A DNA stretch of 64,000 bases from Bacteroidota bacterium. Lineage in GTDB: Bacteria; Bacteroidota; Ignavibacteria; Ignavibacteriales; Ignavibacteriaceae. The DNA is taken from contig JADFPP010000006.1 of the NCBI GenBank assembly GCA_022562275.1, positions 1 to 64,000 on the forward strand, read 5' to 3'. A model generated the notes under the pieces. That model was not told where the DNA came from. It saw only the letters and a list, made by a program, of their open reading frames with translations, and searched no databases. Position numbers and translations under genes: made by a program. How positions within the stretch are numbered: the stretch's first letter is position 1; each line of letters begins with the position of its first letter. This document shows, piece by piece, positions 1 to 64,000 of the stretch.

Positions 1-150
1 AAATTTTGATCCTGGGTTGTTGTGTTCGTATGTCTCTTTGCAAGAATGGTCAACATCAATTCCGGCGATAACATCTATTCCGGCTTTCCGAAATCCGTAA
101 GTCATTCCACCAATTGAACAAAAGAAATCAATGGCTTTTAGTTTTGCCAT
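1..150 (-). CDS. C5-cytosine DNA methyltransferase, N-terminal 50 residues (runs off window)
   Basis: The minus strand reads open from an ATG at 148-150 to the window edge, giving 50 residues. They match the start of C5-cytosine DNA methyltransferases: motif I DFFCSIGGMTYGF (the family's FxGxGG SAM loop) near residues 8-20, then the acidic GIDVD of motif II and a downstream TYEHNNP as in family members. The enzyme would transfer a methyl group from S-adenosylmethionine to C5 of cytosine in a specific DNA site. The catalytic PC motif and target-recognition domain lie outside the window, so neither specificity nor intactness can be judged. It may belong to a restriction-modification system or be an orphan methylase. 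No clear ribosome-binding site precedes the ATG. Confidence 0.8.
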   Translation of the reverse strand, partial: MAKLKAIDFFCSIGGMTYGFRKAGIDVIAGIDVDHSCKETYEHNNPGSKF

Positions 151-386
151 AAGGAAAATTCCAGTTAATGGTTAAATTTTTTAATCTATAAGAAAAATAA
201 TGAATACTTTCTTCATTAAAAACGTTTTTTTACCACACCTTAGCATCCCCCGCTGGAGGAGAATGAGGAGATTTTGGGGGTATACTAAACAACCCATCAT
301 ATCGGTTTAAACTTAAGCAGTTAAAAACAATAACTCAATAAATTTTTTGTAAAAAGTAAGACCTACCTTCATTTCATTACGCCTGG

Positions 387-490
387 CAAGCCCAACGGTA
401 CTTTGTTTCGGTTAAACAAGTTTTTAGCCGAAGACTCAACAGCCCGCCTTAACGTTCTAGCGGGTCAGTCTCTGGCTTTAAAATAAAAAA
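387..490 (+). repeat. Structured direct repeat, copy 1
   Basis: This ~105-bp sequence recurs in the same orientation at about 1525-1630. Its 3' half can fold as a nested stem: AGCC/GGCT, then AGACT/AGTCT, then CCCGC/GCGGG closing a loop that contains TTAACGTT. It is followed by an A-rich run and a hairpin terminator, as in copy 2. In copy 2 the middle A-T pair becomes G-C, which suggests that pairing is selected. The two copies bracket vapBC. Confidence 0.7.
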
Positions 491-521
491 GTCCGTCCCG
501 ATAAAAACGGAACGGACTTTT
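491..521. terminator. Bidirectional hairpin terminator downstream of vapC / RRM remnant
   Basis: The arms GTCCGT and ACGGAC (with an inner CCG/CGG) are preceded by an A-run and followed by TTTT, so the hairpin can end transcription from either side. The sequence just after it matches the region after the terminator of the intact RRM gene near 4040, so it probably came with the lost RRM gene. Confidence 0.7.
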
Positions 522-572
522 CAGAAATTATAATTTAATATCTACCCCCAAAGGGGTGGCTTCGCCATTAGC

Positions 573-623
573 TGCGCGATTTAGCCTCATTAACTACGAT
601 ATTTCTTCCATTTAATTCTGAAA
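573..623 (-). pseudogene. 3' remnant of an RRM RNA-binding protein gene
   Basis: The minus strand from about 623 to the stop at about 573 encodes ELNGRNIVVNEAKSRS. This is nearly identical to the C-terminus of the intact RRM protein at 4064-4315. The similarity continues past the stop into the 3' flank (TCAGAAATTATAATTTAATATCT is shared near 521-543 and 4039-4061), broken by about 30 extra bases with a CCCC/GGGG palindrome around 545-555. Everything upstream (RNP1 and RNP2) is missing and vapC follows instead. This looks like a second RRM gene truncated when the vapBC segment arrived. Confidence 0.75.
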
Positions 624-630
624 TCAGCAA

Positions 631-1029
631 TTATATCCATCTAATTTTAATTTCTTTTTCTAGTGATTTAAACTCTTTATCCCCGGTAACAAGAGTTGCT
701 TTTTTATATTTAGCAAGAGCCGCAGCAAAAGCATCTGCATAAGAAATTTTATGAAAGGCTTTATAGTTTGCAGCTTGTAAAGTAAGTTCTTCATTAGCTT
801 CTACAATTGTAATTGGATATCTGGCAAATGTGTTTTTATAAAGTTCTGCTCTTTCTTTTCCGCCTTCTCTTAGAGCTATGTAGTACATCTCTCCCCAGTT
901 AACTACACACAGGAATAATTCGGCTTTATTGTCAAGAGCTTTTATTAAAATATTTCCCACATCATCCGCTCCCTTCTCATTTTCTGCGTATGCTAAAAGT
1001 GAATAGCTATCCAACACATATTTTTTCAT
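631..1029 (-). CDS. vapC: VapC-type PIN-domain toxin (ribonuclease)
   Basis: This 132-residue protein is a single PIN domain. The four acidic residues expected in the Mg2+ site are visible: D7 (VLDSYSLL), E47 (NWGEMYY), D99 (YADAFAAA) and D117 (VTGDKEF). VapC toxins are endoribonucleases that cleave tRNA, rRNA or mRNA and are held inactive by the cognate VapB. The ATG overlaps the antitoxin stop in an ATGA arrangement, the normal antitoxin-first, translationally coupled layout. The length is typical and the site looks intact, so an active toxin is likely; its RNA target cannot be told from sequence. The pair sits between direct repeats and next to a truncated gene, which points to recent acquisition. 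Confidence 0.88.
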   Translation of the reverse strand: MKKYVLDSYSLLAYAENEKGADDVGNILIKALDNKAELFLCVVNWGEMYYIALREGGKERAELYKNTFARYPITIVEANEELTLQAANYKAFHKISYADAFAAALAKYKKATLVTGDKEFKSLEKEIKIRWI

Positions 1030-1256
1030 AATTCACGTTCCTTCTTTTTCTCTTCCATAAGAGACTTAAGAAGTTTTCCTCCGGTGCCCAAAAAACCCTT
1101 GTTCGCCTTGATTATTTCTGCAGTAACGGGAATAATTTTTATCCCGTCTTCCTCCTCAAAAAAATTTACCCGTGTTCCGGCTTTAATCCCAAACTTCCTT
1201 CTCAGCTTCGCGGGTATTACCAATTGCCCTTTTGAGGTTACATATCCTGTTTCCAT
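1026..1256 (-). CDS. vapB: VapB-type antitoxin, SpoVT/AbrB fold
   Basis: The 76-residue protein begins with a swapped-hairpin AbrB/MazE DNA-binding domain (VTSKGQLVIPAKLRRKFGIK, residues 6-25, then GTRVNFFEEEDGI). Its charged C-terminal tail (LLKSLMEEKKKEREL) probably wraps the toxin. It would neutralise VapC and, with it, repress its own promoter. The ATG at 1254-1256 has an AAAGGA-like ribosome-binding site upstream, and the stop codon overlaps the vapC start by four bases. This pairing of an AbrB-type antitoxin with a PIN toxin is a standard VapBC subclass. Confidence 0.87.
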   Translation of the reverse strand: METGYVTSKGQLVIPAKLRRKFGIKAGTRVNFFEEEDGIKIIPVTAEIIKANKGFLGTGGKLLKSLMEEKKKEREL

Positions 1257-1524
1257 GGCTTATTTTTCCTTTTAGTATTATTTTTGTGCAAAGTTAGAAA
1301 CATTAATAATGTAAGTCAAGTATTATTTGTAAGACAATAAGATTTCGGGGGATAGTTTTGTAGGTTCCCACATTTCCCCAACAATTATTCGGCAAAAAGC
1401 TTGATATAAGAAGTAAAAGGTGAAAATAAAGAAGCGAGACCCTTCGATAAACTCAGGGTGAGGAAATGCTTTTACTACCAGAGCAAGATCACAATTACGG
1501 GGTGGAAGGCCAGTTACGCAGGGC

Positions 1525-1630
1525 AAGCCTAATGGCATTTAGTTTCATCGGGATAACAAGTTTTGAGCCGAAGGCTCAACAGCCCGCCTTAACGTTCTGG
1601 CGGGTCAACCTCTGGCTTAAAAATAAAAAA
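1525..1630 (+). repeat. Structured direct repeat, copy 2
   Basis: This is the second copy of the element at about 387-490, in the same orientation. From GCCGAAGGCTCAACAG onward the match is strong and includes CCCGCCTTAACGTTCT and the paired GCGGG. Like copy 1 it runs into an A-rich tract and a terminator hairpin. Together the copies enclose vapBC plus the RRM remnant. Confidence 0.7.
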
Positions 1631-1650
1631 GGCGTCATAAAGACGCCTTT
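1631..1650. terminator. Hairpin terminator for the DksA-finger/SpoIIE phosphatase gene
   Basis: A perfect 6-bp stem (GGCGTC/GACGCC, loop ATAAA) has an A-run on its left and TTT on its right, immediately beyond the stop of the minus-strand gene. It should terminate leftward transcription. Confidence 0.75.
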
Positions 1651-1660
1651 CGAAGGTAAT

Positions 1661-2635
1661 TCAAATCTTCCTTATTGCCGCAACGGTTATATCATCTTCA
1701 AGCTTTGTGTTGCCCAAGAATGACTGCTGTTTTAATAATACATCGGTTATAATCTCTTTTGCACTTAATCCGTTCACTTCCGCAAGGTATTCTATAATTC
1801 TGTCTGTTCCGTATTCAGTCTCATTAACGGATGCCTCGGATAACCCGTCAGTGTAAAGGAAAAGAAAATCATTTTTATTAAGCTTAAATCTTTCAACATC
1901 ATACTCCGCACTGCAAAACAATCCAACCGGTATTCCAGTTGCGCCAATTGGGGTAACTTTTCCATCTTTAACAATTAATGGCGGGTTATGTCCTGCAACG
2001 CAAATCTCAACTGTTCCATCAGGCACCACCTTGCCAACCACAATAGTAGCATAGTTAGTGGAGAGTGTACTTTCACAAAACAGCCGGTTCGCTTTCTGTA
2101 GTATTTCATTTATGGGCAGGTTAAAACTCTGCAAGCTGTGTATAAGTGCATGCAAATTAGACATCATTATGGAAGCAGAAACACCTTTGCCGGATACATC
2201 GCCAAGTATAAAGATATGCGAGCCGTCATTAGCAGGGATGAGATCACAGAAATCACCGCTTACAATACCCGCAGGGTGATAATGATGCGCAAATTCCCAT
2301 TCATCTGTTTTAATTTCTTTTTCAGGCAGCATAGCCCGTTGGATTTTTCCTGCATATTCAAGATCATCCTCAAGTGCCTGCTGCTGCTGGTCACTAAGAT
2401 GCGAAAGACAAACCGTCATTAAAGGATCGGCAAGAAGACTCTCTGTTTCAATCGGGTCATTGCATACTGTGCAAATCCCGTATGTTCCTTCAGCCATCTC
2501 GTTAAGAGCTGCATCAACATCACTAAGCAGTTTGTTAAGGTTCTGGTTGTCAGGCGAAACCTTAACAGCATCGTGCAGCAGTCCTTTTCGTTCGGTCAAC
2601 TGCTCTTTTATAGAGGGATAATTTGCATCTTTCAT
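1661..2635 (-). CDS. PP2C/SpoIIE-family serine phosphatase with N-terminal DksA/TraR-type zinc finger
   Basis: The 324-residue protein has two parts. Residues 1-85 form a helical hairpin and a DksA/TraR-like zinc finger with C55-x2-C58-x17-C76-x2-H79 (YGICTVCNDPI and VCLSHL). Residues 95-324 are a SpoIIE/RsbU-type PP2C phosphatase with metal-binding motifs GDFCDL, LGDVSGKGV, YTDGLSEA and DDITV. SpoIIE/RsbU phosphatases dephosphorylate anti-sigma-factor antagonists in partner-switching circuits; DksA-like fingers bind the RNA polymerase secondary channel. The fusion implies a phosphatase acting at or near RNA polymerase, which is inference. No anti-sigma or antagonist gene lies nearby. All metal ligands appear present, so it should be active. 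Confidence 0.85.
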   Translation of the reverse strand: MKDANYPSIKEQLTERKGLLHDAVKVSPDNQNLNKLLSDVDAALNEMAEGTYGICTVCNDPIETESLLADPLMTVCLSHLSDQQQQALEDDLEYAGKIQRAMLPEKEIKTDEWEFAHHYHPAGIVSGDFCDLIPANDGSHIFILGDVSGKGVSASIMMSNLHALIHSLQSFNLPINEILQKANRLFCESTLSTNYATIVVGKVVPDGTVEICVAGHNPPLIVKDGKVTPIGATGIPVGLFCSAEYDVERFKLNKNDFLFLYTDGLSEASVNETEYGTDRIIEYLAEVNGLSAKEIITDVLLKQQSFLGNTKLEDDITVAAIRKI

Positions 2636-2991
2636 TGTTTATCTCCTTCTTAATAAAATCCTGAAGGAATTTAGTCCTTTCTTCTGCGTAACTCAATACT
2701 ATTATGATGGACATGAGATTTACATCACAATTTATCGGTTATTTTTGACCCGGAATTGAAATCGTGAGCTATTGAACCTTCGCACTTACATTTTCTGAAT
2801 GGCTTGTAAATTCCGGTGCACACATATACCGTATAGTTGTAATACCGTTTGAGAAATTTTCTCTGTGGGTTACTATGAATGGATACTCAAATACATATAT
2901 TCCTTATGGCAGTCGCTCCATTAAGAATTTTATTGCTACTTCACATTGTCTGCACTCTAATGAAAACCTTTACAAGGCTAGCACCCCTCCT
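2636..2991. other. Gene-free region: promoter of the phosphatase gene plus gene fossil
   Basis: Apart from the fossil at 2769-2940, this stretch shows no gene. It lies between two minus-strand genes and must hold the promoter of the phosphatase gene; its ATG has AAGGAGAT upstream (2639-2646 on the plus strand reads ATCTCCTT), a good ribosome-binding site. No clear terminator follows the aldo/keto reductase. Confidence 0.55.
2769..2940 (-). pseudogene. Fossil C-terminus of an alpha-2-macroglobulin-family protein
   Basis: Read on the minus strand up to a TAG at 2769-2771, this intergenic stretch encodes GIYVFEYPFIVTHREN followed by FSNGITTIRYMCAPEFTSHS and ENVSAKVQ. From memory of the family this resembles the conserved end of bacterial alpha-2-macroglobulin/MG2-like proteins, which end close to a MYAPEFxSHSxG motif. 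An in-frame TAA at 2904-2906 interrupts it (LP-stop-GIYVFEY) and the bulk of the gene is absent, so it is a remnant. The family identity rests on one short motif. Confidence 0.5.
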
Positions 2992-3984
2992 TTAATTCCA
3001 GGCTAACTCAGATCGGGTTTTCCAATATTTCTTGGGCGGCTCGACCATACTATTAATGATATTCAGTTCACTTTCATTCAATTCAACTTTCAGCGCTTTC
3101 AAATTTGATTCAAGCTGTTCTTGAGTTGTAGCACCACTTAAAACAGTGCTCACCCAGGGCTGTCTTAGAATATATGCTATACTTATTGCATCTATACCTG
3201 CATTATATTTTTTGGAAATAACTTGCAGCTGTTGCTTCTTGTTAAAAAAAGCAGCCTCATTATTCCGGCTTGTTAACCTGCCGTTTGCCAGCGCCTCTTT
3301 TATAATAATTCCAATACCGGATTGTGATGCACTCATTAATACATCTGTAGTTGATCGTTCTAAAATATTCCAGGTTACCTGCACGGACTGGAACAAAAAA
3401 TCATCTCCGCTTTTAACTGTTAGAGCTTTTTGGAGTGTTTCAGTTTGGTTATCACCGCTCAGCGTGAGGCCGATAACCATTCCTAAGGTTCTTAGCTCCC
3501 AGAGCTTCTTCAATACATCAATATTTTCTAAAACTCCGCTTTCTATTGTTGCGGAGTGTATTTGATATATATTTAATCTCTCTCCCAGCAAAGCTTTTGA
3601 TTCTTTCCATTGACGATTCAAAACTTCTATGGAATGTTCCTTAACTTCGTGCTTCTCTGCTTCGACTGCCCAATCTGCTGTGTAGGTATATCCCCATTTT
3701 GATCCAGCTGTAAAACGTTCCTCCTTATCTTTGGACTTCATCCACTCTGATAAAAATAACTCCGCTTTTCCATAACTTCTTGCAGCATCAAAATACCGTA
3801 CCCCCTGTGCGTAAGCCGTATCTAAGATTTGCAGCGTGTTAAATTGCATAGCTGTCACATCGTAATTTGATTTCAAATCATCACTATGACCAAGATTTAT
3901 ATATCCCGGACGTCCAAGTGCGGCTAATCCAAGTCCAATTTTGGATACTTTTAGTTTTGTATTTCCAAATTGAATTAATTCCAT
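2992..3984 (-). CDS. Aldo/keto reductase-family oxidoreductase
   Basis: The 330-residue protein is a complete (beta/alpha)8 aldo/keto reductase. The N-terminal strand KLKVSKIGLGLAALG leads to the catalytic set: Asp and Tyr in YFDAARSYGKAE, Lys in AGSKWGY and His in YQIHSA. The NADP-binding end is around STVLSGATTQEQLESNL. Such enzymes reduce aldehydes or ketones with NAD(P)H; substrate cannot be assigned. It resembles the L-fucose/D-threo-aldose dehydrogenase-like branch more than the second aldo/keto reductase at 14039. No Shine-Dalgarno site precedes the ATG. It stands alone, with no operon partner. Confidence 0.85.
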   Translation of the reverse strand: MELIQFGNTKLKVSKIGLGLAALGRPGYINLGHSDDLKSNYDVTAMQFNTLQILDTAYAQGVRYFDAARSYGKAELFLSEWMKSKDKEERFTAGSKWGYTYTADWAVEAEKHEVKEHSIEVLNRQWKESKALLGERLNIYQIHSATIESGVLENIDVLKKLWELRTLGMVIGLTLSGDNQTETLQKALTVKSGDDFLFQSVQVTWNILERSTTDVLMSASQSGIGIIIKEALANGRLTSRNNEAAFFNKKQQLQVISKKYNAGIDAISIAYILRQPWVSTVLSGATTQEQLESNLKALKVELNESELNIINSMVEPPKKYWKTRSELAWN

Positions 3985-4018
3985 TTGTAGAAAATAAATG
4001 AGGATAGAAAATAAAAAA

Positions 4019-4040
4019 GGCGCCTCAAGGACGCCTTTTC
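4019..4040. terminator. Hairpin terminator of the RRM gene
   Basis: The stem GGCGCCT/AGGaCGCC lies between an A-run and TTTT, just beyond the stop of the minus-strand RRM gene and in front of the start of the aldo/keto reductase. Confidence 0.7.
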
Positions 4041-4063
4041 AGAAATTATAATTTAATATCTAT

Positions 4064-4315
4064 TTAGTTTCGTGATTTAGCCTCATTAACTACGATATTT
4101 CTTCCATTTAATTCTGAATCATTTAATGCTTTAATAGCATTGCTTGCATCTGAAGAACTCTCCATCTCAACGAATCCAAAACCTCTGGATCTACTTGTGT
4201 CGCGGTCCATAATAACTTTTGCAGAAACTACAGAACCATGTTTTTCAAATGTTTCTTTTAACTCTTCGTCGTCAACCGACCAGGGGAGAGAACCCACAAA
4301 TAACTTAGTGCTCAC
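4064..4315 (-). CDS. Single-RRM RNA-binding protein
   Basis: This 83-residue protein is one RNA-recognition motif with RNP2 (KLFVGSLPW, residues 4-12) and RNP1 (RGFGFVEM, about 44-51). Bacterial single-RRM proteins of this size bind single-stranded RNA through aromatic residues on the RNP strands and are often cold- or stress-induced. The short C-terminal tail (NIVVNEAKSRN) is basic but lacks the Gly/Arg-rich extension of cyanobacterial homologues. The gene is monocistronic with its own terminator. A fragment of a sister gene survives at 573-623. Confidence 0.9.
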   Translation of the reverse strand: MSTKLFVGSLPWSVDDEELKETFEKHGSVVSAKVIMDRDTSRSRGFGFVEMESSSDASNAIKALNDSELNGRNIVVNEAKSRN

Positions 4316-4714
4316 AAAGAACCTCTAATAAATAATAAAAAAATTCCGGTCTATTTCCGGAGATTTAAAATTAAACAAATTGTGTGCCATTAACTAATTA
4401 ATTCTCTATACAGTGCTTTTTGGTCAAAATTAGAAGTTACCTTTTGCGGGATGGAAAATCTGAGGAGGAAGAACCCGAAATAGATCCTGAATCAAGTTCA
4501 GGACTAAGGTTTTGGAACATGGATGACACCGATTCAAAGGACCATCGCGGTTTTAAATCTGTGAGTATCTGTTCAATCCCGGTATGTATGTTTGAATTCA
4601 ACGTTTTAAAAGGTGGAGTATAAAAAACAATGATATCTGGCAAAAAACATTTATTAAATTAATATTTATTGTTATTATTCACACAGATAAAATTAGAATT
4701 TTTAGGAAGATCAA
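4316..4714. other. Intergenic region with a dispersed palindrome
   Basis: No convincing gene lies between the RRM gene and the membrane-protein gene. Short open frames exist on both strands, but they cover a perfect palindrome at 4486-4502 (CCTGAA, 5-bp spacer, TTCAGG). The flanking translation looks like a degenerate dispersed repeat rather than a protein. The region must contain divergent promoters; I cannot place them with confidence. Confidence 0.5.
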
Positions 4715-5173
4715 ATGGTCAGAAAAATAATGGGCGTAATTGCTGGCTATGTAGAAATGATTGCATTCGTATTTATAAGCTTTTCAGTTCTCTATCTTAT
4801 TCTCGGGCCAGAAGGGTCATTTGAAGCCGGCACTTATGAAGTATCACCGGTATGGATAGTAATGAGCATTATACTTGGATTAATTGCCGCTGTACTGGGC
4901 GGTTATGTTTGCACCTTTATAGCAAGGAGTAAAAAGCCGGCAATTGTGTTAGCCGGTGTTGTGTGGATGCTCAGCATTATAATGGCAATTCCTTCTTTGG
5001 GAGCTGCAGAGGAAGAGATAATAAAGAAGCGTAGTATTGATGTTTCAAACGGAGAGGCAATGCAAAATGCAAAGCAGCCCGTTGCACTATTACTGCTGAA
5101 TTCTTTTATAGGTGCATTGGGGGTGCTGGGCGGATCAAAGCTGCATAAAAGTAAAAACGAGGAATCCGGGTAA
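4715..5173 (+). CDS. Hypothetical integral membrane protein, four predicted TM segments
   Basis: The gene has an ATG preceded by AGGAAG at good spacing. The 152-residue product shows hydrophobic segments near residues 6-30, 45-67, 74-95 and 121-140, with a soluble loop (EEEIIKKRSIDVSNGEAMQNA) between the last two. It has no enzymatic motif I recognise. The basic, polar C-terminus (KLHKSKNEESG) is probably cytoplasmic. It stands alone and runs into the left REPIN, which may serve as its transcription end. Function unknown. Confidence 0.7.
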   Translation: MVRKIMGVIAGYVEMIAFVFISFSVLYLILGPEGSFEAGTYEVSPVWIVMSIILGLIAAVLGGYVCTFIARSKKPAIVLAGVVWMLSIIMAIPSLGAAEEEIIKKRSIDVSNGEAMQNAKQPVALLLLNSFIGALGVLGGSKLHKSKNEESG

Positions 5174-5177
5174 TTTT

Positions 5178-5240
5178 CTGTATCACAGCAGAATATTGTG
5201 TGTTAATTTAGTATAACACAGATTGCCAATCTGTGCAACA
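5178..5240 (+). repeat. REPIN-like double hairpin, left copy
   Basis: This is an imperfect hairpin (CACAG...TTGTG, 5184-5200) followed after ~15 bp by the hairpin CACAGATT-gcc-AATCTGTG (5217-5235). The same two-hairpin unit recurs at 5987-6050 on the other side of the RAYT gene, in the same orientation and about three-quarters identical. Two REPs in inverted orientation form a REPIN, the non-autonomous element moved by RAYT transposases. Confidence 0.75.
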
Positions 5241-5335
5241 AAGATAAATAGTACTCATTGCTGCAAATGCTGTTTAAGCACAAAGACTGTTTAAATTGTT
5301 TTTAATTACACGGACCGATGATTTGTGGTACATCT

Positions 5336-5956
5336 TTACAACACAATATAATCAGGATGACAATAGGTATATTTCCATTCTTTCCAATTGTTTACAAAGC
5401 CGGCAGTTACAGGATTCAGCAGCACATATCTAACAATAAAATATAACTCTTTGTCATCTCTCACCAATCGATCATAGCTTTCATCCTGCCAGAAAGTCCC
5501 GCTTTTGTTAAGAAGAAGGTTGCTCTTGCGTGCTGAAATTCTTTTAATTGATTGCATTATTTTGCTGATTCCTTTGTTACTTTCCAGCAATTCAAATATA
5601 AGATGGATGTGATTTGGCATTATGCAATAGCAAATAAGCTCATAATCCTTTCCATCAGGATAATGCAATGTGCTTCTACAAATATCAGCAACATCTGGAA
5701 TGCTTAGATGTTTTGCACCGAAGTTTCCTTTGCCCAGAATATCATCATACTTTTTTAGCAAACGCTTGAACCGAATTGTATCCAACCCCATATTATTTTT
5801 TGTTGATGATTTTATCTCCGCAACTAATTTTGATGGCAGCGAATCAGCCAGACGATAGGTGATAAAATATATTCCATCGTGATGATAAAAGTGGGGTAGG
5901 TTCCGCCTGTGAAAAGCGCCGCCTAACGGATTTTTATTGTAAGATTTACTGTTCAT
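5336..5956 (-). CDS. REP-associated tyrosine transposase (RAYT, Y1/HUH family)
   Basis: The product has the TnpA_REP signature. The opening NPLGGAFHRRNLPHFYHH is followed by YFITYRL, the HUH motif sits in CYCIMPNHIHLIF, and then come KRISARKSN and the Tyr-bearing SGTFWQDESYDRLVRDDKE with YVLLNPVTAGFV. RAYTs are single-copy, domesticated relatives of IS200/IS605 transposases that nick and move REP/REPIN hairpins. I prefer the ATG at 5954-5956 (206 residues). An upstream GTG at 5995 would lie inside the right REPIN hairpin. REPINs flank both sides and a related hairpin lies at 14020-14042. The frame is intact and the HUH motif present, so activity is possible. Confidence 0.88.
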   Translation of the reverse strand: MNSKSYNKNPLGGAFHRRNLPHFYHHDGIYFITYRLADSLPSKLVAEIKSSTKNNMGLDTIRFKRLLKKYDDILGKGNFGAKHLSIPDVADICRSTLHYPDGKDYELICYCIMPNHIHLIFELLESNKGISKIMQSIKRISARKSNLLLNKSGTFWQDESYDRLVRDDKELYFIVRYVLLNPVTAGFVNNWKEWKYTYCHPDYIVL

Positions 5957-5986
5957 TTTAAATAGTGGCTTCGTGTAAAATGTTTT

Positions 5987-6050
5987 CTGTATCACAGAAT
6001 AGTATTCTGTGTTAAATTTAATATAGCACAGATTGCTAATCTGTGCTACA
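5987..6050 (+). repeat. REPIN-like double hairpin, right copy
   Basis: It contains the perfect palindrome CACAGAATA-g-TATTCTGTG (5993-6011) and, 15 bp later, GCACAGATT-gct-AATCTGTGC (6026-6046). On the minus strand the second hairpin is preceded directly by GTAG (CTAC at 6046-6049 on the plus strand), the tetranucleotide E. coli TnpA_REP recognises at REP bases. The first hairpin is preceded on the plus strand by GTAT. Confidence 0.8.
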
Positions 6051-6062
6051 GATATAAATATT

Positions 6063-6875
6063 CTATTTTGTAACGTTAATTTTTATTTCATCACCAACAT
6101 TTATTGTCCCGGTTCCTTCGGCAACCAGGTTCATCCCGAACATAACCTTATTATCTTTTTCTCTGTAAGCAGATAATGTTTTTAATGGTTCTTTACCTTT
6201 CACGCCCGTATTCTGATCGATGGTTGTAATAACACAGCGCGGACAGGATTTTGTGGAATGAAAAATTATATTGCCTATTTTAATTGTCTTCCAATTATCT
6301 TCATCAAAAGGTTTGCCGCCGCTGAAAACTAAATTTGGTCTGAAACGATTCATCGGAAGCGATTTTTCCAAACGTTTGTTAAGATCATTTAATGATTCTT
6401 CCCCTATAATTAAAAATGGGTAGCCGTCGGTAAAACTTACAATTTTGTTTTTTGCAAATTCGGGATTTACTTTTCTTTTTGTATAATGAGGCATATGAAC
6501 CAGAGAACACTTTAATCCAATCGCTTCAGCGAACCAATCATTAACATCGTGATTATATTTTAGAGCCGTAACATTGTCTTTCCATATTTGTACGTTTATT
6601 TCATCAGTGCTATAAGGAAATGACTGTACTGTTAGCGGCGAAAGATTGTTTTGTTTGTGTTTAATAGTGAGAAGATCATTTATAATTTCAACCTTAAGTA
6701 AAGCCATTTTGGAATACAATCTTTGGGTAATAAACTTATTTTGTTCATCAACAAGCATCCACCTACGGTCGTATTGCAAACCTCGCTCTTCAACTGTTGC
6801 TGATTGGAGAGAAATACCGCCAAGAGATTTTATGGGGTAAATGTTTATTCCTGATAAAAAATATTTGTTCGTCAT
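6063..6875 (-). CDS. MOSC-domain protein (YcbX/mARC-like molybdenum-cofactor protein)
   Basis: The 270-residue protein has an N-terminal MOSC beta-barrel (NIYPIKSLGGISLQSATVEERGLQYDRRWML) and a C-terminal MOSC domain (RFRPNLVFSGG, then HSTKSCPRCVITTID). The Cys in CPRCVITT matches the Mo-ligating cysteine of the mARC/YcbX group, which reduces N-hydroxylated compounds. Unlike E. coli YcbX it has no C-terminal ferredoxin domain, so it would need a separate electron donor. An ATG at 6875 is directly preceded by an in-frame GTG; I choose the ATG. It lies 23 bp downstream of thrC but shares no obvious function with it. Confidence 0.85.
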   Translation of the reverse strand: MTNKYFLSGINIYPIKSLGGISLQSATVEERGLQYDRRWMLVDEQNKFITQRLYSKMALLKVEIINDLLTIKHKQNNLSPLTVQSFPYSTDEINVQIWKDNVTALKYNHDVNDWFAEAIGLKCSLVHMPHYTKRKVNPEFAKNKIVSFTDGYPFLIIGEESLNDLNKRLEKSLPMNRFRPNLVFSGGKPFDEDNWKTIKIGNIIFHSTKSCPRCVITTIDQNTGVKGKEPLKTLSAYREKDNKVMFGMNLVAEGTGTINVGDEIKINVTK

Positions 6876-6898
6876 CACGATGTGGTTTTAAACTCAAC

Positions 6899-8206
6899 TC
6901 ATCGAAAAGTTAAGAGAAATTCCTTAAATGATGGAAATAAATTTGAGAGCTTAACCACTCTCTTCTGTTTATTTAATACCGATTTTAAGTTTTCGGGCAT
7001 CTCTACTTTCGTCCCGATAGCTTCTTCAACATCATCAATAAACTTTGCCGGATGAGCTGTCTCAATAAATATTCCGTTAACCTTTTCATTTATTTGCTGA
7101 AGATAACTTTGCAGTCCTAAATATCCCACAGCCCCGTGTGGATCCATTACATAATGATACTTTTTATAAACATCCTGAATTGCATTAATGGTTTGCGAAT
7201 CATTGAAGGAAAATCCGGATACATCTTTGCGTAATTTCTCGACACTGTTGTCATAAAGAGCCATCAGCCTTACAAAGTTACTTGGATTGCCAACATCCAT
7301 TGCATTGGAAATAGTTTTAATAGAGGCAGCCGGTGTGTATGTGCCGGTTTTTAAATACCGGGGAACGACATCATTCACATTTGAAGACAACACATATTTT
7401 TTTATTGGAAGACCCATGCGTTTTGCTAACAAGCCGCTTGTCAGGTTGCCTAAATTCCCGCTTGGTACCGATATAATTATAGGTTCGTCATTAATTTTCC
7501 TCGCTTGTGCATAGGCATAAAAATAGTAGAAAGATTGAGGTATTAAGCGGGCTATATTTATAGAATTTGCCGAGGTGAGCGAAAACAGCTTTCTCAACTC
7601 CGGGTCTAAAAATGCCTGCTTTACTATTTTCTGACAGTCATCAAACGTACCTTCAATTTCCAGGGAGGTAATGTTGTGACCTAATGTAGTTAATTGCTGC
7701 TCTTGAATATGGCTTACTTTATTGCCTGGGTATAGCAGGACTACACGGATACCGGGCTCATTGAGAAACCCATTGGCTACAGCACTTCCCGTATCTCCCG
7801 AAGTTGCCACAAGAATTATTAAGTCTTTTCCTGATTGCTCAACATAAAATCTCATAAGCTTAGCCATGAACCGGGCTGCAAAATCTTTGAATGCCAAAGT
7901 TGGCCCATGAAAAAGTTCGAGGCTGAATAAATTATGATCAAGCTCAATTAGCGGAGCATCGAAATTGATAGCCTCATCGATGATTGTCCTTAAATTATCA
8001 TCAGAAAGGTCTTCACTTAAAAATGCATTTGCAACGCTGAATGAAATTTCCGGTAAGGTTAAATTTGGTAATGAGTTTATAAACACAATCGGTAATTCCG
8101 GGATTTGCTTTGGCATATAAAGACCATTATCATCAGGCAGACCTGTTAGAACCGCGCTTCTAAAATCAACTTCCGCGCTTTTTTTATTTGTGCTGTAATA
8201 GATCAT
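6899..8206 (-). CDS. thrC: Threonine synthase
   Basis: Threonine synthase converts O-phosphohomoserine to threonine with pyridoxal phosphate. The 435-residue length fits the longer bacterial class. Visible motifs are the N-terminal YYSTNKKS, the PLP-Lys segment HGPTLAFKDFAARF (Lys about residue 112), SGDTGSAVANGF, and the phosphate-binding SVPSGNLGNLTSG. The C-terminal segment HGAVGYLGLQ is also family-typical. The ATG overlaps the thrB stop as TAATG, so the two are translationally coupled. It is the last step of the thrABC operon and looks intact. Confidence 0.95.
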   Translation of the reverse strand: MIYYSTNKKSAEVDFRSAVLTGLPDDNGLYMPKQIPELPIVFINSLPNLTLPEISFSVANAFLSEDLSDDNLRTIIDEAINFDAPLIELDHNLFSLELFHGPTLAFKDFAARFMAKLMRFYVEQSGKDLIILVATSGDTGSAVANGFLNEPGIRVVLLYPGNKVSHIQEQQLTTLGHNITSLEIEGTFDDCQKIVKQAFLDPELRKLFSLTSANSINIARLIPQSFYYFYAYAQARKINDEPIIISVPSGNLGNLTSGLLAKRMGLPIKKYVLSSNVNDVVPRYLKTGTYTPAASIKTISNAMDVGNPSNFVRLMALYDNSVEKLRKDVSGFSFNDSQTINAIQDVYKKYHYVMDPHGAVGYLGLQSYLQQINEKVNGIFIETAHPAKFIDDVEEAIGTKVEMPENLKSVLNKQKRVVKLSNLFPSFKEFLLTFR

Positions 8207-9147
8207 TATTCCTTTTGGGATATTACCCGCGGACCCTCGTTATTGATTTCTGAAATATAGATGCTGCTATTAATCCCTTTTTTCTCACAGGCATCTTTCA
8301 TCGATTGCCCAACATTATTGGCTGTGCTCTTAGATTTTGATAAAGCAAATATAGCCGGGCCCGAACCCGAAATACTGCAACCAAGTGCTCCTGCACTCAT
8401 TGCAGCTTTTTTAATTTCTGAAAAACCCGGAATCAATTTTGCGCGTAACGGTTCAGCGATAACATCTTGAAGAGAGCGACCGATTAATTCGTAATCCTTC
8501 TTTAATAATCCGGCAACCAATCCTCCGATGTTTCCCCATTGTGTTACAGCATCTTTTAGAAAAATTTTATCTGAAAGGATTTTACGGGCATATTCTGTGC
8601 GTATTTCCAGAGCCGGATGAAGTATTGTGCAAATAAGTTCATCGGGCACCGCAAGGGATATAGTATCCAGTGGATTGTAGCTGCGTATAAGGATAAACCC
8701 TCCGAGCAGTGCTGGTGCTGCATTATCAGCATGTGCCGTACCACAGGCAGCTTTTTCTGCTTCTAATACTAAAGGCAGAAGCTCATTTCTTGATAGTGGC
8801 TTATCAAACAAAATGTTTGCAGCAAATACGGCAGCCACAGCCGAAGCAGCACTTGATCCAAGTCCGCTTCCCAGTGGCATTTTTTTGTGTAACTCAATTT
8901 CAATCCCGCCAGGTGCATTTATTCTTTTCAAAAATTCAATTACAGCTATACCTGCTGTGTTTTTGGAAGGCTCCCGCGGTAACCGACCGTCATCTCCACT
9001 CACATTTATTAAAAACACACCCGGCTCATCAATCTGCCTTACAGTGGCAATATCACCAGGTTCGTTAACAGCAAATCCCATTACATCAAAACCACATGCT
9101 ACATTTGATACTGTTGCAGGTGCAAACACACTAATTTCACGGTTCAT
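8206..9147 (-). CDS. thrB: Homoserine kinase
   Basis: This GHMP-family kinase (313 residues) phosphorylates homoserine with ATP. Motifs are the N-terminal VFAPATVSNVACGFDVMGFA, the P-loop-like PLGSGLGSSAASAVAA (about residues 90-105), and the C-terminal GALGCSISGSGPAIFAL. The length is normal and all three GHMP motifs are intact. It sits between thrA (51 bp upstream) and thrC (1-base overlap), the standard operon order. Confidence 0.95.
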   Translation of the reverse strand: MNREISVFAPATVSNVACGFDVMGFAVNEPGDIATVRQIDEPGVFLINVSGDDGRLPREPSKNTAGIAVIEFLKRINAPGGIEIELHKKMPLGSGLGSSAASAVAAVFAANILFDKPLSRNELLPLVLEAEKAACGTAHADNAAPALLGGFILIRSYNPLDTISLAVPDELICTILHPALEIRTEYARKILSDKIFLKDAVTQWGNIGGLVAGLLKKDYELIGRSLQDVIAEPLRAKLIPGFSEIKKAAMSAGALGCSISGSGPAIFALSKSKSTANNVGQSMKDACEKKGINSSIYISEINNEGPRVISQKE

Positions 9148-9198
9148 TAAAATTATCCTGACATAGATTTATATTAGATTCATTGTCAATAAAAAATT

Positions 9199-11643
9199 TC
9201 AATTGAGTATTCTGATAATGTCGGCAAACAAACCGGCAGCAGTAACTTCAGCACCGGCGCCGGGACCCTTAATTACCAGCGGTCGATCGTGATAGCGATC
9301 AGTTGTAAACGAGATGATATTATCACTCCCGGATAAATTATAAAACGGGTGGTTTGAATCAACAGTTTGAAGAGTTACCCGTGCATCGCCATTTTCCAGA
9401 ATAGCAATATAACGTAAAACCTTTCCTTCTTTTTCCGTACTCTTACGACGTATTTCAAAATCCGTATCGGCTTTCTCAAGTTCTTCAAAAAATTTCTCAA
9501 TTGTAGGAACGCCCTTGCAACTTTCCGGAACCAGATTTTCTACTTTTATATCATTTAATTCCAGAGACATCCCAATTTCACGTGCTAAGATCAGCAGTTT
9601 GCGCGCCACATCGATACCATTCAAATCGTCGCGTGGATCAGGTTCAGTATATCCATTCTTCATTGCCTTGTGCACTACTTCGCTGAATGTTTTTTCTCCA
9701 CTAAATGAATTGAAAATATAGCTCAACGTACCGGATAGAACTGCTTCTATTTTCAAAATTTTATCTCCGCTTCCAAGCAAATCATTCAATGTACCAATCA
9801 CGGGAAGACCTGCGCCTACATTTGTTTCATAAAGGAATTTTGCACCACTTCGTGATGCAGCTTTTTTTAATTTACTATACAGATCAAAACTTCCTGAATT
9901 TGCTTTTTTATTTGGTGTTACAATGGAAATACTTGCATCAATAATCTTTTTATAGAATTCGACAATCTCATCACTGGAAGTACAATCTACAAATACACTG
10001 TTCGTTAGATTCTAGGCAATCATTTTATTTATGAATAAATTCAAATTGGCATCATCTTCAGAGTCATCGAGGTATTTTTGCCAATCTTCAATTGGAATAC
10101 CATTCACATTAAACACATTTTTGCGAGTGTTTGTTAATGCAACAAGCTTAATTTCAATTTGTCTTTCTTTTTTTAAAAATTGATAATGATCATTTAATTG
10201 TTTAAGCAAAGTGCTGCCCACAAGACCCGCACCAATAACAAAGAGGTTTATTGATCGGGTCTCCGACAAAAAGAAGGAATCGTGAATCGCATTTAATGCT
10301 TTAGTTTCATCTTGTTTCGGAACGACAACAGAAATATTAAGCTCAGAAGAACCCTGTGCAATTGTTATTACATTAATTCCGTTTTTGCCAAGTGCTTGAA
10401 AAAGACACCCGGAAATCCCCGGAGTCTCGCGCATATTTTCTCCAACCACAGCAATAACTGCCAGGTTTTTTTCAACAATTGGGGAATCAATCTGATTTGT
10501 TTTAATTTCAAGAGTAAATTCTTCTTCGATTATCTTTTTTGCCCTGACCGATACATTTGGTGCTACAGCAAAACATATTGAGTGTTCGGAAGACACCTGT
10601 GTTATCAATATTATATTAATTCCCTCTCTTGCAAGAGTACCAAAAACACGCATTGCTGTGCCAGTCACACCAATCATCCCGCTGCCCTGAACGCGAAACA
10701 AAGCAACCTCCGGGATTGAAGTAACAGATTTAATTAAATATGTACCCGGAGTATTTTTTTCACTAATTATTGTTCCCGCAAAACCTTTATTAAATGTATT
10801 TCGAATTATGATTGGTATTTTTTCATTTAAAGCCGGCTGCATGGTTGGAGGATGAATAACATTAGCTCCGAAATGCGACATCTCCATCGCTTCTTCATAA
10901 GTCAGGTATTCAATTGAAAAAGCCTTCGGTACTTTTTTAGGGTCGGCTGTCATTACGCCATCTACATCTGTCCATATTTCAATTTCCTCTGCATTTAACG
11001 CAGCAGCAACAATTGATGCAGTATAATCCGAGCCGCCTCTGCCGAGAGTGGTAGTTTCAGAATTCTCTGTGGAGCCTATAAATCCTGTGATGATACATAA
11101 TCCGGAGTGTGACTTGAAATATTTGTTGAGGTTGTGATTGGACAACTTAAAATTCACTCCGGCTGCCCCAAAATTTTCATCCGTTTTTATAATATTACGG
11201 GTATCAAGAAAGTGTATTTTCTTAATACCATCTTTTAAACTTTCACTAACTATAAAACAAGATAGTCTTTCACCAAAACTCATTACAAAATCAAGTGTTC
11301 TTGCAGAAAGTTCTCTCACTAAAAATATTCCATGCAGAATGTCTTTCAACTCTTCAAAAGACCGGCTTACAGTTTGTGATACACTCGTTTGGTTTTGTTC
11401 AATTAAATTGGAAATAAATTGTGAATGAACCTCAATAAAATTTCCCAGTAATTCTTTATATTGAATTTTACCCAATCCGGCAATGCGGCTCATTTCAACA
11501 AGTTGATCTGTTGAATTTCCGAAAGCGGAAAGTACCACAGCTACATTAACATTGTTATTTGCTGCCTCTTTAATAATATCGTTAACATATTTAACTCTTT
11601 CCGGTGTTCCAATAGATGAACCGCCAAACTTCATCACTTTCAT
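9199..11643 (-). pseudogene. thrA: Bifunctional aspartokinase/homoserine dehydrogenase, interrupted by an in-frame TAG
   Basis: The frame starts at an ATG with AAGGA upstream and encodes a normal ThrA. It has aspartokinase (KFGGSSIG, then TLGRGGSDYTA), two ACT regulatory domains (around residues 310-460) and the start of homoserine dehydrogenase (FVIGAGLVGSTLL). Codon 544 (10012-10014) is TAG. The same frame then continues without shift through VDCTSS, TPNKKANSGS, TNVGAGLPVIGTL and GYTEPDPRDDLNG to the stop at 9199. The total of about 814 codons matches E. coli ThrA, where I align the TAG opposite a Tyr in a variable linker. The dehydrogenase's NAD fold lies before the stop and its catalytic domain after it, so termination should abolish dehydrogenase activity while leaving the kinase. 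No start codon just after the TAG would rescue it. It could be a true nonsense mutation, readthrough, or a sequence error. Confidence 0.9.
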
Positions 11644-11881
11644 TTAATAGTGTGTATCCTTTTTTCTTTTTATAAATATCTCATTTTGATTTAATTATTT
11701 TTTATGTTAAACGCAATTTAACCATAAATCAAGTACATAGCTTATAGATTTAAATTGTCTAATTGTTAAACCAAGAGTATTTTGTTTCATAATAAAAGAA
11801 ACGTGCCGGATGCTACGATTAATTTATTGAAGGATCGTTTTAATTATCAGAAATAATTAGCCGTGTCATTTAACGAATAAA

Positions 11882-13105
11882 TTAATTTGTAATTTTTATT
11901 AAAGTAATCTCAGGTGTTGAATTGTATCGAACCGGGGCAAGGGACATACCCAATCCGCGTGTTACTATCATTAACATATCACCAAACCAAAAATCACCAC
12001 GAATATATTTTGTTTCTATCATCGTTGGTGTTAATTGAACGAATGGGAAAATAAAAGATATCTGTCCGCCATGAGTATGTCCGGCGAGATAAAGATCAAA
12101 ATGATTTTTCTGTGCGGCATTGATGAGATTTTTCCTCGGTTGATGAGTTAAGAAAATTTTTAAGTCTCCTTTACCATTTAATGTTAAGCTATCAAGCAAA
12201 TCACCGGGGACCTTGCCAACATAAGTATTTGTAACAAACGTAATTTCGATTGTTGAGCCGTTTACGTTTATGTATCTCTTATTATTATCAACCATTTCCA
12301 CACCGTTTTGTTTAAGTGCGGTTGATATTTCTGTAATGCTTCTTTTATAATCGTTCCTGTAAGCCCAGTTATCGTGATCGCCAACGCAGGAGTAAACACC
12401 ATATTTTGCATTTAGCTTCCCGACCTCTTTTGCGCTTAACCCAATATATTTTGGTCCTGTTGTTATAAAATCGCCTGCTATAAGAACAAGATCGGGTTTG
12501 AGTTCATTAATCATATTTATAAAATTATCAATCCTGCCTTTATCTGTGTAATGATCTGCCTGGATATCCGATATAAAGACAATCTTAAAACCATCAAGCA
12601 CATCTGGCAAGTTTCCCTTTTTATATTCTACTGTTCTTATGGAAACAGCATTGTAGTCGTATATAATTCTTATTGGAATGTAAATCGCAAAAAATCCGAC
12701 CAGTACCAATATTACTATCGATTGAACACGTAAAAAATTATCCCGATGTTTTCTGTAATAAGGGAGCAGGAGAAGTTTTAAGAAATCAATTATCAGAAAA
12801 TATATTCCAACCTGAGTCATCAGAATGAAGAAAATCCAGAATGGATAGATAAGAAAGTAATCAATTATTTTATTATCCGGAGAAGAAACATATTTCCCCG
12901 ATATTGCGAAATAGATGAAAATGACAATTAGCGCAACAGGATAAAGATTTAACCAGATAAGAAATATCCGTTTTATTAACTGATATTTTTTTTCATAAAA
13001 TTTTGGGAAGAGATTTCTTACCGAGAGATTGGTTTTCTTTATAAAGTATAACTCAACTGCAAGCAGTAAAGCAATTCCGATAAGGAGACGAAGAATAATC
13101 CACAT
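11882..13105 (-). CDS. Membrane-anchored calcineurin-like metallophosphoesterase (YkuE/YaeI-like)
   Basis: The 407-residue protein has about four N-terminal membrane segments (near residues 1-20, 45-68, 85-115 and 125-148). A calcineurin-type phosphoesterase domain follows from about residue 170. Metal-binding motifs are DIQADHYTD (D-x-H with variation), GDFITTG, GDHDN (for GNHD), THQPR and AGHTHGGQ. Relatives hydrolyse phosphodiesters or pyrophosphates such as UDP-diacylglucosamine; the substrate here is unknown. It is alone on the minus strand, with a 238-bp gap to thrA. Confidence 0.88.
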   Translation of the reverse strand: MWIILRLLIGIALLLAVELYFIKKTNLSVRNLFPKFYEKKYQLIKRIFLIWLNLYPVALIVIFIYFAISGKYVSSPDNKIIDYFLIYPFWIFFILMTQVGIYFLIIDFLKLLLLPYYRKHRDNFLRVQSIVILVLVGFFAIYIPIRIIYDYNAVSIRTVEYKKGNLPDVLDGFKIVFISDIQADHYTDKGRIDNFINMINELKPDLVLIAGDFITTGPKYIGLSAKEVGKLNAKYGVYSCVGDHDNWAYRNDYKRSITEISTALKQNGVEMVDNNKRYINVNGSTIEITFVTNTYVGKVPGDLLDSLTLNGKGDLKIFLTHQPRKNLINAAQKNHFDLYLAGHTHGGQISFIFPFVQLTPTMIETKYIRGDFWFGDMLMIVTRGLGMSLAPVRYNSTPEITLIKITN

Positions 13106-13159
13106 TTAGCAACTAATTTTGATTAAATAAAAAATAATTTTATAACAAAATTTAGCGAA

Positions 13160-13906
13160 TTAAAATTCAATATCTCTAACACTTTGGATGAATGAAAGCA
13201 TTCGCTGATAGTGGGTTCCTTTCCAGTAATTTTTTTTGCATGCAGGACATCGGGAGAATTCCGTATGGGACTTTGAGACTTTGGGAGGGAGTTCATTAAT
13301 TATTTCACTTTTGGAGATTGATTTCAACATTGTGTTGCACTTAATGCAGCGGGAAAATTCTTCAATAATATTTCTTAGATCAAAACGTTTTAGTACTTCA
13401 ATTACCTGTTCTTTAACTTTTGTACTTCTTATCCAGTAGCCGTGAGTTACTTCGCTGCGCTTGAGAATTCCCCTATCCCGTGTTAAAATTGCACGCGTTT
13501 CTATTAATGAAAGAGTTACAATTCCATCGTCAACAAAATCGTTTTTATAAAGCACATCGAAGCCCATCATTCTAAGATATCGCACCAGCCTTCCCAGGTG
13601 AACATCAGCGATAAATTTCGGATTGCGTAAGGGTTTTGGTCTTAGGTGCTGAACGTTTGTGATATCGAGTGATTCAAAAACAGGATAAACAGAAATATCA
13701 TCACCATCATTTATCAGATAATCAAATCCAACAGATTTACCGTTAACGAGGATCAAATCAACCTCTGTGTGCGGGACACCCAGTGATTCAATGACATCTT
13801 TAACAGAAGCACGATCGGTATAATTGTGTGTGAATCTTACCTTACGTTTTTCTTTGGGAAGGAAGTCGTTTATTTCTTCGTAAAATCTAAAGTATATTTT
13901 GTGCAT
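13160..13906 (-). CDS. Mut7-C family PIN-like RNase with N-terminal ubiquitin-like domain and zinc ribbon
   Basis: The 248-residue protein starts with a ubiquitin/ThiS-like fold (residues 1-85; VNGKSVGFDYLINDGDDISVYP). The Mut7-C nuclease domain follows (KFIADVHLGRLVRYLRMMGF, D101; NDFVDDG, D126/D127; LTRDRGI, D144) and then a zinc ribbon C187-x2-C190...C220-x2-C223. The family is a predicted RNase of PIN-like fold, related to the C-terminus of animal Mut-7. The acidic triad and the four cysteines are intact. The role of the ubiquitin-like part is not established; it lacks a C-terminal di-Gly tail because it is internal. Confidence 0.88.
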   Translation of the reverse strand: MHKIYFRFYEEINDFLPKEKRKVRFTHNYTDRASVKDVIESLGVPHTEVDLILVNGKSVGFDYLINDGDDISVYPVFESLDITNVQHLRPKPLRNPKFIADVHLGRLVRYLRMMGFDVLYKNDFVDDGIVTLSLIETRAILTRDRGILKRSEVTHGYWIRSTKVKEQVIEVLKRFDLRNIIEEFSRCIKCNTMLKSISKSEIINELPPKVSKSHTEFSRCPACKKNYWKGTHYQRMLSFIQSVRDIEF

Positions 13907-14019
13907 AATGATTTTGTGGTGCCCGGCGATTAAAGCAAGGGAGTTAATAAAATATTTTTCTGCAATTTCGTAAAGAGATTATCTTGCGGAAGTTATTCTA
14001 ATTTTTCTTAAAGGTGTTT

Positions 14020-14042
14020 CGCAGGACACTGTCCTGCGCTAC
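14020..14042 (-). repeat. REP-like hairpin with GTAG foot at the aldo/keto reductase stop
   Basis: The perfect hairpin CGCAGGACA-c-TGTCCTGCG (14020-14038) is preceded on the minus strand by GTAG (CTAC at 14039-14042). Its layout matches the right REPIN near the RAYT gene, although the stem sequence differs. The TAG of the GTAG is the stop codon of the aldo/keto reductase, so the element sits exactly at the gene end and may act as an mRNA 3' hairpin. Confidence 0.65.
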
Positions 14043-15007
14043 GAAAAAACATTATTAATAAATTCAAACTCCTCATTTGTTAACAGTTTATCCATTGCGG
14101 ACAAATTAACTTTAACCTGATGAAGATTTCTGAATCCCGGTATTACCGCACCGACAACTTTGTAGTACAGCAAATATTGTAATGACATCTTTGCTAAATC
14201 TTCAACCGAAGAACCGAACATTTCCTTTAATTTTTCAAGTTTAGGCTCAAGCTCTGCAAGTTTTTCGGAAGAAAATTTATCCAACCCTTTTCTGTGATCA
14301 CCATCCTCAAATTTCGGAGGGTTATCTTTGTGATATTTATCGAGTAAAAGCCCCTGCCCCAGTGGACGGAATGCAACAAAGGAAATTTTATTTTCTTCCA
14401 TCAGCTTTCTTGTAGGCGAACCTTTTTCAATAAAAGGTTTTTCCATTGCGTTTGCCCAGCTTTGAATGACATCCGGCTTTACTTTTGGAATTAACTTTTG
14501 AAAATCTTCATTAGAATATGCAGACTGCCCGATCAGCCGAATCTTACCCTCATCGCGTAAGCGGTACATTACTTCAATTGCGTCATCAAGGTATTCATCG
14601 TTATCACCAAAGTCTCCGTGATGAAAATAATATAAATCGATATAATCCCTTTTCAGATTGATAAGAGATTGCTCACACTGATGCCTGATGTGTACAGGTT
14701 CAAATGCATGTGCAGCAGTTCCGGGGAACCATCCAATTTTTGTTGCAATGATAAAGTTATTTGTTCTGTTGCCGAGTATTCTTGCAAGCATTCTCTCTGC
14801 TTTGCCGTTTCCGTAAACATCTGCATTATCAAAATGGTTTACACCGTTATCAATTGCATAGTTTATTGCTTCGGTAATTTCTTTTTCATCAACATTTGCC
14901 CAGCCGTTCGGCATTCCGTTTACCCAGTTCAAGCCACCCATCGTCCAGCAGCCGAGTGATATTTCTGATATTTCTATATTCGATTTTCCAAGTTTGCGGT
15001 ATTGCAT
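14039..15007 (-). CDS. Aldo/keto reductase (general-stress/YghZ-like group)
   Basis: I place the start at the ATG at 15005-15007 because a near-perfect CAGGAGG lies seven bases upstream. This gives 322 residues beginning MQYRKLGKSNIEISEISLGC. The catalytic tetrad is visible: Asp/Tyr in HFDNADVYGNGKAE, Lys in IATKIGWF and His in YYFHHGDFGD. The cofactor end is GAVIPGFRNLHQVKVNL. It should reduce carbonyls with NADPH; the physiological substrate is not evident. It is only distantly similar to the reductase at 2992-3984. It lies 3' of hemB, separated from it by a dispersed inverted repeat. Confidence 0.85.
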   Translation of the reverse strand: MQYRKLGKSNIEISEISLGCWTMGGLNWVNGMPNGWANVDEKEITEAINYAIDNGVNHFDNADVYGNGKAERMLARILGNRTNNFIIATKIGWFPGTAAHAFEPVHIRHQCEQSLINLKRDYIDLYYFHHGDFGDNDEYLDDAIEVMYRLRDEGKIRLIGQSAYSNEDFQKLIPKVKPDVIQSWANAMEKPFIEKGSPTRKLMEENKISFVAFRPLGQGLLLDKYHKDNPPKFEDGDHRKGLDKFSSEKLAELEPKLEKLKEMFGSSVEDLAKMSLQYLLYYKVVGAVIPGFRNLHQVKVNLSAMDKLLTNEEFEFINNVFS

Positions 15008-15025
15008 TTTTATCCTCCTGTAATT

Positions 15026-15130
15026 GTCATTGCGAATTCCGACCGCCTGCGGCAAGCAGCTTTATCGGAATGAAGCAATCTGTCAATTGGTGAAAAGAGA
15101 TTGCTTCGTCATTTCACTCCTCGCAATGAC
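15026..15130. repeat. Dispersed imperfect inverted repeat (MITE-like)
   Basis: The ends GTCATTGCGA and TCGCAATGAC are exact reverse complements 105 bp apart. Inside them GAAGCAATCT (15072-15081) pairs with AGATTGCTTC (15098-15107). I recognise ATTGCGAGGAGTGA...GAAGCAATC as a type seen in many copies across genomes of this lineage. It lies just upstream of the reductase ribosome-binding site and just downstream of hemB. Confidence 0.7.
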
Positions 15131-15140
15131 TGCAACTAAA

Positions 15141-16130
15141 TTATCTGCCGTTCCTATCAATCCACCTTGCAGCATCTTTAGCAAAGTATGTAAGGATGAT
15201 ATCTGCGCCCGCACGTTTTATCGAAGTAAGAGATTCAATCATAACGCGTTCTTCATCAATCCAGTCATTTTGTGCGGCAGCTTTAATCATCGAGTACTCG
15301 CCACTTACCTGGTAAGCCGCTGTTGGCATTCCGAATTTTTCTTTAACTTTTTTGATTACATCAAGGTATGGTCCCGCAGGTTTAACCATAACAATATCGG
15401 CGCCTTCTTCTATGTCTGCTTCAACCTCTCTTAATGCTTCATTAATGTTTCCAATATCCATCTGATGCGATTTTCTATCTCCAAAAGCCGGGCTGGATTC
15501 AGCAGCATCCCGAAAGGGACCGTAGTATCCCGAAGAGTATTTTGCTGCATAACTCATTATCGGGATTTTTGTATATCCTTTATAATCCAATGCTTTTCTA
15601 ATGGCGAACACCCTTCCATCCATCATATCCGATGGAGCAACCATATCAGCACCCGCCTCTATATGTGATACTGCTTCTTTTGCAAGGAGTGCAATTGTTT
15701 CATCATTTAAAATTTCTTCACCATCTATTAATCCGCAATGTCCGTGAGAAGTATATTCACACAAGCACACATCAGTTATAACAAGCAGATCTTTTACTTC
15801 CTGTTTAATCGCACGGATAGCTTTTTGAACAATGCCATTCGGATCGTAAGCTTCGGAGCCCTGCTCGTCTTTGTGTTCGGGAATTCCAAAGAGTATAATT
15901 GCAGGTATTCCCAGGTCTCTAACTTCCTTACATTCTTCAACTAATGTATCTATTGAATACTGAAAAACACCCGGCATTGATTTTACCGGATTTTTTACTT
16001 TCTTGCCCGGTAGAACAAATAATGGATAGATAAAATCATTTTTTGAAAGTTCTGTTTCCCGCACCATATCTCTAATGATGGGATTATAACGTAATCTTCT
16101 GAATCTTTTAAAGTTGAACTTAGTTTCCAT
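15141..16130 (-). CDS. hemB: Delta-aminolevulinic acid dehydratase (porphobilinogen synthase)
   Basis: It condenses two 5-aminolevulinate molecules to porphobilinogen. The 329-residue TIM barrel carries a three-cysteine zinc site C122-x-C124-x7-C132 ([14 protein letters not shown]), so a Zn-dependent enzyme is expected. The two Schiff-base lysines are in [12 protein letters not shown] (K197) and [10 protein letters not shown] (K250). The length is normal. The gene lies in the same direction as hemG/hemY but is separated from it by a four-helix-bundle gene with repeat flanks, which may have split an original hem operon. Confidence 0.96.
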
Positions 16131-16142
16131 TATTGCTCCGGT

Positions 16143-16176
16143 TCAAAATGTAGAATATATAATTTAGAATTTAGAA
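16143..16176. repeat. GTAGAAT-type repeats, left flank of the four-helix-bundle gene
   Basis: AATGTAGAAT is followed by two tandem TTTAGAAT units at the 3' side of the small gene. The same motifs occur inverted on its 5' side at 16556-16597. Confidence 0.6.
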
Positions 16177-16560
16177 TTATTTTGATTTTTGTTTTGCAGA
16201 TTTAATTATGGTTGTCAAGAGTTTTGAGATTTCTTCACAATCATTATATAAACTTTTATATTCATCGTTATTAATCGTATTGCTTTCATTCAATAACTTT
16301 AACCAGTATTCTGTTTCACGGGCTTCCCCAAGAGAAATCCCCATTTTATATATAAAATCTTTTTTAGTAAAAGCACTTTGAGATTCTGATATCTTCGCCC
16401 CGATGGATGTTCCGGATCTCAATAATTGTTTAAAAATTACCTCGAGGTTTCTGTTCTTATCAATATAATATTTATAGAATTTTACTATTCGAATTGCAAA
16501 CTTATAACTTTTTAATACAATCTGGTTCCCATACGAGACTTCCTTTTCAAACACCTTCAT
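16177..16560 (-). CDS. Four-helix bundle protein (23S rRNA intervening-sequence family)
   Basis: The 127-residue all-helical protein matches the family first found encoded in 23S rRNA intervening sequences. Family-like segments are SYKFAIRIVKFYKYY, LEVIFKQLLRSGTSIGAKISES, FIYKMGISLGEARETEYWLKLL and the closing EISKLLTTIIKSA. These proteins form pentameric bundles and have no established biochemical role. Their genes turn up at variable chromosomal sites. Here the gene lies between hemB and hemG/hemY, flanked by inverted GTAGAAT repeats, one unit of which supplies the start codon (GTAGAATG). This suggests a mobile or recently inserted gene. Confidence 0.85.
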   Translation of the reverse strand: MKVFEKEVSYGNQIVLKSYKFAIRIVKFYKYYIDKNRNLEVIFKQLLRSGTSIGAKISESQSAFTKKDFIYKMGISLGEARETEYWLKLLNESNTINNDEYKSLYNDCEEISKLLTTIIKSAKQKSK

Positions 16561-16597
16561 TCTACACTCTAAATTCTACATTCTACATTCTACATTA
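16556..16597. repeat. Tandem ATTCTAC repeats, right flank of the four-helix-bundle gene
   Basis: Four to five ATTCTAC/ATTCTAA units occur in tandem. They are the inverse of the GTAGAAT motifs on the other side of the gene. Confidence 0.65.
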
Positions 16598-17969
16598 GGT
16601 TTTTAATTTTATCCACAACTATCTCTGCATTCTTGATACAATCACCTATAGATATACCACCACGATAGTTGCCGCTTAGAATAATCCCTTTATTATCATG
16701 TTCAAAATGATCAAAATAATTTTCATGCTCAACATAACCTATTGAGTATTGAGGAATTGCTTTATGCCAGGTTCTTTTTGTAAAATAAACCGGCTCGCCA
16801 GTTATTTTCATTAATTCCTCAAACTCATTTCGAGCGGTTTTAATTAATTCTTCTTCGTTTTCATCAATGAACCCCGGGTTTCGCGAACCACCGACAAATA
16901 AAGTAAAAACAGCATTATTATTATCCGCCCTATTTGGAAAGATAACCGAACTCCATATTGCACCAAGAAATGATTTATCTTCCTTTGATGGAATTAGAAA
17001 CCCAAAACCATCCAGCGCTTGTCCGATATCATTTTTGTTGTAAGCAAGATACAATACAAGCACTGGTGGATAATATATCGAGCGCAGATGATTATTGAGC
17101 CCGTCATCAAAATGACCCAACAAATCTGCTGCATTATAAGCGGGAATTGTTGATAGAACTACATCAGCTAACAGAGTTAAATTTTGTTTACCTTCTTTGT
17201 AAGCAACACCATAGTTCCCATCACCGGTTCTTTTTATAGAAATAACGGGAGCTGAAAGTTTTACCCTGTTACCCAGTGAAGTCTTTATTGCTTCAGGCAG
17301 CACCTTCATTCCATCTTTAAATGAAAACATCTTTGCGCTTTGTTTCGATTGTTCTTTTCTCTTCTTTCTTTTGCGAATGCTTCTGATTGTTCCCAGAATC
17401 AGCCCACCATACTCTTCTTCAAGGGCATATAGTTTTGGGAAAGCAGATTTTACACTTAAATCTTCAGGATTACCTGCATAAACCCCAGCAACAAATGGAT
17501 TGATTGCATAATCTAAAAACTCCTGCCCAAGCCTTCTCGTTACAAACTCCGCTATACTTTGATTGTATCCATCCAGAGACTTCCCTATAAATGGCTCTTT
17601 CATCATTCTTAATTTAGCCTTACCAGAAAAAAGTTTTGATTTAAAAAATGCCAATGGAGACATTGGTAAAGCGATTAGTTCGTTATTACGCAGAATATAT
17701 CTTTTATTACCTTCTTTGCTTGCATAAATAAGTTGGTCATTTAAGTTCAGCTCTTCAACAAGCTGTGCAATGATGGGTGTTGTTTCTAATGCACTGTTTG
17801 GTCCACGATCAAAAAGAAAATTGTTTTCCATCACAGTCTCTATTGATCCGCCAACCCTATCATTCTTTTCGAGGACAATAATATTATAACCTTCTTTGTG
17901 TAGAAGATACGCTGCTGTTAAACCAGAAATGCCCGCCCCTATAATTATTGCTTTTTTACTTCTTTCCAT
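16590..17969 (-). CDS. hemG: Protoporphyrinogen oxidase (HemY/HemG-type flavoprotein)
   Basis: This 459-residue FAD enzyme oxidises protoporphyrinogen IX to protoporphyrin IX (in Gram-positives the same family oxidises coproporphyrinogen III). The Rossmann motif IIGAGISGLTAAYLLHKEGY (residues 9-28) is followed by VLEKNDRVGG. FDRGPNSALE is typical of the HemY family, as are the FVAGVYAGNPEDLSVKSAFP segment and the C-terminal FAD segment GNYRGGISIGDCI. Since HemN encoded nearby makes protoporphyrinogen IX, the protoporphyrin route is the likely one. The gene looks complete. Confidence 0.93.
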   Translation of the reverse strand: MERSKKAIIIGAGISGLTAAYLLHKEGYNIIVLEKNDRVGGSIETVMENNFLFDRGPNSALETTPIIAQLVEELNLNDQLIYASKEGNKRYILRNNELIALPMSPLAFFKSKLFSGKAKLRMMKEPFIGKSLDGYNQSIAEFVTRRLGQEFLDYAINPFVAGVYAGNPEDLSVKSAFPKLYALEEEYGGLILGTIRSIRKRKKRKEQSKQSAKMFSFKDGMKVLPEAIKTSLGNRVKLSAPVISIKRTGDGNYGVAYKEGKQNLTLLADVVLSTIPAYNAADLLGHFDDGLNNHLRSIYYPPVLVLYLAYNKNDIGQALDGFGFLIPSKEDKSFLGAIWSSVIFPNRADNNNAVFTLFVGGSRNPGFIDENEEELIKTARNEFEELMKITGEPVYFTKRTWHKAIPQYSIGYVEHENYFDHFEHDNKGIILSGNYRGGISIGDCIKNAEIVVDKIKNLM

Positions 17970-18093
17970 TTTTGTAAATAAAGTTTATTCGATTACAAAA
18001 TTACGGAAATGTATTGAAGTAATTAAGGAATGAAAATTGCTAAGCACAAGAGTGCAAATTCATAGTGCATTTGTAATCGATTATTATTTTCTA

Positions 18094-18354
18094 AAAAAAA
18101 TATCGTTCAACAGCTATTCCAGTCCATCCAATCCATTAACAATAATAAAATATCAAATTCTGGAAACGTCTTTTGTTACTATAAAAGTGTTTGATGTTTT
18201 AGGAAACGAAGTTGAAATTTTAGTTAATAAAGAAACCCCTGCTGGTATATACCAGGTTTATTTCGATGGCACAAAACAATCTAGCGGGATCTATTTTTAT
18301 AAGCTTCGGGCGGGGAATTTTGTTGAAATTAAAAAGATGGTTATACTGAAATAA
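18094..18354 (+). pseudogene. Orphan Type IX secretion C-terminal sorting domain
   Basis: The open frame (18037-18354) contains little more than a T9SS type A sorting domain. SYSSPSNPLTIIKYQI is a decayed form of the usual NYPNPFNPSTxIKY, followed by VFDVLGNEVEILVN, AGIYQVYFDG, SSGIYFYKLRAGNF and KKMVILK. Such a domain normally ends a large secreted protein and directs it through the T9SS. Here there is no signal peptide or cargo, so it is best read as the 3' end of a lost gene. Confidence 0.75.
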
Positions 18355-18382
18355 AAAAATTATATATCTAAGCAAAATAAAA

Positions 18383-18404
18383 CCCCGCAGATGTACCGGC
18401 GGGG
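18383..18404. terminator. Hairpin terminator between the T9SS fossil and aceA
   Basis: CCCCGC and GCGGGG form a 6-bp GC stem with a 10-base loop. An A-rich run precedes the stem, which acts as the U-tract for minus-strand aceA; the 3' side for plus-strand reading is only moderately T-rich. It sits 33 bp past the aceA stop. Confidence 0.75.
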
Positions 18405-18436
18405 CTTCATATTTTGTAGTAGAAAAATGTATTAGT

Positions 18437-19819
18437 TTAACGAATGGTAAATTTTCTTTTTACAAATAATTTTGGTAATGGTTCCTCATCCATTTCAGAA
18501 ATCTCATCAATTTTATGAATCGTGACTTTTAATTTTTCTTTTTCTTTCTCGGCAAATTGCTCTTCTTCAGTTGAGCCATCCAAAGCAGTGATAGAAGTAT
18601 GACCGCCGGTTATTACCTTACTTATTTCGTCAAAATATCCGGCACCAACAAAACTTTGATGTTTTATTGCTCTGAAACCTTTTTCCTTTTCAAGTTTGAA
18701 TTCACGTTCCTGAAGTTTTGAGTAAGCTGCCATTCCTGTTTTGTTATAGTGATATGAAAGATCAAACATAATATAGTTAAGAGAATGGAATCCGGCTAAA
18801 GTAACAAACTGATATTTATAACCCATAGCAGCAAGTTCTGTTTGAAACTTTGCAATTGTTGCTTCATCAAGATTAAGCTTCCAGTTAAATGACGGAGAAC
18901 AGTTATATGCAAGAAGCTTATCGGGGTATTTTTTCTTAATTGCTTCAGCAAATATTTTTGCCTCTTCAATATTAGGACGAGAAGTTTCACACCAGATAAG
19001 ATCTGCATACGGAGCAAAAGCCAATCCACGCGCAATTGCAGTTGGTAAACCTTTACGTATCTTAAAAAATCCTTCTTCTGTTCTTTCACCGGTTAAAAAC
19101 TCGTGATCATATTCATCTATATCACTTGTCAATAATCCTGCGGAGTCGGCATCGGTTCTTGCTATAAGTACTGTTGGCACGCCCATAACATCGGCGGCTA
19201 ACCTTGCAGAGATAAGTTTCTGAATTGCTTCTTTTGTGGGAACAAGCACCTTACCGCCCATATGTCCGCATTTCTTTGCCGATGAAAGCTGATCTTCAAA
19301 ATGAACGCCAGCAGCTCCTGCTTCAATCATAGCTTTCATTAATTCATAAGCATTTAATACACCGCCGAATCCTGCTTCTGCATCGGCAATTATTGGAGCA
19401 AACCAATCAACACCGTTTTGCCCGGCAGCGTGCGTAATTTGATCGGAACGAAGAAGTGCATTGTTAATTCTTTTAACCAGAGATGGAACACTATCCGAAG
19501 GGTATAAACTTTGGTCGGGATAAGTTTGTCCGGAATTATTTGCATCACCGGCAACCTGCCAGCCGCTAACATAAATTGCTTTTAATCCGGCTTGTACCTG
19601 CTGCACAGCCTGATTACCAGTTTGTGCACCTAATGAGCGAACAATTTTTTCATTATGAATTAGATCCCACAATTTTTCCGCACCCATTTTAGCAATGGTA
19701 TATTCAATCTGAATAGATCCCCTTAGCTTCAGGACATCTTCTGCACTATAGGGGCGTTTAATATCTTTCCACCTTGGATCAGTTTTCCACTTTTTCTGCA
19801 ACGCTTGAGCTTTGTTCAT
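18437..19819 (-). CDS. aceA: Isocitrate lyase
   Basis: It cleaves isocitrate to succinate and glyoxylate, the first glyoxylate-shunt step. The catalytic loop KKCGHMGGK (Cys184) is present, with [25 protein letters not shown] and NCSPSFNWK typical of the family. The 460-residue length includes a C-terminal extension rich in charged residues (about residues 425-460, [20 protein letters not shown]) beyond E. coli AceA (434 residues). No malate synthase gene is in the window. The ATG has GGAG 11 bases upstream. Confidence 0.95.
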
Positions 19820-20160
19820 AATTTATATCTCCGGTTATTTATATTTCTTGTATTATTATAATTCAGTTAAAAACCATTAGATGTAACAGCAATGTATGGT
19901 TTGGTTAAGTACTTTAAGATTATAGTAGAAAGCGTGTGAGGTATGTGCAGACAATAATAGTACCATCAATACTACCAAAAAACGAAACTTCTTCTATCTT
20001 AAATTGTATTAATCGGAGAAAAGGTTTTATTTGGTGACATATTAAATGATTTTAAATATCATTTAAAAACGCATATAAGTGAAATAGCTTATTTGACTTT
20101 TGGTAATTGAATCAACATATTTATTTGCAACATCAGAAATGTAATAATATAAGTGCCGTT
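19820..20160. promoter_or_regulatory. Divergent intergenic region between aceA and ATP-grasp gene, with perfect palindrome
   Basis: The 341-bp spacer has no gene. At 20042-20066 there is a perfect inverted repeat, TTAAATGAT-tttaaat-ATCATTTAA (9-bp arms, 7-bp spacer), about 100 bp upstream of the ATP-grasp start. It could be an operator for either divergent gene; no matching regulator is identified. I see no convincing -33/-7 promoter elements. Confidence 0.45.
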
Positions 20161-21363
20161 ATGTCACATACTATTTTGTGTGTTTCCAGTTATGAAAAAG
20201 GACACGATTTTATGAGGGAATGTAAAGAACAGGGATGGAGGCTTCTTCTTTTAACTTCTGAAAGCCTGAAGAATGCGTCCTGGCCCCAGGAATCGATTGA
20301 TAAAACATTTTATATTCATGACAGAAACAAAGATTGGGAAATGAAAGATGTGATCTATGGAGTAAGTTTTATTGCACGTGAAGAGAAGATAGACCGCATT
20401 GTTGCACTTGATGATTATGATGTGGAGAAAGCTGCTTCGCTAAGGGAACATCTTCGTATTCCCGGTATGGGCGATACAACTGCCCGCTACTTCCGCGATA
20501 AGTTAGCTATGAGAGAAAGAGCTTCCGATGTTGGAATCCCGGTTCCCGAATTTCTTCATGTCTTAAATCACGATCAGATAAATAACTTTGCTGAAAAAGT
20601 ATCCTTCCCGATCATTGTAAAACCGCGAATGCAAGCCGGGGCATACGGATTGAAAAAAGTTCAGAACAAGGATGAATTATGGGATTGCATAAATAAACTT
20701 GGTGATGAACAGTCCTTCTTCTTAATGGAAAGATTTGTTTCAGGAAATATTTATCATGTTGATTCCATTTTTTATGAAAACGAAATTCGGTTTGCTCTTG
20801 CAAGTCAATATGGAAAGCCGCCGTTTGAGGTTGCTCACTCCGGCAGAGTGTTTACAAGCAGAACGGTCAGGCGTGGTTCGGAAACGGAACAGAAACTACT
20901 GGAACTGAATGAGAAAGTTATAAAAGCTATGGGTCTGGTTAGGGGTGTTTCTCATACCGAATTTATAGAAGCCGATAGTGACGGCAAATTTTATTTTCTT
21001 GAAACTTCAGCACGGGTTGGAGGAGCGCATCTTGCAGATCTTGTTGAGGCTGCATCCGGAATAAATCTTTGGCGGGAATGGGCAAAGATTGAAATTTTAA
21101 GAGGCGATGGGGAGTATTCGTATCCGGGGGTGCAAAACAATTATGCCGGAATAATACAATCGCTTGCAAAACAGGAATGGCCGGATCTTACTGCTTATGA
21201 TGATCCCGAAGTTATCTGGAAATTAAACAAACGATATCATGCAGGTTTGATCATTCGTTCCGATAAGCCTGAGAGGATTGAAGAGTTACTGGATAGCTAT
21301 TCCGATAGATTTTATAATGATTTTTTTGCAACTGCACCTATGAAGGAAAAGCCAAGTGACTAA
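20161..21363 (+). CDS. ATP-grasp domain enzyme of unknown substrate
   Basis: I start at the ATG at 20161 (400 residues, MSHTILCVSSYEKGHDFM); an upstream TTG at 20107 adds a stretch without family character. Residues 1-100 form a preATP-grasp fold and residues 110-310 the ATP-grasp domain. FPIIVKPRMQAGAYGLKKV is the nucleotide-binding Lys and Gly-rich loop, FLMERFVSGNIYHVD a metal/substrate strand, and HTEFIEADSDGKFYFLETSARVGG the metal-binding Glu/Asn region. ATP-grasp enzymes make C-N or C-S bonds through acylphosphates; carboxylate-amine ligase is the safe description. Its stop (TAA 21361-21363) overlaps the stop of the displaced hemN 3' end, so the two genes were once tail-to-tail neighbours. 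Confidence 0.83.
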   Translation: MSHTILCVSSYEKGHDFMRECKEQGWRLLLLTSESLKNASWPQESIDKTFYIHDRNKDWEMKDVIYGVSFIAREEKIDRIVALDDYDVEKAASLREHLRIPGMGDTTARYFRDKLAMRERASDVGIPVPEFLHVLNHDQINNFAEKVSFPIIVKPRMQAGAYGLKKVQNKDELWDCINKLGDEQSFFLMERFVSGNIYHVDSIFYENEIRFALASQYGKPPFEVAHSGRVFTSRTVRRGSETEQKLLELNEKVIKAMGLVRGVSHTEFIEADSDGKFYFLETSARVGGAHLADLVEAASGINLWREWAKIEILRGDGEYSYPGVQNNYAGIIQSLAKQEWPDLTAYDDPEVIWKLNKRYHAGLIIRSDKPERIEELLDSYSDRFYNDFFATAPMKEKPSD

Positions 21364-21445
21364 ACCGTGCGCGAGTACTTTGCCGCATCTTCCTTCCTCT
21401 CGATATAGCCATCGAAGTTCATAGCTATGTTGCGGATAAGGATGC
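21360..21445 (-). pseudogene. Displaced native 3' end of hemN
   Basis: The minus strand encodes LIRNIAMNFDGYIERKED followed by AAKYSRTV and TAG. Over 25 residues it differs from the HemN C-terminus at one residue (Ala for Lys), while the DNA differs at about 16 of 78 positions, mostly synonymous. It ends overlapping the ATP-grasp stop codon. This is the original end of hemN, cut off when the DUF1016 gene was inserted with its own copy of the hemN tail. Confidence 0.85.
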
Positions 21446-21455
21446 TTCTTGTAAC

Positions 21456-22577
21456 TTATACTTTTTGAAGTAATAAGTCTTGTAATTGTTTTTTGCTTGG
21501 CAAGTATAATCTGTATTCTCTTGCAAATATCCGATCGTTTTTTTCGGGAAGTGTGTATTCTACAACAGCTTTATTAGTTTGTTTACAGAGTACGATACCA
21601 ACCGTTTTATTTTCTTCTTTTGTTTTGATTTCACGATCATAAAAATTAACATACATTTGCATTTGACCGAGATCCTGATGTCTTAACTTGCCAATTTTTA
21701 AATCAATCAAAACAAAACATTTTAATATTCTGTTATAAAAGACTAAGTCTATGTAGAAATTATCTCCGTTAAAAGTTATTCTCTGCTGTCTGCTTTGGAA
21801 AAGAAAACCCTTACCTAATTCTAAAAGAAAATGCTCTAACTTATTTATTAGTGCGGTTTCTAATTCCGTCTCTGTGTAAACAGACTCTTCTTTCAGTTCC
21901 AGGAATTCCAGAACATAGGGCTCTTTTAACATATCAAGTGGCTGCGCAATTATTTGTCCTTTACGGCTTAATTCTTTTACTTTCTTTTTGTCTTTGCTTA
22001 ATGCGAGTCTTTCATAGAGAGAAGAATTATATTGTCTTTGAAGTTCACGAACAGACCAGTTATTGTTTGCAGTTTCTATTTCATAAAAATTTCTTTCTTC
22101 TTCGGTTTCAATACGCATTAAAAACATGTAATGTGTCCAGCTCAGTTTAAATAGTTTACTAAATTGTGTAATCATTGGTTGTGCAGATGTCATCTGTTCG
22201 GATTTGGCAACCTCTGACTGCCAAATTAGTGATCGAGAAAATTTTGATTTCGAAATCAGTGATTTCGTTTTTTCGGATTTGGCAACCAGTGATTGCCAAA
22301 TGTTTCTGTTTTCATAAAGTAAATAGAATTGTCGGAACGCTCGTAAATTCCTTTCAGAATAACCCTTAACAAAATCTTTAGTCAATTTTTTTGATAAATT
22401 CTTTAACGTCTTATCTGCATATGCAGCACGCTTTTTTCCTTTCTGTTCATTCTTAACAATAATTCTCCCAATATGATAATTTGTAAATACAAGGGTTGTG
22501 TTAATATTCTGTACAACAAAACTTTTTGCTTGTGCTATAAGCCATTTAATATCTGTATATAATTTTTCATTTTTCAT
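21456..22577 (-). CDS. DUF1016 / YhcG-family PD-(D/E)XK nuclease
   Basis: The 373-residue protein has the DUF1016 N-terminal region (LVFTNYHIGRIIVKNEQKG, then YSERNLRAFRQFYLLY and LSWTHYMFLMRI). Its C-terminal PD-(D/E)XK nuclease domain shows FYIDLVFYNRILKCFVLIDLK (D and D-x-K ligands) and QMQMYVNFYDRE. The family is a predicted DNA nuclease; its biological role is not settled. Between the two parts, about residues 92-135 form a repetitive insert (IWQSLVAKSEK...IWQSEVAKSEQ) made of palindromic DNA. The gene lies within 11 bp of the displaced hemN tail on one side and 18 bp of the functional hemN stop on the other, so it forms the whole cargo of an apparent insertion. Confidence 0.85.
   Translation of the reverse strand: MKNEKLYTDIKWLIAQAKSFVVQNINTTLVFTNYHIGRIIVKNEQKGKKRAAYADKTLKNLSKKLTKDFVKGYSERNLRAFRQFYLLYENRNIWQSLVAKSEKTKSLISKSKFSRSLIWQSEVAKSEQMTSAQPMITQFSKLFKLSWTHYMFLMRIETEEERNFYEIETANNNWSVRELQRQYNSSLYERLALSKDKKKVKELSRKGQIIAQPLDMLKEPYVLEFLELKEESVYTETELETALINKLEHFLLELGKGFLFQSRQQRITFNGDNFYIDLVFYNRILKCFVLIDLKIGKLRHQDLGQMQMYVNFYDREIKTKEENKTVGIVLCKQTNKAVVEYTLPEKNDRIFAREYRLYLPSKKQLQDLLLQKV
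22195..22305. repeat. Palindromic repeat insert inside the DUF1016 coding sequence
   Basis: Two copies of a unit beginning GATTTGGCAACC (22201 and 22275) each contain an inverted TTTGGCAA/TTGCCAAA-type pair. Between them lies TGATTTCGAAATCA, a perfect palindrome (about 22245-22258). The whole block stays in frame and encodes the redundant SLIWQSEVAKSEQ-like segment. Confidence 0.7.
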
Positions 22578-22595
22578 TTTTATTTAACTACACTT

Positions 22596-23996
22596 TCATA
22601 CTGTTCTAGAATACTTTGCCTTATCTTCCTTCCTTTCAATGTATCCATCAAAATTCATTGCTATGTTGCGGATGAGCAGTCTGCCCATATCTTTAACCTT
22701 AATGCCGTCATCAGATAGTTCAACCAACTCATCATTTTGCATCTCTCTCAGACCGCCTTCGCCGGAGTTCAGTCCCCGGGCAAAGTAATCTTTAAAGTTA
22801 ATATGGAATTTTTCTTCAAGTGATTTAAAGTCCAGTTCGAAATCGCACATTAAACGCATTATTACTTCTCTGCGAATGTGATCATCTTCGCTAAGCTTGT
22901 AACCTTTTGCCGTAGGAATTATTTCATCATCTAGCGATTTATAATATTCCTTTTCTGTTTTGTAATTTTGTGCGTAAATATTTTTTAACTGACTAATAGA
23001 TGTAATACCAAGCGCATAAAGATCGGTACCGGCGTTGGTACTGTATCCCTGAAAATTTCTGTAAAGTTTTTTTTCTTTAAGTGCTATAGATAACTCATCA
23101 TCCGGTTTAGCGAAGTGATCCATTCCAATAAAAACATAACCCGCATCAGTAAGCTGTTCGATTGATGATTTTAATATTTCCAACTTAACTTCAGGAATTG
23201 GAAGATCCTCCTGATGAATTAATGCCATATGTTTTTTTAACCATGGAACGTGGGCATAGTTAAATAATGCTATTCTATCCGGAGAAATATCAATAATTTT
23301 ATCAACAGTATCTGCAAAGCTTTTAGCTGTTTGGAAAGGCAATCCGTATATCAAATCGAGATTTATACTTTGATAACCAAGCTCTCTTACCCACTCAACG
23401 GCTTGTCGTGTAATATCTTCCGGCTGAATTCTGTTAATTGCTTTCTGAACCTTATCGTTAAAATCCTGAACACCCATGCTTATTCTGTTAAAACCGCTAT
23501 TTTTCAGTGCTTCAAGGTGGGCTTTTGTTAATTCACGCGGATCAATCTCGCAACTGTTTTCCGATCCGCCTGAGGCGGACTCTTTAAATTCGAATGATTT
23601 GTTGATGTACGAAGCAAGCAGGTCTATTTCATCCGGGTTTAAATGAGTTGGTGTTCCTCCGCCCCAATGGTGCTGTGCAACTTTCCTGTCGGGCAAAAGA
23701 TATGTTCTTAAAAGATCAATCTCTTTTTGAACATATTTTATGTATTCTTTTATGCGGTCTCGGTTTCTTGTTATAAGCATATTGCATCCGCAGAAAAAGC
23801 AAAGAGTATCGCAATAAGGAAGATGAAAATACAGGGAGAGATCGGGAAGATTGTTCCCGTAGTTTGTTTTAACTATTTCATCGATGTAATCTTCTTGTGT
23901 AAATTTTTCATTGAACTGAGGAGCAGTTGGATAACTGGTGTACCGCGGTCCGGGTTTATCATACTTCTTATATTTCTTTAAATCTATTTCAAACAT
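22596..23996 (-). CDS. hemN: Oxygen-independent coproporphyrinogen III oxidase (radical SAM)
   Basis: It decarboxylates coproporphyrinogen III to protoporphyrinogen IX without oxygen. The 466-residue protein begins with the HemN signature KYDKPGPRYTSYPTAP. The [4Fe-4S]/SAM motif is C62-x3-C66-x2-C69 (YCDTLCFFC), with a fourth Cys at 71 as in true HemN. WGGGTPTHL, EIDPRE, SMGVQDF and DLIYGLPFQT are conserved, and the C-terminal RNIAMNFDGYI is HemN-specific rather than HemW-like. Residues 139-147 (ESASGGSEN) are a short insertion coded by a palindrome at 23565-23579. The last ~27 codons are a diverged copy of the native tail left at 21360-21445. It is the terminal gene of the hem operon, 45 bp from hemE. 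Confidence 0.95.
   Translation of the reverse strand: MFEIDLKKYKKYDKPGPRYTSYPTAPQFNEKFTQEDYIDEIVKTNYGNNLPDLSLYFHLPYCDTLCFFCGCNMLITRNRDRIKEYIKYVQKEIDLLRTYLLPDRKVAQHHWGGGTPTHLNPDEIDLLASYINKSFEFKESASGGSENSCEIDPRELTKAHLEALKNSGFNRISMGVQDFNDKVQKAINRIQPEDITRQAVEWVRELGYQSINLDLIYGLPFQTAKSFADTVDKIIDISPDRIALFNYAHVPWLKKHMALIHQEDLPIPEVKLEILKSSIEQLTDAGYVFIGMDHFAKPDDELSIALKEKKLYRNFQGYSTNAGTDLYALGITSISQLKNIYAQNYKTEKEYYKSLDDEIIPTAKGYKLSEDDHIRREVIMRLMCDFELDFKSLEEKFHINFKDYFARGLNSGEGGLREMQNDELVELSDDGIKVKDMGRLLIRNIAMNFDGYIERKEDKAKYSRTV
23565..23579. repeat. Palindromic element inserted in hemN
   Basis: TCCGCC-TGA-GGCGGA is a perfect 6-bp inverted repeat inside hemN. It encodes part of ESASGGSEN where E. coli HemN has a shorter segment before EVDPRE. 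Similar GC-rich palindromes are common as dispersed repeats in AT-rich genomes of this group. Confidence 0.6.
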
Positions 23997-24041
23997 AACC
24001 TTATTCCTTACTAAAACAATTTTACTCTAAAACAAAAAACC

Positions 24042-25109
24042 CTATTGAATTACTCTATCTCTATAATGAAATGCTGTACTCTCTTCTTTTATAAAATCTA
24101 CCAATGCTTTTGCATGACTGGGATCAACATCGGGCAAGATACCATGACCAAGATTAAAGATGTGACCGGGACCATTACCATAAGAAAGAAGAACTTTTTT
24201 GGCTTCCCTTTTTATAAAACTTGGTTCAGCATATAGAACAGTTGGATCAAGATTTCCCTGTATCGCAACTTTGTCTCCAATTTTATCCCTTGCTTTGGCA
24301 AGGTCAATAGTCCAATCAACGCCGATTACATCTGCACCGCAATCAGCGACTGTTCTCATTCTATAATGAACACCTTTGGGGAAATATATAATTGGTTCAC
24401 CATTCCTTTTTATTTTCTCAATAACCTGGTTAACATACTTTAATGCAAAAATCAAGTAATCCCTGGGGGATAAAATTCCAGCCCAGGTATCAAATATTTG
24501 TACTGCATCTGCACCGGCGCTTATTTGTGCAGAAAGATAATCCGCAACAGCATCAGTTAATCTATTCAGCAAATTATGCGCCAGTTCCGGATTATTGTAG
24601 ATAAGTTTTTTTACAAATGAAAAAGTTTTACTCCCATGTCCTTCAGCCATATAAGCAAGTAATGTCCATGGTGCCCCGCTAAAACCTATGAGCGGAACCC
24701 GTCCGTTCAATTCTTTTTTAGTTAGAGAGATTGCATCGAGCACATATTTAAGATCTTCATTGGCGCTTATCTGTTTAAGCTTATTTGCATCTGTTTCAGT
24801 TCTAATCGGAGTATCGAATACCGGACCTTGTGTTTCATGCATTTTCAGATGCATTCCCATAGCTTCCGGGATCATAAGTATATCGGAGAAAATTATTGCT
24901 GCATCAACCCCAATTATATCAACAGGTTGTATCGTTACTTCAGCCGCCAGTTCAGGTGTTTTACACATTGTTAAAAAATCTGTTTTAGCCCGGATAGCTC
25001 TGTATTCCGGCAGATATCGTCCTGCCTGTCTCATTATCCAAATGGGGGTTCTTTTTACAGGGAGTCTTTTACAAGCTCTTAAAAACAGATCATTTTGTAG
25101 GTCTTCCAA
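24042..25109 (-). CDS. hemE: Uroporphyrinogen decarboxylase
   Basis: It removes four acetate carboxyls from uroporphyrinogen III to give coproporphyrinogen III. The 355-residue protein carries the family signatures PVKRTPIWIMRQAGRYLPEYR (Arg/Asp active-site strand) and IIFSDILMIPEAMGM. GFSGAPWTLLAYM, FDTWAGILSPRDY and GNLDPTVLYA are also present, with GNGPGHIFNLGHGILPDV near the end. It is intact and 18 bp downstream of the TetR-hemD gene. Confidence 0.97.
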   Translation of the reverse strand: MEDLQNDLFLRACKRLPVKRTPIWIMRQAGRYLPEYRAIRAKTDFLTMCKTPELAAEVTIQPVDIIGVDAAIIFSDILMIPEAMGMHLKMHETQGPVFDTPIRTETDANKLKQISANEDLKYVLDAISLTKKELNGRVPLIGFSGAPWTLLAYMAEGHGSKTFSFVKKLIYNNPELAHNLLNRLTDAVADYLSAQISAGADAVQIFDTWAGILSPRDYLIFALKYVNQVIEKIKRNGEPIIYFPKGVHYRMRTVADCGADVIGVDWTIDLAKARDKIGDKVAIQGNLDPTVLYAEPSFIKREAKKVLLSYGNGPGHIFNLGHGILPDVDPSHAKALVDFIKEESTAFHYRDRVIQ

Positions 25110-25127
25110 ATATTTCTCCTTAGTGAG

Positions 25128-26522
25128 TTAATTTTTATAGTAGTTTATTATTTTATTTATTAATCCATCACTTGTATACTCGTCCGGCATTATATTAACC
25201 TTTACTCTTCTGTTTTCAATTGTAGTTTTTGTTGTTGGTCCGATTGCAGCTATATCATATTCTTTAAAGTATTCTGCAGGATTAATAATATTAAGTATTT
25301 GTAAAAAGTTTTCAAATGTTGATGGACTTGTAAAAATAAACAGATCGGGATTACTTTTATTTAACTTTTCCAAATTATATTTAATATGCTCCTTTGTTGG
25401 AAGTGAAACATTGTAAACGGGAACAGATTTAATAATTGCACCTAAATCTTTCAATCCTCTCGGCAGCTCTTCTCTTCCTATTGCAGAACGAGGAATAAAA
25501 ACAATTTTATCTTTTATATCAAATTTAGAGAGTTCTTCGATCACTCCCTTTGCGCTGAATTGTTTTGGAATAATTTTCACAGGAATGTTATATTTATTGC
25601 AAACTAACGCGGTTTTATTTCCAACGGCAACAATTCTTTTCTTGTTGAAATTCATACTAACATTTAGTTCTTTGTATCGTATGCTAAACATCTGAACTGC
25701 GTGAGCAGAAGTAAAAATTATAAAATCTATTTTATCATGTTTTAGAACAATGGAATCAAAAGCATCCCAATCAAGAGGCGGAACAATTTCGAGAGTAGGA
25801 AATACGATTACCTTTGCTCCAAACCTTGTTAATGCAGAAGCAGATTCTTGGGATTGCTCAACTGTTCTGGTTATTACTATTGTTTTCTCTTTTAATGGAA
25901 GCACAACATTGTTCTGAAATCCGGAGTAGAGTGCATGAAGAAAAAATTCAAACAACTTTTCTCTTTCAGTTATTTTTTGTTCTTCACTTAATTTTCGATT
26001 GATGTCTCTTTCAACCGTTCCGTAAATACTCCCCAGTATTGAATGGGCTGTGAATTCATCATCAACATTTCGGAAAAGATCATTATTTATTCCTTCACGG
26101 ATAATTCCGGATAATTGTGATTTTAGCTGTCCCTCTAGGAAGCGCAATTCATCACACAAGTCACTTTCGGAATTAAGTGATTCTCTTTTATACATCAGAA
26201 AGAAATTCTGATATTTCATCATAAACATATAAACATGTATTGTATATGAACGAAGAGAATCAATGCTGTTGTGTTCATTTTTTATTTTTTTGGTAAGAGA
26301 GTCAAGAAGATTTTTCATTCTTAAGCTCATTATAGAAAAGTAGAGCTCTTCCTTAGATGTGAAATAGTTATAAACTGTTCCTTTGGCAACACCAATCATC
26401 TTTGCAACATCTTCCATCATAACTTCATGATAACTTTTCTGCGAGAAAAGATCAGCAGCTGCTTCAAGTATACGTTCACTTTTAATCCCCTTTTTAACCC
26501 TTCTTTTTTCTTTTACTAACAT
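25128..26522 (-). CDS. hemD: TetR-family regulator fused to uroporphyrinogen-III synthase
   Basis: The 464-residue protein has two complete modules. Residues 12-205 are a TetR repressor, with a helix-turn-helix at about 37-56 (MEDVAKMIGVAKGTVYNYF) after ERILEAAADLFSQKS and a helical ligand-binding/dimer part. Residues 212-464 are HemD, which cyclises hydroxymethylbilane to uroporphyrinogen III. It begins KTIVITRTVEQSQESASALT and carries FTSAHAVQMF, AVGNKTA, FIPRSAIGREELP, FTSPSTFENF, AAIGPTTKTT and YTSDGLI. No stop or start separates the two. The gene lies in the hem operon between the lipoprotein gene (8 bp) and hemE. TetR-type palindromes occur in the operon promoter (30219-30235, 30273-30286), so autoregulation is likely but inferred. 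Confidence 0.93.
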   Translation of the reverse strand: MLVKEKRRVKKGIKSERILEAAADLFSQKSYHEVMMEDVAKMIGVAKGTVYNYFTSKEELYFSIMSLRMKNLLDSLTKKIKNEHNSIDSLRSYTIHVYMFMMKYQNFFLMYKRESLNSESDLCDELRFLEGQLKSQLSGIIREGINNDLFRNVDDEFTAHSILGSIYGTVERDINRKLSEEQKITEREKLFEFFLHALYSGFQNNVVLPLKEKTIVITRTVEQSQESASALTRFGAKVIVFPTLEIVPPLDWDAFDSIVLKHDKIDFIIFTSAHAVQMFSIRYKELNVSMNFNKKRIVAVGNKTALVCNKYNIPVKIIPKQFSAKGVIEELSKFDIKDKIVFIPRSAIGREELPRGLKDLGAIIKSVPVYNVSLPTKEHIKYNLEKLNKSNPDLFIFTSPSTFENFLQILNIINPAEYFKEYDIAAIGPTTKTTIENRRVKVNIMPDEYTSDGLINKIINYYKN

Positions 26523-26530
26523 TTTTTATT

Positions 26531-27139
26531 CTACCTTATATTCCAGTCATTCATAGCCAGCACTTCACCATTAGCCGGATCAATGATCATTTCCTTGCCG
26601 GTTCCTCTATATCCAAAATCACCAGTAAATTCACGGATTGTTGATAATATATACCACACATAAAACTGTCTTTCCGGGTTCCAAATAAATTTGACCTGCC
26701 ATTCTTTAATTCCTTTTGCCAGGCCATTTTCTTTGGCAATATTTATTGCGGTTTCCTTATCTATTTGCCAATTGTACTGAGCTGGTTTGTTTTTACAATT
26801 CGGTATGCCGATTATATCCCTATCTTTAATAACATTACCGTTACTATCAACAGTAAATGTTATTAACGCATTTACATAAGGCTTATCCGGTATGTAAAGA
26901 TTGTATGCCATTTCATAATAAGGTGGAGTGTAGTTGGATTTTTCGATATTAGAAGTAATATAACTTTTAAAAAATTCAAGACCTGTTTTAGAGATGACAA
27001 ACACATTCGCTTTATGAAGCACTTTAAATGGAACTACGGATTCTCTCTGCTTACCGGAATCGGAGCTGCATGAAGATAAGTTTATACCAATAGCAAAAAA
27101 AATAAAAGGTACTGATAAAGATTTTAATAATTGCTTCAT
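26531..27139 (-). CDS. Hypothetical lipoprotein in the hem operon
   Basis: The 202-residue protein has a lipoprotein signal peptide (hydrophobic h-region, lipobox LSSC with Cys24). The mature part (LITFTVDSNGNVIKDRDIIG, WQVKFIWNP, FYVWYILST, GKEMIIDPANGEVLAM) resembles the strand-helix-strand layout of PepSY-like domains, but the match is weak. Its ATG overlaps the hemC stop (ATGA) and the TetR-hemD gene follows after 8 bp. It is therefore translated with the heme genes, which suggests a linked envelope role that I cannot specify. Confidence 0.75.
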   Translation of the reverse strand: MKQLLKSLSVPFIFFAIGINLSSCSSDSGKQRESVVPFKVLHKANVFVISKTGLEFFKSYITSNIEKSNYTPPYYEMAYNLYIPDKPYVNALITFTVDSNGNVIKDRDIIGIPNCKNKPAQYNWQIDKETAINIAKENGLAKGIKEWQVKFIWNPERQFYVWYILSTIREFTGDFGYRGTGKEMIIDPANGEVLAMNDWNIR

Positions 27140-28083
27140 ATTGTCCTGGAAGAATTATAAATTTCCTTTAATACTGATTTAGCCCCAGCCTTTAGTAAAT
27201 CCTTTGCAAGAGATTTACCAAGAAGCTCCGGATTTTTTTTGCTGCCCCTTAGATTCTTTCTAAAAGTAATCATCCCGTCTAAAGAGCCAACCATAGCATC
27301 GAGATAAAGCCCGTTTGCTTTTACCTGAGCTAAGGCGCCGATAGGAACCTTACAGCCTCCCTCAAGAGTTTTAAGCAAAGATCTTTCTGCCAGCACTGCT
27401 TTATAGGTATTTTCATGATGAATTGAATGGAGAAGTTCTTCTACAAAAGAATTCTCTTTGTGAATTTCTAAACCAAGAGCACCTTGTCCAACCGCAGGCA
27501 GCATTATTTCTGTACTAATATTTGATGAAATATATTTTTTTAGATTCAATCTTTCTACACCTGCCCTGGCTAATATAATTGCATCCCACCCGGATTCGAG
27601 AAATTTATCTATTCTTGTTGGAACATTACCCCTGAGATCGACTATTTTTATATCAGGACGAATATGCAATAGCTGACAAGTCCTTCTTAATGATCCGGTT
27701 GCAACAACAGCTCTCTCTTTCAGATCATTTATAGTGATTCCCTTTTTCCCCGCGATCAAAACATCTTCTACATGATATCTTTTTGTAACAGCGGCAAGTT
27801 TTAGTCCTTTTGGTATTTCCGTCTGCAAATCTTTCAGACTATGAACAGCCAGGTCTATTTTTCTTTTTAGTAACTGTATCTCAAGTTCCTTTGTGAATAA
27901 ACTTTTATCGCCTATTTTGGAAAGAGCTACATCGAGTATTTTATCTCCCTTGGTATTTATAATTTTTATATCAACTTCAATATTCTGATTTTTTCTTTCC
28001 AGTTCTCTTTTAATATAGTTTGCCTGCCACAATGCCAGCTTACTTCCCCTGGAACCGATTATAACTTTAGATTTTTTGTTCAT
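27136..28083 (-). CDS. hemC: Porphobilinogen deaminase (hydroxymethylbilane synthase)
   Basis: It joins four porphobilinogens into hydroxymethylbilane. The 315-residue protein shows IGSRGSKLALWQANYI at the N-terminus. HSLKDLQTEIPKGL contains the active-site Asp, GSLRRTCQL and DLRGNVPTRIDKF are basic substrate-binding segments, and EGGCKVPIGA carries the cofactor-attaching Cys244. It overlaps the hemA stop by four bases (ATGA) and the next gene in the same way, so translation is coupled through three genes. Confidence 0.97.
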   Translation of the reverse strand: MNKKSKVIIGSRGSKLALWQANYIKRELERKNQNIEVDIKIINTKGDKILDVALSKIGDKSLFTKELEIQLLKRKIDLAVHSLKDLQTEIPKGLKLAAVTKRYHVEDVLIAGKKGITINDLKERAVVATGSLRRTCQLLHIRPDIKIVDLRGNVPTRIDKFLESGWDAIILARAGVERLNLKKYISSNISTEIMLPAVGQGALGLEIHKENSFVEELLHSIHHENTYKAVLAERSLLKTLEGGCKVPIGALAQVKANGLYLDAMVGSLDGMITFRKNLRGSKKNPELLGKSLAKDLLKAGAKSVLKEIYNSSRTI

Positions 28084-29366
28084 GTTTTATTTTCTTTAGA
28101 TTCGGGCGTATCGATTCCGAACAAGCTTCTTATTATTCCCATTTTTGTAGCAGCTTCTTCAGCGCCTGTACCTGTTTCATTAGTTTTTTTTAATTCAACT
28201 ATCGGATGATGAAGTATTTTATTGATTATCCGTTTGGTAACGATTTCAAGTTTTTCTCTGTCTTCAGAAGAAAACTTATTAATGTTCTTTTCAACCTCTT
28301 CGGCTCGAATTGCATCGAAGTGGTCTCTTAAATTTTTTATTGTTGGAGCTGATTGCAGGGAGTTATACCATTCAAAAAAAGAATTAAGCTCCTCCTCTAT
28401 AATTATTTTTACCTTGGGAATTTCCTTTCTTCTCTTAGCAACATTTTGCCCAACAATAATATTAAGCGAATCTATATCATGGTAGAAAACATAATTTATC
28501 TCTTTCGATGCAGGATCGATATCTCGCGGTACTGCTATATCCATAAGCACCATAGATGCATAACCTCTTTTCTTCATTGCCGCCTCAACATCCTGTTTTT
28601 TTATCAGAATACTTTCCGAACTGGTTGCGCTGATAACAATATCATATTTATGAAGATGATCTTTAAATTTATCGAAAGGTACAACATAAGAATTGAATTT
28701 TTCTGCAAGCTTTGCTGCTTTTTCAGTTGTTCTGTTTGTAATTACAAGGTGTGATATTCCTTTGTCGTTAAGGTGTTTTGCTGCAATCTCTCCCGTTTCT
28801 CCGGCACCAATAACCAATGCCGATTTTTTATTAAGGTTTGAAAAAATTTTCCCTATCAATTGAACAGCAGCATAACTTACAGAAACTGCGCCTTCAGCTA
28901 TTGCCGTTTCTGATATTGCTCTTTTCCCAACTTTTAGTGCCGAATCAAATACACGCCGCATTAAAAATCCGGCAAATTGCATTTCCTCAGCAATCTGAAA
29001 TGAATCTTTTACCTGCTTAAAAATCTGGTTATCTCCAATCAGCATAGAATCAATCCCGGCTATTACAGAAAAAAGGTGATTGAGAGAGTCACGAGAAATA
29101 AATGTCTGAAAACTGTCAGCAGAAGTGGTTGTTGAATTTTTACTTTCTGTAATTATTTTTTGGAGATGTAAATGAGTTATATCTTTATTTACAGGAATGC
29201 CATAGATCTCGGTGCGGTTACATGTGGAAATTAAAAGACCTTCGGTAAAATATTTGTTTTTTATTTTTTTTATTAATTCTCGCACTTCATTTTCACTAAG
29301 ATAAAGAGATTCTCTTAACTTAACCGGTGCGGTTTTATGATTTATTGATACAGCTAAAAGGTTCAT
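28080..29366 (-). CDS. hemA: Glutamyl-tRNA reductase
   Basis: It reduces glutamyl-tRNA(Glu) to glutamate-1-semialdehyde, the committed step of C5-pathway tetrapyrrole synthesis. The 428-residue protein has SINHKTAPVKLRE, the catalytic Cys49 in STCNRTEIYG, SMLIGDNQIFKQVKDS, and the NADPH fold LVIGAGETGEIAAKHL. A C-terminal dimerisation domain ends in a ~30-residue tail. Presence of HemA implies the C5 route; hemL, the next enzyme, is not in the window. The start lies 6 bp after the ccsA/hemX-like gene. Confidence 0.97.
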   Translation of the reverse strand: MNLLAVSINHKTAPVKLRESLYLSENEVRELIKKIKNKYFTEGLLISTCNRTEIYGIPVNKDITHLHLQKIITESKNSTTTSADSFQTFISRDSLNHLFSVIAGIDSMLIGDNQIFKQVKDSFQIAEEMQFAGFLMRRVFDSALKVGKRAISETAIAEGAVSVSYAAVQLIGKIFSNLNKKSALVIGAGETGEIAAKHLNDKGISHLVITNRTTEKAAKLAEKFNSYVVPFDKFKDHLHKYDIVISATSSESILIKKQDVEAAMKKRGYASMVLMDIAVPRDIDPASKEINYVFYHDIDSLNIIVGQNVAKRRKEIPKVKIIIEEELNSFFEWYNSLQSAPTIKNLRDHFDAIRAEEVEKNINKFSSEDREKLEIVTKRIINKILHHPIVELKKTNETGTGAEEAATKMGIIRSLFGIDTPESKENKT

Positions 29367-29372
29367 CTAATA

Positions 29373-30197
29373 TTAATAGAACGAATGAAAACTATGTGCT
29401 AAAAAATTTGTTAGTATTGTAGAAAATATCGCAATAAGAAATCCTGTTATTGATAGAAGGATCAGCTTTTTCCCTCGCCACTTCGAGAAGAATTTAGTGA
29501 AAATACCTGCCCCATACAGCATCCATACAATGCCCGTTCCTATCAGTTTGGGATCCAGGAATGAAAATTTTGGAAACGCACTCGGTAGCCAGATAACACC
29601 TATTATTATTGCAACAGTAAGAAGAATAAATCCAATGACGGCTGAATAAAAACTTAATTTCTCCAGAACTTCTAGATTTGGAAGACGATTAAATATTAAA
29701 CCGAAACGATTATGTTTGAGATCATTGTATAATGTGAGATATAAAAATCCATACACAGCAGAAATTGTAAAGCCCGAATAACCCAATAATGCATTAACAA
29801 CATGAATTCCAAGTAGATTATTCTTTAGTACTTCTTTCACAACAATTTGGTCTGCAATAAACAAAGATGATATCAGTTGAAAAACCAATGAGATTATTAT
29901 TATAAATGGTCCGGTACCCCGTATGTCTGTTATAAGTTCCAGCAGGAAATAAGAAAAAGTTATTGAAAATGCCAATACAGTAAAGATTTCAAAAACATTT
30001 GTAATTGGAGGGTGATCGAACTCGCTTGTTCTAATCAGTAAGTATATTAAATGAGTAAAAAGTGTTAAAAAGATAAAAAGTCGTTTTACGTTTACAAATT
30101 TCTTTTCTCCCTTCATAAAATCGTAAAAATATACTGAAAAAGTTCCCAGGTATATAATGGGCAAAAGAACGTTTAAGAAGTGAATAACAGGTGTCAT
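29373..30197 (-). CDS. CcsA/HemX-like cytochrome c assembly membrane protein
   Basis: The 274-residue protein has about eight membrane segments and belongs to the CcsA/CcmC/HemX heme-handling family. GIHVVNALLGYSGFTISAVYGFLYL contains a conserved His-region helix (the family's heme-ligand His is H130-like), and WLPSAFPKFSFLDPKLIG replaces the usual WWD-type loop, while the C-terminal FLAHSFHSFY carries paired His residues. A HemX-type protein next to hemA is a common arrangement: in Bacillus HemX lowers GluTR levels, and in Bacteroidota CcsA moves heme for cytochrome c. It is the first gene of the hem operon, with AAAAGG about nine bases before the ATG. Confidence 0.8.
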   Translation of the reverse strand: MTPVIHFLNVLLPIIYLGTFSVYFYDFMKGEKKFVNVKRLFIFLTLFTHLIYLLIRTSEFDHPPITNVFEIFTVLAFSITFSYFLLELITDIRGTGPFIIIISLVFQLISSLFIADQIVVKEVLKNNLLGIHVVNALLGYSGFTISAVYGFLYLTLYNDLKHNRFGLIFNRLPNLEVLEKLSFYSAVIGFILLTVAIIIGVIWLPSAFPKFSFLDPKLIGTGIVWMLYGAGIFTKFFSKWRGKKLILLSITGFLIAIFSTILTNFLAHSFHSFY

Positions 30198-30218
30198 CTA
30201 AATTTACCTTTTATTAAA

Positions 30219-30235
30219 TTGACTTGCCAGTCGAA
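30219..30235. promoter_or_regulatory. Candidate TetR-type operator, promoter-proximal site
   Basis: TTGACT-TGCC-AGTCGA (GACT/AGTC arms, 30221-30232) lies 24 bp upstream of the ccsA/hemX start. Its reverse-oriented partner is at 30273-30286. Aligned in the same direction (TGACTTGCCAGTCG against TGACTTGCTGGTCA) they agree at 11 of 14 bases. The TTGAC-N-GTCAA format is typical of TetR-family operators. Confidence 0.6.
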
Positions 30236-30272
30236 AATTAGAAATATTTTATATAAAACGCAAGAGAATAAT

Positions 30273-30286
30273 TGACCAGCAAGTCA
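30273..30286. promoter_or_regulatory. Candidate TetR-type operator, promoter-distal site
   Basis: TGAC-CAGCAA-GTCA is an inverted repeat about 52 bp from its partner, roughly five helical turns, so dimers on both would face the same side. Between the sites the minus strand has TTGCG...TATAAAA and TAATTTTC, plausible promoter elements. The TetR-hemD product of this operon is the obvious candidate binder. Confidence 0.6.
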
Positions 30287-30308
30287 TTTTAATGTCATTA
30301 TCTGTGGA

Positions 30309-31178
30309 TTAATTTCCTCCCAGGATTAGTGGCAAACCATCTTTACCAGATCCGATAATAATAACCTTAGTATTCGGAGAACTAGCCAACTTTTCAGTTG
30401 CTTCAATTCCTTTCCATTTTAGTAACATGTTGCTTATATTTACCGATACAATATCCTGAAAGTCTGCAATACCTCTGGCTTCAATTCTTTTTCTATCAGC
30501 TTCCTGCTCTTCTTTTTGCAGGATGAATGCCATTCTCTGAGCATCCTGTTCAGCTTGTAATTTCTCTTCGATAGATTGTGTTAAGCGCGCCGGAAGTTGT
30601 ATTTGTCTTAATGGAGCCTGCTCTACAGTAATGCCTCTTGGACCAACTAATTTTCCCAGTTCGTCTAAAATTTCTCCGGCAAGCTTTTCACGGGAAGCAG
30701 TATAGAGAGCCTTTGCTTCGTAACGAGCTGTTACACCTCTTACAACGGAACGAAACTGCGGGACTAAAATAATATCCGCATAGTCTGGTCCCACTGTTTT
30801 ATAAATTTCATTTGCCATATCAGAATTTAACTTAAAAAGCAAACTTATTTCCAGATTAACACTTAGCCCCTCTTTAGATGGAACGGACATCATCTCTTTC
30901 AATTCCTGAGTTTTGATACTCATCTTTTCAATCTTTGCCATAGGGTTAACCAGGCTAACCCCGGGTTTCAAAGTTTCATCGCTAACATTTCCCAGAAAGT
31001 CTATAACTCCGGTATGCCCAGCCGGTATAATTGTCCAGAATTGAGAAATTGTTATCACCGCAGCAACAGCAATCCCAATTAAAGCAAAATTTGCCTCCTG
31101 TTTGCTCCTTCTTTTTTTAGCATTTTTATAAACAAAAAATGCTACAACGATAGCAATTAAAGCAATTACAAATAACAT
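30309..31178 (-). CDS. SPFH/band-7 (prohibitin-like) membrane protein
   Basis: The 289-residue protein has two close N-terminal hydrophobic segments (residues 2-18 and 27-48). The SPFH domain follows (WTIIPAGHTGVIDFLGNVSDETLKPG, then EGLSVNLEISLLFKLN and VVRGVTARYEAKALYTASRE) and then a coiled coil rich in Glu/Gln (SIEEKLQAEQDAQRMAFILQ). Prohibitin-like proteins form ring oligomers that scaffold membrane proteins and proteases. There is no FtsH or NfeD partner here. It lies 111 bp upstream of the hem operon across the candidate operators and probably has its own transcript. Confidence 0.85.
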   Translation of the reverse strand: MLFVIALIAIVVAFFVYKNAKKRRSKQEANFALIGIAVAAVITISQFWTIIPAGHTGVIDFLGNVSDETLKPGVSLVNPMAKIEKMSIKTQELKEMMSVPSKEGLSVNLEISLLFKLNSDMANEIYKTVGPDYADIILVPQFRSVVRGVTARYEAKALYTASREKLAGEILDELGKLVGPRGITVEQAPLRQIQLPARLTQSIEEKLQAEQDAQRMAFILQKEEQEADRKRIEARGIADFQDIVSVNISNMLLKWKGIEATEKLASSPNTKVIIIGSGKDGLPLILGGN

Positions 31179-31233
31179 TTTAACACCTCATTAATTATAA
31201 TTAAATATATGATTTATACTCTATTGTTTAGAG

Positions 31234-31686
31234 TTATTTTTTATATTCTTTTAAAAATCCTGAAAACTCAACCCGGTGCGATTCTTCCATTGCAAGAAGA
31301 CTAATGCAAAGATCCTGCGTAACGTAATCAACGCCTTCTGAAAGTTTTATTAATTTATTGTACTGTTCAATAGCTCCGTTTTCAGCTTTTATCACACCTT
31401 CGATTACCGAAGCTACATCTGTCGTATCAGCTTTCGGCTGAAGATACGTCTGCTCTGGTTTTAAATCTAATGAACCGGGAACAATACCGCCAACTTCTTT
31501 GATCCTTTTAGCCAAAGTTTGCGCGTGGGCAATCTCTTCGGTTATGTCCAGCGCAAGCGATTTTTTAATTTCTTCAGCCCTTACACCATCAAGGTTAATT
31601 GAATTTGCAATATAGTTTATAACTGTTTCAATTTCCATCCAATAAGCTTTTATTAAATTTTCAATTATTTCTTTTTTGTCAGCCAT
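31234..31686 (-). CDS. Ferritin-like diiron protein
   Basis: The 150-residue four-helix bundle carries the ferritin-like ligand pattern: Glu in YWMEIETVINY, EEIAH in helix 2, Glu in AENGAIEQY and MEESH in helix 4. It is shorter than most ferritins and lacks a recognisable heme-binding Met of bacterioferritin, so iron storage and oxidative protection are both possible. It follows the nucleoside phosphorylase gene by 11 bp and has a good ribosome-binding site (AAAGGAGAT). Confidence 0.82.
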   Translation of the reverse strand: MADKKEIIENLIKAYWMEIETVINYIANSINLDGVRAEEIKKSLALDITEEIAHAQTLAKRIKEVGGIVPGSLDLKPEQTYLQPKADTTDVASVIEGVIKAENGAIEQYNKLIKLSEGVDYVTQDLCISLLAMEESHRVEFSGFLKEYKK

Positions 31687-31697
31687 AATTATCTCCT

Positions 31698-33002
31698 TTA
31701 TATAATTATTTTTTTTATCAGTTTTGGCTTAATCACTTTTCTATTTGAATATTTTATTGAATTTAAAATCATATTTTTTGCAATATCGATCTTCAAAGTA
31801 GAATTTGAATGAACTTCGGCGATGATAGCCCCCTTTTTAATTTTATCACCAATTTTAATATTAAAAATAATACCTGCTTTCGGATTAATCTTATCTGTCA
31901 TTGTTTTTCTTCCGGCACCAAGCTCAAGTGCTGCCATTCCAATTTGGTAATTATCAATGCTTTTTATGTAGCCGCCTTTATTTGCTTTAATTTTTTTGAT
32001 GAATTTCGATTTAGGATATTTATCCGGATTCAGGAGATATTTTGTATCCCCGCCCTGATGGCTTACGATTTCAACAAACTTCTCAAAAGCTTTTCCACTG
32101 TCTATTTGTTCTTTGGCTATTTTAATCCCGGCTTTTATTGATGATGCTTTCCCGCCAAGGAAAATCATTGCCCCGGAAAGAGATAAACTCAATTGGTACA
32201 AGTCATCTCTTGTTTCATCCCGAAGAACTTTTACAGATTCGTAAACTTCAAACCAGTTTCCAATATAGTTGCCCAACGGTTGATTCATATCTGTTATGAA
32301 AGCTATAACCTTTTTATTAAAAGATTTTGCGGTTTTGATGAGTGAATTTGCTAAGGATATTGCATCCTTCGTTTTTTTCATAAAAGCGCCGCTGCCTGTT
32401 TTTACGTCAAGCACTAATCCGTCAATACCTTCAGCTAATTTTTTGCTCATTATACTTCCGGTTATCAGGGGTATCGATTCCACCGTTCCGGTAACATCTC
32501 TTAATGAGTATATCAGCTTATCTGCAGGGGCAATTTCTTTTGTTTGACCGATTAAAACAGCGCCGCATTTCTTCAACACGGATTTATATTCCTTTAATGA
32601 AAGATCAGTTCTGAATCCGGGGATCGATTCGAGTTTATCCAATGTTCCGCCGGTGTGCCCCAATCCTCTTCCGGATATCATAGGAACATTTATTCCTGCT
32701 GCAGCAACTATCGGTGCAAGAATCAAAGAGGTTTTATCTCCAACTCCCCCGGTTGAATGTTTGTCAATTTTAGTTCCTTCTATTGCCGAAAGATCAATCA
32801 CTTTTCCACTATGGAGCATTGCTTCTGTTAGGTATGATGTTTCTTTATTGTCCATCCCCTTTATACATATTGCCATAAGAAGCGATGCAAATTGATAATC
32901 GGGAATTTTTCTTTTGGTGAAAGAGTTTATTAAAAAAAATATCTCCTCTTTTGATAGAGATTTCCCAATTCGCTTTTTTATGATTAATTCAACTGTGTTC
33001 AT
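31698..33002 (-). CDS. Pyrimidine nucleoside / thymidine phosphorylase
   Basis: The 434-residue protein cleaves (deoxy)pyrimidine nucleosides with phosphate to base and sugar-1-phosphate. Motifs are the phosphate-binding KHSTGGVGDKTSLILAPIVA, SGRGLGHTGGTLDKLESIPG, LIYSLRDVTGTVESIPLI (substrate site), SKKLAEGIDGLVLDVKTGSGAF, and a C-terminal barrel-sandwich domain. The length and sequence suit the Pdp/DeoA group; I cannot separate DeoA from Pdp by eye. It shares an operon with the ferritin-like gene and is divergent from aspS. Confidence 0.92.
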   Translation of the reverse strand: MNTVELIIKKRIGKSLSKEEIFFLINSFTKRKIPDYQFASLLMAICIKGMDNKETSYLTEAMLHSGKVIDLSAIEGTKIDKHSTGGVGDKTSLILAPIVAAAGINVPMISGRGLGHTGGTLDKLESIPGFRTDLSLKEYKSVLKKCGAVLIGQTKEIAPADKLIYSLRDVTGTVESIPLITGSIMSKKLAEGIDGLVLDVKTGSGAFMKKTKDAISLANSLIKTAKSFNKKVIAFITDMNQPLGNYIGNWFEVYESVKVLRDETRDDLYQLSLSLSGAMIFLGGKASSIKAGIKIAKEQIDSGKAFEKFVEIVSHQGGDTKYLLNPDKYPKSKFIKKIKANKGGYIKSIDNYQIGMAALELGAGRKTMTDKINPKAGIIFNIKIGDKIKKGAIIAEVHSNSTLKIDIAKNMILNSIKYSNRKVIKPKLIKKIII

Positions 33003-33166
33003 AACATAAACTTACAAAGAATTGAAATGTTAATGAAGAAATCTTTCATTGGGAATATAGATATAACCAGTAGGAAAGTTTATTAGCACGCGCTTAATTT
33101 GTTTACCCTTCTATTAATGATTAATTTTCGCCCTAAAAATTGCTTACAGAAGTAAAAGAAACTAAA

Positions 33167-34942
33167 ATGAAATTTAGCAAAAGAACCCATACCTGCGGAA
33201 AATTAACAGTAAAAGATGTTGGAAAATCTGTTGTACTAAATGGATGGGTTGATAAAAGGAGAGATTTAGGTGGAGTTATATTTGTTGGGCTAAGAGATCG
33301 TTATGGAATTACACAAGTTGTGTTTGAACCGGAAAATAATGAAGAAGCACACCGGGTTGGAAAAGAGTTAAGGAATGAGTTTGTTATTTCGATTGAAGGA
33401 ACGGTTAGAAAAAGACCGGATGACCAAATAAACAAAGGGATGAAAACAGGTAGCATTGATGTTATTGTTAATAAAATTGTAATTCTTAATGAATCGGAAA
33501 CCCCTCCTTTCCCCATCAAAGATAACATTGAAACTTTTGAAGATTTAAGATTAAAATACAGATACCTCGATCTTCGCAGACCGGTTTTTCAGAAAACTCT
33601 TTTGCTTCGCCACCGGATGTACCAGATAGTACGAAAGTATTTTGATGAAAATTCTTTCATTGAAATCGAAACTCCCATGCTGATGAAAAGCACTCCCGAA
33701 GGTGCAAGGGATTATCTTGTCCCAAGCAGAATACACAAAGGCAAATTTTATGCGCTGCCCCAATCTCCGCAAACATACAAACAACTTTTAATGATATCAG
33801 GATTCGACCGCTATTTTCAAATTGTAAAATGTTTTAGGGATGAAGATTTTAGAGCAGACCGCCAGCCGGAGTTTACACAAATCGATGTTGAGATGTCTTT
33901 TGTTGATACCGAAGATGTACTTGAAGTTGTTGAAGGATTGATGAAACTTTTATTCAAAGAGATATGGAATAAAGAACTTAAAGAACCGGTACCGAGATTT
34001 ACATTTAATGAAGCCATGGAAAGGTACGGCAGCGACAAGCCCGATATTCGCTTTAGTTTAGAATTGATAACCTTAAATAGTGTATTTAAAAATTCAGAAT
34101 TCAAAGTGTTTAAAGATGCGATAGAGAGCGAAGGAATAGTTTCCGGATTAGTTGCCCCGGGTTGCGCAAAATATAGTAGAAACCAAATTGATAACCTGAC
34201 TAAAATTGTTAAAAATTTAGGTGCCAAGGGATTGGTTTGGATAAAAGTAACAGAAGATGGTATTGACTCACCGATTGCAAAGTTTTTATCTGATGATGAA
34301 AAAGAAAAAATTGTTAAAACAATGAATGCTGGTGCCGGCGATTTAATACTAATATTAGCAGGGAAGAGATTAAAGACCCTAATCCAAATGGGAGTTCTTC
34401 GTTTGGAAATGGCAAAACGTTTGGAGTTAGTTAATCCCGATGTTGAACCGGAATTATTATGGGTAACCGATTTTCCGTTACTTGATTGGGATGAAGAAAC
34501 AAAAAGATATTATGCTATGCACCATCCGTTTACATCACCCCGGATGGAAGACATTGGATTGCTTGATACTGATCCGGGAAAAGTAAAAGCAAGGGCATAT
34601 GATCTTGTTTTGAACGGGTATGAAATTGCAGGTGGCAGTATAAGAATTCATAATTCGGATTTACAATTAAAGATGTTTAAAGTACTTGGTATTTCAAAAG
34701 AGGAAGCAGAGAAGAAGTTTGGTTTTCTGATGAACGCTTTTAAGTATGGCGCTCCACCGCACGGGGGAATTGCTTTTGGATTTGATAGAATGGTTATGAT
34801 ATTTGCCGGAGGGACTTCGATAAGGGATACGATAGCGTTCCCCAAAACAACAAGCGCGCTTTCTTTGATGGATGAATCACCCTCGGAAGTTAGTGAAGAA
34901 CAATTAAAAGAATTACATATTGCAATCAGAAAAGAGTCTTAG
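33167..34942 (+). CDS. aspS: Aspartyl-tRNA synthetase
   Basis: This class II synthetase charges tRNA(Asp). I use the ATG at 33167 (591 residues, MKFSKRTHTCGKL); an upstream in-frame TTG at 33140 adds nine atypical residues. Parts in order are the OB-fold anticodon domain (LNGWVDKRRDLGGVIFVGLRDR), motif 1 (FIEIETPMLMKSTPEGARDY), motif 2 (FRDEDFRADRQPEFTQIDVE), the bacterial GAD insertion (about 290-400), and motif 3 (GAPPHGGIAFGFDRMVMI). The Leu in RDLGG matches E. coli AspRS, which favours a discriminating enzyme, but this is weak evidence. No Shine-Dalgarno is evident. Confidence 0.96.
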   Translation: MKFSKRTHTCGKLTVKDVGKSVVLNGWVDKRRDLGGVIFVGLRDRYGITQVVFEPENNEEAHRVGKELRNEFVISIEGTVRKRPDDQINKGMKTGSIDVIVNKIVILNESETPPFPIKDNIETFEDLRLKYRYLDLRRPVFQKTLLLRHRMYQIVRKYFDENSFIEIETPMLMKSTPEGARDYLVPSRIHKGKFYALPQSPQTYKQLLMISGFDRYFQIVKCFRDEDFRADRQPEFTQIDVEMSFVDTEDVLEVVEGLMKLLFKEIWNKELKEPVPRFTFNEAMERYGSDKPDIRFSLELITLNSVFKNSEFKVFKDAIESEGIVSGLVAPGCAKYSRNQIDNLTKIVKNLGAKGLVWIKVTEDGIDSPIAKFLSDDEKEKIVKTMNAGAGDLILILAGKRLKTLIQMGVLRLEMAKRLELVNPDVEPELLWVTDFPLLDWDEETKRYYAMHHPFTSPRMEDIGLLDTDPGKVKARAYDLVLNGYEIAGGSIRIHNSDLQLKMFKVLGISKEEAEKKFGFLMNAFKYGAPPHGGIAFGFDRMVMIFAGGTSIRDTIAFPKTTSALSLMDESPSEVSEEQLKELHIAIRKES

Positions 34943-35006
34943 CAACGACTTTCAGTCTTAAATATCTATCATTTATGCTTACGCAAAAGTATAAAATTTG
35001 TTACAG

Positions 35007-36581
35007 CTACCACTTAATTTCTTCAAGCCATCCTTGTAGTGCATCCGGATTCAGGTTTAAAATTTCTTTCTTCTCTATACTATCAGGATGTGGAACCAAT
35101 TCATAAAGTTTATCATATACTGCGCCCTTTTGTTCTGGTGTTACTCTTTGGAGCAGATTCCATAGTGTAATATTTTCTTTTTCTGTAGATGAGGCCAATA
35201 TTCTATTAAGCGTTGTACCTCTTCTACCACCAAACAAATATTCTTCCAAAAGAGTAATCAATTCGAAACCAGACCCTGAGTAATATGGAAGACTGGCACC
35301 ACTTCCGCGTAATATTTTTAAATTATAATGTCCTTGAAATATAGTCTGGTTATTACCCGAAATAACACGCAACCAACCAGCCTCAAGTTCTATATCTGTG
35401 TTACCCCTCGTATCAGTTCGAATTGAATATTTAGCATTGCTATTAAAGTTTTCAATTTTTGCTTCGGGAATAACAACGCTTAAAATTCTCTTTGTTCCTT
35501 TAGCATTAATAAAAGCACTTCCCTGTAGTAACTCGCAAGTATTGTTTTTTTTAAGTCTTTTGAAAGAAGTTCCGTTAAGGAGTTTAATCTTTCCAACATC
35601 CGGTATTTCAACTATTGCAGTAGAAATATCGTCAGTAGTTATTAAATCGCCCGGGTTAATGTCTACGAAGGAAGTAAATGCTGCTTTATTGAGAAGTGGA
35701 TTGCCTGATGTTGAAGATGCTTTCCATGTTGCTGTAGATGTAAAAAAGTAGACTAAAAACACCAATGTTACTATTGGCAAAACAACCCGCAGAACTATCT
35801 TCTTATTAAATTTTGGTCCTTTCAATAGTTTGCTTGTTTTATTCTCTTTTTTCCTTTCCTCAGCTTCTTTTCTGCGTTCCTCTTTTTTCCTTTCTTCATG
35901 TTGCCTAAACTCTTTAAGCTCTTCGGCGTCAATTTCGTCTTTGCTTTCTTGTATTTCTTCAAACCGTATTTCCATTATCTCATCTAATGCATTTTGCAAT
36001 ACCTCTATATCAGCTTCTAATTCGTTAGGCATGGTTGCCGATAGTTCATTTATATTTGTTGATGATTCGGCATTAGTTATTGAGTTAGAGATCCGGGCAA
36101 TTGCATCCGACATTTTCTTTTCAATATCAGATTCCGTTTTACTTAAAAGTCGCGAAATATTTAAAAATGATTTGTTTTCTATTTTATTAAGGACAAGGAT
36201 AATTCTGGATTCATTATCTAAGTCTGCAATTGCTTGTTCTAATCCTTCTGAAGGGGGATCTTCTGGTCGATCATCTTTTGCGTTGTTTTTTCTTTCCGGA
36301 TCCGAACTGTTTCTTAACTCATCTATTGCAATCTTAACTGCTATATTTTTTAACCACTCCGAGAAAGTTAAATCATCGGGTCCATTTACTTTTATCTCTT
36401 TCCAGGCAGTAACCAAAGTATTTTTAGTAATTAATTCAGCTAATGATTTATTTCCTGCTAATCGTAAGATCAAAGTATAGATACTATTTAAGTTTATCTC
36501 ATATAGCTCTTCTAACGCAACTAATTTACCAAGCTGTGCATTTTTTTTAAGAGATTGTATGAATTTGTTTTCTTGTGCCAT
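35007..36581 (-). CDS. Sigma-factor-like domain, TM helix and FecR-like domain in one protein
   Basis: The 524-residue protein starts with an ECF-sigma-like region. Residues 18-75 resemble region 2 (ALEELYEINLNSIYTLILRL, LITKNTLVTAWKEI), and residues 117-165 resemble region 4 (LDNESRIILVLNKIENKSFL, LSKTESDIEKKMSDAI), both degenerate. A Glu/Lys-rich coiled coil (about 205-250) and one TM helix (about 263-283, VLRVVLPIVTLVFLVYFF) follow. A beta-rich FecR-like domain comes next (DINPGDLITTDDISTAIVEIPDVG, TCELLQGSAFINAKG, IELEAGWLRVISG) and then a helical C-terminus. FecR proteins are usually separate anti-sigma factors. The single-chain order implies a membrane-tethered sigma-like protein; the weak region 4 may have lost DNA binding. 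It flanks the pilin operon, with no TonB receptor nearby. Confidence 0.72.
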   Translation of the reverse strand: MAQENKFIQSLKKNAQLGKLVALEELYEINLNSIYTLILRLAGNKSLAELITKNTLVTAWKEIKVNGPDDLTFSEWLKNIAVKIAIDELRNSSDPERKNNAKDDRPEDPPSEGLEQAIADLDNESRIILVLNKIENKSFLNISRLLSKTESDIEKKMSDAIARISNSITNAESSTNINELSATMPNELEADIEVLQNALDEIMEIRFEEIQESKDEIDAEELKEFRQHEERKKEERRKEAEERKKENKTSKLLKGPKFNKKIVLRVVLPIVTLVFLVYFFTSTATWKASSTSGNPLLNKAAFTSFVDINPGDLITTDDISTAIVEIPDVGKIKLLNGTSFKRLKKNNTCELLQGSAFINAKGTKRILSVVIPEAKIENFNSNAKYSIRTDTRGNTDIELEAGWLRVISGNNQTIFQGHYNLKILRGSGASLPYYSGSGFELITLLEEYLFGGRRGTTLNRILASSTEKENITLWNLLQRVTPEQKGAVYDKLYELVPHPDSIEKKEILNLNPDALQGWLEEIKW

Positions 36582-36813
36582 TCTGATTCTATTTGTTATA
36601 TATATTTATCAACATTAACAATAATCTTTGAAGAAGATATTTACAATAATATATTTAATTTCTGCTTCAGTTAATATCATAATTATTTTCACATTATCTT
36701 TATGACACTTATGATGATTCACTATTGGTGTGGGTAAAGAGCAAATGAAAGGGGTTCAAAATAAAGAAATTAAAAAAATAATATTGCCCACAAGTAGAAT
36801 TTAACTTTTTTTA

Positions 36814-37905
36814 TTACTCAAACCAATGTTTTATATCAAGTCTTTTCTTTCCAAATCCATAAAGTAATAGCTTAACCTTTTTTATAGCATTATTTATTGC
36901 TTCCTTTGAAAAGAGTATGGATCCACTTGAGTTACCAACAACATAATTTGATGAGGGCGTTGAGGCAAGTGAGACGACTGCACCAAGTATATCACCCTTC
37001 AATTTAAGTATTTCATCGCAAATGAGTAGACCGGTGAACGAACCCGATGTATTTTTAAGGCTCGCATTAAGATTATTATTATGCACTATAATAATTCCAT
37101 TTCCGCTAAGGTCGGCATTATTCCATATATCGCCTGAGGGTAACTCTATGTAAGTAACACCCTGTAAGGGATAGGAAAGTAATGCCGGGTCTGTAACATA
37201 CTGGCTTCCATTTTCACCGGTTTGTGCAAATTCCTTTAGTGTCTTACTTCCGGGGGGATAGTTACCAAATACTTGCTCTGGTGTTGTGGGGAAGCCGCCC
37301 GTGTAGATTTGATTGGAAGCAATGACAGCAGGATCGGGTGGCGTTTGCGGTATATAATCAACATTATTAAAAGTACCACCGCCTTCAAAAGCCCCGGTAG
37401 TAATTATATTACCGGTTGACCATAAACAATAGGTTCCATCTTGTGGAATTAAAACACCACCAGCAGTATGATTCCTCGCATCAATTAAAAAACTGCCATT
37501 AACTCTTACTTCGCTATTTGCTGTAACAGAGGTCATTCCCACATCAAGCTCTAAAGTAAAAGATTTGGCATATGCTGTTATTGACTTTGTAGTACCATTA
37601 TAATTAGCTGCAACCACTATTTTAATCAGGCTATCACCATCAAAAAAGGAATTTTCTGCTGTATAAGTAGCCTCTCCATTATTTAGATTTTGCGTTATAG
37701 GAGAATTAACCCTGTAGGTCTCGTCATTAGCTATACGCATTAAAATAATATCTACCATACCATTGGCAATGTCACGCGCTCGGTTATAGCTGTAATCGTC
37801 CATTGAGTTTTGGGTACCCTGAGAAGTATACTCATTCAGCGTAATACTTGTAACGCCATAAGTTATGATAGCCCCGAGTACCAGTATCATTATAAATCTA
37901 GCCAT
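36814..37905 (-). CDS. PilX/GspK-like minor pilin protein
   Basis: The 363-residue protein has one N-terminal hydrophobic helix (RFIMILVLGAIITYGVTSIT) followed by a polar region (YSYNRARDIANGMVDIILMRIAND) like that of PilX/GspK-type minor pilins. A large beta-rich, Gly/Thr/Asn-rich domain follows (about 130-340). It lacks the classical prepilin G^FxxxE leader. It is the third of three minus-strand genes spaced 10-19 bp apart and read away from the core assembly genes, so it is probably a tip or initiation component of the filament. Identification rests on topology and context. Confidence 0.62.
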   Translation of the reverse strand: MARFIMILVLGAIITYGVTSITLNEYTSQGTQNSMDDYSYNRARDIANGMVDIILMRIANDETYRVNSPITQNLNNGEATYTAENSFFDGDSLIKIVVAANYNGTTKSITAYAKSFTLELDVGMTSVTANSEVRVNGSFLIDARNHTAGGVLIPQDGTYCLWSTGNIITTGAFEGGGTFNNVDYIPQTPPDPAVIASNQIYTGGFPTTPEQVFGNYPPGSKTLKEFAQTGENGSQYVTDPALLSYPLQGVTYIELPSGDIWNNADLSGNGIIIVHNNNLNASLKNTSGSFTGLLICDEILKLKGDILGAVVSLASTPSSNYVVGNSSGSILFSKEAINNAIKKVKLLLYGFGKKRLDIKHWFE

Positions 37906-37915
37906 TGTATTCTTT

Positions 37916-38488
37916 TTATCTTAAATTTTTTGGAGTTATTTTTTTCTCCCACTGAGAGACCTGATAGATGCCATTAATGGGTTCGCCCGATTCAATTTTT
38001 AACTCAACATTTATAGTTCTTATAGTGTTTCTAACTGCAGGGCTGCTCAATGAAGCGTAATCTATATTGTTTCCTATTGAATCGGAATAAGTAAGAGCAA
38101 AATCAACAACAGAGAATAGGGTACTATCACTATTATTATTTTCTTTTCTATAGAGTGGCCGGTCAAGTGGGTTTGATGTTGAACTAAATTCTGAAACATT
38201 ACCTAAATAATAACGAATAGAATCGATCGTTCCATTATTATCAAAATCAGAATAAAATTTAATCTCGGTAGAATCAGCAATTTCTATTTTGCTTCCCGTT
38301 ACACGATAACCTATTTTAAATAAATCGTATTCAATTACCCAGACCGCAGTAGTTAAATCTCGTTGGGCAATATTTGTATTTAAATTTTCAGTGGTGCCTG
38401 ACATAATATTCAAATTTAATACAAGAAGTATTAGTACAACCATTGAAGCGATTATAAATGAACCAGCAATATCTAATAAATAAGCCAT
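37916..38488 (-). CDS. PilW/GspJ-like minor pilin protein
   Basis: The 190-residue protein begins with a hydrophobic segment (SFIIASMVVLILLVLNLNIM). A PilW-type ectodomain pattern follows: IAQRDLTTAVWVIEYDLFKIGYRV, a conserved-looking DSTEIKFYSDFDNNGTIDSIRYYLG, and RTINVELKIESG before a basic end. GspJ/PilW proteins share the 'D...G..I..I.Y.l' layout seen here. No classical prepilin leader with Glu5 is present. It lies in the middle of the minor-pilin operon. Confidence 0.68.
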   Translation of the reverse strand: MAYLLDIAGSFIIASMVVLILLVLNLNIMSGTTENLNTNIAQRDLTTAVWVIEYDLFKIGYRVTGSKIEIADSTEIKFYSDFDNNGTIDSIRYYLGNVSEFSSTSNPLDRPLYRKENNNSDSTLFSVVDFALTYSDSIGNNIDYASLSSPAVRNTIRTINVELKIESGEPINGIYQVSQWEKKITPKNLR

Positions 38489-38507
38489 AGTATCCTGTTT
38501 AATTATT

Positions 38508-38999
38508 TTAGTATGAAATTAATCGATAAAATATCAGAGTGACCGGCAAATATTGGTTTTCTATCGCCACCCTAACACGTTTTAAAAATGTTCTGCTGCT
38601 GCTAGCAGTCCCGGGAGAATCTTCTTTCACATAATAGACATCAATTCTATAATCAAAGTCTCCCATTCCACTGGAAGAGTCCATTCCTATATAATTATCA
38701 AAGTCATCAATATCATCAAAAGTAGATTTATTAGTAGCATTTTCAGAGGCATCTTCACCTAACGAAAAAACCCCGGTAAGGTCATTTGCTACACTACACG
38801 GCTTAGATATTGTTTCCTCATCAAACGCTCTTGATTGGATTTCTTCAAATATTCCTTCGGCAATACCAGTTGCTTGAATAACTGCCTCATTAGAGGATAC
38901 TTCTATTATCCTATTACCCGTAGAAGTATTAACATTTAGTATCAATAGTGAAAGAAAAAAAATCCCACCTATAGCTAAAATCATTTGTCCGCTGGTCAC
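38508..38999 (-). CDS. PilV/GspI-like minor pilin protein
   Basis: The 163-residue product starts at a GTG with AGGTG seven bases upstream. The leader is only MTSG, followed by QMILAIGGIFFLSLLILNVN. A Gly directly before Gln-x-x-Leu and a hydrophobic helix is also what the two short pilins at 39919 and 40365 show (MG, then QQQLLL). After the helix comes a helical stretch (NEAVIQATGIAEGIFEEIQS) and a small beta domain. It is the first gene of the operon, with a sigma54-like site about 58 bp upstream. Confidence 0.65.
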   Translation of the reverse strand: MTSGQMILAIGGIFFLSLLILNVNTSTGNRIIEVSSNEAVIQATGIAEGIFEEIQSRAFDEETISKPCSVANDLTGVFSLGEDASENATNKSTFDDIDDFDNYIGMDSSSGMGDFDYRIDVYYVKEDSPGTASSSRTFLKRVRVAIENQYLPVTLIFYRLISY

Positions 39000-39918
39000 A
39001 AAATCACCTCTAAAAAAAATTAAGAATCAAATTCTTTTCTAATTATTGAAGGCACTTGCAATTATCGTGCAAAATTAAAAATATGCTAATGTGCCAGGCA
39101 ATCATATAATTTTAGTTGTTTAATTAAAGAGCTGGATGCTGGAGTTTTTAATCACAGACAATTTTACACTCCACAATTAACAATTTAATAGAATGCGGGA
39201 TTATGTAATAATAAGCTGAACAGAATAACAGTAAGTTTTATAAGAAGTATAATATTGGCTAATTTGATTGTAGGCGCAGTATCAGTAATAAAGAGTTTAT
39301 CGGTTATCTATTGCTTAATGAAAAGTTAATTTATAAGAAACGGATAAAAAAATAAAACAGAAGTTACAAACTTGTTTGTTCGGACAGATAAACTTTATTG
39401 TGATACGCAAATATTGTTATGCAATTATTACTTGTTTTGTTTATTTATGTAATTGAAAACAGATTCTAAGTATGTTCAATGAAAGACTGATTGAAATAAA
39501 CTTTAAGAACATTTTGCCTTTTTCTCTGAATTCATAATAACCGATATAACTCTTGTTGCAAATACCAAACGAATAATTACTTACAAACTGTAATTATTAC
39601 AATTAAACCCGCACTTTCAATTTCCACTTTATACATAAGATAAACGCGAATGGAATTCTTACACATAAATGGTCGGCACATTTTTTATATCCAGTTGTCA
39701 ATCAGATTCTTTAATGATAAAAAAGCATTAAAGAAAAGATTTTAGAAAAAATTGTACTCATAGAAACTGAAATTACACCGAAATATTTACAGGTAATACT
39801 TACGGTAGTTGCTTTATCTTTTAGAAATGTTAATAATAACTAATAATTCTTTGGTATGGATTACTGGCATATTATTAGAGCAAACAGGCGCTAACTAAAA
39901 TTAAAAGGCTGGTAAACT
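39000..39918. other. Long gene-free divergent region between minor and short pilin genes
   Basis: This AT-rich region of 919 bp has no credible open frame or fossil that I can recognise. Near its left end is the sigma54-like site, and a TGTAAT-t-ATTACA palindrome lies at 39589-39601. It must hold promoters for both pilin sets and is long enough for a small RNA, but I see no terminator-like hairpin to support one. Confidence 0.5.
39057..39072 (-). promoter_or_regulatory. Candidate sigma54 (-24/-12) promoter of the minor-pilin operon
   Basis: On the minus strand, TTGCACG-ATAA-TTGCA matches the consensus TGGCACG-N4-TTGCW at all specified positions except the first G of the -24 GG. Transcription would start near 39046, about 47 bases before the GTG. 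An NtrC-family activator is encoded in the same window. The site is also a short inverted repeat (TTGCA/TGCAA), so it might instead be an operator. Confidence 0.45.
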
Positions 39919-40299
39919 TTGGGACAGCAACAGTTATTACTAATCATACTTGGTGTTATTGTAGTTGGAGTTGCCATAGCATTATCGATCACACTTTTTA
40001 GAGCTAATGCTATTGAAAGAAAAAGAGAATTACTTGTTAATGAGAGTCACAATATTGGTTCGATCGCAATATCATATTATAAGAGACCAACGATGATAGG
40101 CGGCGGCGGGAATACCTTTACCGGCTGGCAAATACCCTCAGCATTGCAATCAACTGTTAACGGCTCGTATACTGCACAGGTTTCTGCCAGTAACGTTGTA
40201 ATCATTGGCACGGGAACTGAAGTAATAACTGATGGAGATTCAATTAAGATTGAGACAACAGTAACAGGTAATGAAATTAATTCAATAATAATTAACTAA
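39919..40299 (+). CDS. Short pilin-like protein, paralogue 1
   Basis: The 126-residue protein is read from a TTG. It begins MG then QQQLLLIILGVIVVGVAIAL, a single hydrophobic helix directly after a two-residue leader. A helix with NESHNIGSIAISYY, the shared GGGGNTFTGW motif and a small beta domain follow. It is about half identical to the next gene. The position next to pilus assembly genes, the N-terminal helix and the Gly before Gln suggest a type IV filament subunit; unlike classical pilins it lacks Glu at mature position 5. The TTG start and the weak GGCTGG upstream point to low expression compared with the neighbour. Confidence 0.68.
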   Translation: MGQQQLLLIILGVIVVGVAIALSITLFRANAIERKRELLVNESHNIGSIAISYYKRPTMIGGGGNTFTGWQIPSALQSTVNGSYTAQVSASNVVIIGTGTEVITDGDSIKIETTVTGNEINSIIIN

Positions 40300-40364
40300 A
40301 ACTAAATATCTCTTAGTTGTTAATTTAATTAAATGATCCCTCAAATAAACATAAGGAGTAAATA

Positions 40365-40736
40365 ATGGGTCAGCAACAACTTCTCTTAATCGTTCTTGGT
40401 GTTATCGTAGTCGGTATCGCAGTTGTAGTAGGTATCAACTTGTTTAATGCCAACGCTGAAGAGGCAAACAAAGATGGTATTGTTTCAGATGCTACAAACC
40501 TTGGTGCAATGGCACAGCAGTACTATAAAAAACCAAATTCAATGGGCGGTGGCGGAAACACCTTCACTAACTGGAGTATTCCTACTGGTTTAGATTCTAC
40601 AGCTAACGGCACTTACAGTCCTAATGTAACCCCTACACAAGTGGTAATTACCGGGACACCTTTCACTAGTAACGGTTATGGCTGGACAGTTCAAACAACA
40701 GTGACTGGGTCATCAATTAATACGGTTATAAACTAA
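40365..40736 (+). CDS. Short pilin-like protein, paralogue 2 (probable major subunit)
   Basis: The 123-residue paralogue of the preceding gene begins MG, QQQLLLIVLGVIVVGIAVVV. It continues with EANKDGIVSDATNLGAMAQQYY, then GGGGNTFTNW and a Thr/Asn-rich beta domain ending VTGSSINTVIN. It has an ATG, a strong AAGGAG ribosome-binding site and a very strong terminator straight after it, features of a highly expressed, separately terminated gene, as major pilins usually are. It also lacks Glu5. Upstream and downstream genes supply the assembly machine; no prepilin peptidase is in the window. Confidence 0.7.
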   Translation: MGQQQLLLIVLGVIVVGIAVVVGINLFNANAEEANKDGIVSDATNLGAMAQQYYKKPNSMGGGGNTFTNWSIPTGLDSTANGTYSPNVTPTQVVITGTPFTSNGYGWTVQTTVTGSSINTVIN

Positions 40737-40760
40737 ACTTAGTAAGTACGATCCTAATTT

Positions 40761-40796
40761 GGGCTGTAAAAGTAATTTTTACAGCCCTTTTTTTTT
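40761..40796 (+). terminator. Strong intrinsic terminator after the pilin gene
   Basis: A perfect 11-bp stem (GGGCTGTAAAA/TTTTACAGCCC, loop GTAAT) is followed by nine T. It ends the short-pilin transcript before the assembly operon, allowing pilin to be made at much higher levels than the machinery. Confidence 0.93.
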
Positions 40797-40916
40797 AAAA
40801 AGAAAAATTTTACATCTTACTTATAAAATAATTTTAACTGCAAAAAAGATAACCACAAAAATTTCGGAACCATATTTGATATAGAGTAACGAAGTTTAAT
40901 AATAAAAGAGAAAAAA

Positions 40917-42293
40917 ATGGTTGAGTTCAAGTTTACAGCACAGCGGCTTAACGGGCAAAGTATTTCCGGATCTTTATCTGCAATATCAAGTTCAGATGGG
41001 AAGAAAAAAATATCCCGTCTTGCAGAAAAGAACAAGCTAAAAATACAATCCATTCAGAAAAAATCCACTTACTTTTATAGAGTAAGAAAAGGTGATGAAA
41101 AACCAATAAAAGGGGAGCAAAAAGCTTTTGATAAACAGGAAGTAGAGGAAGCTCTTCTTCGAATGGGTTATAAAGTTCTATCAATCAATAAAAAATTAAT
41201 AAATTATCAAAGAAAACCCCCCACATCGGATATTGTAACTTTTGTAAAAATTAGTGCCGAACTTCTCGAGCAGAAATTACCTTACAGTGAAGTGTTAAAT
41301 TTGCTTATAAATGACACAGAGAATACAGCACTAAAAAACACACTAAAGGAAATTAATAATGATCTTAAAAAAGGTGCAGACAGCGAAGTAACATTTTTAA
41401 AATACCAGGGAATATTCGGTAAGTTTACTGCTTATATGCTTGGTCTTGCTTCCAAAAGCGGTAACATGACAGAGATATATCTGGCAACTGCAAAGTTTTT
41501 GGAAAGAAGAGAGGAGTTCAGAAAGAGTCTTAGAAGTGCTTTAATTACACCGGCAGTAACAATGTTTGTTTTGCTTTTAGCGGTGTTGTTTTACGTCGGA
41601 TACATCTTTCCCGAAACCGCAAAACTGTTTGTAAGATTTGGTATTGATCTTCCACCGATGACAGCGTTCACTTTAATGTTTAGTGACTTTCTAATCGAAA
41701 ACCCCCTTCTAATTTTAGCGGTACTATTTTTGCCACCGATCGCATTTGTTTATTACATAAGAACCAGTAAAGGACGAATGGTTTTTGATAGGTATGTTAT
41801 GAAAATGCCGGTAATTGGTTCGCTAATTCACAAGACCCTGATCGAAGTGTTTTGCAGAGTTTTTTACACACTTTATCACGGTTCAGCTGAGAGCATTGAG
41901 CCTATACGAATAGCGGCTGAAGCAACAGATAATAAATATTTTGAACACAGGATAAAACAGATAGCTATTCCTCTTATGCTTCAGAAGGGTGTTGGAATGA
42001 CTGAAGCATTTGAAGCCAGCGGTGTATTTACTACAACGGCACTCTCAAGGTTTCATTCAGGTGAAGAATCGGGAACAATTAAAAATACCGCTTTACAATT
42101 AGCTAATTATTATGAGGCTGATACCGTTCATAAATTGAAAAACCTGATTGAAATTATTCAGGTTGTTATTGCCATGATTATTATGGTTATAATGATAGCA
42201 CTTACATTGGTTTCGGCAGAAACGGCAACGGTTAGACCGAAATCCCCGGGGCTCAGTAGTGCTGCAGTTGAAATGGAGAATAATAAAGGATGA
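40917..42293 (+). CDS. pilC: Type IV filament inner-membrane platform protein (PilC/GspF family)
   Basis: The 458-residue protein has two T2SSF domains. The first has a long N-terminal soluble part (VEFKFTAQRLNGQSISGSL) and VTFVKISAELLEQKLPYSEV, with membrane helices near 210-235 and 260-285. The second (YVMKMPVIGSLIHKTLIEVF, ALSRFHSGEESGTI) is followed by a terminal TM helix (IIQVVIAMIIMVIMIALTLV). PilC/GspF anchors the assembly ATPases to the inner membrane. It begins the assembly operon and overlaps pilB by an ATGA junction. The tail after the last TM (about 20 residues) is Ser/Pro-rich. Confidence 0.9.
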   Translation: MVEFKFTAQRLNGQSISGSLSAISSSDGKKKISRLAEKNKLKIQSIQKKSTYFYRVRKGDEKPIKGEQKAFDKQEVEEALLRMGYKVLSINKKLINYQRKPPTSDIVTFVKISAELLEQKLPYSEVLNLLINDTENTALKNTLKEINNDLKKGADSEVTFLKYQGIFGKFTAYMLGLASKSGNMTEIYLATAKFLERREEFRKSLRSALITPAVTMFVLLLAVLFYVGYIFPETAKLFVRFGIDLPPMTAFTLMFSDFLIENPLLILAVLFLPPIAFVYYIRTSKGRMVFDRYVMKMPVIGSLIHKTLIEVFCRVFYTLYHGSAESIEPIRIAAEATDNKYFEHRIKQIAIPLMLQKGVGMTEAFEASGVFTTTALSRFHSGEESGTIKNTALQLANYYEADTVHKLKNLIEIIQVVIAMIIMVIMIALTLVSAETATVRPKSPGLSSAAVEMENNKG

Positions 42294-44083
42294 TAGAAAC
42301 TGATCTTGAAATGACCGATAAAATCGGTTACCTGTTATTTAAAAAAGGCATAATCGATTCAGCAATGCTGGAAAAAGCGCTGCTGGCAAAAGCTAAGGAT
42401 AAAAGCAAGAGCAGAAGAAATCTTGCCCAGATTCTTGTACAAGATTTTAATTTTGATCACGATAAGATTTTTAGAGAAATATCAATTTTATATGCATTCC
42501 GGGAGCTTGAAACTAAACCCGAAGAAATACCCGAAGAACGAATTAATAATATTAGAACTATGATCGAAAATTCGAGTGAGTCTATAAAGGAGTTGATGAT
42601 AAGAAACTCCGTACTTCCGTTTATGTACGATGAAAGAATGAAGGATAAACTTATTCTTGCAGCTATCGATCCCACCAACAGACAAATACCACGAATTGCT
42701 TTTGGACTGAATGCAAAAAGATATGAAGTTATATTCATAAATAAAACCGATTATAATGAACTGATAAAAAAAATCCTTCCACCCGAAAATGAATTTTTAA
42801 AGGCGTTAGAGGATAACGAAGATATATTCCAATTGGAAGGACCGGAGGAGTCTTTATTTGATGAAGATGAGCTGGATGCTGAGATAAACAAAAGCGCGCT
42901 GATAAATCTTATTGAAGGTGCTTTGCTGGAAGGCGTAAGAAGAGGTGCAAGCGATGTTCATTTCATTCCCAAAGCAGGTAGAAAAACAGAAATATATTTC
43001 AGGACCGATGGAATATTACATTTATGGCATGTTCAGGAAAATACTCTTCCCGAAGCAGTTGTAGCCGTTGTAAAGGATAGGGGCAAAGGAATGGATAGAT
43101 TTGAGAGAGAATTGGCACAAGACGGATTCATTCAGCGTGAAGTAGACAATCACATAATCAGGTTCAGGGTTTCTGTCCTTCCGGTTGTTGGTACAGAATT
43201 AAAAAATAAATTTGAAAGTGTTGTAATACGAATACTTGATGATAGGAAAGTAATAAGAGATCTGGAAAAACTTGGATTGATAGGTTTTGCAAAGGAAAAA
43301 TTTGTAAAAGCTATAAATCAACCACAGGGAATGGTAATCCTTACGGGACCAACCGGTAGTGGTAAGAGCACCACTCTCGTTGCAGCTCTTTACCAGGTAA
43401 TTTCACCGGAAGTAAATGTTCTTACGGTTGAAGACCCTGTTGAATATGTTATTGAAGGTGCCAGGCAGCTTAAGATAGGCTATAAGATGAACTTTGAACA
43501 GGCGATCAGATCAATACTAAGGCACGATCCAGATATTGTATTGGTTGGTGAAATGAGAGATAAAATAACCGCAGAAACGGCTATTAAATTAGCAAACACT
43601 GGTCATTTAACTTTCTCAACTCTTCATACTAATGATGCGCCCAGCGCTATTTCCCGTTTATATAAAATGGGTATTGAACCATTTTTAATAGCATATGCAA
43701 TTAATCTTATCGTGGCACAGAGGTTGATTAGACAGCTATGTTCTGATTGTAAAAAGAGTTTAAATAAGTTTGATGAAGATTTAATGAATGCATCGGGTTT
43801 AGATATAAAAGAGTGGCAGGAGTATACTGTTTACACACCCGTGGGCTGTGATAAGTGCAACGGAACTGGTTATAAAGGCAGATTGGCAATACACGAAGCT
43901 CTTTATTTTACAAAAAAGATACGCCAATTAATTGTCAAATCTGGCATCGAAGTTGACGAGGAAAGTATTAGAATTCAATCAAAAAAGGACGGTTCATCAA
44001 ATCTGAGAGAATCCGGAATGCAGAAAGTAAAACTTGGTTTAACATCTATTGAAGAGGTTCTTTCTGCAACAACTGAAGATTAA
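42290..44083 (+). CDS. pilB: Type IV filament extension ATPase (PilB/GspE family)
   Basis: The 597-residue protein has an N-terminal MshE/GspE-like domain (residues 1-170) and a RecA-like secretion ATPase core. Walker A is LTGPTGSGKSTT (about 350), the Asp box VEDPVEY, Walker B ILRHDPDIVLVGEMRD and the His box ANTGHLTFSTLHTND. A four-Cys zinc site (CSDC and CDKC, about 483-526) is typical of PilB/GspE. It powers pilin insertion into the filament. All motifs are intact. A 91-bp gap separates it from the next ATPase. Confidence 0.95.
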   Translation: MIETDLEMTDKIGYLLFKKGIIDSAMLEKALLAKAKDKSKSRRNLAQILVQDFNFDHDKIFREISILYAFRELETKPEEIPEERINNIRTMIENSSESIKELMIRNSVLPFMYDERMKDKLILAAIDPTNRQIPRIAFGLNAKRYEVIFINKTDYNELIKKILPPENEFLKALEDNEDIFQLEGPEESLFDEDELDAEINKSALINLIEGALLEGVRRGASDVHFIPKAGRKTEIYFRTDGILHLWHVQENTLPEAVVAVVKDRGKGMDRFERELAQDGFIQREVDNHIIRFRVSVLPVVGTELKNKFESVVIRILDDRKVIRDLEKLGLIGFAKEKFVKAINQPQGMVILTGPTGSGKSTTLVAALYQVISPEVNVLTVEDPVEYVIEGARQLKIGYKMNFEQAIRSILRHDPDIVLVGEMRDKITAETAIKLANTGHLTFSTLHTNDAPSAISRLYKMGIEPFLIAYAINLIVAQRLIRQLCSDCKKSLNKFDEDLMNASGLDIKEWQEYTVYTPVGCDKCNGTGYKGRLAIHEALYFTKKIRQLIVKSGIEVDEESIRIQSKKDGSSNLRESGMQKVKLGLTSIEEVLSATTED

Positions 44084-44174
44084 TTCAAATTTTAAATTAT
44101 CTAATAGAAATTAAGGTTAAACCGGTTATTTAACAGTAATATTTTAAGAAATAATTATATGAGTAATACATACA

Positions 44175-45422
44175 GTGTTTGAAACCAACGTACTAACAAT
44201 AAGTGATGAGAAAAGAATTCTTGAAGAATTTATAAGCAAGATTCCAGTCTCTTATATGGGCCCTGATAGGGTCAAGTACATAGCAGAGAACAGTGGGAGC
44301 CTGGAAGAGCAAGATAATTTAAAGCTTAGGGATTTCATTGATAGAACACTGACACTAATGATTGAAACAGAAGCATCTGATATAGAAATTGGCGGGCATG
44401 GAAACGAAGAATATATATGGATGAGAACCCACGGTGTTAAAGAAAGGATTAAAGACCTTCCTCAGTTTACTGAAGATGAATCTGCGCTAATAATTCTCAA
44501 CCTTCTTAATGAAAATCAAAGACAATACTTAATATCTAATCGTAATCTTGATTTTAGTTATTCATATTATTACGAAAAAAGAAAAATAAAAGTAAGATTC
44601 AGAGCAGATGCATATTTTGATCTCGATTCACTTGCATTAAATATGCGCCTGATCAATTTGACTGTTCGCTCTTTGGATTCGTTAGGATTTCACCCTCTCG
44701 CTATTAGATCGTTCAGCCATAATTACATAAAATTTGGTTTAACATTAATAACAGGTATTACCGGGTCTGGTAAATCGACAACATTAGATTCGATAATAGA
44801 TTATCATAATAGATTTGATCCTGCACATGTTATAATTATTTCTGCCCCTATTGAATATGTACATTCATCTAATGTATGCCTTATCAAACACAGAGAAGTT
44901 GGACGCGATGTATTATCCTTTAAAGATGGAATTGTTCAATCACTTAGGCAGGACCCCGACATTATTGTTGTAGGTGAAATGCGGGATGTCGACACAATAA
45001 TGGCAGCATTGGAAGTAACGGATACAGGACATAAAGTATTTTCAACTTTGCATACTTCTTCGGCCACCGAATCTTTGGATAGAATAATTGCAGAAGTGGA
45101 TCCTACAGAACAGGAAAGAGTTCGTAATCGTTTAGCCGACGTTCTAATTTCAGTAATTTCTCAGAAACTGGTTCCCTCACTTGACGGTAGGAGAGTAATG
45201 GCTAAAGAAGTATTAATAGTTACACCCAGCGTAAAAGCAGCAATAAAAAATAACAACACAAGCGAGATATATATGATGATAAATCAGGGCGGACCCCAGG
45301 GAATGGTGACGATGGAACAAGATCTAAAAAGACTTTATATACAAAAATTGATTTCGCTTGAAACAGCAATTACTTATGCAAATAATAAAACACGAATACA
45401 TCAAATATTATCACCATCATGA
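44175..45422 (+). CDS. pilT: PilT-like secretion ATPase (retraction-type or second motor)
   Basis: The 415-residue protein is read from a GTG because an ATG just upstream is out of frame. An N-terminal PilT-like domain (EASDIEIGGHGNEEYIWMRT) precedes Walker A GITGSGKSTT (about 195), Walker B RQDPDIIVVGEMRD, and the His box TDTGHKVFSTLHTS. It lacks the zinc cysteines of PilB, as expected of PilT. It is longer than typical PilT (about 345), and the Asp-box is SAPIEY rather than xEDPIE. It could drive retraction or a specialised step. Its stop overlaps the next start (ATGA). Confidence 0.85.
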   Translation: MFETNVLTISDEKRILEEFISKIPVSYMGPDRVKYIAENSGSLEEQDNLKLRDFIDRTLTLMIETEASDIEIGGHGNEEYIWMRTHGVKERIKDLPQFTEDESALIILNLLNENQRQYLISNRNLDFSYSYYYEKRKIKVRFRADAYFDLDSLALNMRLINLTVRSLDSLGFHPLAIRSFSHNYIKFGLTLITGITGSGKSTTLDSIIDYHNRFDPAHVIIISAPIEYVHSSNVCLIKHREVGRDVLSFKDGIVQSLRQDPDIIVVGEMRDVDTIMAALEVTDTGHKVFSTLHTSSATESLDRIIAEVDPTEQERVRNRLADVLISVISQKLVPSLDGRRVMAKEVLIVTPSVKAAIKNNNTSEIYMMINQGGPQGMVTMEQDLKRLYIQKLISLETAITYANNKTRIHQILSPS

Positions 45423-46969
45423 AACCACTTGTTTGTATATACTGTGAAGGAAACGACACAAAACTAGCAATTGTTCACAAAGAGAATGAGACAGACAAAG
45501 TTAAAGTTCTCAGAATAGCATCGATCAGCGTTACAAAATCGGCAGTAAAGATTGAATCTGAAGCAACCGCATTCAATCTTGATGATGAATCTCTTCAGTT
45601 AGAAGGAATGGACGGCGAAATAGAATCATTCGAGACTGATCATGCAGAAACTGCTATAAATAACATGCAAAATGCGCTTGCCGGATTAAATGCGAACAAG
45701 CACTTGTTCATTCCGGCATTAACAGAACCGTCTATCTACTATCACCTATATGAAGGACCAAGATCACCTAAGCCGGTAAAACTTAAGCAGGCGATTATTG
45801 ATGAAATTCTGGAATCTAAAAATTTAACTGTTGAGAAAAATAGTCTTGATTATATTGAGTTGGCAGATAAGTCTTTACTCTCGGTTTTTATAGTTGGTGA
45901 CGTTCCATGTATAAACTTAATTAATTCTGTTGCCCGCCTGAGTGGTAAAAGAAATTATAAAATACCTACGGTTAAGAGTTCAGACATCTCCCTTAGTTAT
46001 TACGTCGCAAAGAAAAAGAAATTTTTCCCCGATGATCACTCCCTTATCGTTTACATAGGGAAAGAGTATACTAGATTAATATTCTTACAAGGAAGAAAAT
46101 TAAAACACATTGGTACTACACTGGATATTGGAACTGCAAACTTACATACATACGAAGTATATTTTTCTAAAATTCTACTTGAAATGGAAACCGGCGGAAT
46201 ACCATCGCTCGATAACATTATTGTTTGCGGCGAAGACGACTCCGAAAATCTTATACTTTCATTTTACGGTACCTTTCCTGAAGCGAATGTAAGCAGGCTT
46301 GAGTTTGATGATCTTGATTTATCAGAAATCGAAGATGAAGAAAAGGAAAAATTCTCTGCTTACAGTATACCAATATCAATAGCAATTGATTATTATGATG
46401 AAATTAATCAATTGCACAAAGGCATTAATTTACTTCCTAAATCTGTTAAGGAAGATCAGAAAATATTTCAATTTTCCTGGCATAGTTACGCTATGCTCCC
46501 TTTGCTTTTCCTTGCTACATTTCTGATTACTCTGGAGATACTAAAAAACGATAATGAGAATAAAATGCTTACTGTAGAAATAGCCGAGAAGACATTATTG
46601 ATGAGGCAAAATCAGGAGATGCTAGGTAGAATTGCCAAACTGGAGGGAAAAATTAGCGGCTTCGATCAAACCCAGGCAATATTAGATTCTGCCGCAGCGG
46701 GCACTGGTGTCTGGAATGAGATTTTAAAAGATATGTCGAAGTTTACAAGTAAGCGAAAAAGTATCTGGTTAACAAAGCTTACGCGAACTGATAAACAGAC
46801 TATTCTTGCTGAAGGATATTCTTTATCGAGGTATGCACTTACAGACTTCGCATATTCTATAAAGAGTGCAACTTTGCAAAATATGTTTTACGAACCATTA
46901 AGAGACAGAAATGCATACAAATTTAACTTAACATTTAATATATCAACCTATCCGAAAAAAAATGAATAA
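45419..46969 (+). CDS. PilM-PilN fusion (GspL-like) assembly protein
   Basis: The 516-residue protein joins two usually separate parts. Residues 1-345 form an actin-like cytoplasmic domain like PilM/GspL (VCIYCEGNDTKLAIVHKE; DHSLIVYIGKEYTRLIFLQG; GTTLDIGT; NIIVCGEDD). GINLLPKS, a PilN hallmark, precedes a single TM helix (about 360-378, YAMLPLLFLATFLITLEI). A periplasmic coiled coil and ferredoxin-like PilN domain (WNEILKDMSKFTSKRKSIWL) complete it. In type IV pilus systems PilM and PilN are separate, while GspL of type II secretion is a fusion of this kind. It overlaps pilO by eight bases. Confidence 0.83.
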   Translation: MKPLVCIYCEGNDTKLAIVHKENETDKVKVLRIASISVTKSAVKIESEATAFNLDDESLQLEGMDGEIESFETDHAETAINNMQNALAGLNANKHLFIPALTEPSIYYHLYEGPRSPKPVKLKQAIIDEILESKNLTVEKNSLDYIELADKSLLSVFIVGDVPCINLINSVARLSGKRNYKIPTVKSSDISLSYYVAKKKKFFPDDHSLIVYIGKEYTRLIFLQGRKLKHIGTTLDIGTANLHTYEVYFSKILLEMETGGIPSLDNIIVCGEDDSENLILSFYGTFPEANVSRLEFDDLDLSEIEDEEKEKFSAYSIPISIAIDYYDEINQLHKGINLLPKSVKEDQKIFQFSWHSYAMLPLLFLATFLITLEILKNDNENKMLTVEIAEKTLLMRQNQEMLGRIAKLEGKISGFDQTQAILDSAAAGTGVWNEILKDMSKFTSKRKSIWLTKLTRTDKQTILAEGYSLSRYALTDFAYSIKSATLQNMFYEPLRDRNAYKFNLTFNISTYPKKNE

Positions 46970-47840
46970 GAAATTAAGGAGCACATTAAGCCTTGTAGCA
47001 TTGTTACTAATCATTTTACTGATTGGCGGTATTTACATCTTCACATTCCAACGTAGTGCTATTTCGGAAAAGAAGATCAAGCTGGAAGAGTTAGATGCGA
47101 ATTCTTATGATCCGGTTGAGTTGGCTGCAAGGTATGATGAACTAACAATACGTTCTGCAATATTGGATTCGGTCCTTTCAAGCAGGAAATTTAACATCCC
47201 CAAAGACCTCTCCTCGATAAATTTTTACAACTTTGTTAACGACATCGTTTCCAATTTTTCCGAGTACACACAGGTTAATGTTGAATTTCAAAATCAATTA
47301 CAGGATAAAGAGTTTTCTGTTTATGAATATAAGCTATCAGGCAGTGGATTTTATAATGAGATTTTTCAACTAATATATTCAATTGAGCACAGCAAGGAAC
47401 TTAAAAAAGTCACTAATCTTAATGCAGGTAATTTAATAAAGACAGATAAAGAAAGTATGCCTATGTTTCTTGTAAATTTTGAACTGAACACACAGGTATA
47501 TTTTTCAAATGACAGCAGATTTGCACCAAAGGAATTTGTGGAAAATGACCTTAGAACTGGTCCAATTTATGACGCCTTCTATCCATTGATAAGAAATGAA
47601 ATACCGCCAAATGTTGACGAACTATTAGATGTACAGGAAGCACGACTTTTGGCACTCATTCCTGAAGGAGCGTTTATTGCCGATTCTTATGGCAACACCT
47701 ATCTTGTTTGGGAAGGTGAGCAGGTTTATCTCGGTTATTTAACAAAGATTGATTACGAAAATAACAACGTAAATTTTATTCTTAATAAAGGTGGAATAAT
47801 TGAAAGAATTAATCTTGAACTGGAAATTGAAAAACAATAA
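46962..47840 (+). CDS. PilO-like alignment-complex protein
   Basis: The 292-residue protein has one N-terminal TM helix (LSLVALLLIILLIGGIYIFTF), a short coiled coil (KKIKLEELDANSYDP) and a ferredoxin-like periplasmic domain. LPIDLSSINFYNFVNDIVSN-like spacing, then YKLSGSGFYNEIFQLIYSIE, is the usual PilO strand-helix order. A C-terminal extension (about 225-292, LIPEGAFIADSYGNTYLVWEGEQVYLGYL) resembles the short PilP-like beta domain that docks to the secretin, so it may replace a separate PilP, which the cluster lacks. PilN/PilO link the inner-membrane motor to the secretin. Confidence 0.78.
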   Translation: MNKKLRSTLSLVALLLIILLIGGIYIFTFQRSAISEKKIKLEELDANSYDPVELAARYDELTIRSAILDSVLSSRKFNIPKDLSSINFYNFVNDIVSNFSEYTQVNVEFQNQLQDKEFSVYEYKLSGSGFYNEIFQLIYSIEHSKELKKVTNLNAGNLIKTDKESMPMFLVNFELNTQVYFSNDSRFAPKEFVENDLRTGPIYDAFYPLIRNEIPPNVDELLDVQEARLLALIPEGAFIADSYGNTYLVWEGEQVYLGYLTKIDYENNNVNFILNKGGIIERINLELEIEKQ

Positions 47841-47861
47841 AAACTCAATGAGAGTATAATT

Positions 47862-49121
47862 ATGAAAACAATTACAACATACTTCGTTTTGTCCTTTTTC
47901 ATAGCAATGCAAATTTTTGCACAACAATATTGGGAGCGAAGATTTAAGGATTATAACAATCCCGATGAACTCGTAACAATGTCTGAGTCACTTCCCTTCA
48001 ACCAGGCGGTTGACTTATTAAGTAAAGTGAGTGAAAGTATTACCGGGAAGCGAATAGTTAGCACTGTTGAAATAACAGATCCCATAGGAGTAGAAATAGT
48101 TAATATGCCCTATGATAAAGCTCTTCTAATAATTGTTCAATATGCTAATCTGATGTTTGAAGAAAAGCAGGATCTTATAGTTATTAAGGGTAAAAGTGAG
48201 GATGAAGAACGCTCATCCGAAACTTATGCATCAATAGATTCAAGAGAAGTTAAAATTTCCGCCGTGTTTTTCGAAATGGATATTCAAAAGTCAAAAAAAA
48301 TAGGGATTGACTGGCAAATTCTTCTTTCGGGCGAAAGTTCCGACCTATTTGGTTTGTTAAGAACAAAAACGGAAAAATCTCAACAAAGTGGTTCGGGAGA
48401 TGGAGGAAGCTCGGGTGGAGGGACAACTGCTTTACCATCAGATTTTAACCTGGGGGTTACCTCTGATTTTTCTGTGGGCAATTTTTTCGGACATGCTACT
48501 GCCGTATTCAAATTTTTTGAAGAACAAAATATAGGAGAGATAATAGCCAGCCCAAGTATTATAGTAAGAGACAAAAGTAAAGGCAGTATTCAGGTAGGTT
48601 CTGATTTTTCGGTGAGGACGAGAGACTTTGCCGGCAACACTGTTGAAAAATTCTTCCCTACAGGCACCATAATTGAAGTAACACCATATATTCATAATGA
48701 AGAAGGTATTAATTATATACTATTAGATCTAATGGTTGAAAGAAGTTCGTTCTCACAAAACGAAACAACAACCGAGATTAGAAAAACAAACGCTAAAACT
48801 CAAATTGTTATGCTAGATGGAGAAGAAACAATTTTAGGCGGTCTTTTTGTTAATGAAGAAGTAATCGTAAGAAACGGAATTCCATTTCTCAAAGACTTAC
48901 CCTGGTGGGTGTTTGGCATTAGATACTTAACCGGTAGTGATGAAACCATCGTAAGGAAGAAAGAATTGATAATATTACTTAAAGCAGAATTAGTTCCTAC
49001 GTTGAAAGAAAGATTTGCTCATCCCGACACAAAAAATCTGATTCGATCTCAGGTAAAAAAGGACCGGGAAAGGATTAAATATCATCAACTCAACGAATCA
49101 GCTTCTAAAGAGTTATACTGA
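47862..49121 (+). CDS. Secretin (PilQ/GspD family outer-membrane channel)
   Basis: The 419-residue protein begins with a Sec signal peptide (MKTITTYFVLSFFIAMQIFA). One N-domain follows (PFNQAVDLLSKVSESITGKRI, VNMPYDKALLIIV) and then a complete secretin domain. DSREVKISAVFFEMDIQKSK opens it, a Gly/Ser-rich gate loop lies near 178-190, and then FFEEQNIGEIIASPSIIVRD, QVGSDFSVRT, PTGTIIEVTP and GGLFVNEEVIVRNGIPFLKD. It is short for the family because only one N-domain is present, and it lacks an AMIN domain. It forms the outer-membrane pore for the filament. The response-regulator gene starts 2 bp after its stop. Confidence 0.92.
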   Translation: MKTITTYFVLSFFIAMQIFAQQYWERRFKDYNNPDELVTMSESLPFNQAVDLLSKVSESITGKRIVSTVEITDPIGVEIVNMPYDKALLIIVQYANLMFEEKQDLIVIKGKSEDEERSSETYASIDSREVKISAVFFEMDIQKSKKIGIDWQILLSGESSDLFGLLRTKTEKSQQSGSGDGGSSGGGTTALPSDFNLGVTSDFSVGNFFGHATAVFKFFEEQNIGEIIASPSIIVRDKSKGSIQVGSDFSVRTRDFAGNTVEKFFPTGTIIEVTPYIHNEEGINYILLDLMVERSSFSQNETTTEIRKTNAKTQIVMLDGEETILGGLFVNEEVIVRNGIPFLKDLPWWVFGIRYLTGSDETIVRKKELIILLKAELVPTLKERFAHPDTKNLIRSQVKKDRERIKYHQLNESASKELY

Positions 49122-49123
49122 TC

Positions 49124-49489
49124 ATGGAATCAATACTAATTGTTGATGACGATGTAAATCTCTGTACATTACTTTCTGAAGAATTAAGCGATGTAGGGTA
49201 TAACACGCATTTTCTTACTAGTGCAGAAGGAGTATATGAATACATTAAAAACAATAATGTCGATCTCATATTACTCGATCTTAAAATGCCTGGGAAAGAT
49301 GGTTTCGAGTTGCTGCGGGAATTATCAGCACTGAATGTTGATGTAAGAATTATAGTATTAACCGCATACGCTGATGTTAAGAGTGCAATTGACTCAGCAA
49401 AATTGGGTGCCAGTGATTTTATAAGCAAGCCGTATGACTTTGACGAGCTATTAATAACCATTCGAAGAACAGTTCAGCGAGAAGCCTAG
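49124..49489 (+). CDS. Single-domain response regulator
   Basis: The 121-residue receiver domain is complete: acidic pocket DDD (residues 7-9), phospho-acceptor Asp52 in LLLDLKMPGKDG, Thr in VLTAYAD, and Lys in SKPYDFDEL. It has no output domain. Its sequence is close to the receiver of the NtrC-like regulator at 55697-57082 (KPYDFDELL against KPYEFDDLL), suggesting a common ancestor. It lies 2 bp after the secretin and 3 bp before the hybrid kinase, so it is cotranscribed with the filament machine and could modulate its ATPases or act as a phosphate shuttle (inference). Confidence 0.9.
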   Translation: MESILIVDDDVNLCTLLSEELSDVGYNTHFLTSAEGVYEYIKNNNVDLILLDLKMPGKDGFELLRELSALNVDVRIIVLTAYADVKSAIDSAKLGASDFISKPYDFDELLITIRRTVQREA

Positions 49490-49492
49490 TGT

Positions 49493-52400
49493 ATGAAGAT
49501 AAGTATAAGAATAATCCTGATAAACTTTGTTGTGGTTGTTTTAATAATGGGCAGTTCGGTAACTGCTTTTTATTCTGTTCTTTATAAAACACTATCCTCG
49601 CAAAAGTCAAATAGTCTTATTAGTTCAGCTAACAATTTTATTTATGCCTACCGGAGTAAAATACTTGAAGCTGAAGATGAGCTATTAAGTATGATATCAA
49701 ACAACATTAATGATGTATTTAGATACCGACATCTAAGAACAAATAGTTTGGATTTTGTTTTAGAGGTAAATTCAGATCATCCCCAGAAAATTGTTAAATA
49801 TTCCATCAGCAGCGATATTAGCTTTTCTAAAACCCCACGTAATCTGGAACAATTTTTTAAATATAATCCATACGCAATTGGTGCCGAATATCAAACTCCC
49901 GATGGGCGATTGTTTTATTACGGAATAAATTTAAATGAAAAACTACTTGATAAATTTTCTGAAAAAATAAATTCGGATGTTGCGATCATATTAAATGGTA
50001 CACCCACAGATGTTTCAAATTCAAACTTAAACTTACAATATTTATATATTCTTACAGAGGCAAGTAAATTTCTTAGCGGAAAAAACAACTTTGAGGTATA
50101 TTCTCAAGGTGCCGAATCAAGTGATATTCTGGCTACCCTTTATAAACCTGCCGACCTCCAAACAACTAATAAGGATTTATCGTTTTTAATATTTACTAAG
50201 ATGGGCGAAGCTGCCGAACTGAGATCGACGTTCAGAGACATTTTTTTAGTTGTTGGAATAACGGGGATTGCTCTTTCACTCATCTTAACCATTCTGTTTA
50301 CTACTAAACTTAGAAAACAAATTACCGATTTAAGTGATGCAACAGAAAAGACAAAATCAGGTGACTTTAAAAACAAGATTAAAGTTAGGAGTAAAGATGA
50401 AATTGGTAAACTAGGGCAGGCATTTAACCTAATGCTGGATGAATTAGCAAAAAACCAGAAAGCAAAAAACGAATATTCAGAATTTATCTCGCTGATTAAT
50501 CAAAATCCTTCACTTAGTGAAATTTCTGAAGCCGCACTTAAAAAGATAATTACAACATGTAATTTTGTGATGGGAGCGCTGTATTTAATTGAAGAAAACG
50601 GGTTGAGTTTATTGAGCGCTTATGGGTATGAAAAAAAGAAAAACATAAAAAAGGAAGAATTTGGATTTTATGATATTCTTATGCGCGATAAAGAAATAAT
50701 AGAAATTAATTCTAGTGATGAACTGCCGGTAGTATCGGCGGGGCTAACCAGCTTTAGGATGAGGTATCTTTTACTTGTCCCGGTGGTTTATAATAATAAA
50801 ATTATTTCTATTCTTGAATTGGGCTCTATTGAAAAACCAACAGAGGAAGTAAAAGAATATTTACAAAAAATAGGTGAGCAGTTGGCAATAGGACTGACGA
50901 ACTCACGTACATTAATGCAACTTGAAAATTTTGTAAATGAACTCAAAAAACTTAATGAAGAATATCAAAAACAAAATTTGCAAATTAAAAAACAAAATGA
51001 TTCGCTGGTAGAACTTCATAATGAATTAAAGGATCAGGCAAAACAACTCGAGATTCAAAAACAAAAAGCTGAGGAATCAACCGAACTTAAATCCCAGTTT
51101 CTTGCAAGTATGTCGCATGAGCTTCGTACACCGATGAATTCAATTTTAGGGCTTACTGAACTGATATTGGAAAAAGCCGATTTGAATGAAAAAGATCATG
51201 AACGGCTGGAAGTTGTATTCAACAGCGGCCGGAGATTGATGGCATTAATTAATGATATACTTGATCTTTCTAAAATAGAAGCGGGAAAGATGGAGATAAG
51301 AGCGGAAGATGTGTTATTGGAAGAGCTAATCAACGAAGTATCAAGTTCAATTTCACCTCTTGTTATAAATAAAAAAATAGAATTTAAAGTAGAAAGAAAG
51401 ATAAATACAAGAACTCTCATTAACACAGACCGGGGCCGCGTAGTTCAAGTACTGATTAATTTACTTGGTAACGCTGTTAAATTTACGGAAACGGGTGGAG
51501 TTAATCTTGAGATATACAGTTCACAAGATAAATTGAAATTTGATGTTATAGACTCGGGAATTGGTATATCTGAGGAACATAAAAATGTAATTTTTGAAGA
51601 ATTCAGACAGGCTGATGGTTCTACATCAAGAAAATATGGTGGAACCGGACTTGGTTTATCTATCTGTAGAAAAATAGCGGATTTACTTGGTGGTGAATTA
51701 ACAGTAGAAAGCAAATTAGGAGAGGGTTCAACATTTACATTTACAATTCCACTTAAATTTGTTTCAGCCGGTGAAAGGGAAAAGGTAAAAAGTGTTAATA
51801 CTCAAACACTTATAAAAAACAGGAAACACCCAATACTTATTATTGATGATGATGATGAAGTAAGGTATACTATCGGTCAGTATTTAATATCTAACGGATA
51901 TGAAGTTCTTTTTGCAAAGGATGGATTATCAGGTATACAGATGGCAATTGAAAAACAACCGTTTGCTATTACGCTTGATTTAATGATGCCGAACAAAGAT
52001 GGTTGGAGTGTTTTAGAAGATTTAAAAGAAAATGATGCTACTAAAGATATACCCGTTATACTTATATCAATTAATGGTGATAAGCAAATTGGTTATGGTT
52101 TAGGTGCATTCGAATTTTTTGTTAAACCCATTTCGTCTGATAAATTGCTATCCGCATTTTCCAGGTTAGAGAGTCTGGCGAACAAGCAAATTAAAAAGAT
52201 AATAATTGTAGATGATGATGAACAGGAATTTGAAAAATTTAAAAGAGAGTTTTGTGACGATAAAATAGTAATTGAATATATAAAAGATAGTGAACTTGCC
52301 TTTAGTAAAATAGTTGAAGTTAGACCGGATCTTGTTATTCTCGATCTTATGATGCCGAAGGTAGACGGCATAACACTTTCCTACAAACTCAAATCCGATG

Positions 52401-53020
52401 TCAGGACCAAACATATTCCTCTTTTAATTAGTACTGCAAAAGATTTAAGCGAGGAAGAAAGAAACTCACTTAATAACATTGTTGAGGAAATAGCTGTTAA
52501 ATCAAAAGGGCATCCTCTTGACGTATTAAAAGTTGTAAGGGATAGAATTCAACAGCACGAAAAATGTTTGCCAATCTATCAGGATGATAATAATAACGAA
52601 TATAACGAAAGCAATTCGAAAAATTTACAAAAAGATACTCTGGGCAAGGTTCTATTAGTTGATGATGATCAGGACACATTATTTACGATTGACGAAATGG
52701 TGAAAGCATGTAATTATAAAACAATTCTTGCAGCAAACGGAGTTGAATGTATTCAAATTCTCGAAAAGACTATTCCGGATCTTATATTACTTGATATAAT
52801 GATGCCTGAAATGGACGGCTTCCAGACGATAGAAAGAATTCGAAGCAATTCAGAATGGAAAAATATCCCGGTGATTGCAGTTACTGCAAAAGCGATGATG
52901 AACGATAAAGATATTATAATTAAACATGGATTTGATGATTACATTTCAAAGCCTGTTGAGTCATCTGTAATTACATCCAAAATCCAACAGTTTTTAACAC
53001 AGATTAAAGTGAAATTATGA
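49493..53020 (+). CDS. Large hybrid histidine kinase with three receiver domains
   Basis: The 1175-residue sensor has two TM helices (about 6-28 and 250-274) around a ~220-residue periplasmic domain and a HAMP domain (about 275-325). A GAF domain (about 340-480), a coiled coil and a HisKA domain follow, with phospho-His near 541 (SMSHELRTPMN). The HATPase domain (about 640-750) shows NLLGNAVKFT, DSGIGI and GGTGLGLSI. Three receivers follow: REC1 (IIDDDDE, TLDLMMPNKDG), REC2 (IIVDDDEQE, ILDLMMPKVDG) and REC3 (LVDDDQD, LLDIMMPEMDG), all with their Asp. It senses an extracytoplasmic cue and can run an internal phosphorelay. The next gene overlaps by ATGA. Confidence 0.93.
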   Translation: MKISIRIILINFVVVVLIMGSSVTAFYSVLYKTLSSQKSNSLISSANNFIYAYRSKILEAEDELLSMISNNINDVFRYRHLRTNSLDFVLEVNSDHPQKIVKYSISSDISFSKTPRNLEQFFKYNPYAIGAEYQTPDGRLFYYGINLNEKLLDKFSEKINSDVAIILNGTPTDVSNSNLNLQYLYILTEASKFLSGKNNFEVYSQGAESSDILATLYKPADLQTTNKDLSFLIFTKMGEAAELRSTFRDIFLVVGITGIALSLILTILFTTKLRKQITDLSDATEKTKSGDFKNKIKVRSKDEIGKLGQAFNLMLDELAKNQKAKNEYSEFISLINQNPSLSEISEAALKKIITTCNFVMGALYLIEENGLSLLSAYGYEKKKNIKKEEFGFYDILMRDKEIIEINSSDELPVVSAGLTSFRMRYLLLVPVVYNNKIISILELGSIEKPTEEVKEYLQKIGEQLAIGLTNSRTLMQLENFVNELKKLNEEYQKQNLQIKKQNDSLVELHNELKDQAKQLEIQKQKAEESTELKSQFLASMSHELRTPMNSILGLTELILEKADLNEKDHERLEVVFNSGRRLMALINDILDLSKIEAGKMEIRAEDVLLEELINEVSSSISPLVINKKIEFKVERKINTRTLINTDRGRVVQVLINLLGNAVKFTETGGVNLEIYSSQDKLKFDVIDSGIGISEEHKNVIFEEFRQADGSTSRKYGGTGLGLSICRKIADLLGGELTVESKLGEGSTFTFTIPLKFVSAGEREKVKSVNTQTLIKNRKHPILIIDDDDEVRYTIGQYLISNGYEVLFAKDGLSGIQMAIEKQPFAITLDLMMPNKDGWSVLEDLKENDATKDIPVILISINGDKQIGYGLGAFEFFVKPISSDKLLSAFSRLESLANKQIKKIIIVDDDEQEFEKFKREFCDDKIVIEYIKDSELAFSKIVEVRPDLVILDLMMPKVDGITLSYKLKSDVRTKHIPLLISTAKDLSEEERNSLNNIVEEIAVKSKGHPLDVLKVVRDRIQQHEKCLPIYQDDNNNEYNESNSKNLQKDTLGKVLLVDDDQDTLFTIDEMVKACNYKTILAANGVECIQILEKTIPDLILLDIMMPEMDGFQTIERIRSNSEWKNIPVIAVTAKAMMNDKDIIIKHGFDDYISKPVESSVITSKIQQFLTQIKVKL

Positions 53021-53688
53021 AACGAATTTTAGTAATAGATGATCTTCCGGAAAATGTTTTTATGCTTCAAGACAGACTGGAGCATGAAGGCTATGAAGTT
53101 ATAACTGCATACGACGGGAAAGGCGGAATAGAAAAAGCACAAACCGAATTGCCCGATCTTATTCTTTTAGATGTAATGATGCCGGGTATAAATGGTATAG
53201 AAGTTTGTAAAACCCTTGTGAATGATAAGAAGACATCTGATATTCCGATAATTCTTGTTACGGCAAAGACAGGAGCCGAAGATACAAAGGAAGGATTGGA
53301 TGCAGGGGCTTATGACTATATTAAAAAGCCGTTTAATAAGATTGAACTGTTTGCACGAGTCAAATCGGCGCTCAAACTTTCGGAGGCAAATAAACTATTA
53401 TTGCTTACAGAGAAAAGAAGTACATTCTTTGCAACCGTTGTTACCGCCAACCACAAAATTAAGCAACCACTTACATTATTAAGTTTATCTTCAGCGGCAA
53501 TTAAAAGAGAATTGACTAAAGATGAGATTTCTAAAGATGTTTTGATTAGTAAACTTAAGTATATAGATGCAGCAGTAATGGAGATAACTGATGTACTGGA
53601 CCGACTGAATTCAATCAAGGAACCGGTGCTATCTGATTATACCGGCGATATTAAAATGATAAAAATAGATGATGAAGCAAAAGTTTAA
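53017..53688 (+). CDS. Receiver domain joined to a lone HisKA-like (DHp) domain, no ATPase
   Basis: The 223-residue protein has a receiver (DD at 9-10, Asp52 in LLDVMMPGING, Thr in LVTAKTG, Lys104 in IKKPF). A helical hairpin follows, whose first helix reads TANHKIKQPLTLL (His146), the H-box pattern of HisKA domains. No HATPase follows; the protein ends after about 75 more residues. Such a REC-DHp protein could accept phosphate on its Asp and hand it to or from the His, acting like an Hpt or an anti-kinase. Its stop overlaps the stop of the opposing kinase gene by four bases. Confidence 0.8.
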   Translation: MKRILVIDDLPENVFMLQDRLEHEGYEVITAYDGKGGIEKAQTELPDLILLDVMMPGINGIEVCKTLVNDKKTSDIPIILVTAKTGAEDTKEGLDAGAYDYIKKPFNKIELFARVKSALKLSEANKLLLLTEKRSTFFATVVTANHKIKQPLTLLSLSSAAIKRELTKDEISKDVLISKLKYIDAAVMEITDVLDRLNSIKEPVLSDYTGDIKMIKIDDEAKV

Positions 53689-55697
53689 ATGAATTTTTGA
53701 ATTGTTGCCAGCATAGTCTCAAATTCGTAAGGTTTTTGGACACAACTGGTAATATTGTAGTTGTCCAATTCCGAATCAATGTTTAATTCAGGCGTACCTG
53801 AGGAAAGAAGTATAGGCAGATTAGAATCTAACTTTCTTATTTCCTTAATAGTTTCCAAGCCATTCATATCAGGCATGTTATAATCTATTATTGCCAAATC
53901 AACTTTTATTTCTTCCGTTAAAACTTTTAACGCTTCCCTACCGGATGAGACTTTGATAACATTATAATTGTTAGACTCTAATAGTTCTGCAAGCAGGTCA
54001 CTTAACATTTCTTCATCGTCAACAAGAAGGATTATTTTATCAGCAGGCATCTGTTTTTTATCTTTCGGCAGTTCGAATGCAGGAATGTAAACATCGAACT
54101 GAGTTCCCGCATTAATTTTACTTGTAACTTCAATTAACCCATTATGTGCTTTGATAATTCCGTATGTAACATACAGTCCCAGTCCCGAGCCGGAATTAGA
54201 TTCTGTGTCAGCATTCGGTTCGGTATTTTTAGATTTTGTTGAAAAATAAGGATCAAAGATTTTTTGCAGGTCATCTTCTTTAATTCCTTCGCCATCGTCC
54301 TTTACTGAAATACAAACATAGTTACCAACTTTTAACAGAGGGTAGTTTATAATATTTTTTTCATTAATGACCAGATTATTTGCAGACAAAGTTAATGTTC
54401 CCTTCCCCCCCATTGCTTCCTTTGCATTTACACAAAGATTTAACAGTACCTGATAAATCTCGATGCTGTTACCAAGAATATCGTGCAGTTGGTCCGCTGT
54501 ATTATTAATAAAAGTAATTGTGCTCGGGAAGGTTTGAGTTATAACTTTAGAGATATCACTTACTATAGTATTAGGCTTTACTAATTCTTTTCTTTTAGGT
54601 GTTGGTTTACCAAACGACAGTAACCCCTTTGTAAGATCTCTTGCACGAATAGAACAATTTTCGATATTATCTATTAGCTTTTTTGTATCATCTGTTACTG
54701 ATACTCTCTTTCTTAAAAGTTTCACACTGCCAAAAATGCTCGTTAGAAGATTGCCAAAGTCGTGTGCAATACCGCTGGAAAGTTTCCCGATAATTTCCAG
54801 TTTTTGTGCTTGTAATAACCGGCTCTCTAAGGCAGCATTTAAATCCCTGGTTTTAAGATTGCTTATTGCAAATGAAAGAAGAACGGACAGTTGATTCACA
54901 ATGTTTATCTCGAAAGTTGAAAATGTTCCGGTTGTTCTGCCAACGATAATGGTTGCTAAAAGTTGCTCTTCAAAAAAGCATGGGGATACAATCAATGTCT
55001 CACACTTTAAAGTATTAGTTAAGTTAAAGCCAATATTCTTTTTTTGATTTAGTGCAAGCAGAACTTTTTTATGCAGTTCAAGCCATTTGTTAATAAATGC
55101 AAAATCTGATAACACAGCCTTCGCAGTTTCGCTTTTGTTCTTTATCAATTCATCAGGATCATGGAACAGAATGTCATCTTTATCAATATCATCGCGATAT
55201 ACTATTAACCCAAACACACTTTTGCTTAGCTCTGCACATTTTGAAATTATTTGAAGTGAAATTTTATTGAGAGAACTTTCTTTAGCAACTAATACGAGAA
55301 GCTCTTTAAGTTCATTTAAAAATGTTATATTACGATCGACAACATGTGCGTTAAAAGCTAAATCGCTGCCGCGTTCAGTTTTAGAGACAAGCTCAATAAA
55401 ATAACCTGGTTGCTTTGAAACTCTATCTTTGGAAACGACAGGAGTGATATAAACATTATGGTTAGATCCCGGAATTGGATGAAGAAAAGTTTTTTGTGTA
55501 TTGGTTAAAAATAGTTTTTCCGGAATAGAAAATACTTTACTTAATTTGATGCCTTTTAATCTACCCGTTCCAAATTTTTTTTTGAAGCTTTTATTGTACC
55601 AAACTATTTTTTGATCAGCATTTGCAATTGCTACTGAAGCATTTTGAATTCCAAGTAGGATTTCGGGCCCATACTTTGAAATTATTTTATCTGACAT
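53685..55697 (-). CDS. Cytoplasmic hybrid histidine kinase (PAS-GAF-HisKA-HATPase-REC)
   Basis: The 670-residue protein has no clear TM helix. Residues 1-110 are PAS-like and 125-285 GAF-like. HisKA follows with phospho-His near 312 (LSSGIAHDFGNLLTSIFG, NtrB-type). HATPase motifs (VLLNLCVNAKEAM, VKDDGEGI, GSGLGLYVTYGI) span about 395-530. A C-terminal receiver (VDDEEMLSDL, IIDYNMPDMNG, QKPYEF) completes it. It overlaps the NtrC-type regulator by one base (TAATG), forming a two-gene unit. The pair resembles NtrB/NtrC or PilS/PilR and probably controls sigma54 promoters, possibly those of the adjacent filament genes. Confidence 0.92.
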   Translation of the reverse strand: MSDKIISKYGPEILLGIQNASVAIANADQKIVWYNKSFKKKFGTGRLKGIKLSKVFSIPEKLFLTNTQKTFLHPIPGSNHNVYITPVVSKDRVSKQPGYFIELVSKTERGSDLAFNAHVVDRNITFLNELKELLVLVAKESSLNKISLQIISKCAELSKSVFGLIVYRDDIDKDDILFHDPDELIKNKSETAKAVLSDFAFINKWLELHKKVLLALNQKKNIGFNLTNTLKCETLIVSPCFFEEQLLATIIVGRTTGTFSTFEINIVNQLSVLLSFAISNLKTRDLNAALESRLLQAQKLEIIGKLSSGIAHDFGNLLTSIFGSVKLLRKRVSVTDDTKKLIDNIENCSIRARDLTKGLLSFGKPTPKRKELVKPNTIVSDISKVITQTFPSTITFINNTADQLHDILGNSIEIYQVLLNLCVNAKEAMGGKGTLTLSANNLVINEKNIINYPLLKVGNYVCISVKDDGEGIKEDDLQKIFDPYFSTKSKNTEPNADTESNSGSGLGLYVTYGIIKAHNGLIEVTSKINAGTQFDVYIPAFELPKDKKQMPADKIILLVDDEEMLSDLLAELLESNNYNVIKVSSGREALKVLTEEIKVDLAIIDYNMPDMNGLETIKEIRKLDSNLPILLSSGTPELNIDSELDNYNITSCVQKPYEFETMLATIQKFI

Positions 55698-57082
55698 TAA
55701 ATTTTAATTGGTTTTAATTCGTACTTTTTAATCTTTGTATAAAGTGTTTTTGGACTTATACCAAGTTGGGTTGCAGTCCTGGTGCGATCCCATAGGTTTT
55801 TGTTTAGTACCTTTTGAATATGCCATTTCTCCAGATCTTCCATACTTAAAATTTCATCTACATCATTTACGACACTTGATTTTTGAGCGAGCATCCCTTT
55901 TTGATAAGACTGAGGAAGGTTTAAATCATCCGGATAAATGAGTTCATTATCAGAAAATATTATTGCTCGTTCAATTATATGATCGAGTTCCCTAATATTA
56001 CCTGTGTATGAATAGTTAATTAACAACTCTTCGGCTTCCGGTGAAAATCTTTTGGGTGATCTAACCGGAGATTTATCTTTAAGAAAGTGATTTGCCAATA
56101 ACATGATATCTTCTTTTCTTTCACGCAACGGAGGGATTACTAAAGTAATAACATTTAAACGAAAAAGAAGGTCTTTTCTGAATCTTTTATTATCAGCTTC
56201 TTCCATTAAATTTTTATTTGTTGCCCCTACCACCCTTACGCTGGACCTTAAATTAGTAATTCCACCAATTCTTCTATATTCCCCATTTTCCAAAAATCTT
56301 AAAAGTTTTGGTTGTAGTGCTAAACTCAATTCACCAATTTCATCCAGAAACAAAGTTCCGCCGTGTGCAATTTCTACCAATCCCTGTTTTGTACTTTTTG
56401 CATCTGTAAAGGCGCCCTTTTCATGTCCAAACAATTCGCTTTCAATTAATTGATCTGGCAAAGATGCACAATTAACAACTACAAATGGTTTATCGCGTCG
56501 TGCAGAGTGATTATGAATAAAGTCGGCAAGTAATTCTTTCCCTGTTCCTGTTTCACCTTCAATTAAAATATTCGAATCCGACGCTGCTGCTTTGGATGCA
56601 AAACTTAGGATTTTTTTTAATGCCAAACTTTCACCAACAATGGCATCCGAACTTTTTTTGTGAATTTCTTTTGTGAGTATTTCTGTTTTTACAATAAGTT
56701 CTTTATGCTCAAGAGCTCTGGTAATAGTTAATAATAAATCATCAAACTCATATGGTTTTGCAATGTAGTCATATGCCCCGGACTTTATACAGCCTATAGC
56801 TTTCTTCATTTCGCCTTGGGCAGATAAAATAATTACCTGGATCGTAGAATTATAATCAGTAACAAAGGATAACACATCTTCTCCACGTACCTCTTTCATA
56901 TTCAGATCGAGAAGAAGTAAATCATAAGTGTTTTTCTTTACTGCATCTATGGCATCTTGCCCACCGTAAACCGTATCAACATAATAATCCTCCTCAAGTA
57001 ATTGTTCTTTAAGTAAGTAACATAAAGTTTCATCATCGTCGCAAATTAGAATTTTTGAATTTTTGTTTGTGATTCCTGGCAT
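55697..57082 (-). CDS. NtrC-family sigma54-dependent response regulator
   Basis: The 461-residue regulator has a receiver (ICDDDETL, LLLDLNMKEVRG, AKPYEFDDL). An AAA+ domain follows with Walker A GETGTGKEL (about 173), sigma54-contact loop ESELFGHEKGAFTDAKS and Walker B GGTLFLDEIGEL. The R-finger region (FRKDLLFRLNVITLVIPPLR) and a Fis-type helix-turn-helix (RTATQLGISPKTLYTKIKKY) are intact. On phosphorylation it would hexamerise and open sigma54-polymerase promoters. Its GAFTDA motif is canonical. It is transcribed with the kinase at 53685 and converges on the filament-signalling operon; a sigma54-like site at 39057-39072 is a possible target. Confidence 0.95.
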   Translation of the reverse strand: MPGITNKNSKILICDDDETLCYLLKEQLLEEDYYVDTVYGGQDAIDAVKKNTYDLLLLDLNMKEVRGEDVLSFVTDYNSTIQVIILSAQGEMKKAIGCIKSGAYDYIAKPYEFDDLLLTITRALEHKELIVKTEILTKEIHKKSSDAIVGESLALKKILSFASKAAASDSNILIEGETGTGKELLADFIHNHSARRDKPFVVVNCASLPDQLIESELFGHEKGAFTDAKSTKQGLVEIAHGGTLFLDEIGELSLALQPKLLRFLENGEYRRIGGITNLRSSVRVVGATNKNLMEEADNKRFRKDLLFRLNVITLVIPPLRERKEDIMLLANHFLKDKSPVRSPKRFSPEAEELLINYSYTGNIRELDHIIERAIIFSDNELIYPDDLNLPQSYQKGMLAQKSSVVNDVDEILSMEDLEKWHIQKVLNKNLWDRTRTATQLGISPKTLYTKIKKYELKPIKI

Positions 57083-57159
57083 AATTGTGCTCCTTTAAAA
57101 TGCTTAAAGTTGTATTAATTTTTCAATATATCTATATTTACGGTTCTTATTTTTTTTGA

Positions 57160-57231
57160 GGGCGCGTAGCTCAGCGGTAGAGCATCTGCCTTTTAAGCAG
57201 AGGGTCGGTGGTTCGAGACCACCCGCGCTCA
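57160..57231 (+). tRNA. tRNA-Lys (anticodon UUU)
   Basis: The 72-base gene folds fully. The acceptor stem is GGGCGCG/CGCGCTC with one G-U pair, the D-arm GCTC/GAGC, and the anticodon stem TCTGC/GCAGA with loop CTTTTAA (anticodon TTT). The T-arm is GGTGG/CCACC around TTCGAGA, and the discriminator is A. The 3' CCA is not encoded. UUU reads AAA and AAG lysine codons. Confidence 0.95.
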
Positions 57232-57462
57232 CTCTCCTCCCTAATATATGTAATTTTTACCGCTTTTCTTAGTGATTTTAAATTTTTTTTTGATAAAATC
57301 ACACCATCCTAATTTGTATTTACTAATATATTCTTGCAAATTAAATGGCTTACAGAATTCATTTAAACTAAACTGATAAGTGAAGAGCCTTTTCTTGAAA
57401 AACTTTAATCAGTATTTTAGAGTTATACATAAATCTAATAATAACAAGGGTATTTTTTAATT
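57232..57462. other. Intergenic region after tRNA-Lys
   Basis: The spacer is 231 bp and AT-rich, with no gene or clear hairpin. A T-run about 50 bp after the tRNA could end its transcript. Confidence 0.4.
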
Positions 57463-57771
57463 TTGGGCGATATAGTATTCTGGATAATTATAAGAACAGC
57501 CATTACAATACCTGCAATTTGGATATTAAAATCTTATATAGATTATCAGTTGTGGTTAATAGTAGGAATTGCTGTAATCTATGGAATCATTATTCATCCT
57601 GCAGTATTAAGTTATAAAAAGTTTGAAGTAAAAAATAAAAATGTATTGGAATCATCTCTTTGCTCAACCTGTAAGCATTTTGATCCTTCTGCTGTTCTGT
57701 GTATGAAGTATGATGAACATCCAACAGAAGATTATATTCCATGCGAAGGAATTCATTGGGAGCCAAAATGA
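57463..57771 (+). CDS. Small membrane protein with four-cysteine tail
   Basis: The 102-residue product is read from a TTG (no ATG fits). Two membrane helices (about 5-23 and 28-48) are followed by a soluble tail with four cysteines: C67-x2-C70-x10-C81-x13-C95 (LCSTCKHFD, VLCMKYDEHP, IPCEGIHW). The spacing suits a zinc- or iron-binding knuckle facing the cytoplasm. Its stop overlaps the BtpA start (ATGA), so translation is coupled. I do not recognise the family; a metal-binding partner of BtpA is inference. Confidence 0.65.
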   Translation: MGDIVFWIIIRTAITIPAIWILKSYIDYQLWLIVGIAVIYGIIIHPAVLSYKKFEVKNKNVLESSLCSTCKHFDPSAVLCMKYDEHPTEDYIPCEGIHWEPK

Positions 57772-58571
57772 AAGAAAAAAAAGTTCTGGGAATTAGCAAA
57801 CCAATCATCGGTGTGATACATGTTAAGGCACTGCCCGGAACTCCTAATTTTGATGGTGATGTTAAAAATATAATTGAACAGGCAAAAAAAGAATCACTCA
57901 TCTATAAAAATAATGGAATTGATGTGATAGCAATTGAGAATATGCACGATGTACCTTATCTGAAAAGAAAGGTTGGACCCGAAATAATTTCTTTTATGAG
58001 CATCATTGGGTATGAAGTAAAAAACCAAGCGGAGTTACCTTGCGGTATTCAGATACTTGCGGGTGCCAATAAAGAAGCGCTGGCTGCGGCTCATTCAGCC
58101 GGATTGGATTTTATACGAAGTGAGGGATTTGTCTTTGCACATGTTGCAGATGAAGGACTGATGGAATCAGATGCAGGTGAACTGCTGCGTTACAGAAAGC
58201 AGATTGGTGCTGAAGATATTTTGATCTTTACTGATATAAAAAAGAAACATAGCTCGCATTCAATCACATCGGATGTTGAAATTGTTGAAACAGCGAAAGC
58301 AGCGGAGTTTTTTCTTAGCGATGGTGTTATTCTTACCGGTACATCCACGGGGAAAGAAACAGATATTGATGAATTAAAAAAAGTGAAAGATACAGTAAAC
58401 ATTCCAGTGCTTATCGGTTCCGGTTTAACAGCAGATAATATTGAAAAGTATTTTCCGGCTGCCGATGCATTTATTGTTGGTTCTCATTTTAAATTTGATG
58501 GGTCTTGGATAAATGAAGTTGATGCAGATAGAGTTGAAGTACTGATGAATGAAATCAACAAATTGAGATGA
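57768..58571 (+). CDS. btpA: BtpA/SgcQ family protein
   Basis: I start at the ATG overlapping the preceding stop (267 residues). The protein is a TIM-barrel of the BtpA family, with PIIGVIHVKALPGTPNFDGD and IENMHDVPYLKRKVGPE. ILAGANKEALAAAHSAGLDFIR-like motifs, FTDIKKKHSSHSI, SDGVILTGTSTGKETD and GSGLTADNIEKYFPAADAFIVGSHFK follow. Cyanobacterial BtpA stabilises photosystem I proteins, but the wider family looks enzymatic (phosphate-binding GSG at the C-terminus), with unknown substrate in non-photosynthetic bacteria. It is complete. Confidence 0.9.
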   Translation: MKEKKVLGISKPIIGVIHVKALPGTPNFDGDVKNIIEQAKKESLIYKNNGIDVIAIENMHDVPYLKRKVGPEIISFMSIIGYEVKNQAELPCGIQILAGANKEALAAAHSAGLDFIRSEGFVFAHVADEGLMESDAGELLRYRKQIGAEDILIFTDIKKKHSSHSITSDVEIVETAKAAEFFLSDGVILTGTSTGKETDIDELKKVKDTVNIPVLIGSGLTADNIEKYFPAADAFIVGSHFKFDGSWINEVDADRVEVLMNEINKLR

Positions 58572-58586
58572 ACAAATATATTGCGT

Positions 58587-59050
58587 TTACTCAGATGATA
58601 ATCTTAACAACTCAACAATTATTATTAGCGCCTTCTCCATATCTTCAATGTAAATATGTTCTTCCAGCGGATGCTCAAGTCTTGCACCGACTCCACAGAG
58701 GGTCTTACTTCTGCAATGCGCAATGATTCGAGCAATTCCGCTATGCCGGCTTTATCATCAGCGGCTAATATTGTTTTCCCTGTTGATCTGATCACACTGT
58801 TTTCAATAATAGGTACAATTCCAACACCTGGTTTTACAGTATCTGCGTGGCACGAAAGCAGTATCGGTTCTTTACCTTCGCAAACTTTTATCGGAAGCTT
58901 TGCAATAAGATTTCCGCAACTATCCTTTTCTGCCTGTGCCCTAATCTTTGTACATTCTTTTAGCAATTATTCAATCATCTTTGCTTCGTTGCCAGACTAA
59001 CTATCTATCTTAACCATTTCCATAAACCGGTTTATCATTTTTTCAAACAT
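58587..59050 (-). pseudogene. Decayed peptidase T-like aminopeptidase gene
   Basis: The reading starts at ATG 59048-59050 with a good AGGAA site (MFEKMINRFMEMVKIDS). It meets two in-frame stops (after KIDS and after KMIE). It then shows the M20 tripeptidase core: DSCGNLIAKLPI, ILLSCHADTVKPGVGI, SVIRSTGKTILAADDKAGIAELLESLRIAE, the metal-binding HxD and AADDKAG. The middle of the gene is deleted. In a shifted frame the C-terminus GVGARLEHPLEEHIYIEDMEK...IIVELLRLSSE follows directly and ends at TAA 58587-58589. Two stops, a large internal deletion and a frameshift show a dead gene. Confidence 0.82.
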
Positions 59051-59323
59051 ATTTTTCCTCATCAATTAATTATTTTTATTGATGAATTTGCTTTTGGAGT
59101 TAAACGCGCGGGTGTGTTTTTGTTAAATAGTATAATAAAATTCTCCCCATCTAAAGCATAGCCGTAAAGGATGTTTTGAAAATATATTAATTCACAGAGT
59201 TTTTTATAAAAGGTTGACTTGATTTTTATTATTAAGAAATGTACTGTAATTTTATAAATATTATACAAAACATTGCTGCTATTACTTTCTTTTTACAATT
59301 AGAAAAAATATCAGGAGTTGATT
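59051..59323. other. Intergenic region upstream of the PAS/GAF sensor
   Basis: The spacer is 273 bp. A 68-codon open frame on the minus strand (59062-59268) has no ribosome-binding site or recognisable family and I do not call it. The sensor's ribosome-binding site (CAGGAG) lies at its right end. Confidence 0.45.
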
Positions 59324-62300
59324 ATGAATGACTACCACGATAAAACCCAGCCACATTCGATTGATGAAATTGAATCTCTGAAAAAGAGGGTTGAAGAACT
59401 TGAACAATCAGAATTCAAGTACAAGCACGCAGAACAAATACTTAAAGCAAATGAAATAAAACTACGTAATATTATTGAGTATAGTTCAAATCTACTTTAT
59501 TCTCATACACCCGATCACGAATTAACATATCTTAGCCCACGAACAAGAGAATTCTTTGACTGTGAACCCGATGAAGCAAGGATAAGATGGACTGAGTTTT
59601 TAACCGAAAATCCAAATAATGAAATTGGTCTTATCTTAACCGAAAAGGCAATAGAAACCGGCAAAATCCAGCCTTCCTATGAGCTTGAATTAGTCGGGAA
59701 AAAAGGGCGGAAACTATGGGTAGAAGTTAACGAAGCTCCGGTGATCGAGGGAGGGCAAACTGTAGCAATAGTAGGCGCTTTAACAGATATAACTGAGCGT
59801 AAAAATGCAGAAAAAGCTTTGAAAGAAAGTGAACTGCGCTACCGCCGCTTATTTGAAGACTCACCGGTTCCTCTCTGGGAGGAAGACTTTTCAGAATTAA
59901 AAAAATATTTGGATGATTTAAAAGAAAAGGGTATTAAAGATTTCCTAAAATATTTTAACGATTACCCGGATGAAGTAAATAAGTGTGTGCTTAAAATAAA
60001 AGTTTTGGATGTTAACAAAGCAACACTGCAATTGTTTAAGGCAAATAACAAAGAAGATTTAATAAGTAATTCGCAAAAACTATTTACGGAAAACTCTTAT
60101 ATGATGTTTAAGAACGAAATAATTGCTTTTGCAAACGGAGCAACAAACATTGAAACTGAAGCAATAGCAAAAACATTAATAGGCAAAGAAAGAAATGTAC
60201 TTATTGAATTCCAGGTGCCTAAAGATGAAAATGAGGAGCTTGATTACTTGCATGTGCTTCTATCTACAAGCGATATAACCCCGCTCAAACGGGCAGAGGA
60301 GGCTATTAGTAACCACTTGAAAAATATTCTGGCACTCCATCAAGCCAGCCTTGCCTTTAGCCGGCTTCTCAACGTTCAAGATGTTGGACACAGTATTGTT
60401 GAGACACTTGAAAAGATACTAGATTGGCACCGTGGATCTATTTGGATAATGAGCGAATCAGGAAAGGAACTTGATCTACTAGCCCATACAAGCATGGGTT
60501 TTGATAAGGAATTGTTTAGTGAAGAACTAAACCGGGTACAAGGACTTGTTAAGCTGCCGGGTGACGGAATTTCCGGCTGGGTTGCTCTTCACGGAAAACC
60601 TGTTCGGACCGGGAATGTTAAGGAAGATCCGCACTACATTGTTGCTGATTCCAAAATTCAATCGGAGTTATGCGTGCCAATGAGCATAACCGGGCGCACA
60701 ATCGGATCAATTAATGTTGAAAGCACTGAATCGAACGCCTTTGATGAAAATGATGAAAGGCTCCTTTCAATCTTAGCTAGCCAGGCAGCTATCGCAATTG
60801 AGAATGCCCGTCTCTTTGGAAAGGTTCAGCAAGAACTCACTGAGCGTAAGCAGGCGGAGGAAGCACTGAGGGAAAGCGAAGAAAAGTACCGGTTACTTTT
60901 TGAAAGTATTCCCGAAGCTATTACAACTATTGATGAACAGGGAACAATAATATCTGTAAATAAAAGCGTAAAAAGAATATTAGGTTATGAACCGTCTGAA
61001 CTACTGGGAAAACCGGTGGATATTCTGGCGCCGGAGGAACTAAGATCTGAGCAGAAAGAGAACATTATTAGAGCTATAAATGAAGGATTTCTGGAGAGCC
61101 AGGAGACTATAAGGGTTGCTAAAGACGGTACACGGATACCAATTGATATTTCGGTCTTTACCAATAAAGATAGTACGGGAAATCTGTTAGGTGTGTCAGC
61201 CGTTATGAGAGATATTACAGAGCGCAAGTTGGCAGAGAAAGAATTAAAAGAGGAGAAAAATTATCTCGGAAAACTTCTCGATTCATTAGGGGAAGGTATA
61301 TTCACTGTTGAATTACCTGATAGAATAATTATATCTGTGAACAAGGCTGCCAAAGATGTTTTTGGTTATGACTCTAACGCGGTAATAGGCAAGACTACAG
61401 AGATGTTATACCCGGATGAGAAAAGTTATAAAGAGTTTGGGAGTAAACTTAAAGGTGCCTTGGAAAAAAGTGAAGATGTATTTCACACGCAGCTTATCTT
61501 AAAAAGAAAAAACGGCGAACAATTTCCGGCTGAAATCACAACTTCATTTATTAAAGAAAACGGTGAAGCACGCCAGGTAATTAGTATTGTTAGGGACGTT
61601 ACCGAGCGAAAGAAGGCCGAAGAGAAACTAAAAATATCAGAAGAAAGTTACCGGGGCTTGTTTGATAATGCTATTGATGCCATATACATTCTAGATACCC
61701 GTGGACGTTTCATAGATGTTAATAGGGGTGCAATCGAGATGTATGGTTATCCCAAAGAATATTTTGTTGGAAAGACACCTAAGTCCTTGTCCGCACCGGG
61801 TAAAAACGATTGGAAGAAAATAAATGAACATATCAGGAAAGCATTTAAGGGCGAACCGCAGCAGTTTGAATTTTGGGCTGTAAAGAGTAATGGAGAATTT
61901 TTTCCAAAGCTGATTCGTTTACAGAAAGGCAGCTATTTTGGAAAGGATGTTGTGATAATTTTTGCACTCGATATCACCGAACGCGAACAAGCTGAAAAGG
62001 AAATCGAGCGCTTGTCCAGGTTCCCCGACGAGAATCCAGATCCGGTGCTTAGAGTTAATATCGAGGGCACTGTGTATTATGCTAATATTGCAAGTGATGT
62101 GTTATTGAGTAAATGGAAAACATCGGTTGGGGATAAGTTACCTGTTAGTTTAATGCAATCAATGACCGACATAATTGCTGCAAGCGGCAAATATAAATTT
62201 GAGGAAACTTGTGATGAAAAAGTATTTGAGATCCGCTGTGTCCCTATTGAGAATTATGGTTACATAAATCTATACGCACGGGATATTACTGAGCGCAAGC

Positions 62301-64000
62301 AGACGGAGGAGGCACTCCAAAATATTGCTGTGAGTTTTTCGGCAGTATCGGGCGAAGAATTCTTCAACAAGGTTTCAGATTATCTTGCAGATAAACTAAA
62401 TATTGATTATGCCTTTATTGGCGAGCTTGTGGAAGAAGATAAAGTTAGGGTGGTCGGAGGGGTCGGCAAAGGGGATGTACTTAAGCCCTTTGAATATGAT
62501 CTTAAGAACACCCCCTGCGAAAACGTAATGGGGCAATCCCTGTGCTGCTATATTTCGGGTGTCCAGAAACTTTTCCCAAAAGACCCTCTGCTTGTGGAAA
62601 TGGGTATCGATGGATATCTTGGATCTCCACTATTTGACAACTCTGGCAAGGTGGCGGGTATCATAGTTCTGTTGAATGAAAAACCAATAACTAACCAGAA
62701 AATAGCAGAATCTACCTTGCAGATTTTTTCTGACCGTGTTTCTGCCGAAATTCAGCGCAAGCAGGCGGAAGAGGCATTACGGGAGAAAGAAGAAAAGCAG
62801 CGTATGATCCTCAAGAACATAGACGAAATTGTTTATATGTTTAGTATCAACGAAGAAGACCCCTTTTGGGGAACGGTCCAATTTGTCAGTCATAAGGTCC
62901 AAAACATTATTGGCTATGAGTCGGATGAATTTGTTAATGATCCCGCACTTTGGTTCAAGCTCCTTCACCCCGATGATATTCCTGGGTTGAAGCAGAATAC
63001 CAGAAAGATATTGGCAAGTAAGAAAGGTGGTAATCGGGAATATCGGCTGCGGCACAAAAACACAGGAGAATACCGCTGGATGGAAGACAGGGCTGTACCG
63101 CAACTGGACGATTCGGGCAAGGTAGTTGGTATCTTCGGTGTTGCCCGAGATATCACCGAGCGTAAGCTGATGGAGGAGGAGATGCGTCGCCTGGATCGCG
63201 GCATCGAGGCAGCGGGAGAATCCATTATCATGACCGACCCGGAGGGGAACATCCAGTATGTCAATCCTGCGTTCACCAGGTTGACTGGCTACCCGGCGGA
63301 AGAGGTGGTCGGTCAAAATCCCCGCATATTGAAAAGTGGACGTCACCCGCATGAATTCTACCAGCAGATGTGGGACACCACCCTCCGGGGGGAAATTTGG
63401 TCGGGAGAAGTTGTGAACCGGCGAAAGGACGGAACGTTGTATGAAGCCATTCTCACCATCGCCTCCATATTCGACCAAAGGAGTACGTTGGAAGGCTTTG
63501 TCGCCGTTCAGAGGGACATCACCGAGCGCAAGCAGGCGGAGGAAGCCCTCAAGAATTCGGAAAAGAAATATCAGGTCTTATATGATAATGCTCCGGATAT
63601 GTATGTATCTGTTGACCCCCATACAGCAGAGATTTTACAATGTAATCAGACACTAATGAATAACCTTGGATATACCAGAGAGGAAATAATTGGGCGATCA
63701 ATTTTTGAGATGTATCATCCCGATTGCATTGATGATGTTAAAAAGGCATTCCAAGCATTTGTGGATACAGGAGAAGTTCATAATGCAGAGCTTCAATTAA
63801 AAGGAAAGGATGGAAGCGAAATTGATGTGATGCTGAATGTTTCTGCTGTGCGTGATGAACAAGGGAATATCCTTTACAGTCAGACTTCCTGGCGCGATAT
63901 TACCCAGCGTAAGCAAGCCGAGAAAGCACTTCATGAAAGTGAGAATAAATACAGAACACTTTTTGAGCAATCTGCCGATGCAATTCTCACAATTGAGGAT
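59324..64000 (+). CDS. Giant multi-PAS/GAF sensor protein, 5' 1559 codons (runs off window)
   Basis: The frame opens at ATG 59324 (AGGAG upstream) and stays open to the window end. It has no TM helix. I count PAS-like units at about residues 45-160, 170-320, 519-633, 644-759, 773-886, 896-989, 1156-1278, 1289-1401 and 1413-1526, with another starting near 1536. GAF domains lie at about 330-505 (LAFSRLLNVQDVGHSIVETL, LPGDGISGWVALHGKPVRTG) and 999-1146. Units end in the linker DITERKQAEEAL, repeated many times. An output domain (histidine kinase, GGDEF or SpoIIE) should follow downstream. Residues 1278-1405 are coded by visibly GC-richer DNA than the rest, suggesting domain import. It probably integrates several small-molecule or redox cues. 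Confidence 0.9.
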   Translation, partial: MNDYHDKTQPHSIDEIESLKKRVEELEQSEFKYKHAEQILKANEIKLRNIIEYSSNLLYSHTPDHELTYLSPRTREFFDCEPDEARIRWTEFLTENPNNEIGLILTEKAIETGKIQPSYELELVGKKGRKLWVEVNEAPVIEGGQTVAIVGALTDITERKNAEKALKESELRYRRLFEDSPVPLWEEDFSELKKYLDDLKEKGIKDFLKYFNDYPDEVNKCVLKIKVLDVNKATLQLFKANNKEDLISNSQKLFTENSYMMFKNEIIAFANGATNIETEAIAKTLIGKERNVLIEFQVPKDENEELDYLHVLLSTSDITPLKRAEEAISNHLKNILALHQASLAFSRLLNVQDVGHSIVETLEKILDWHRGSIWIMSESGKELDLLAHTSMGFDKELFSEELNRVQGLVKLPGDGISGWVALHGKPVRTGNVKEDPHYIVADSKIQSELCVPMSITGRTIGSINVESTESNAFDENDERLLSILASQAAIAIENARLFGKVQQELTERKQAEEALRESEEKYRLLFESIPEAITTIDEQGTIISVNKSVKRILGYEPSELLGKPVDILAPEELRSEQKENIIRAINEGFLESQETIRVAKDGTRIPIDISVFTNKDSTGNLLGVSAVMRDITERKLAEKELKEEKNYLGKLLDSLGEGIFTVELPDRIIISVNKAAKDVFGYDSNAVIGKTTEMLYPDEKSYKEFGSKLKGALEKSEDVFHTQLILKRKNGEQFPAEITTSFIKENGEARQVISIVRDVTERKKAEEKLKISEESYRGLFDNAIDAIYILDTRGRFIDVNRGAIEMYGYPKEYFVGKTPKSLSAPGKNDWKKINEHIRKAFKGEPQQFEFWAVKSNGEFFPKLIRLQKGSYFGKDVVIIFALDITEREQAEKEIERLSRFPDENPDPVLRVNIEGTVYYANIASDVLLSKWKTSVGDKLPVSLMQSMTDIIAASGKYKFEETCDEKVFEIRCVPIENYGYINLYARDITERKQTEEALQNIAVSFSAVSGEEFFNKVSDYLADKLNIDYAFIGELVEEDKVRVVGGVGKGDVLKPFEYDLKNTPCENVMGQSLCCYISGVQKLFPKDPLLVEMGIDGYLGSPLFDNSGKVAGIIVLLNEKPITNQKIAESTLQIFSDRVSAEIQRKQAEEALREKEEKQRMILKNIDEIVYMFSINEEDPFWGTVQFVSHKVQNIIGYESDEFVNDPALWFKLLHPDDIPGLKQNTRKILASKKGGNREYRLRHKNTGEYRWMEDRAVPQLDDSGKVVGIFGVARDITERKLMEEEMRRLDRGIEAAGESIIMTDPEGNIQYVNPAFTRLTGYPAEEVVGQNPRILKSGRHPHEFYQQMWDTTLRGEIWSGEVVNRRKDGTLYEAILTIASIFDQRSTLEGFVAVQRDITERKQAEEALKNSEKKYQVLYDNAPDMYVSVDPHTAEILQCNQTLMNNLGYTREEIIGRSIFEMYHPDCIDDVKKAFQAFVDTGEVHNAELQLKGKDGSEIDVMLNVSAVRDEQGNILYSQTSWRDITQRKQAEKALHESENKYRTLFEQSADAILTIED

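Follow-up and report, generated by a model that had tools for sequence, protein, structure and literature searches.

A DUF1016 nuclease gene between an attached and a displaced copy of the hemN tail in an Ignavibacteriaceae genome: probable arrival with an imported gene end

A 64,000-nt stretch of Ignavibacteriaceae DNA (hereafter the window, from the genome named G000) contains a gene for a predicted DUF1016 nuclease inserted at the 3' end of hemN, with one copy of the last hemN codons attached to the gene and a second copy displaced beyond the insert. The comparisons described below indicate that an imported hemN 3' end, together with the DUF1016 gene, was probably appended to the resident hemN by one-sided homologous recombination, with non-homologous joining at the cargo end. 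This mode of insertion without an integrase is common in this family, where it is often used for small selfish or defence-type genes.

Results

The hemN tail is present twice around a single DUF1016 gene

The features of the locus are given below, the hemN-attached tail copy being designated P and the displaced copy D.

20161..21363, plus strand: ATP-grasp gene, convergent native neighbour (likely start ATG at 20161; ORF listed from TTG at 20107)
21360..21443, minus strand: displaced, presumably native hemN tail (D), 27 codons and a stop codon, adjoining the stop of the convergent ATP-grasp gene
21444..21458, minus strand: right junction, with the DUF1016 stop codon TAA and the displaced tail directly after it (from sequence comparison)
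21456..22577, minus strand: DUF1016 (YhcG) gene, predicted PD-(D/E)XK nuclease of 373 aa, the cargo (profile match)
22578..22595, minus strand: 18-nt spacer from the hemN stop to the DUF1016 start
22596..22697, minus strand: attached hemN tail (P), last 34 codons including the stop (pairwise tail comparison)
22698..23996, minus strand: hemN body, which below about 23880 is a recombined tract similar to the relative G004
22596-23996, minus strand: complete, intact hemN, oxygen-independent coproporphyrinogen III oxidase (PF04055 and PF06969)

The two tails form a direct repeat (D1) of 101 nt with 74% identity, positions 21364-21464 against 22600-22700, and the last 27 codons are in frame in both copies, which confirms an earlier note, made from the sequence alone, that the tail occurs once joined to hemN and once beyond the DUF1016 gene. 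The translated displaced tail reads ILIRNIAMNFDGYIERKEDAAKYSRTV and the attached one LLIRNIAMNFDGYIERKEDKAKYSRTV, each followed by a stop codon. P and D differ at 20 of 84 bases and at two of 27 residues (L to I and K to A); the mostly synonymous character of the divergence was correctly recognised in that note, and these counts replace its figures of about 16 in 78 bases and one in 25 residues. As it had also stated, the D stop codon (21360-21362) overlaps that of the ATP-grasp gene (21361-21363), and the host hemN has kept its frame and is intact. The open frame of D comprises 31 codons only, which rules out that it belongs to a full second hemN. An inverted-orientation control over 864 kb yielded matches of the same kind only between paralogues and no true case, so that the hemN tail repeat is not attributable to chance. 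Within the 64-kb window, no further displaced gene end with cargo was found.

DUF1016 is the sole gene between the hemN repeats, where neither a tyrosine nor a serine recombinase was present; the description of the cargo as a single PD-(D/E)XK gene lacking an integrase thus holds. No methyltransferase accompanies the nuclease gene at this locus. Both domains of the protein were matched, the N-terminal one by PF17761 (E 1.6e-35) and the C-terminal one by PF06250 (E 1.8e-54). The predicted active site consists of D277 and D292-x-K294, and D277, D292 and K294 are invariant among eight homologues (YhcG_C match). The protein also matches the PADLOC defence candidate PDC-S02, and a sequence search for a solved structure of a DUF1016 relative returned none. 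Its predicted role in the cell is most likely that of a DNA nuclease of the selfish or anti-phage type. Two 41-nt direct repeats (83%) lie in the N-terminal domain (22186-22301), in its least conserved stretch.

Other features of the window were recorded as well. A PIN/MazE-type toxin-antitoxin pair (377-1645) is located between intergenic direct repeats of 132-136 nt (82%), and a Y1 (IS200-like) transposase gene (5174-6060) between 78-nt repeats (86%) holding a palindrome of the GCACAGATTGC...GCAATCTGTGC type. Beside hemE and hemN, a TetR-type DNA-binding domain is fused to uroporphyrinogen-III synthase (HEM4) in one 464-aa frame (25128-26522), and corresponding ORFs of 468-484 aa occur in same-genus genomes.

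Uninterrupted junctions and the same insertion in relatives

In two genomes of the same genus that lack DUF1016 (G004 and G001), the hemN stop directly abuts the ATP-grasp stop with nothing in between, and the orthologues of the ATP-grasp gene stand at that same junction. The comparison with uninterrupted relatives that the earlier note had proposed could therefore be made, and neither genome has a duplicated tail. Since the neighbourhood of D is identical to the hemN/ATP-grasp junction of G004 and G001, D occupies the position of the former native tail.

The insertion was also found outside the window genome. In G003 (same genus), hemN is followed by DUF1016, and the end of DUF1016 with the displaced tail is found on another contig; the gene after D matches the gene after the uninterrupted hemN of G002 (49% aa identity). 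G096, from another genus, has the full arrangement of hemN, DUF1016 and tail, with copies that are 88% identical. The spacer between hemN and DUF1016 is likewise short in G003 and G096, and in all three genomes the DUF1016 stop marks the start of the displaced tail, which corresponds to about codon 433 of hemN. In G096 the DUF1016 frame ends early, and the displaced tail starts at the position of that stop. A single junction position at hemN in different hosts is predicted by a homing endonuclease gene, and by ordinary recombination too. The DUF1016 proteins of G000 and G096 share 79% identity; the next relatives (63-70%) are not encoded at hemN.

Identity between G000 and G003 is 93% in the P tail and 69-81% elsewhere in hemN. 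This similarity suggests that the hemN tail may travel together with DUF1016; it is only suggestive because the last 34 hemN codons are strongly conserved in all genomes, and its use as proof of co-transfer was weakened for the same reason. The proposal that DUF1016 and the tail co-diverge as one unit was unsupported (0.76 for the N-terminal part, 0.86 for the C-terminal part and 0.93 for the tail).

Other arrangements around hemN were observed in this set. At hemN of G006 (another genus; L013 2878-4269, L013/L096), a partial displaced tail, an AAA/DUF4143 gene and a second partial hemN tail follow in that order, the first partial displaced tail being broken by a 21-nt palindromic stretch, CCTGCCTGCCGGCAGGCAGG. 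This arrangement represents repeated insertions at one gene end. In G033 (contig 90; L037 4350-4448), an isolated 33-codon hemN tail lies at a great distance from hemN, directly after an unrelated 149-aa gene. In G016 (L045 1-4109), a MetH-like methionine synthase beside hemN has an apparent in-frame DUF559-type endonuclease segment, recognised by eye.

The attached copy is similar to that of another lineage

Comparison with G004 gave 88.6% identity for hemN between 22680 and 23880, against 78.4% for hemE, 74.7% for the ATP-grasp gene and 73.8% for D. The first 116 nt of hemN were 79% identical, so the recombined tract extends from about codon 40 through the P tail. The difference between hemN and hemE is significant (Fisher 6e-11); in all nine other genome pairs the two identities are at most 0.04 apart, and only the pair G000-G004 departs (0.876 versus 0.785). 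This mosaic identity implies that most of hemN, with P and presumably DUF1016, would have been imported from a lineage near G004, D being the native tail. The earlier suggestion of a nuclease gene accompanied on arrival by the hemN tail of another lineage agrees with the foreign-like P and the native-like D; it has to be corrected in that the import extends to most of hemN and not to the tail alone. No donor genome with P and DUF1016 next to a G004-like hemN was found.

A second identity step was present in the window genome at rarA, where a DUF4143 gene is inserted. The rarA body is 80.1% identical to G004, the P tail plus about 90 nt beyond it 92.0% (Fisher 2.4e-5), and D 74%. The step lies approximately at the point where D starts, and the imported tract begins about there. 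At dprA and tetR, no import step was detected, P and D being about equally distant from G004; a close donor and a local duplication would fit these two loci equally well.

Other target genes and cargo types

A duplicated gene end was found in about 5-7 of 55 DUF1016 loci of the family, including hsdM, an unnamed gene and the 5' end of citF, and in very few of 76 distant loci. A Saprospiraceae genome, outside the class, has DUF1016 followed by a displaced psuG tail (L168), a case found only by the wider search. The search for other DUF1016 genes with duplicated host ends, suggested beforehand, was thus successful for a minority of loci; a duplicated gene end as a universal property of DUF1016 was rejected on these counts. 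Nor is the phenomenon specific to DUF1016. Among AAA/DUF4143 genes, 12 of 26 are flanked by direct repeats, one of them the ychF tail, and this family matches the PADLOC candidate PDC-S01.

An unbiased scan of 400 kb of G006 revealed insertions at nuoF (VapBC), at a methionine gamma-lyase type gene (MGL; MNT/HepT pair), at DinB (DUF4143) and at citF. In 219 kb of the window genome, the targets were tetR, with a likely toxin-antitoxin pair recognised by eye that had no Pfam match, an ABC gene (ImmA-type/PIN pair), dprA (a membrane glycosyltransferase-like, PMT-like gene) and rarA (DUF4143). The target gene names (nuoF, ychF, rarA and so on) were assigned by eye from the sequences. Many unbiased-scan matches corresponded to paralogous C-terminal secretion domains (SGVYFY...KKMLLK) or response regulators and were dropped by eye. 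Contig 18 of the window genome and the G023 stretch were chosen because they hold DUF4143 genes, so that insertion density is only indicative. In 200 kb of E. coli K-12, used as control, no displaced gene end was found. These scans, together with the inverted control and E. coli K-12, supersede a first background test (4 of 164 genes), which was too small and mixed with neighbouring insertions. On contig 18 (L264 12320-19001), dprA and rarA, which are convergent neighbours in G004, each carry an insertion and a displaced tail, back to back.

Duplicated, diverged gene ends occurred in direct orientation only and across many cargo families. The duplicated segments measure about 60 to 400 nt and differ in sequence, with no common core seen, and citF and the ABC gene were struck at the 5' end. 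In 9 of 11 loci, D starts at most 30 nt from the last stop of the cargo and sometimes overlaps it, in which case host sequence supplies the stop region.

Divergence between attached and displaced copies

When P and D were pooled over 12 loci, 34% of synonymous (pS 0.34) and 6.5% of nonsynonymous sites differed (pN/pS 0.19), a synonymous excess with p of about 1e-32; the ratio was 0.17 when the three near-identical loci (ychF, citF and the ABC gene) were left out. The differences are mostly synonymous at hemN, rarA, hsdM, nuoF, MGL and DinB. Because a dead copy would change mostly at nonsynonymous sites, most copies had already diverged as working gene ends before insertion. Synonymous sites hardly differ between the copies at ychF (pS 0.05, pN 0.06), citF and the ABC gene, and a close donor or a local duplication would account for these three loci equally well.

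Discussion

Proposed mechanism and alternatives

The explanation we consider probable is the addition of an imported hemN 3' end with DUF1016 at the resident gene end. Incoming DNA from a related lineage would carry the hemN 3' end and DUF1016, and would recombine on one side by homology inside hemN, where the mosaic identity is observed; the upstream reach of the import likewise suggests homologous recombination through hemN. At the opposite side, non-homologous joining would connect the cargo end with the beginning of the resident tail; the junction itself is abrupt. The incoming tail would then complete hemN while the native tail remained as a fragment. A homologous join with donor sequence up to it is seen in the hemN and rarA tracts, and a non-homologous one where the DUF1016 stop meets hemN at about codon 433. 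The likely route would be RecA-dependent integration of transformed DNA, either through a single crossover of an end-joined circle or through homology-facilitated illegitimate recombination; a ComEC-family competence protein is encoded in the window genome, and also in 10 of 14 control genomes. Once formed, the locus may have spread among relatives by ordinary recombination in its homologous flanks, as the same junction in three species suggests. In E. coli, one-sided homology gave 56 of 60 clones with a partial gene duplication, mostly by a single crossover after circularisation, and the duplications were 109-950 bp long in the 14 clones sequenced (PMC3240628). A similar route has been proposed for Vibrio T6SS immunity arrays (PMC5361080).

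In 9 of 11 loci D starts no more than 30 nt from the cargo stop, which is tighter than random fragment ends predict and counts against this explanation. In another reading, tail and cargo would form a defined mobile unit with its right end at the cargo stop codon, moved by a yet-undescribed dedicated machinery (possibly the cargo nuclease for DUF1016 and DUF4143) while the recoded gene end rescues the target, that is, a natural home-and-rescue element; we regard this as unlikely. Homing in the stricter sense, in which DUF1016 cuts the hemN tail of the empty allele, repair copies in the nuclease gene with a cut-resistant recoded tail and the native tail stays behind, appears improbable. In its favour, the three hemN insertions, which span two genera, have a common junction position and encode related DUF1016 proteins, and most differences between the tails are synonymous. 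The predicted active-site residues are conserved, so that by sequence this is a nuclease with an intact active site, as a homing endonuclease should be. However, duplicated gene ends are missing at most DUF1016 genes, P shows no clear recoding of the bases near the junction, and the same architecture occurs with cargo that lacks such nucleases (VapBC, MNT-HepT, other toxin-antitoxin pairs and the PMT-like gene). As AAA/DUF4143, toxin-antitoxin and glycosyltransferase-like cargo behave alike, a cargo-encoded nuclease cannot be the general agent, and nuclease homing was dropped as a general mechanism.

A local target duplication, with resident sequence duplicated on insertion of the cargo and the copies diverging later, would produce the observed geometry, which is that of an insertion with long target duplication, and suits the near-identical copies at ychF, citF and the ABC gene. 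This origin is equally doubtful for the window locus, given that displaced copies are non-coding and yet differ mostly at synonymous sites at hemN, rarA, hsdM, nuoF, MGL and DinB, and that hemN and rarA combine a foreign-like P with a D of background-level identity. Far less credit can be given to an integrative element for which the gene end serves as attachment site and whose site-specific recombinase has been lost or acts in trans: the regenerated 3' ends and the fixed hemN junction resemble integration into gene ends, but the recombinase is absent from the locus, the targets are many and unrelated, with citF and the ABC gene struck at their 5' ends, and the duplicated segments of about 60 to 400 nt differ in sequence and show no common core. 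An assembly or binning artefact joining two hemN alleles is hardly conceivable, even though the window genome consists of 148 contigs and the G003 insertion is split over two, since hemN insertions occur in three species and the same architecture in several genomes, two of which are single-contig genomes (G006 and G023).

Relationship to known systems

Integrases can regenerate the 3' ends of protein genes, as e14 does in icd, where the element supplies a new end with synonymous differences. The resemblance to this process pointed out earlier applies to the outcome; it does not apply to the means, for here there is no integrase, no common attachment core and there are many targets.

This architecture is already known under the name insertion with long target duplication; minimal mobile elements are a related case. 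The former was described by Nobusato et al. (2000) for restriction-modification genes of Helicobacter pylori (PMC1643837, PMC3874152). Like the cases in those accounts, ours consist of a selfish-type gene flanked by host-derived direct repeats about 100 bp long (101 nt and 74% at hemN, 78-401 nt at other loci), lack a recombinase, and have an uninterrupted single copy in relatives (G004 and G001 for the window, G002 for G003). They differ from the cases described there in the cargo, which is DUF1016, DUF4143 or toxin-antitoxin genes and not restriction-modification genes (absent as cargo at hemN; one other case lies in the hsdM locus), in the often strongly diverged copies, and in the foreign appearance of the attached copy at hemN and rarA. 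With minimal mobile elements (Saunders and Snyder 2002) they share the exchange of whole-gene cassettes between conserved genes by homologous recombination in the flanks, without an integrase; the definition, in the form quoted in PMC3082526, is silent on the duplication and displacement of a gene end. Homology-facilitated illegitimate recombination and circularised-fragment crossover (PMC3240628, PMC5361080) likewise have one homologous and one non-homologous side and retain 3' remnants, but the known cases come from the laboratory or from T6SS loci, and here the process is deduced from genomes. Both main cargo families match single-gene PADLOC defence candidates only, PDC-S02 (DUF1016) and PDC-S01 (DUF4143). 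Among the papers searched for DUF1016 and DUF4143, no title or abstract pointed to a link with such insertions. Three things are new here: the families that serve as cargo, how frequent such insertions appear to be in this lineage, and the evidence for import of the attached copy.

Biological meaning

Through this simple mode of insertion, the very common and poorly understood single genes DUF1016 and DUF4143, and also toxin-antitoxin pairs, can pass between chromosomes without a transposase or integrase while the target gene remains unharmed. It also leaves behind a useful mark: the end of the neighbouring gene is present in a displaced, synonymous copy, by which insertions can be found, their donor traced and the native copy told from the imported one. 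That such genes are found in defence loci, hsdM for example, may be due in part to the insertion mode, a point to consider when neighbouring genes are used to predict a defence function.

Follow-up and report, generated by a model that had tools for sequence, protein, structure and literature searches.

Introduction

BirA, PutA and NadR are DNA-binding trigger enzymes that repress genes of their own pathways in response to known effectors. NnaR (SCO2958, MSMEG_0432, Rv0260c and MAB_3520c) is a transcription regulator with a tetrapyrrole-enzyme domain, in which HemD is fused to an OmpR/PhoB-type DNA-binding domain (PMC6277429, PMC11162112). NnaR is the nearest precedent for the protein described here. 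Among TetR proteins, the FadR of Thermus thermophilus recognizes the site TTRNACYNRGTNYAA (PMC5597230). No fusion of TetR with HemD was found in the open-access literature. Here, we describe such a fusion in the window, the 64,000-nucleotide stretch of DNA analysed in this study, and compare it with its relatives. The best-supported reading of the sequence comparisons is negative autoregulation by a putative enzyme-repressor.

Results

A TetR domain and a HemD domain share one reading frame

The tetR::hemD gene (25128–26522, minus strand) starts with ATG, contains no internal stop codon and encodes 464 amino acids, with a TetR/FadR-like repressor at residues 14–200, a linker at about 201–212 and a uroporphyrinogen-III synthase at 213–464. 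The Pfam search proposed in the preliminary description placed both domains far above their cut-offs, with TetR_N (PF00440) at residues 18–62 (E = 4.6e-16, 58.8 bits vs. a cut-off of 24) and HEM4 (PF02602) at residues 227–455 (E = 2.6e-48, 164.6 bits vs. a cut-off of 27.5). The HEM4 match covered profile positions 3–230 of 231, indicating that the HemD half is full length. The TetR_C_24 match stayed below the Pfam cut-off, and the score against the NCBIfam equivalog of Bacillus FadR (NF053878) was 67.7, short of the cut-off of 200. Pfam gave no winged-helix match, and TetR_N precedes HEM4, unlike the domain order of NnaR.

The fold of the protein was evaluated using an AlphaFold model built with 36 fused homologues (mean pLDDT 88.5, pTM 0.64); the pTM value leaves the placing of the TetR half relative to the HemD half uncertain. 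The N-terminal half contains nine helices, including an all-helical ligand-binding/dimerisation domain as in the TetR family, and it matched whole TetR structures with TM-scores mostly of 0.75–0.87 by target length. Its best fold matches were FadR of Bacillus subtilis (3whb, TM-score 0.87) and PfmR of T. thermophilus (3vpr), at 0.86–0.87 by target, and its best sequence matches likewise belong to the FadR/PfmR group. The HemD half matched HemD structures, including human UROS (1jr2, TM-score 0.74). Reading frame, Pfam domains and fold matches thus confirmed that a complete TetR and a complete HemD lie in one open frame, as had been claimed. Moreover, the alignment of fused proteins contained no conserved in-frame ATG in the linker, so that a separate HemD made from an internal start is unlikely. 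An assembly join or frameshift, named earlier as grounds for rejecting the fusion, was ruled out, since the fusion recurs with 39–80% identity in dozens of other genomes, including the single-contig assemblies G001, G006 and G023.

The helix-turn-helix was the best-conserved part of the fusion, with a mean column identity of 79% and 16 of 49 residues invariant, and the TetR ligand domain was less conserved (61%) than the rest. In the HemD half, unfused relatives share 28 conserved positions, and at 27 of these at least 91% of the fused proteins retain the same residue; N274 is the lone exception. Asn occupies position 274 in 96% of unfused HemD proteins, whereas in the window's family the fused proteins usually carry His there and occasionally Tyr. 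Y370 of the fusion, one of the 27 retained positions, is invariant and aligns with Y168 of human uroporphyrinogen-III synthase, a residue discussed as catalytic. Judged by these patterns, both halves look functional.

The fusion lies in a complete hem operon

Open reading frames and Pfam/NCBIfam families gave the operon order ccsB–hemA–hemC–lipoprotein ORF–tetR::hemD–hemE–hemN, all on the minus strand. The first gene encodes a CcsB/CcsA-like cytochrome c assembly protein (29373–30197) and is followed by hemA for glutamyl-tRNA reductase (28080–29366) and hemC for hydroxymethylbilane synthase (27136–28083); downstream of the fusion lie hemE for uroporphyrinogen decarboxylase (24042–25109) and hemN for oxygen-independent coproporphyrinogen III oxidase (22596–23996), each assigned by a family match. 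Between hemC and the fusion is a 202-residue lipoprotein-like ORF (26531–27139), which is kept in relatives and had no Pfam or NCBIfam match. The operon is therefore as stated in the preliminary description, except that ccsB and the lipoprotein-like ORF had been omitted from it. The latter holds its slot between hemC and hemD in many relatives with the fusion and in some without it. A genome-wide search identified the fusion as the sole HEM4 gene of the source genome.

The fusion recurs in several lineages

The survey of related genomes suggested earlier was performed on a set consisting mostly of metagenome assemblies. A full-length or nearly full-length fusion was present in 47 of 164 genomes of the order, counting only matches that cover both domains; three further copies were either split or truncated at a contig end. 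Every one of the six genomes in the window's genus carries the fusion. Within the order, it was found in families f1 and f3, and the matches found in family f2 were HemD alone. Four genomes of f13, another family of the same class, also carry the fusion. Among 395 phylum-wide genomes, no further fused family appeared at E 1e-45 or better, a threshold that very diverged copies could escape.

Unfused relatives have the same operon, with hemD standing alone in the slot of the fusion, and none of the operons inspected contained a separate tetR beside hemD. Separate TetR and hemD genes in close relatives, which had been put forward as evidence against the fusion, were thus not the pattern observed: relatives have either the fusion or a hemD free of a TetR neighbour in the operon. 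On a tree of HemA and HemC, the fusion label must change no fewer than six times, and well-supported branches make four of these changes unavoidable; in the HemD tree some unfused copies nest near fused ones. One genus is mixed, with the fusion in G023, G087 and G090 and an unfused HemD of another branch in G088, G089 and G091, which looks like a replacement. In this genus, loss of the operator described below may perhaps have preceded loss of the repressor half.

Several other arrangements were observed. One genus (L090 in G013, and also G097) has two HemD-like domains in tandem within its hem operon, in frames of about 570 amino acids. No match to HemD was obtained in G030, G082 or G085, members of a genus that has fused relatives, which suggests pathway loss or strong divergence; G030 also lacks the palindrome upstream of lpd described below. 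G018 has the fusion and, on a short contig (L081, G018:C27), an unfused hem operon whose HemD is the same as that of G033. We regarded this contig as probable contamination of the assembly and excluded it from the counts.

A palindrome at the hem promoter accompanies the fusion

Reading of upstream sequences revealed a 14-bp palindrome, TGACY-N4-RGTCA, that recurs upstream of ccsB in fused genomes. With an operator defined as at least 9 of the 10 fixed bases within 250 bp of ccsB, it was present in 31 of 37 fused genomes vs. 0 of 19 with unfused hemD in the same operon, which gives strong comparative support to the earlier proposal that the protein may repress its own operon. The first set gave 26 of 32 fused vs. 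0 of 19 unfused hem promoters (Fisher p = 4e-9, a value that ignores shared ancestry); these counts are descriptive, as the motif was first noticed in the same data, and they include G001 as fused because its assembly splits the operon. Shuffled promoters reached at least 9 of 10 bases in 1.1% and 8 of 10 in 16%.

Genomes examined after the motif had been fixed agreed with it. All four f13 genomes have a perfect copy, TGACCAGTCAGTCA, at the corresponding place, 19 bp ahead of the start codon of ccsB. In G015, which has its hem promoter on another contig, TGACTAATGAGTCA lies shortly upstream of ccsB. Unfused lineages beside or among fused ones (G046, G009 and G033) also lack the palindrome. Furthermore, genome-wide searches showed that the exact palindrome is rare, occurring in few places per genome, and G173 has it nowhere but at the hem promoter. 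Three fused genomes (G006, G034 and G078) match at just 8 of the 10 bases, at the position of the second site described below. In three others of one genus (G023, G087 and G090), there was no site at the hem promoter and no exact palindrome genome-wide, indicating either changed specificity or lost regulation. A recurrent palindrome within the ybaB coding sequence was set aside as coding conservation. Near hemB (15162–16109 of the window), neither an exact nor a one-mismatch TGAC-N6-GTCA was found; hemL is located on contig C135.

In the window, the region 30198–30308, proposed earlier as the target, holds two operator-like palindromes on the minus strand. O1 (TGACTTGCTGGTCA, 30273–30286) is an exact match just upstream of the −33 element and is kept in fused relatives. 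O2 (CGACTGGCAAGTCA, 30220–30233) has one mismatch and extends from the last base of the −7 element over the inferred transcription start. The inferred Bacteroidota-type promoter (30233–30263, minus strand) was placed by its consensus match and comprises TTG (30261–30263), a 20-bp spacer and TAATTTTC (30233–30240). Most fused genomes have TTG-N20-TAnnTTT(G/C) between O1 and O2, which we take to be the −33/−7 promoter form of Bacteroidota. The distance from O1 to O2 is 53 bp in the window, 52–53 bp in most genomes with both sites, and 44, 49 or 113 bp in a few. The first bases of O2 are often GAAC instead of TGAC, which may reflect its one-base overlap with the end of the −7 element.

The palindrome also recurs upstream of lpd-lipB

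The other recurrent intergenic place of the palindrome is upstream of lpd-lipB, where lpd is the gene for dihydrolipoamide dehydrogenase. It was found there in 14 of 20 testable fused genomes vs. 0 of 30 without the fusion (p = 4e-8, ancestry being ignored). In family f3, fused genomes carry the palindrome at hem but not at lpd. In G000, outside the window, the palindrome (L143, C75:49351–49364) starts 95 bp upstream of lpd, with lipB next, and is kept in fused relatives. The lpd promoter has a single site, placed upstream of −33. Where a −7 element is recognized, the site lies 55 bp from it in most genomes, with 65 bp and 76 bp in one genome each, spacings that differ by about one and two helical turns; G018, G027 and G035 have no clear −7 match at lpd. 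The fixed helical phase of this single upstream site leaves room for activation at lpd.

Discussion

We propose a bifunctional protein, an active HemD joined to a FadR-type TetR that would repress its own hem operon and also control lpd-lipB, a reading that we hold with a probability of about 0.8. From the sequences, we infer DNA binding by the fusion, dimer formation, repression in preference to activation, enzyme activity and any effector. In the proposed mechanism, the C-terminal half would be the working uroporphyrinogen-III synthase of the cell, and the N-terminal half a complete FadR-type repressor that binds TGACY-N4-RGTCA as a dimer. Occupation of O1, upstream of the −33 element, and of O2, over the −7 element and the start, would block RNA polymerase and thereby repress ccsB–hemA–hemC–(lipoprotein ORF)–tetR::hemD–hemE–hemN. 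In the window's family, the same fusion would control lpd-lipB via the one site upstream of that promoter. With matching sites on the hem promoter of most fused genomes, the enzyme very probably regulates its own pathway. As repressor and HemD come in a fixed 1:1 ratio, the level of repressor would equal that of the enzyme, making the operon self-limiting. Every repressor molecule doubles as a HemD molecule, so operon output would drop as the enzyme builds up, and such autoregulation would need no ligand.

Repression would nevertheless probably be tuned by a ligand. Candidates are heme, the substrate or product of HemD, and an acyl-CoA bound in the TetR pocket; the closest resemblance of the TetR half is to acyl-CoA-responsive FadR proteins, and the HemD half would bind tetrapyrroles. 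We consider tentatively that hydroxymethylbilane or uroporphyrinogen III in the HemD half might alter the grip of the TetR half on DNA and so set hem and lpd-lipB. If active-site occupancy were the signal, one polypeptide would gauge its own flux, and heme supply, cytochrome c assembly and the lipoate-dependent dehydrogenase component would be set together.

Four other explanations were considered. The HemD half could have ceased to be an enzyme and serve only as a sensor within a DNA-binding regulator, as in actinobacterial NnaR, whose HemD is reported to be inactive in Streptomyces coelicolor and which is accompanied by a separate hemD in Mycobacterium smegmatis. Such a role is improbable here: the fusion is the only HEM4 gene of its genome, the hemACDEN operon is otherwise complete, and the conserved HemD residues are retained. 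Conversely, the fusion could be a neutral accident in which the TetR domain is a passive or dimerising appendage that does not bind DNA. The lower conservation of the ligand domain (61%) would suit such an appendage, whereas the helix-turn-helix is the most conserved region and a matching candidate operator exists, which makes this the least probable explanation.

Even with an active HemD and a DNA-binding TetR half, the fusion might regulate other genes, and the hem and lpd palindromes might belong to a different transcription factor. Fused genomes do encode separate TetR proteins, one of which, with similar specificity, could bind these sites, and three fused genomes lack the palindrome. However, the palindrome tracks the fusion throughout many genera, and does so at two promoters that are unlinked; the separate family f13 has both in four genomes, and lineages without the fusion fit as well. 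We therefore regard a different factor as unlikely. It is more conceivable, though still doubtful, that the protein activates some promoters by contacting RNA polymerase instead of blocking it, above all at lpd-lipB, where the site stands alone upstream of the −33 element at a spacing of 55 bp, or else 65 or 76 bp. TetR proteins are mostly repressors, however, the second hem site covers +1, the start sites were placed by consensus, and three genomes gave no clear −7 match. Among these explanations, repression of the hem operon by the fusion itself is the reading that we prefer.

A mid-pathway heme enzyme thus appears to repress its own operon through an identified candidate site that is conserved across families, and one purified protein with one 110-bp fragment would suffice to test the whole loop. 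The fusion would also link heme synthesis with lipoamide dehydrogenase and lipoylation in bacteria of the Ignavibacteriales type.

The FadR/PfmR group, which supplies the closest fold and sequence matches to the TetR half, consists of stand-alone proteins that mostly control fatty acid genes, whereas the candidate targets of the fusion are hem and lpd-lipB; the FadR site of T. thermophilus and the palindrome share an ACY...RGT core and differ in spacing. Known HemD proteins, including the methyltransferase–HemD and HemD–HemX fusions, have the same enzyme domain and operon place as here, but their partners are pathway proteins and not a TetR repressor. With BirA, PutA and NadR, the fusion shares the principle of a metabolic enzyme that would repress its own pathway, although the enzymes, folds and DNA-binding domains differ. 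NnaR likewise combines a HemD domain with a DNA-binding domain in a single chain. In NnaR, however, HemD comes first and is followed by a winged helix, whereas here TetR comes first; NnaR is an orphan response regulator required for nitrate/nitrite genes in actinomycetes, whereas the fusion has a candidate operator on its own hem promoter; and the HemD of NnaR is reported to be inactive, with another hemD elsewhere, whereas the fusion is the only copy and lies within the hem operon. The fusion appears to be an active counterpart to NnaR.
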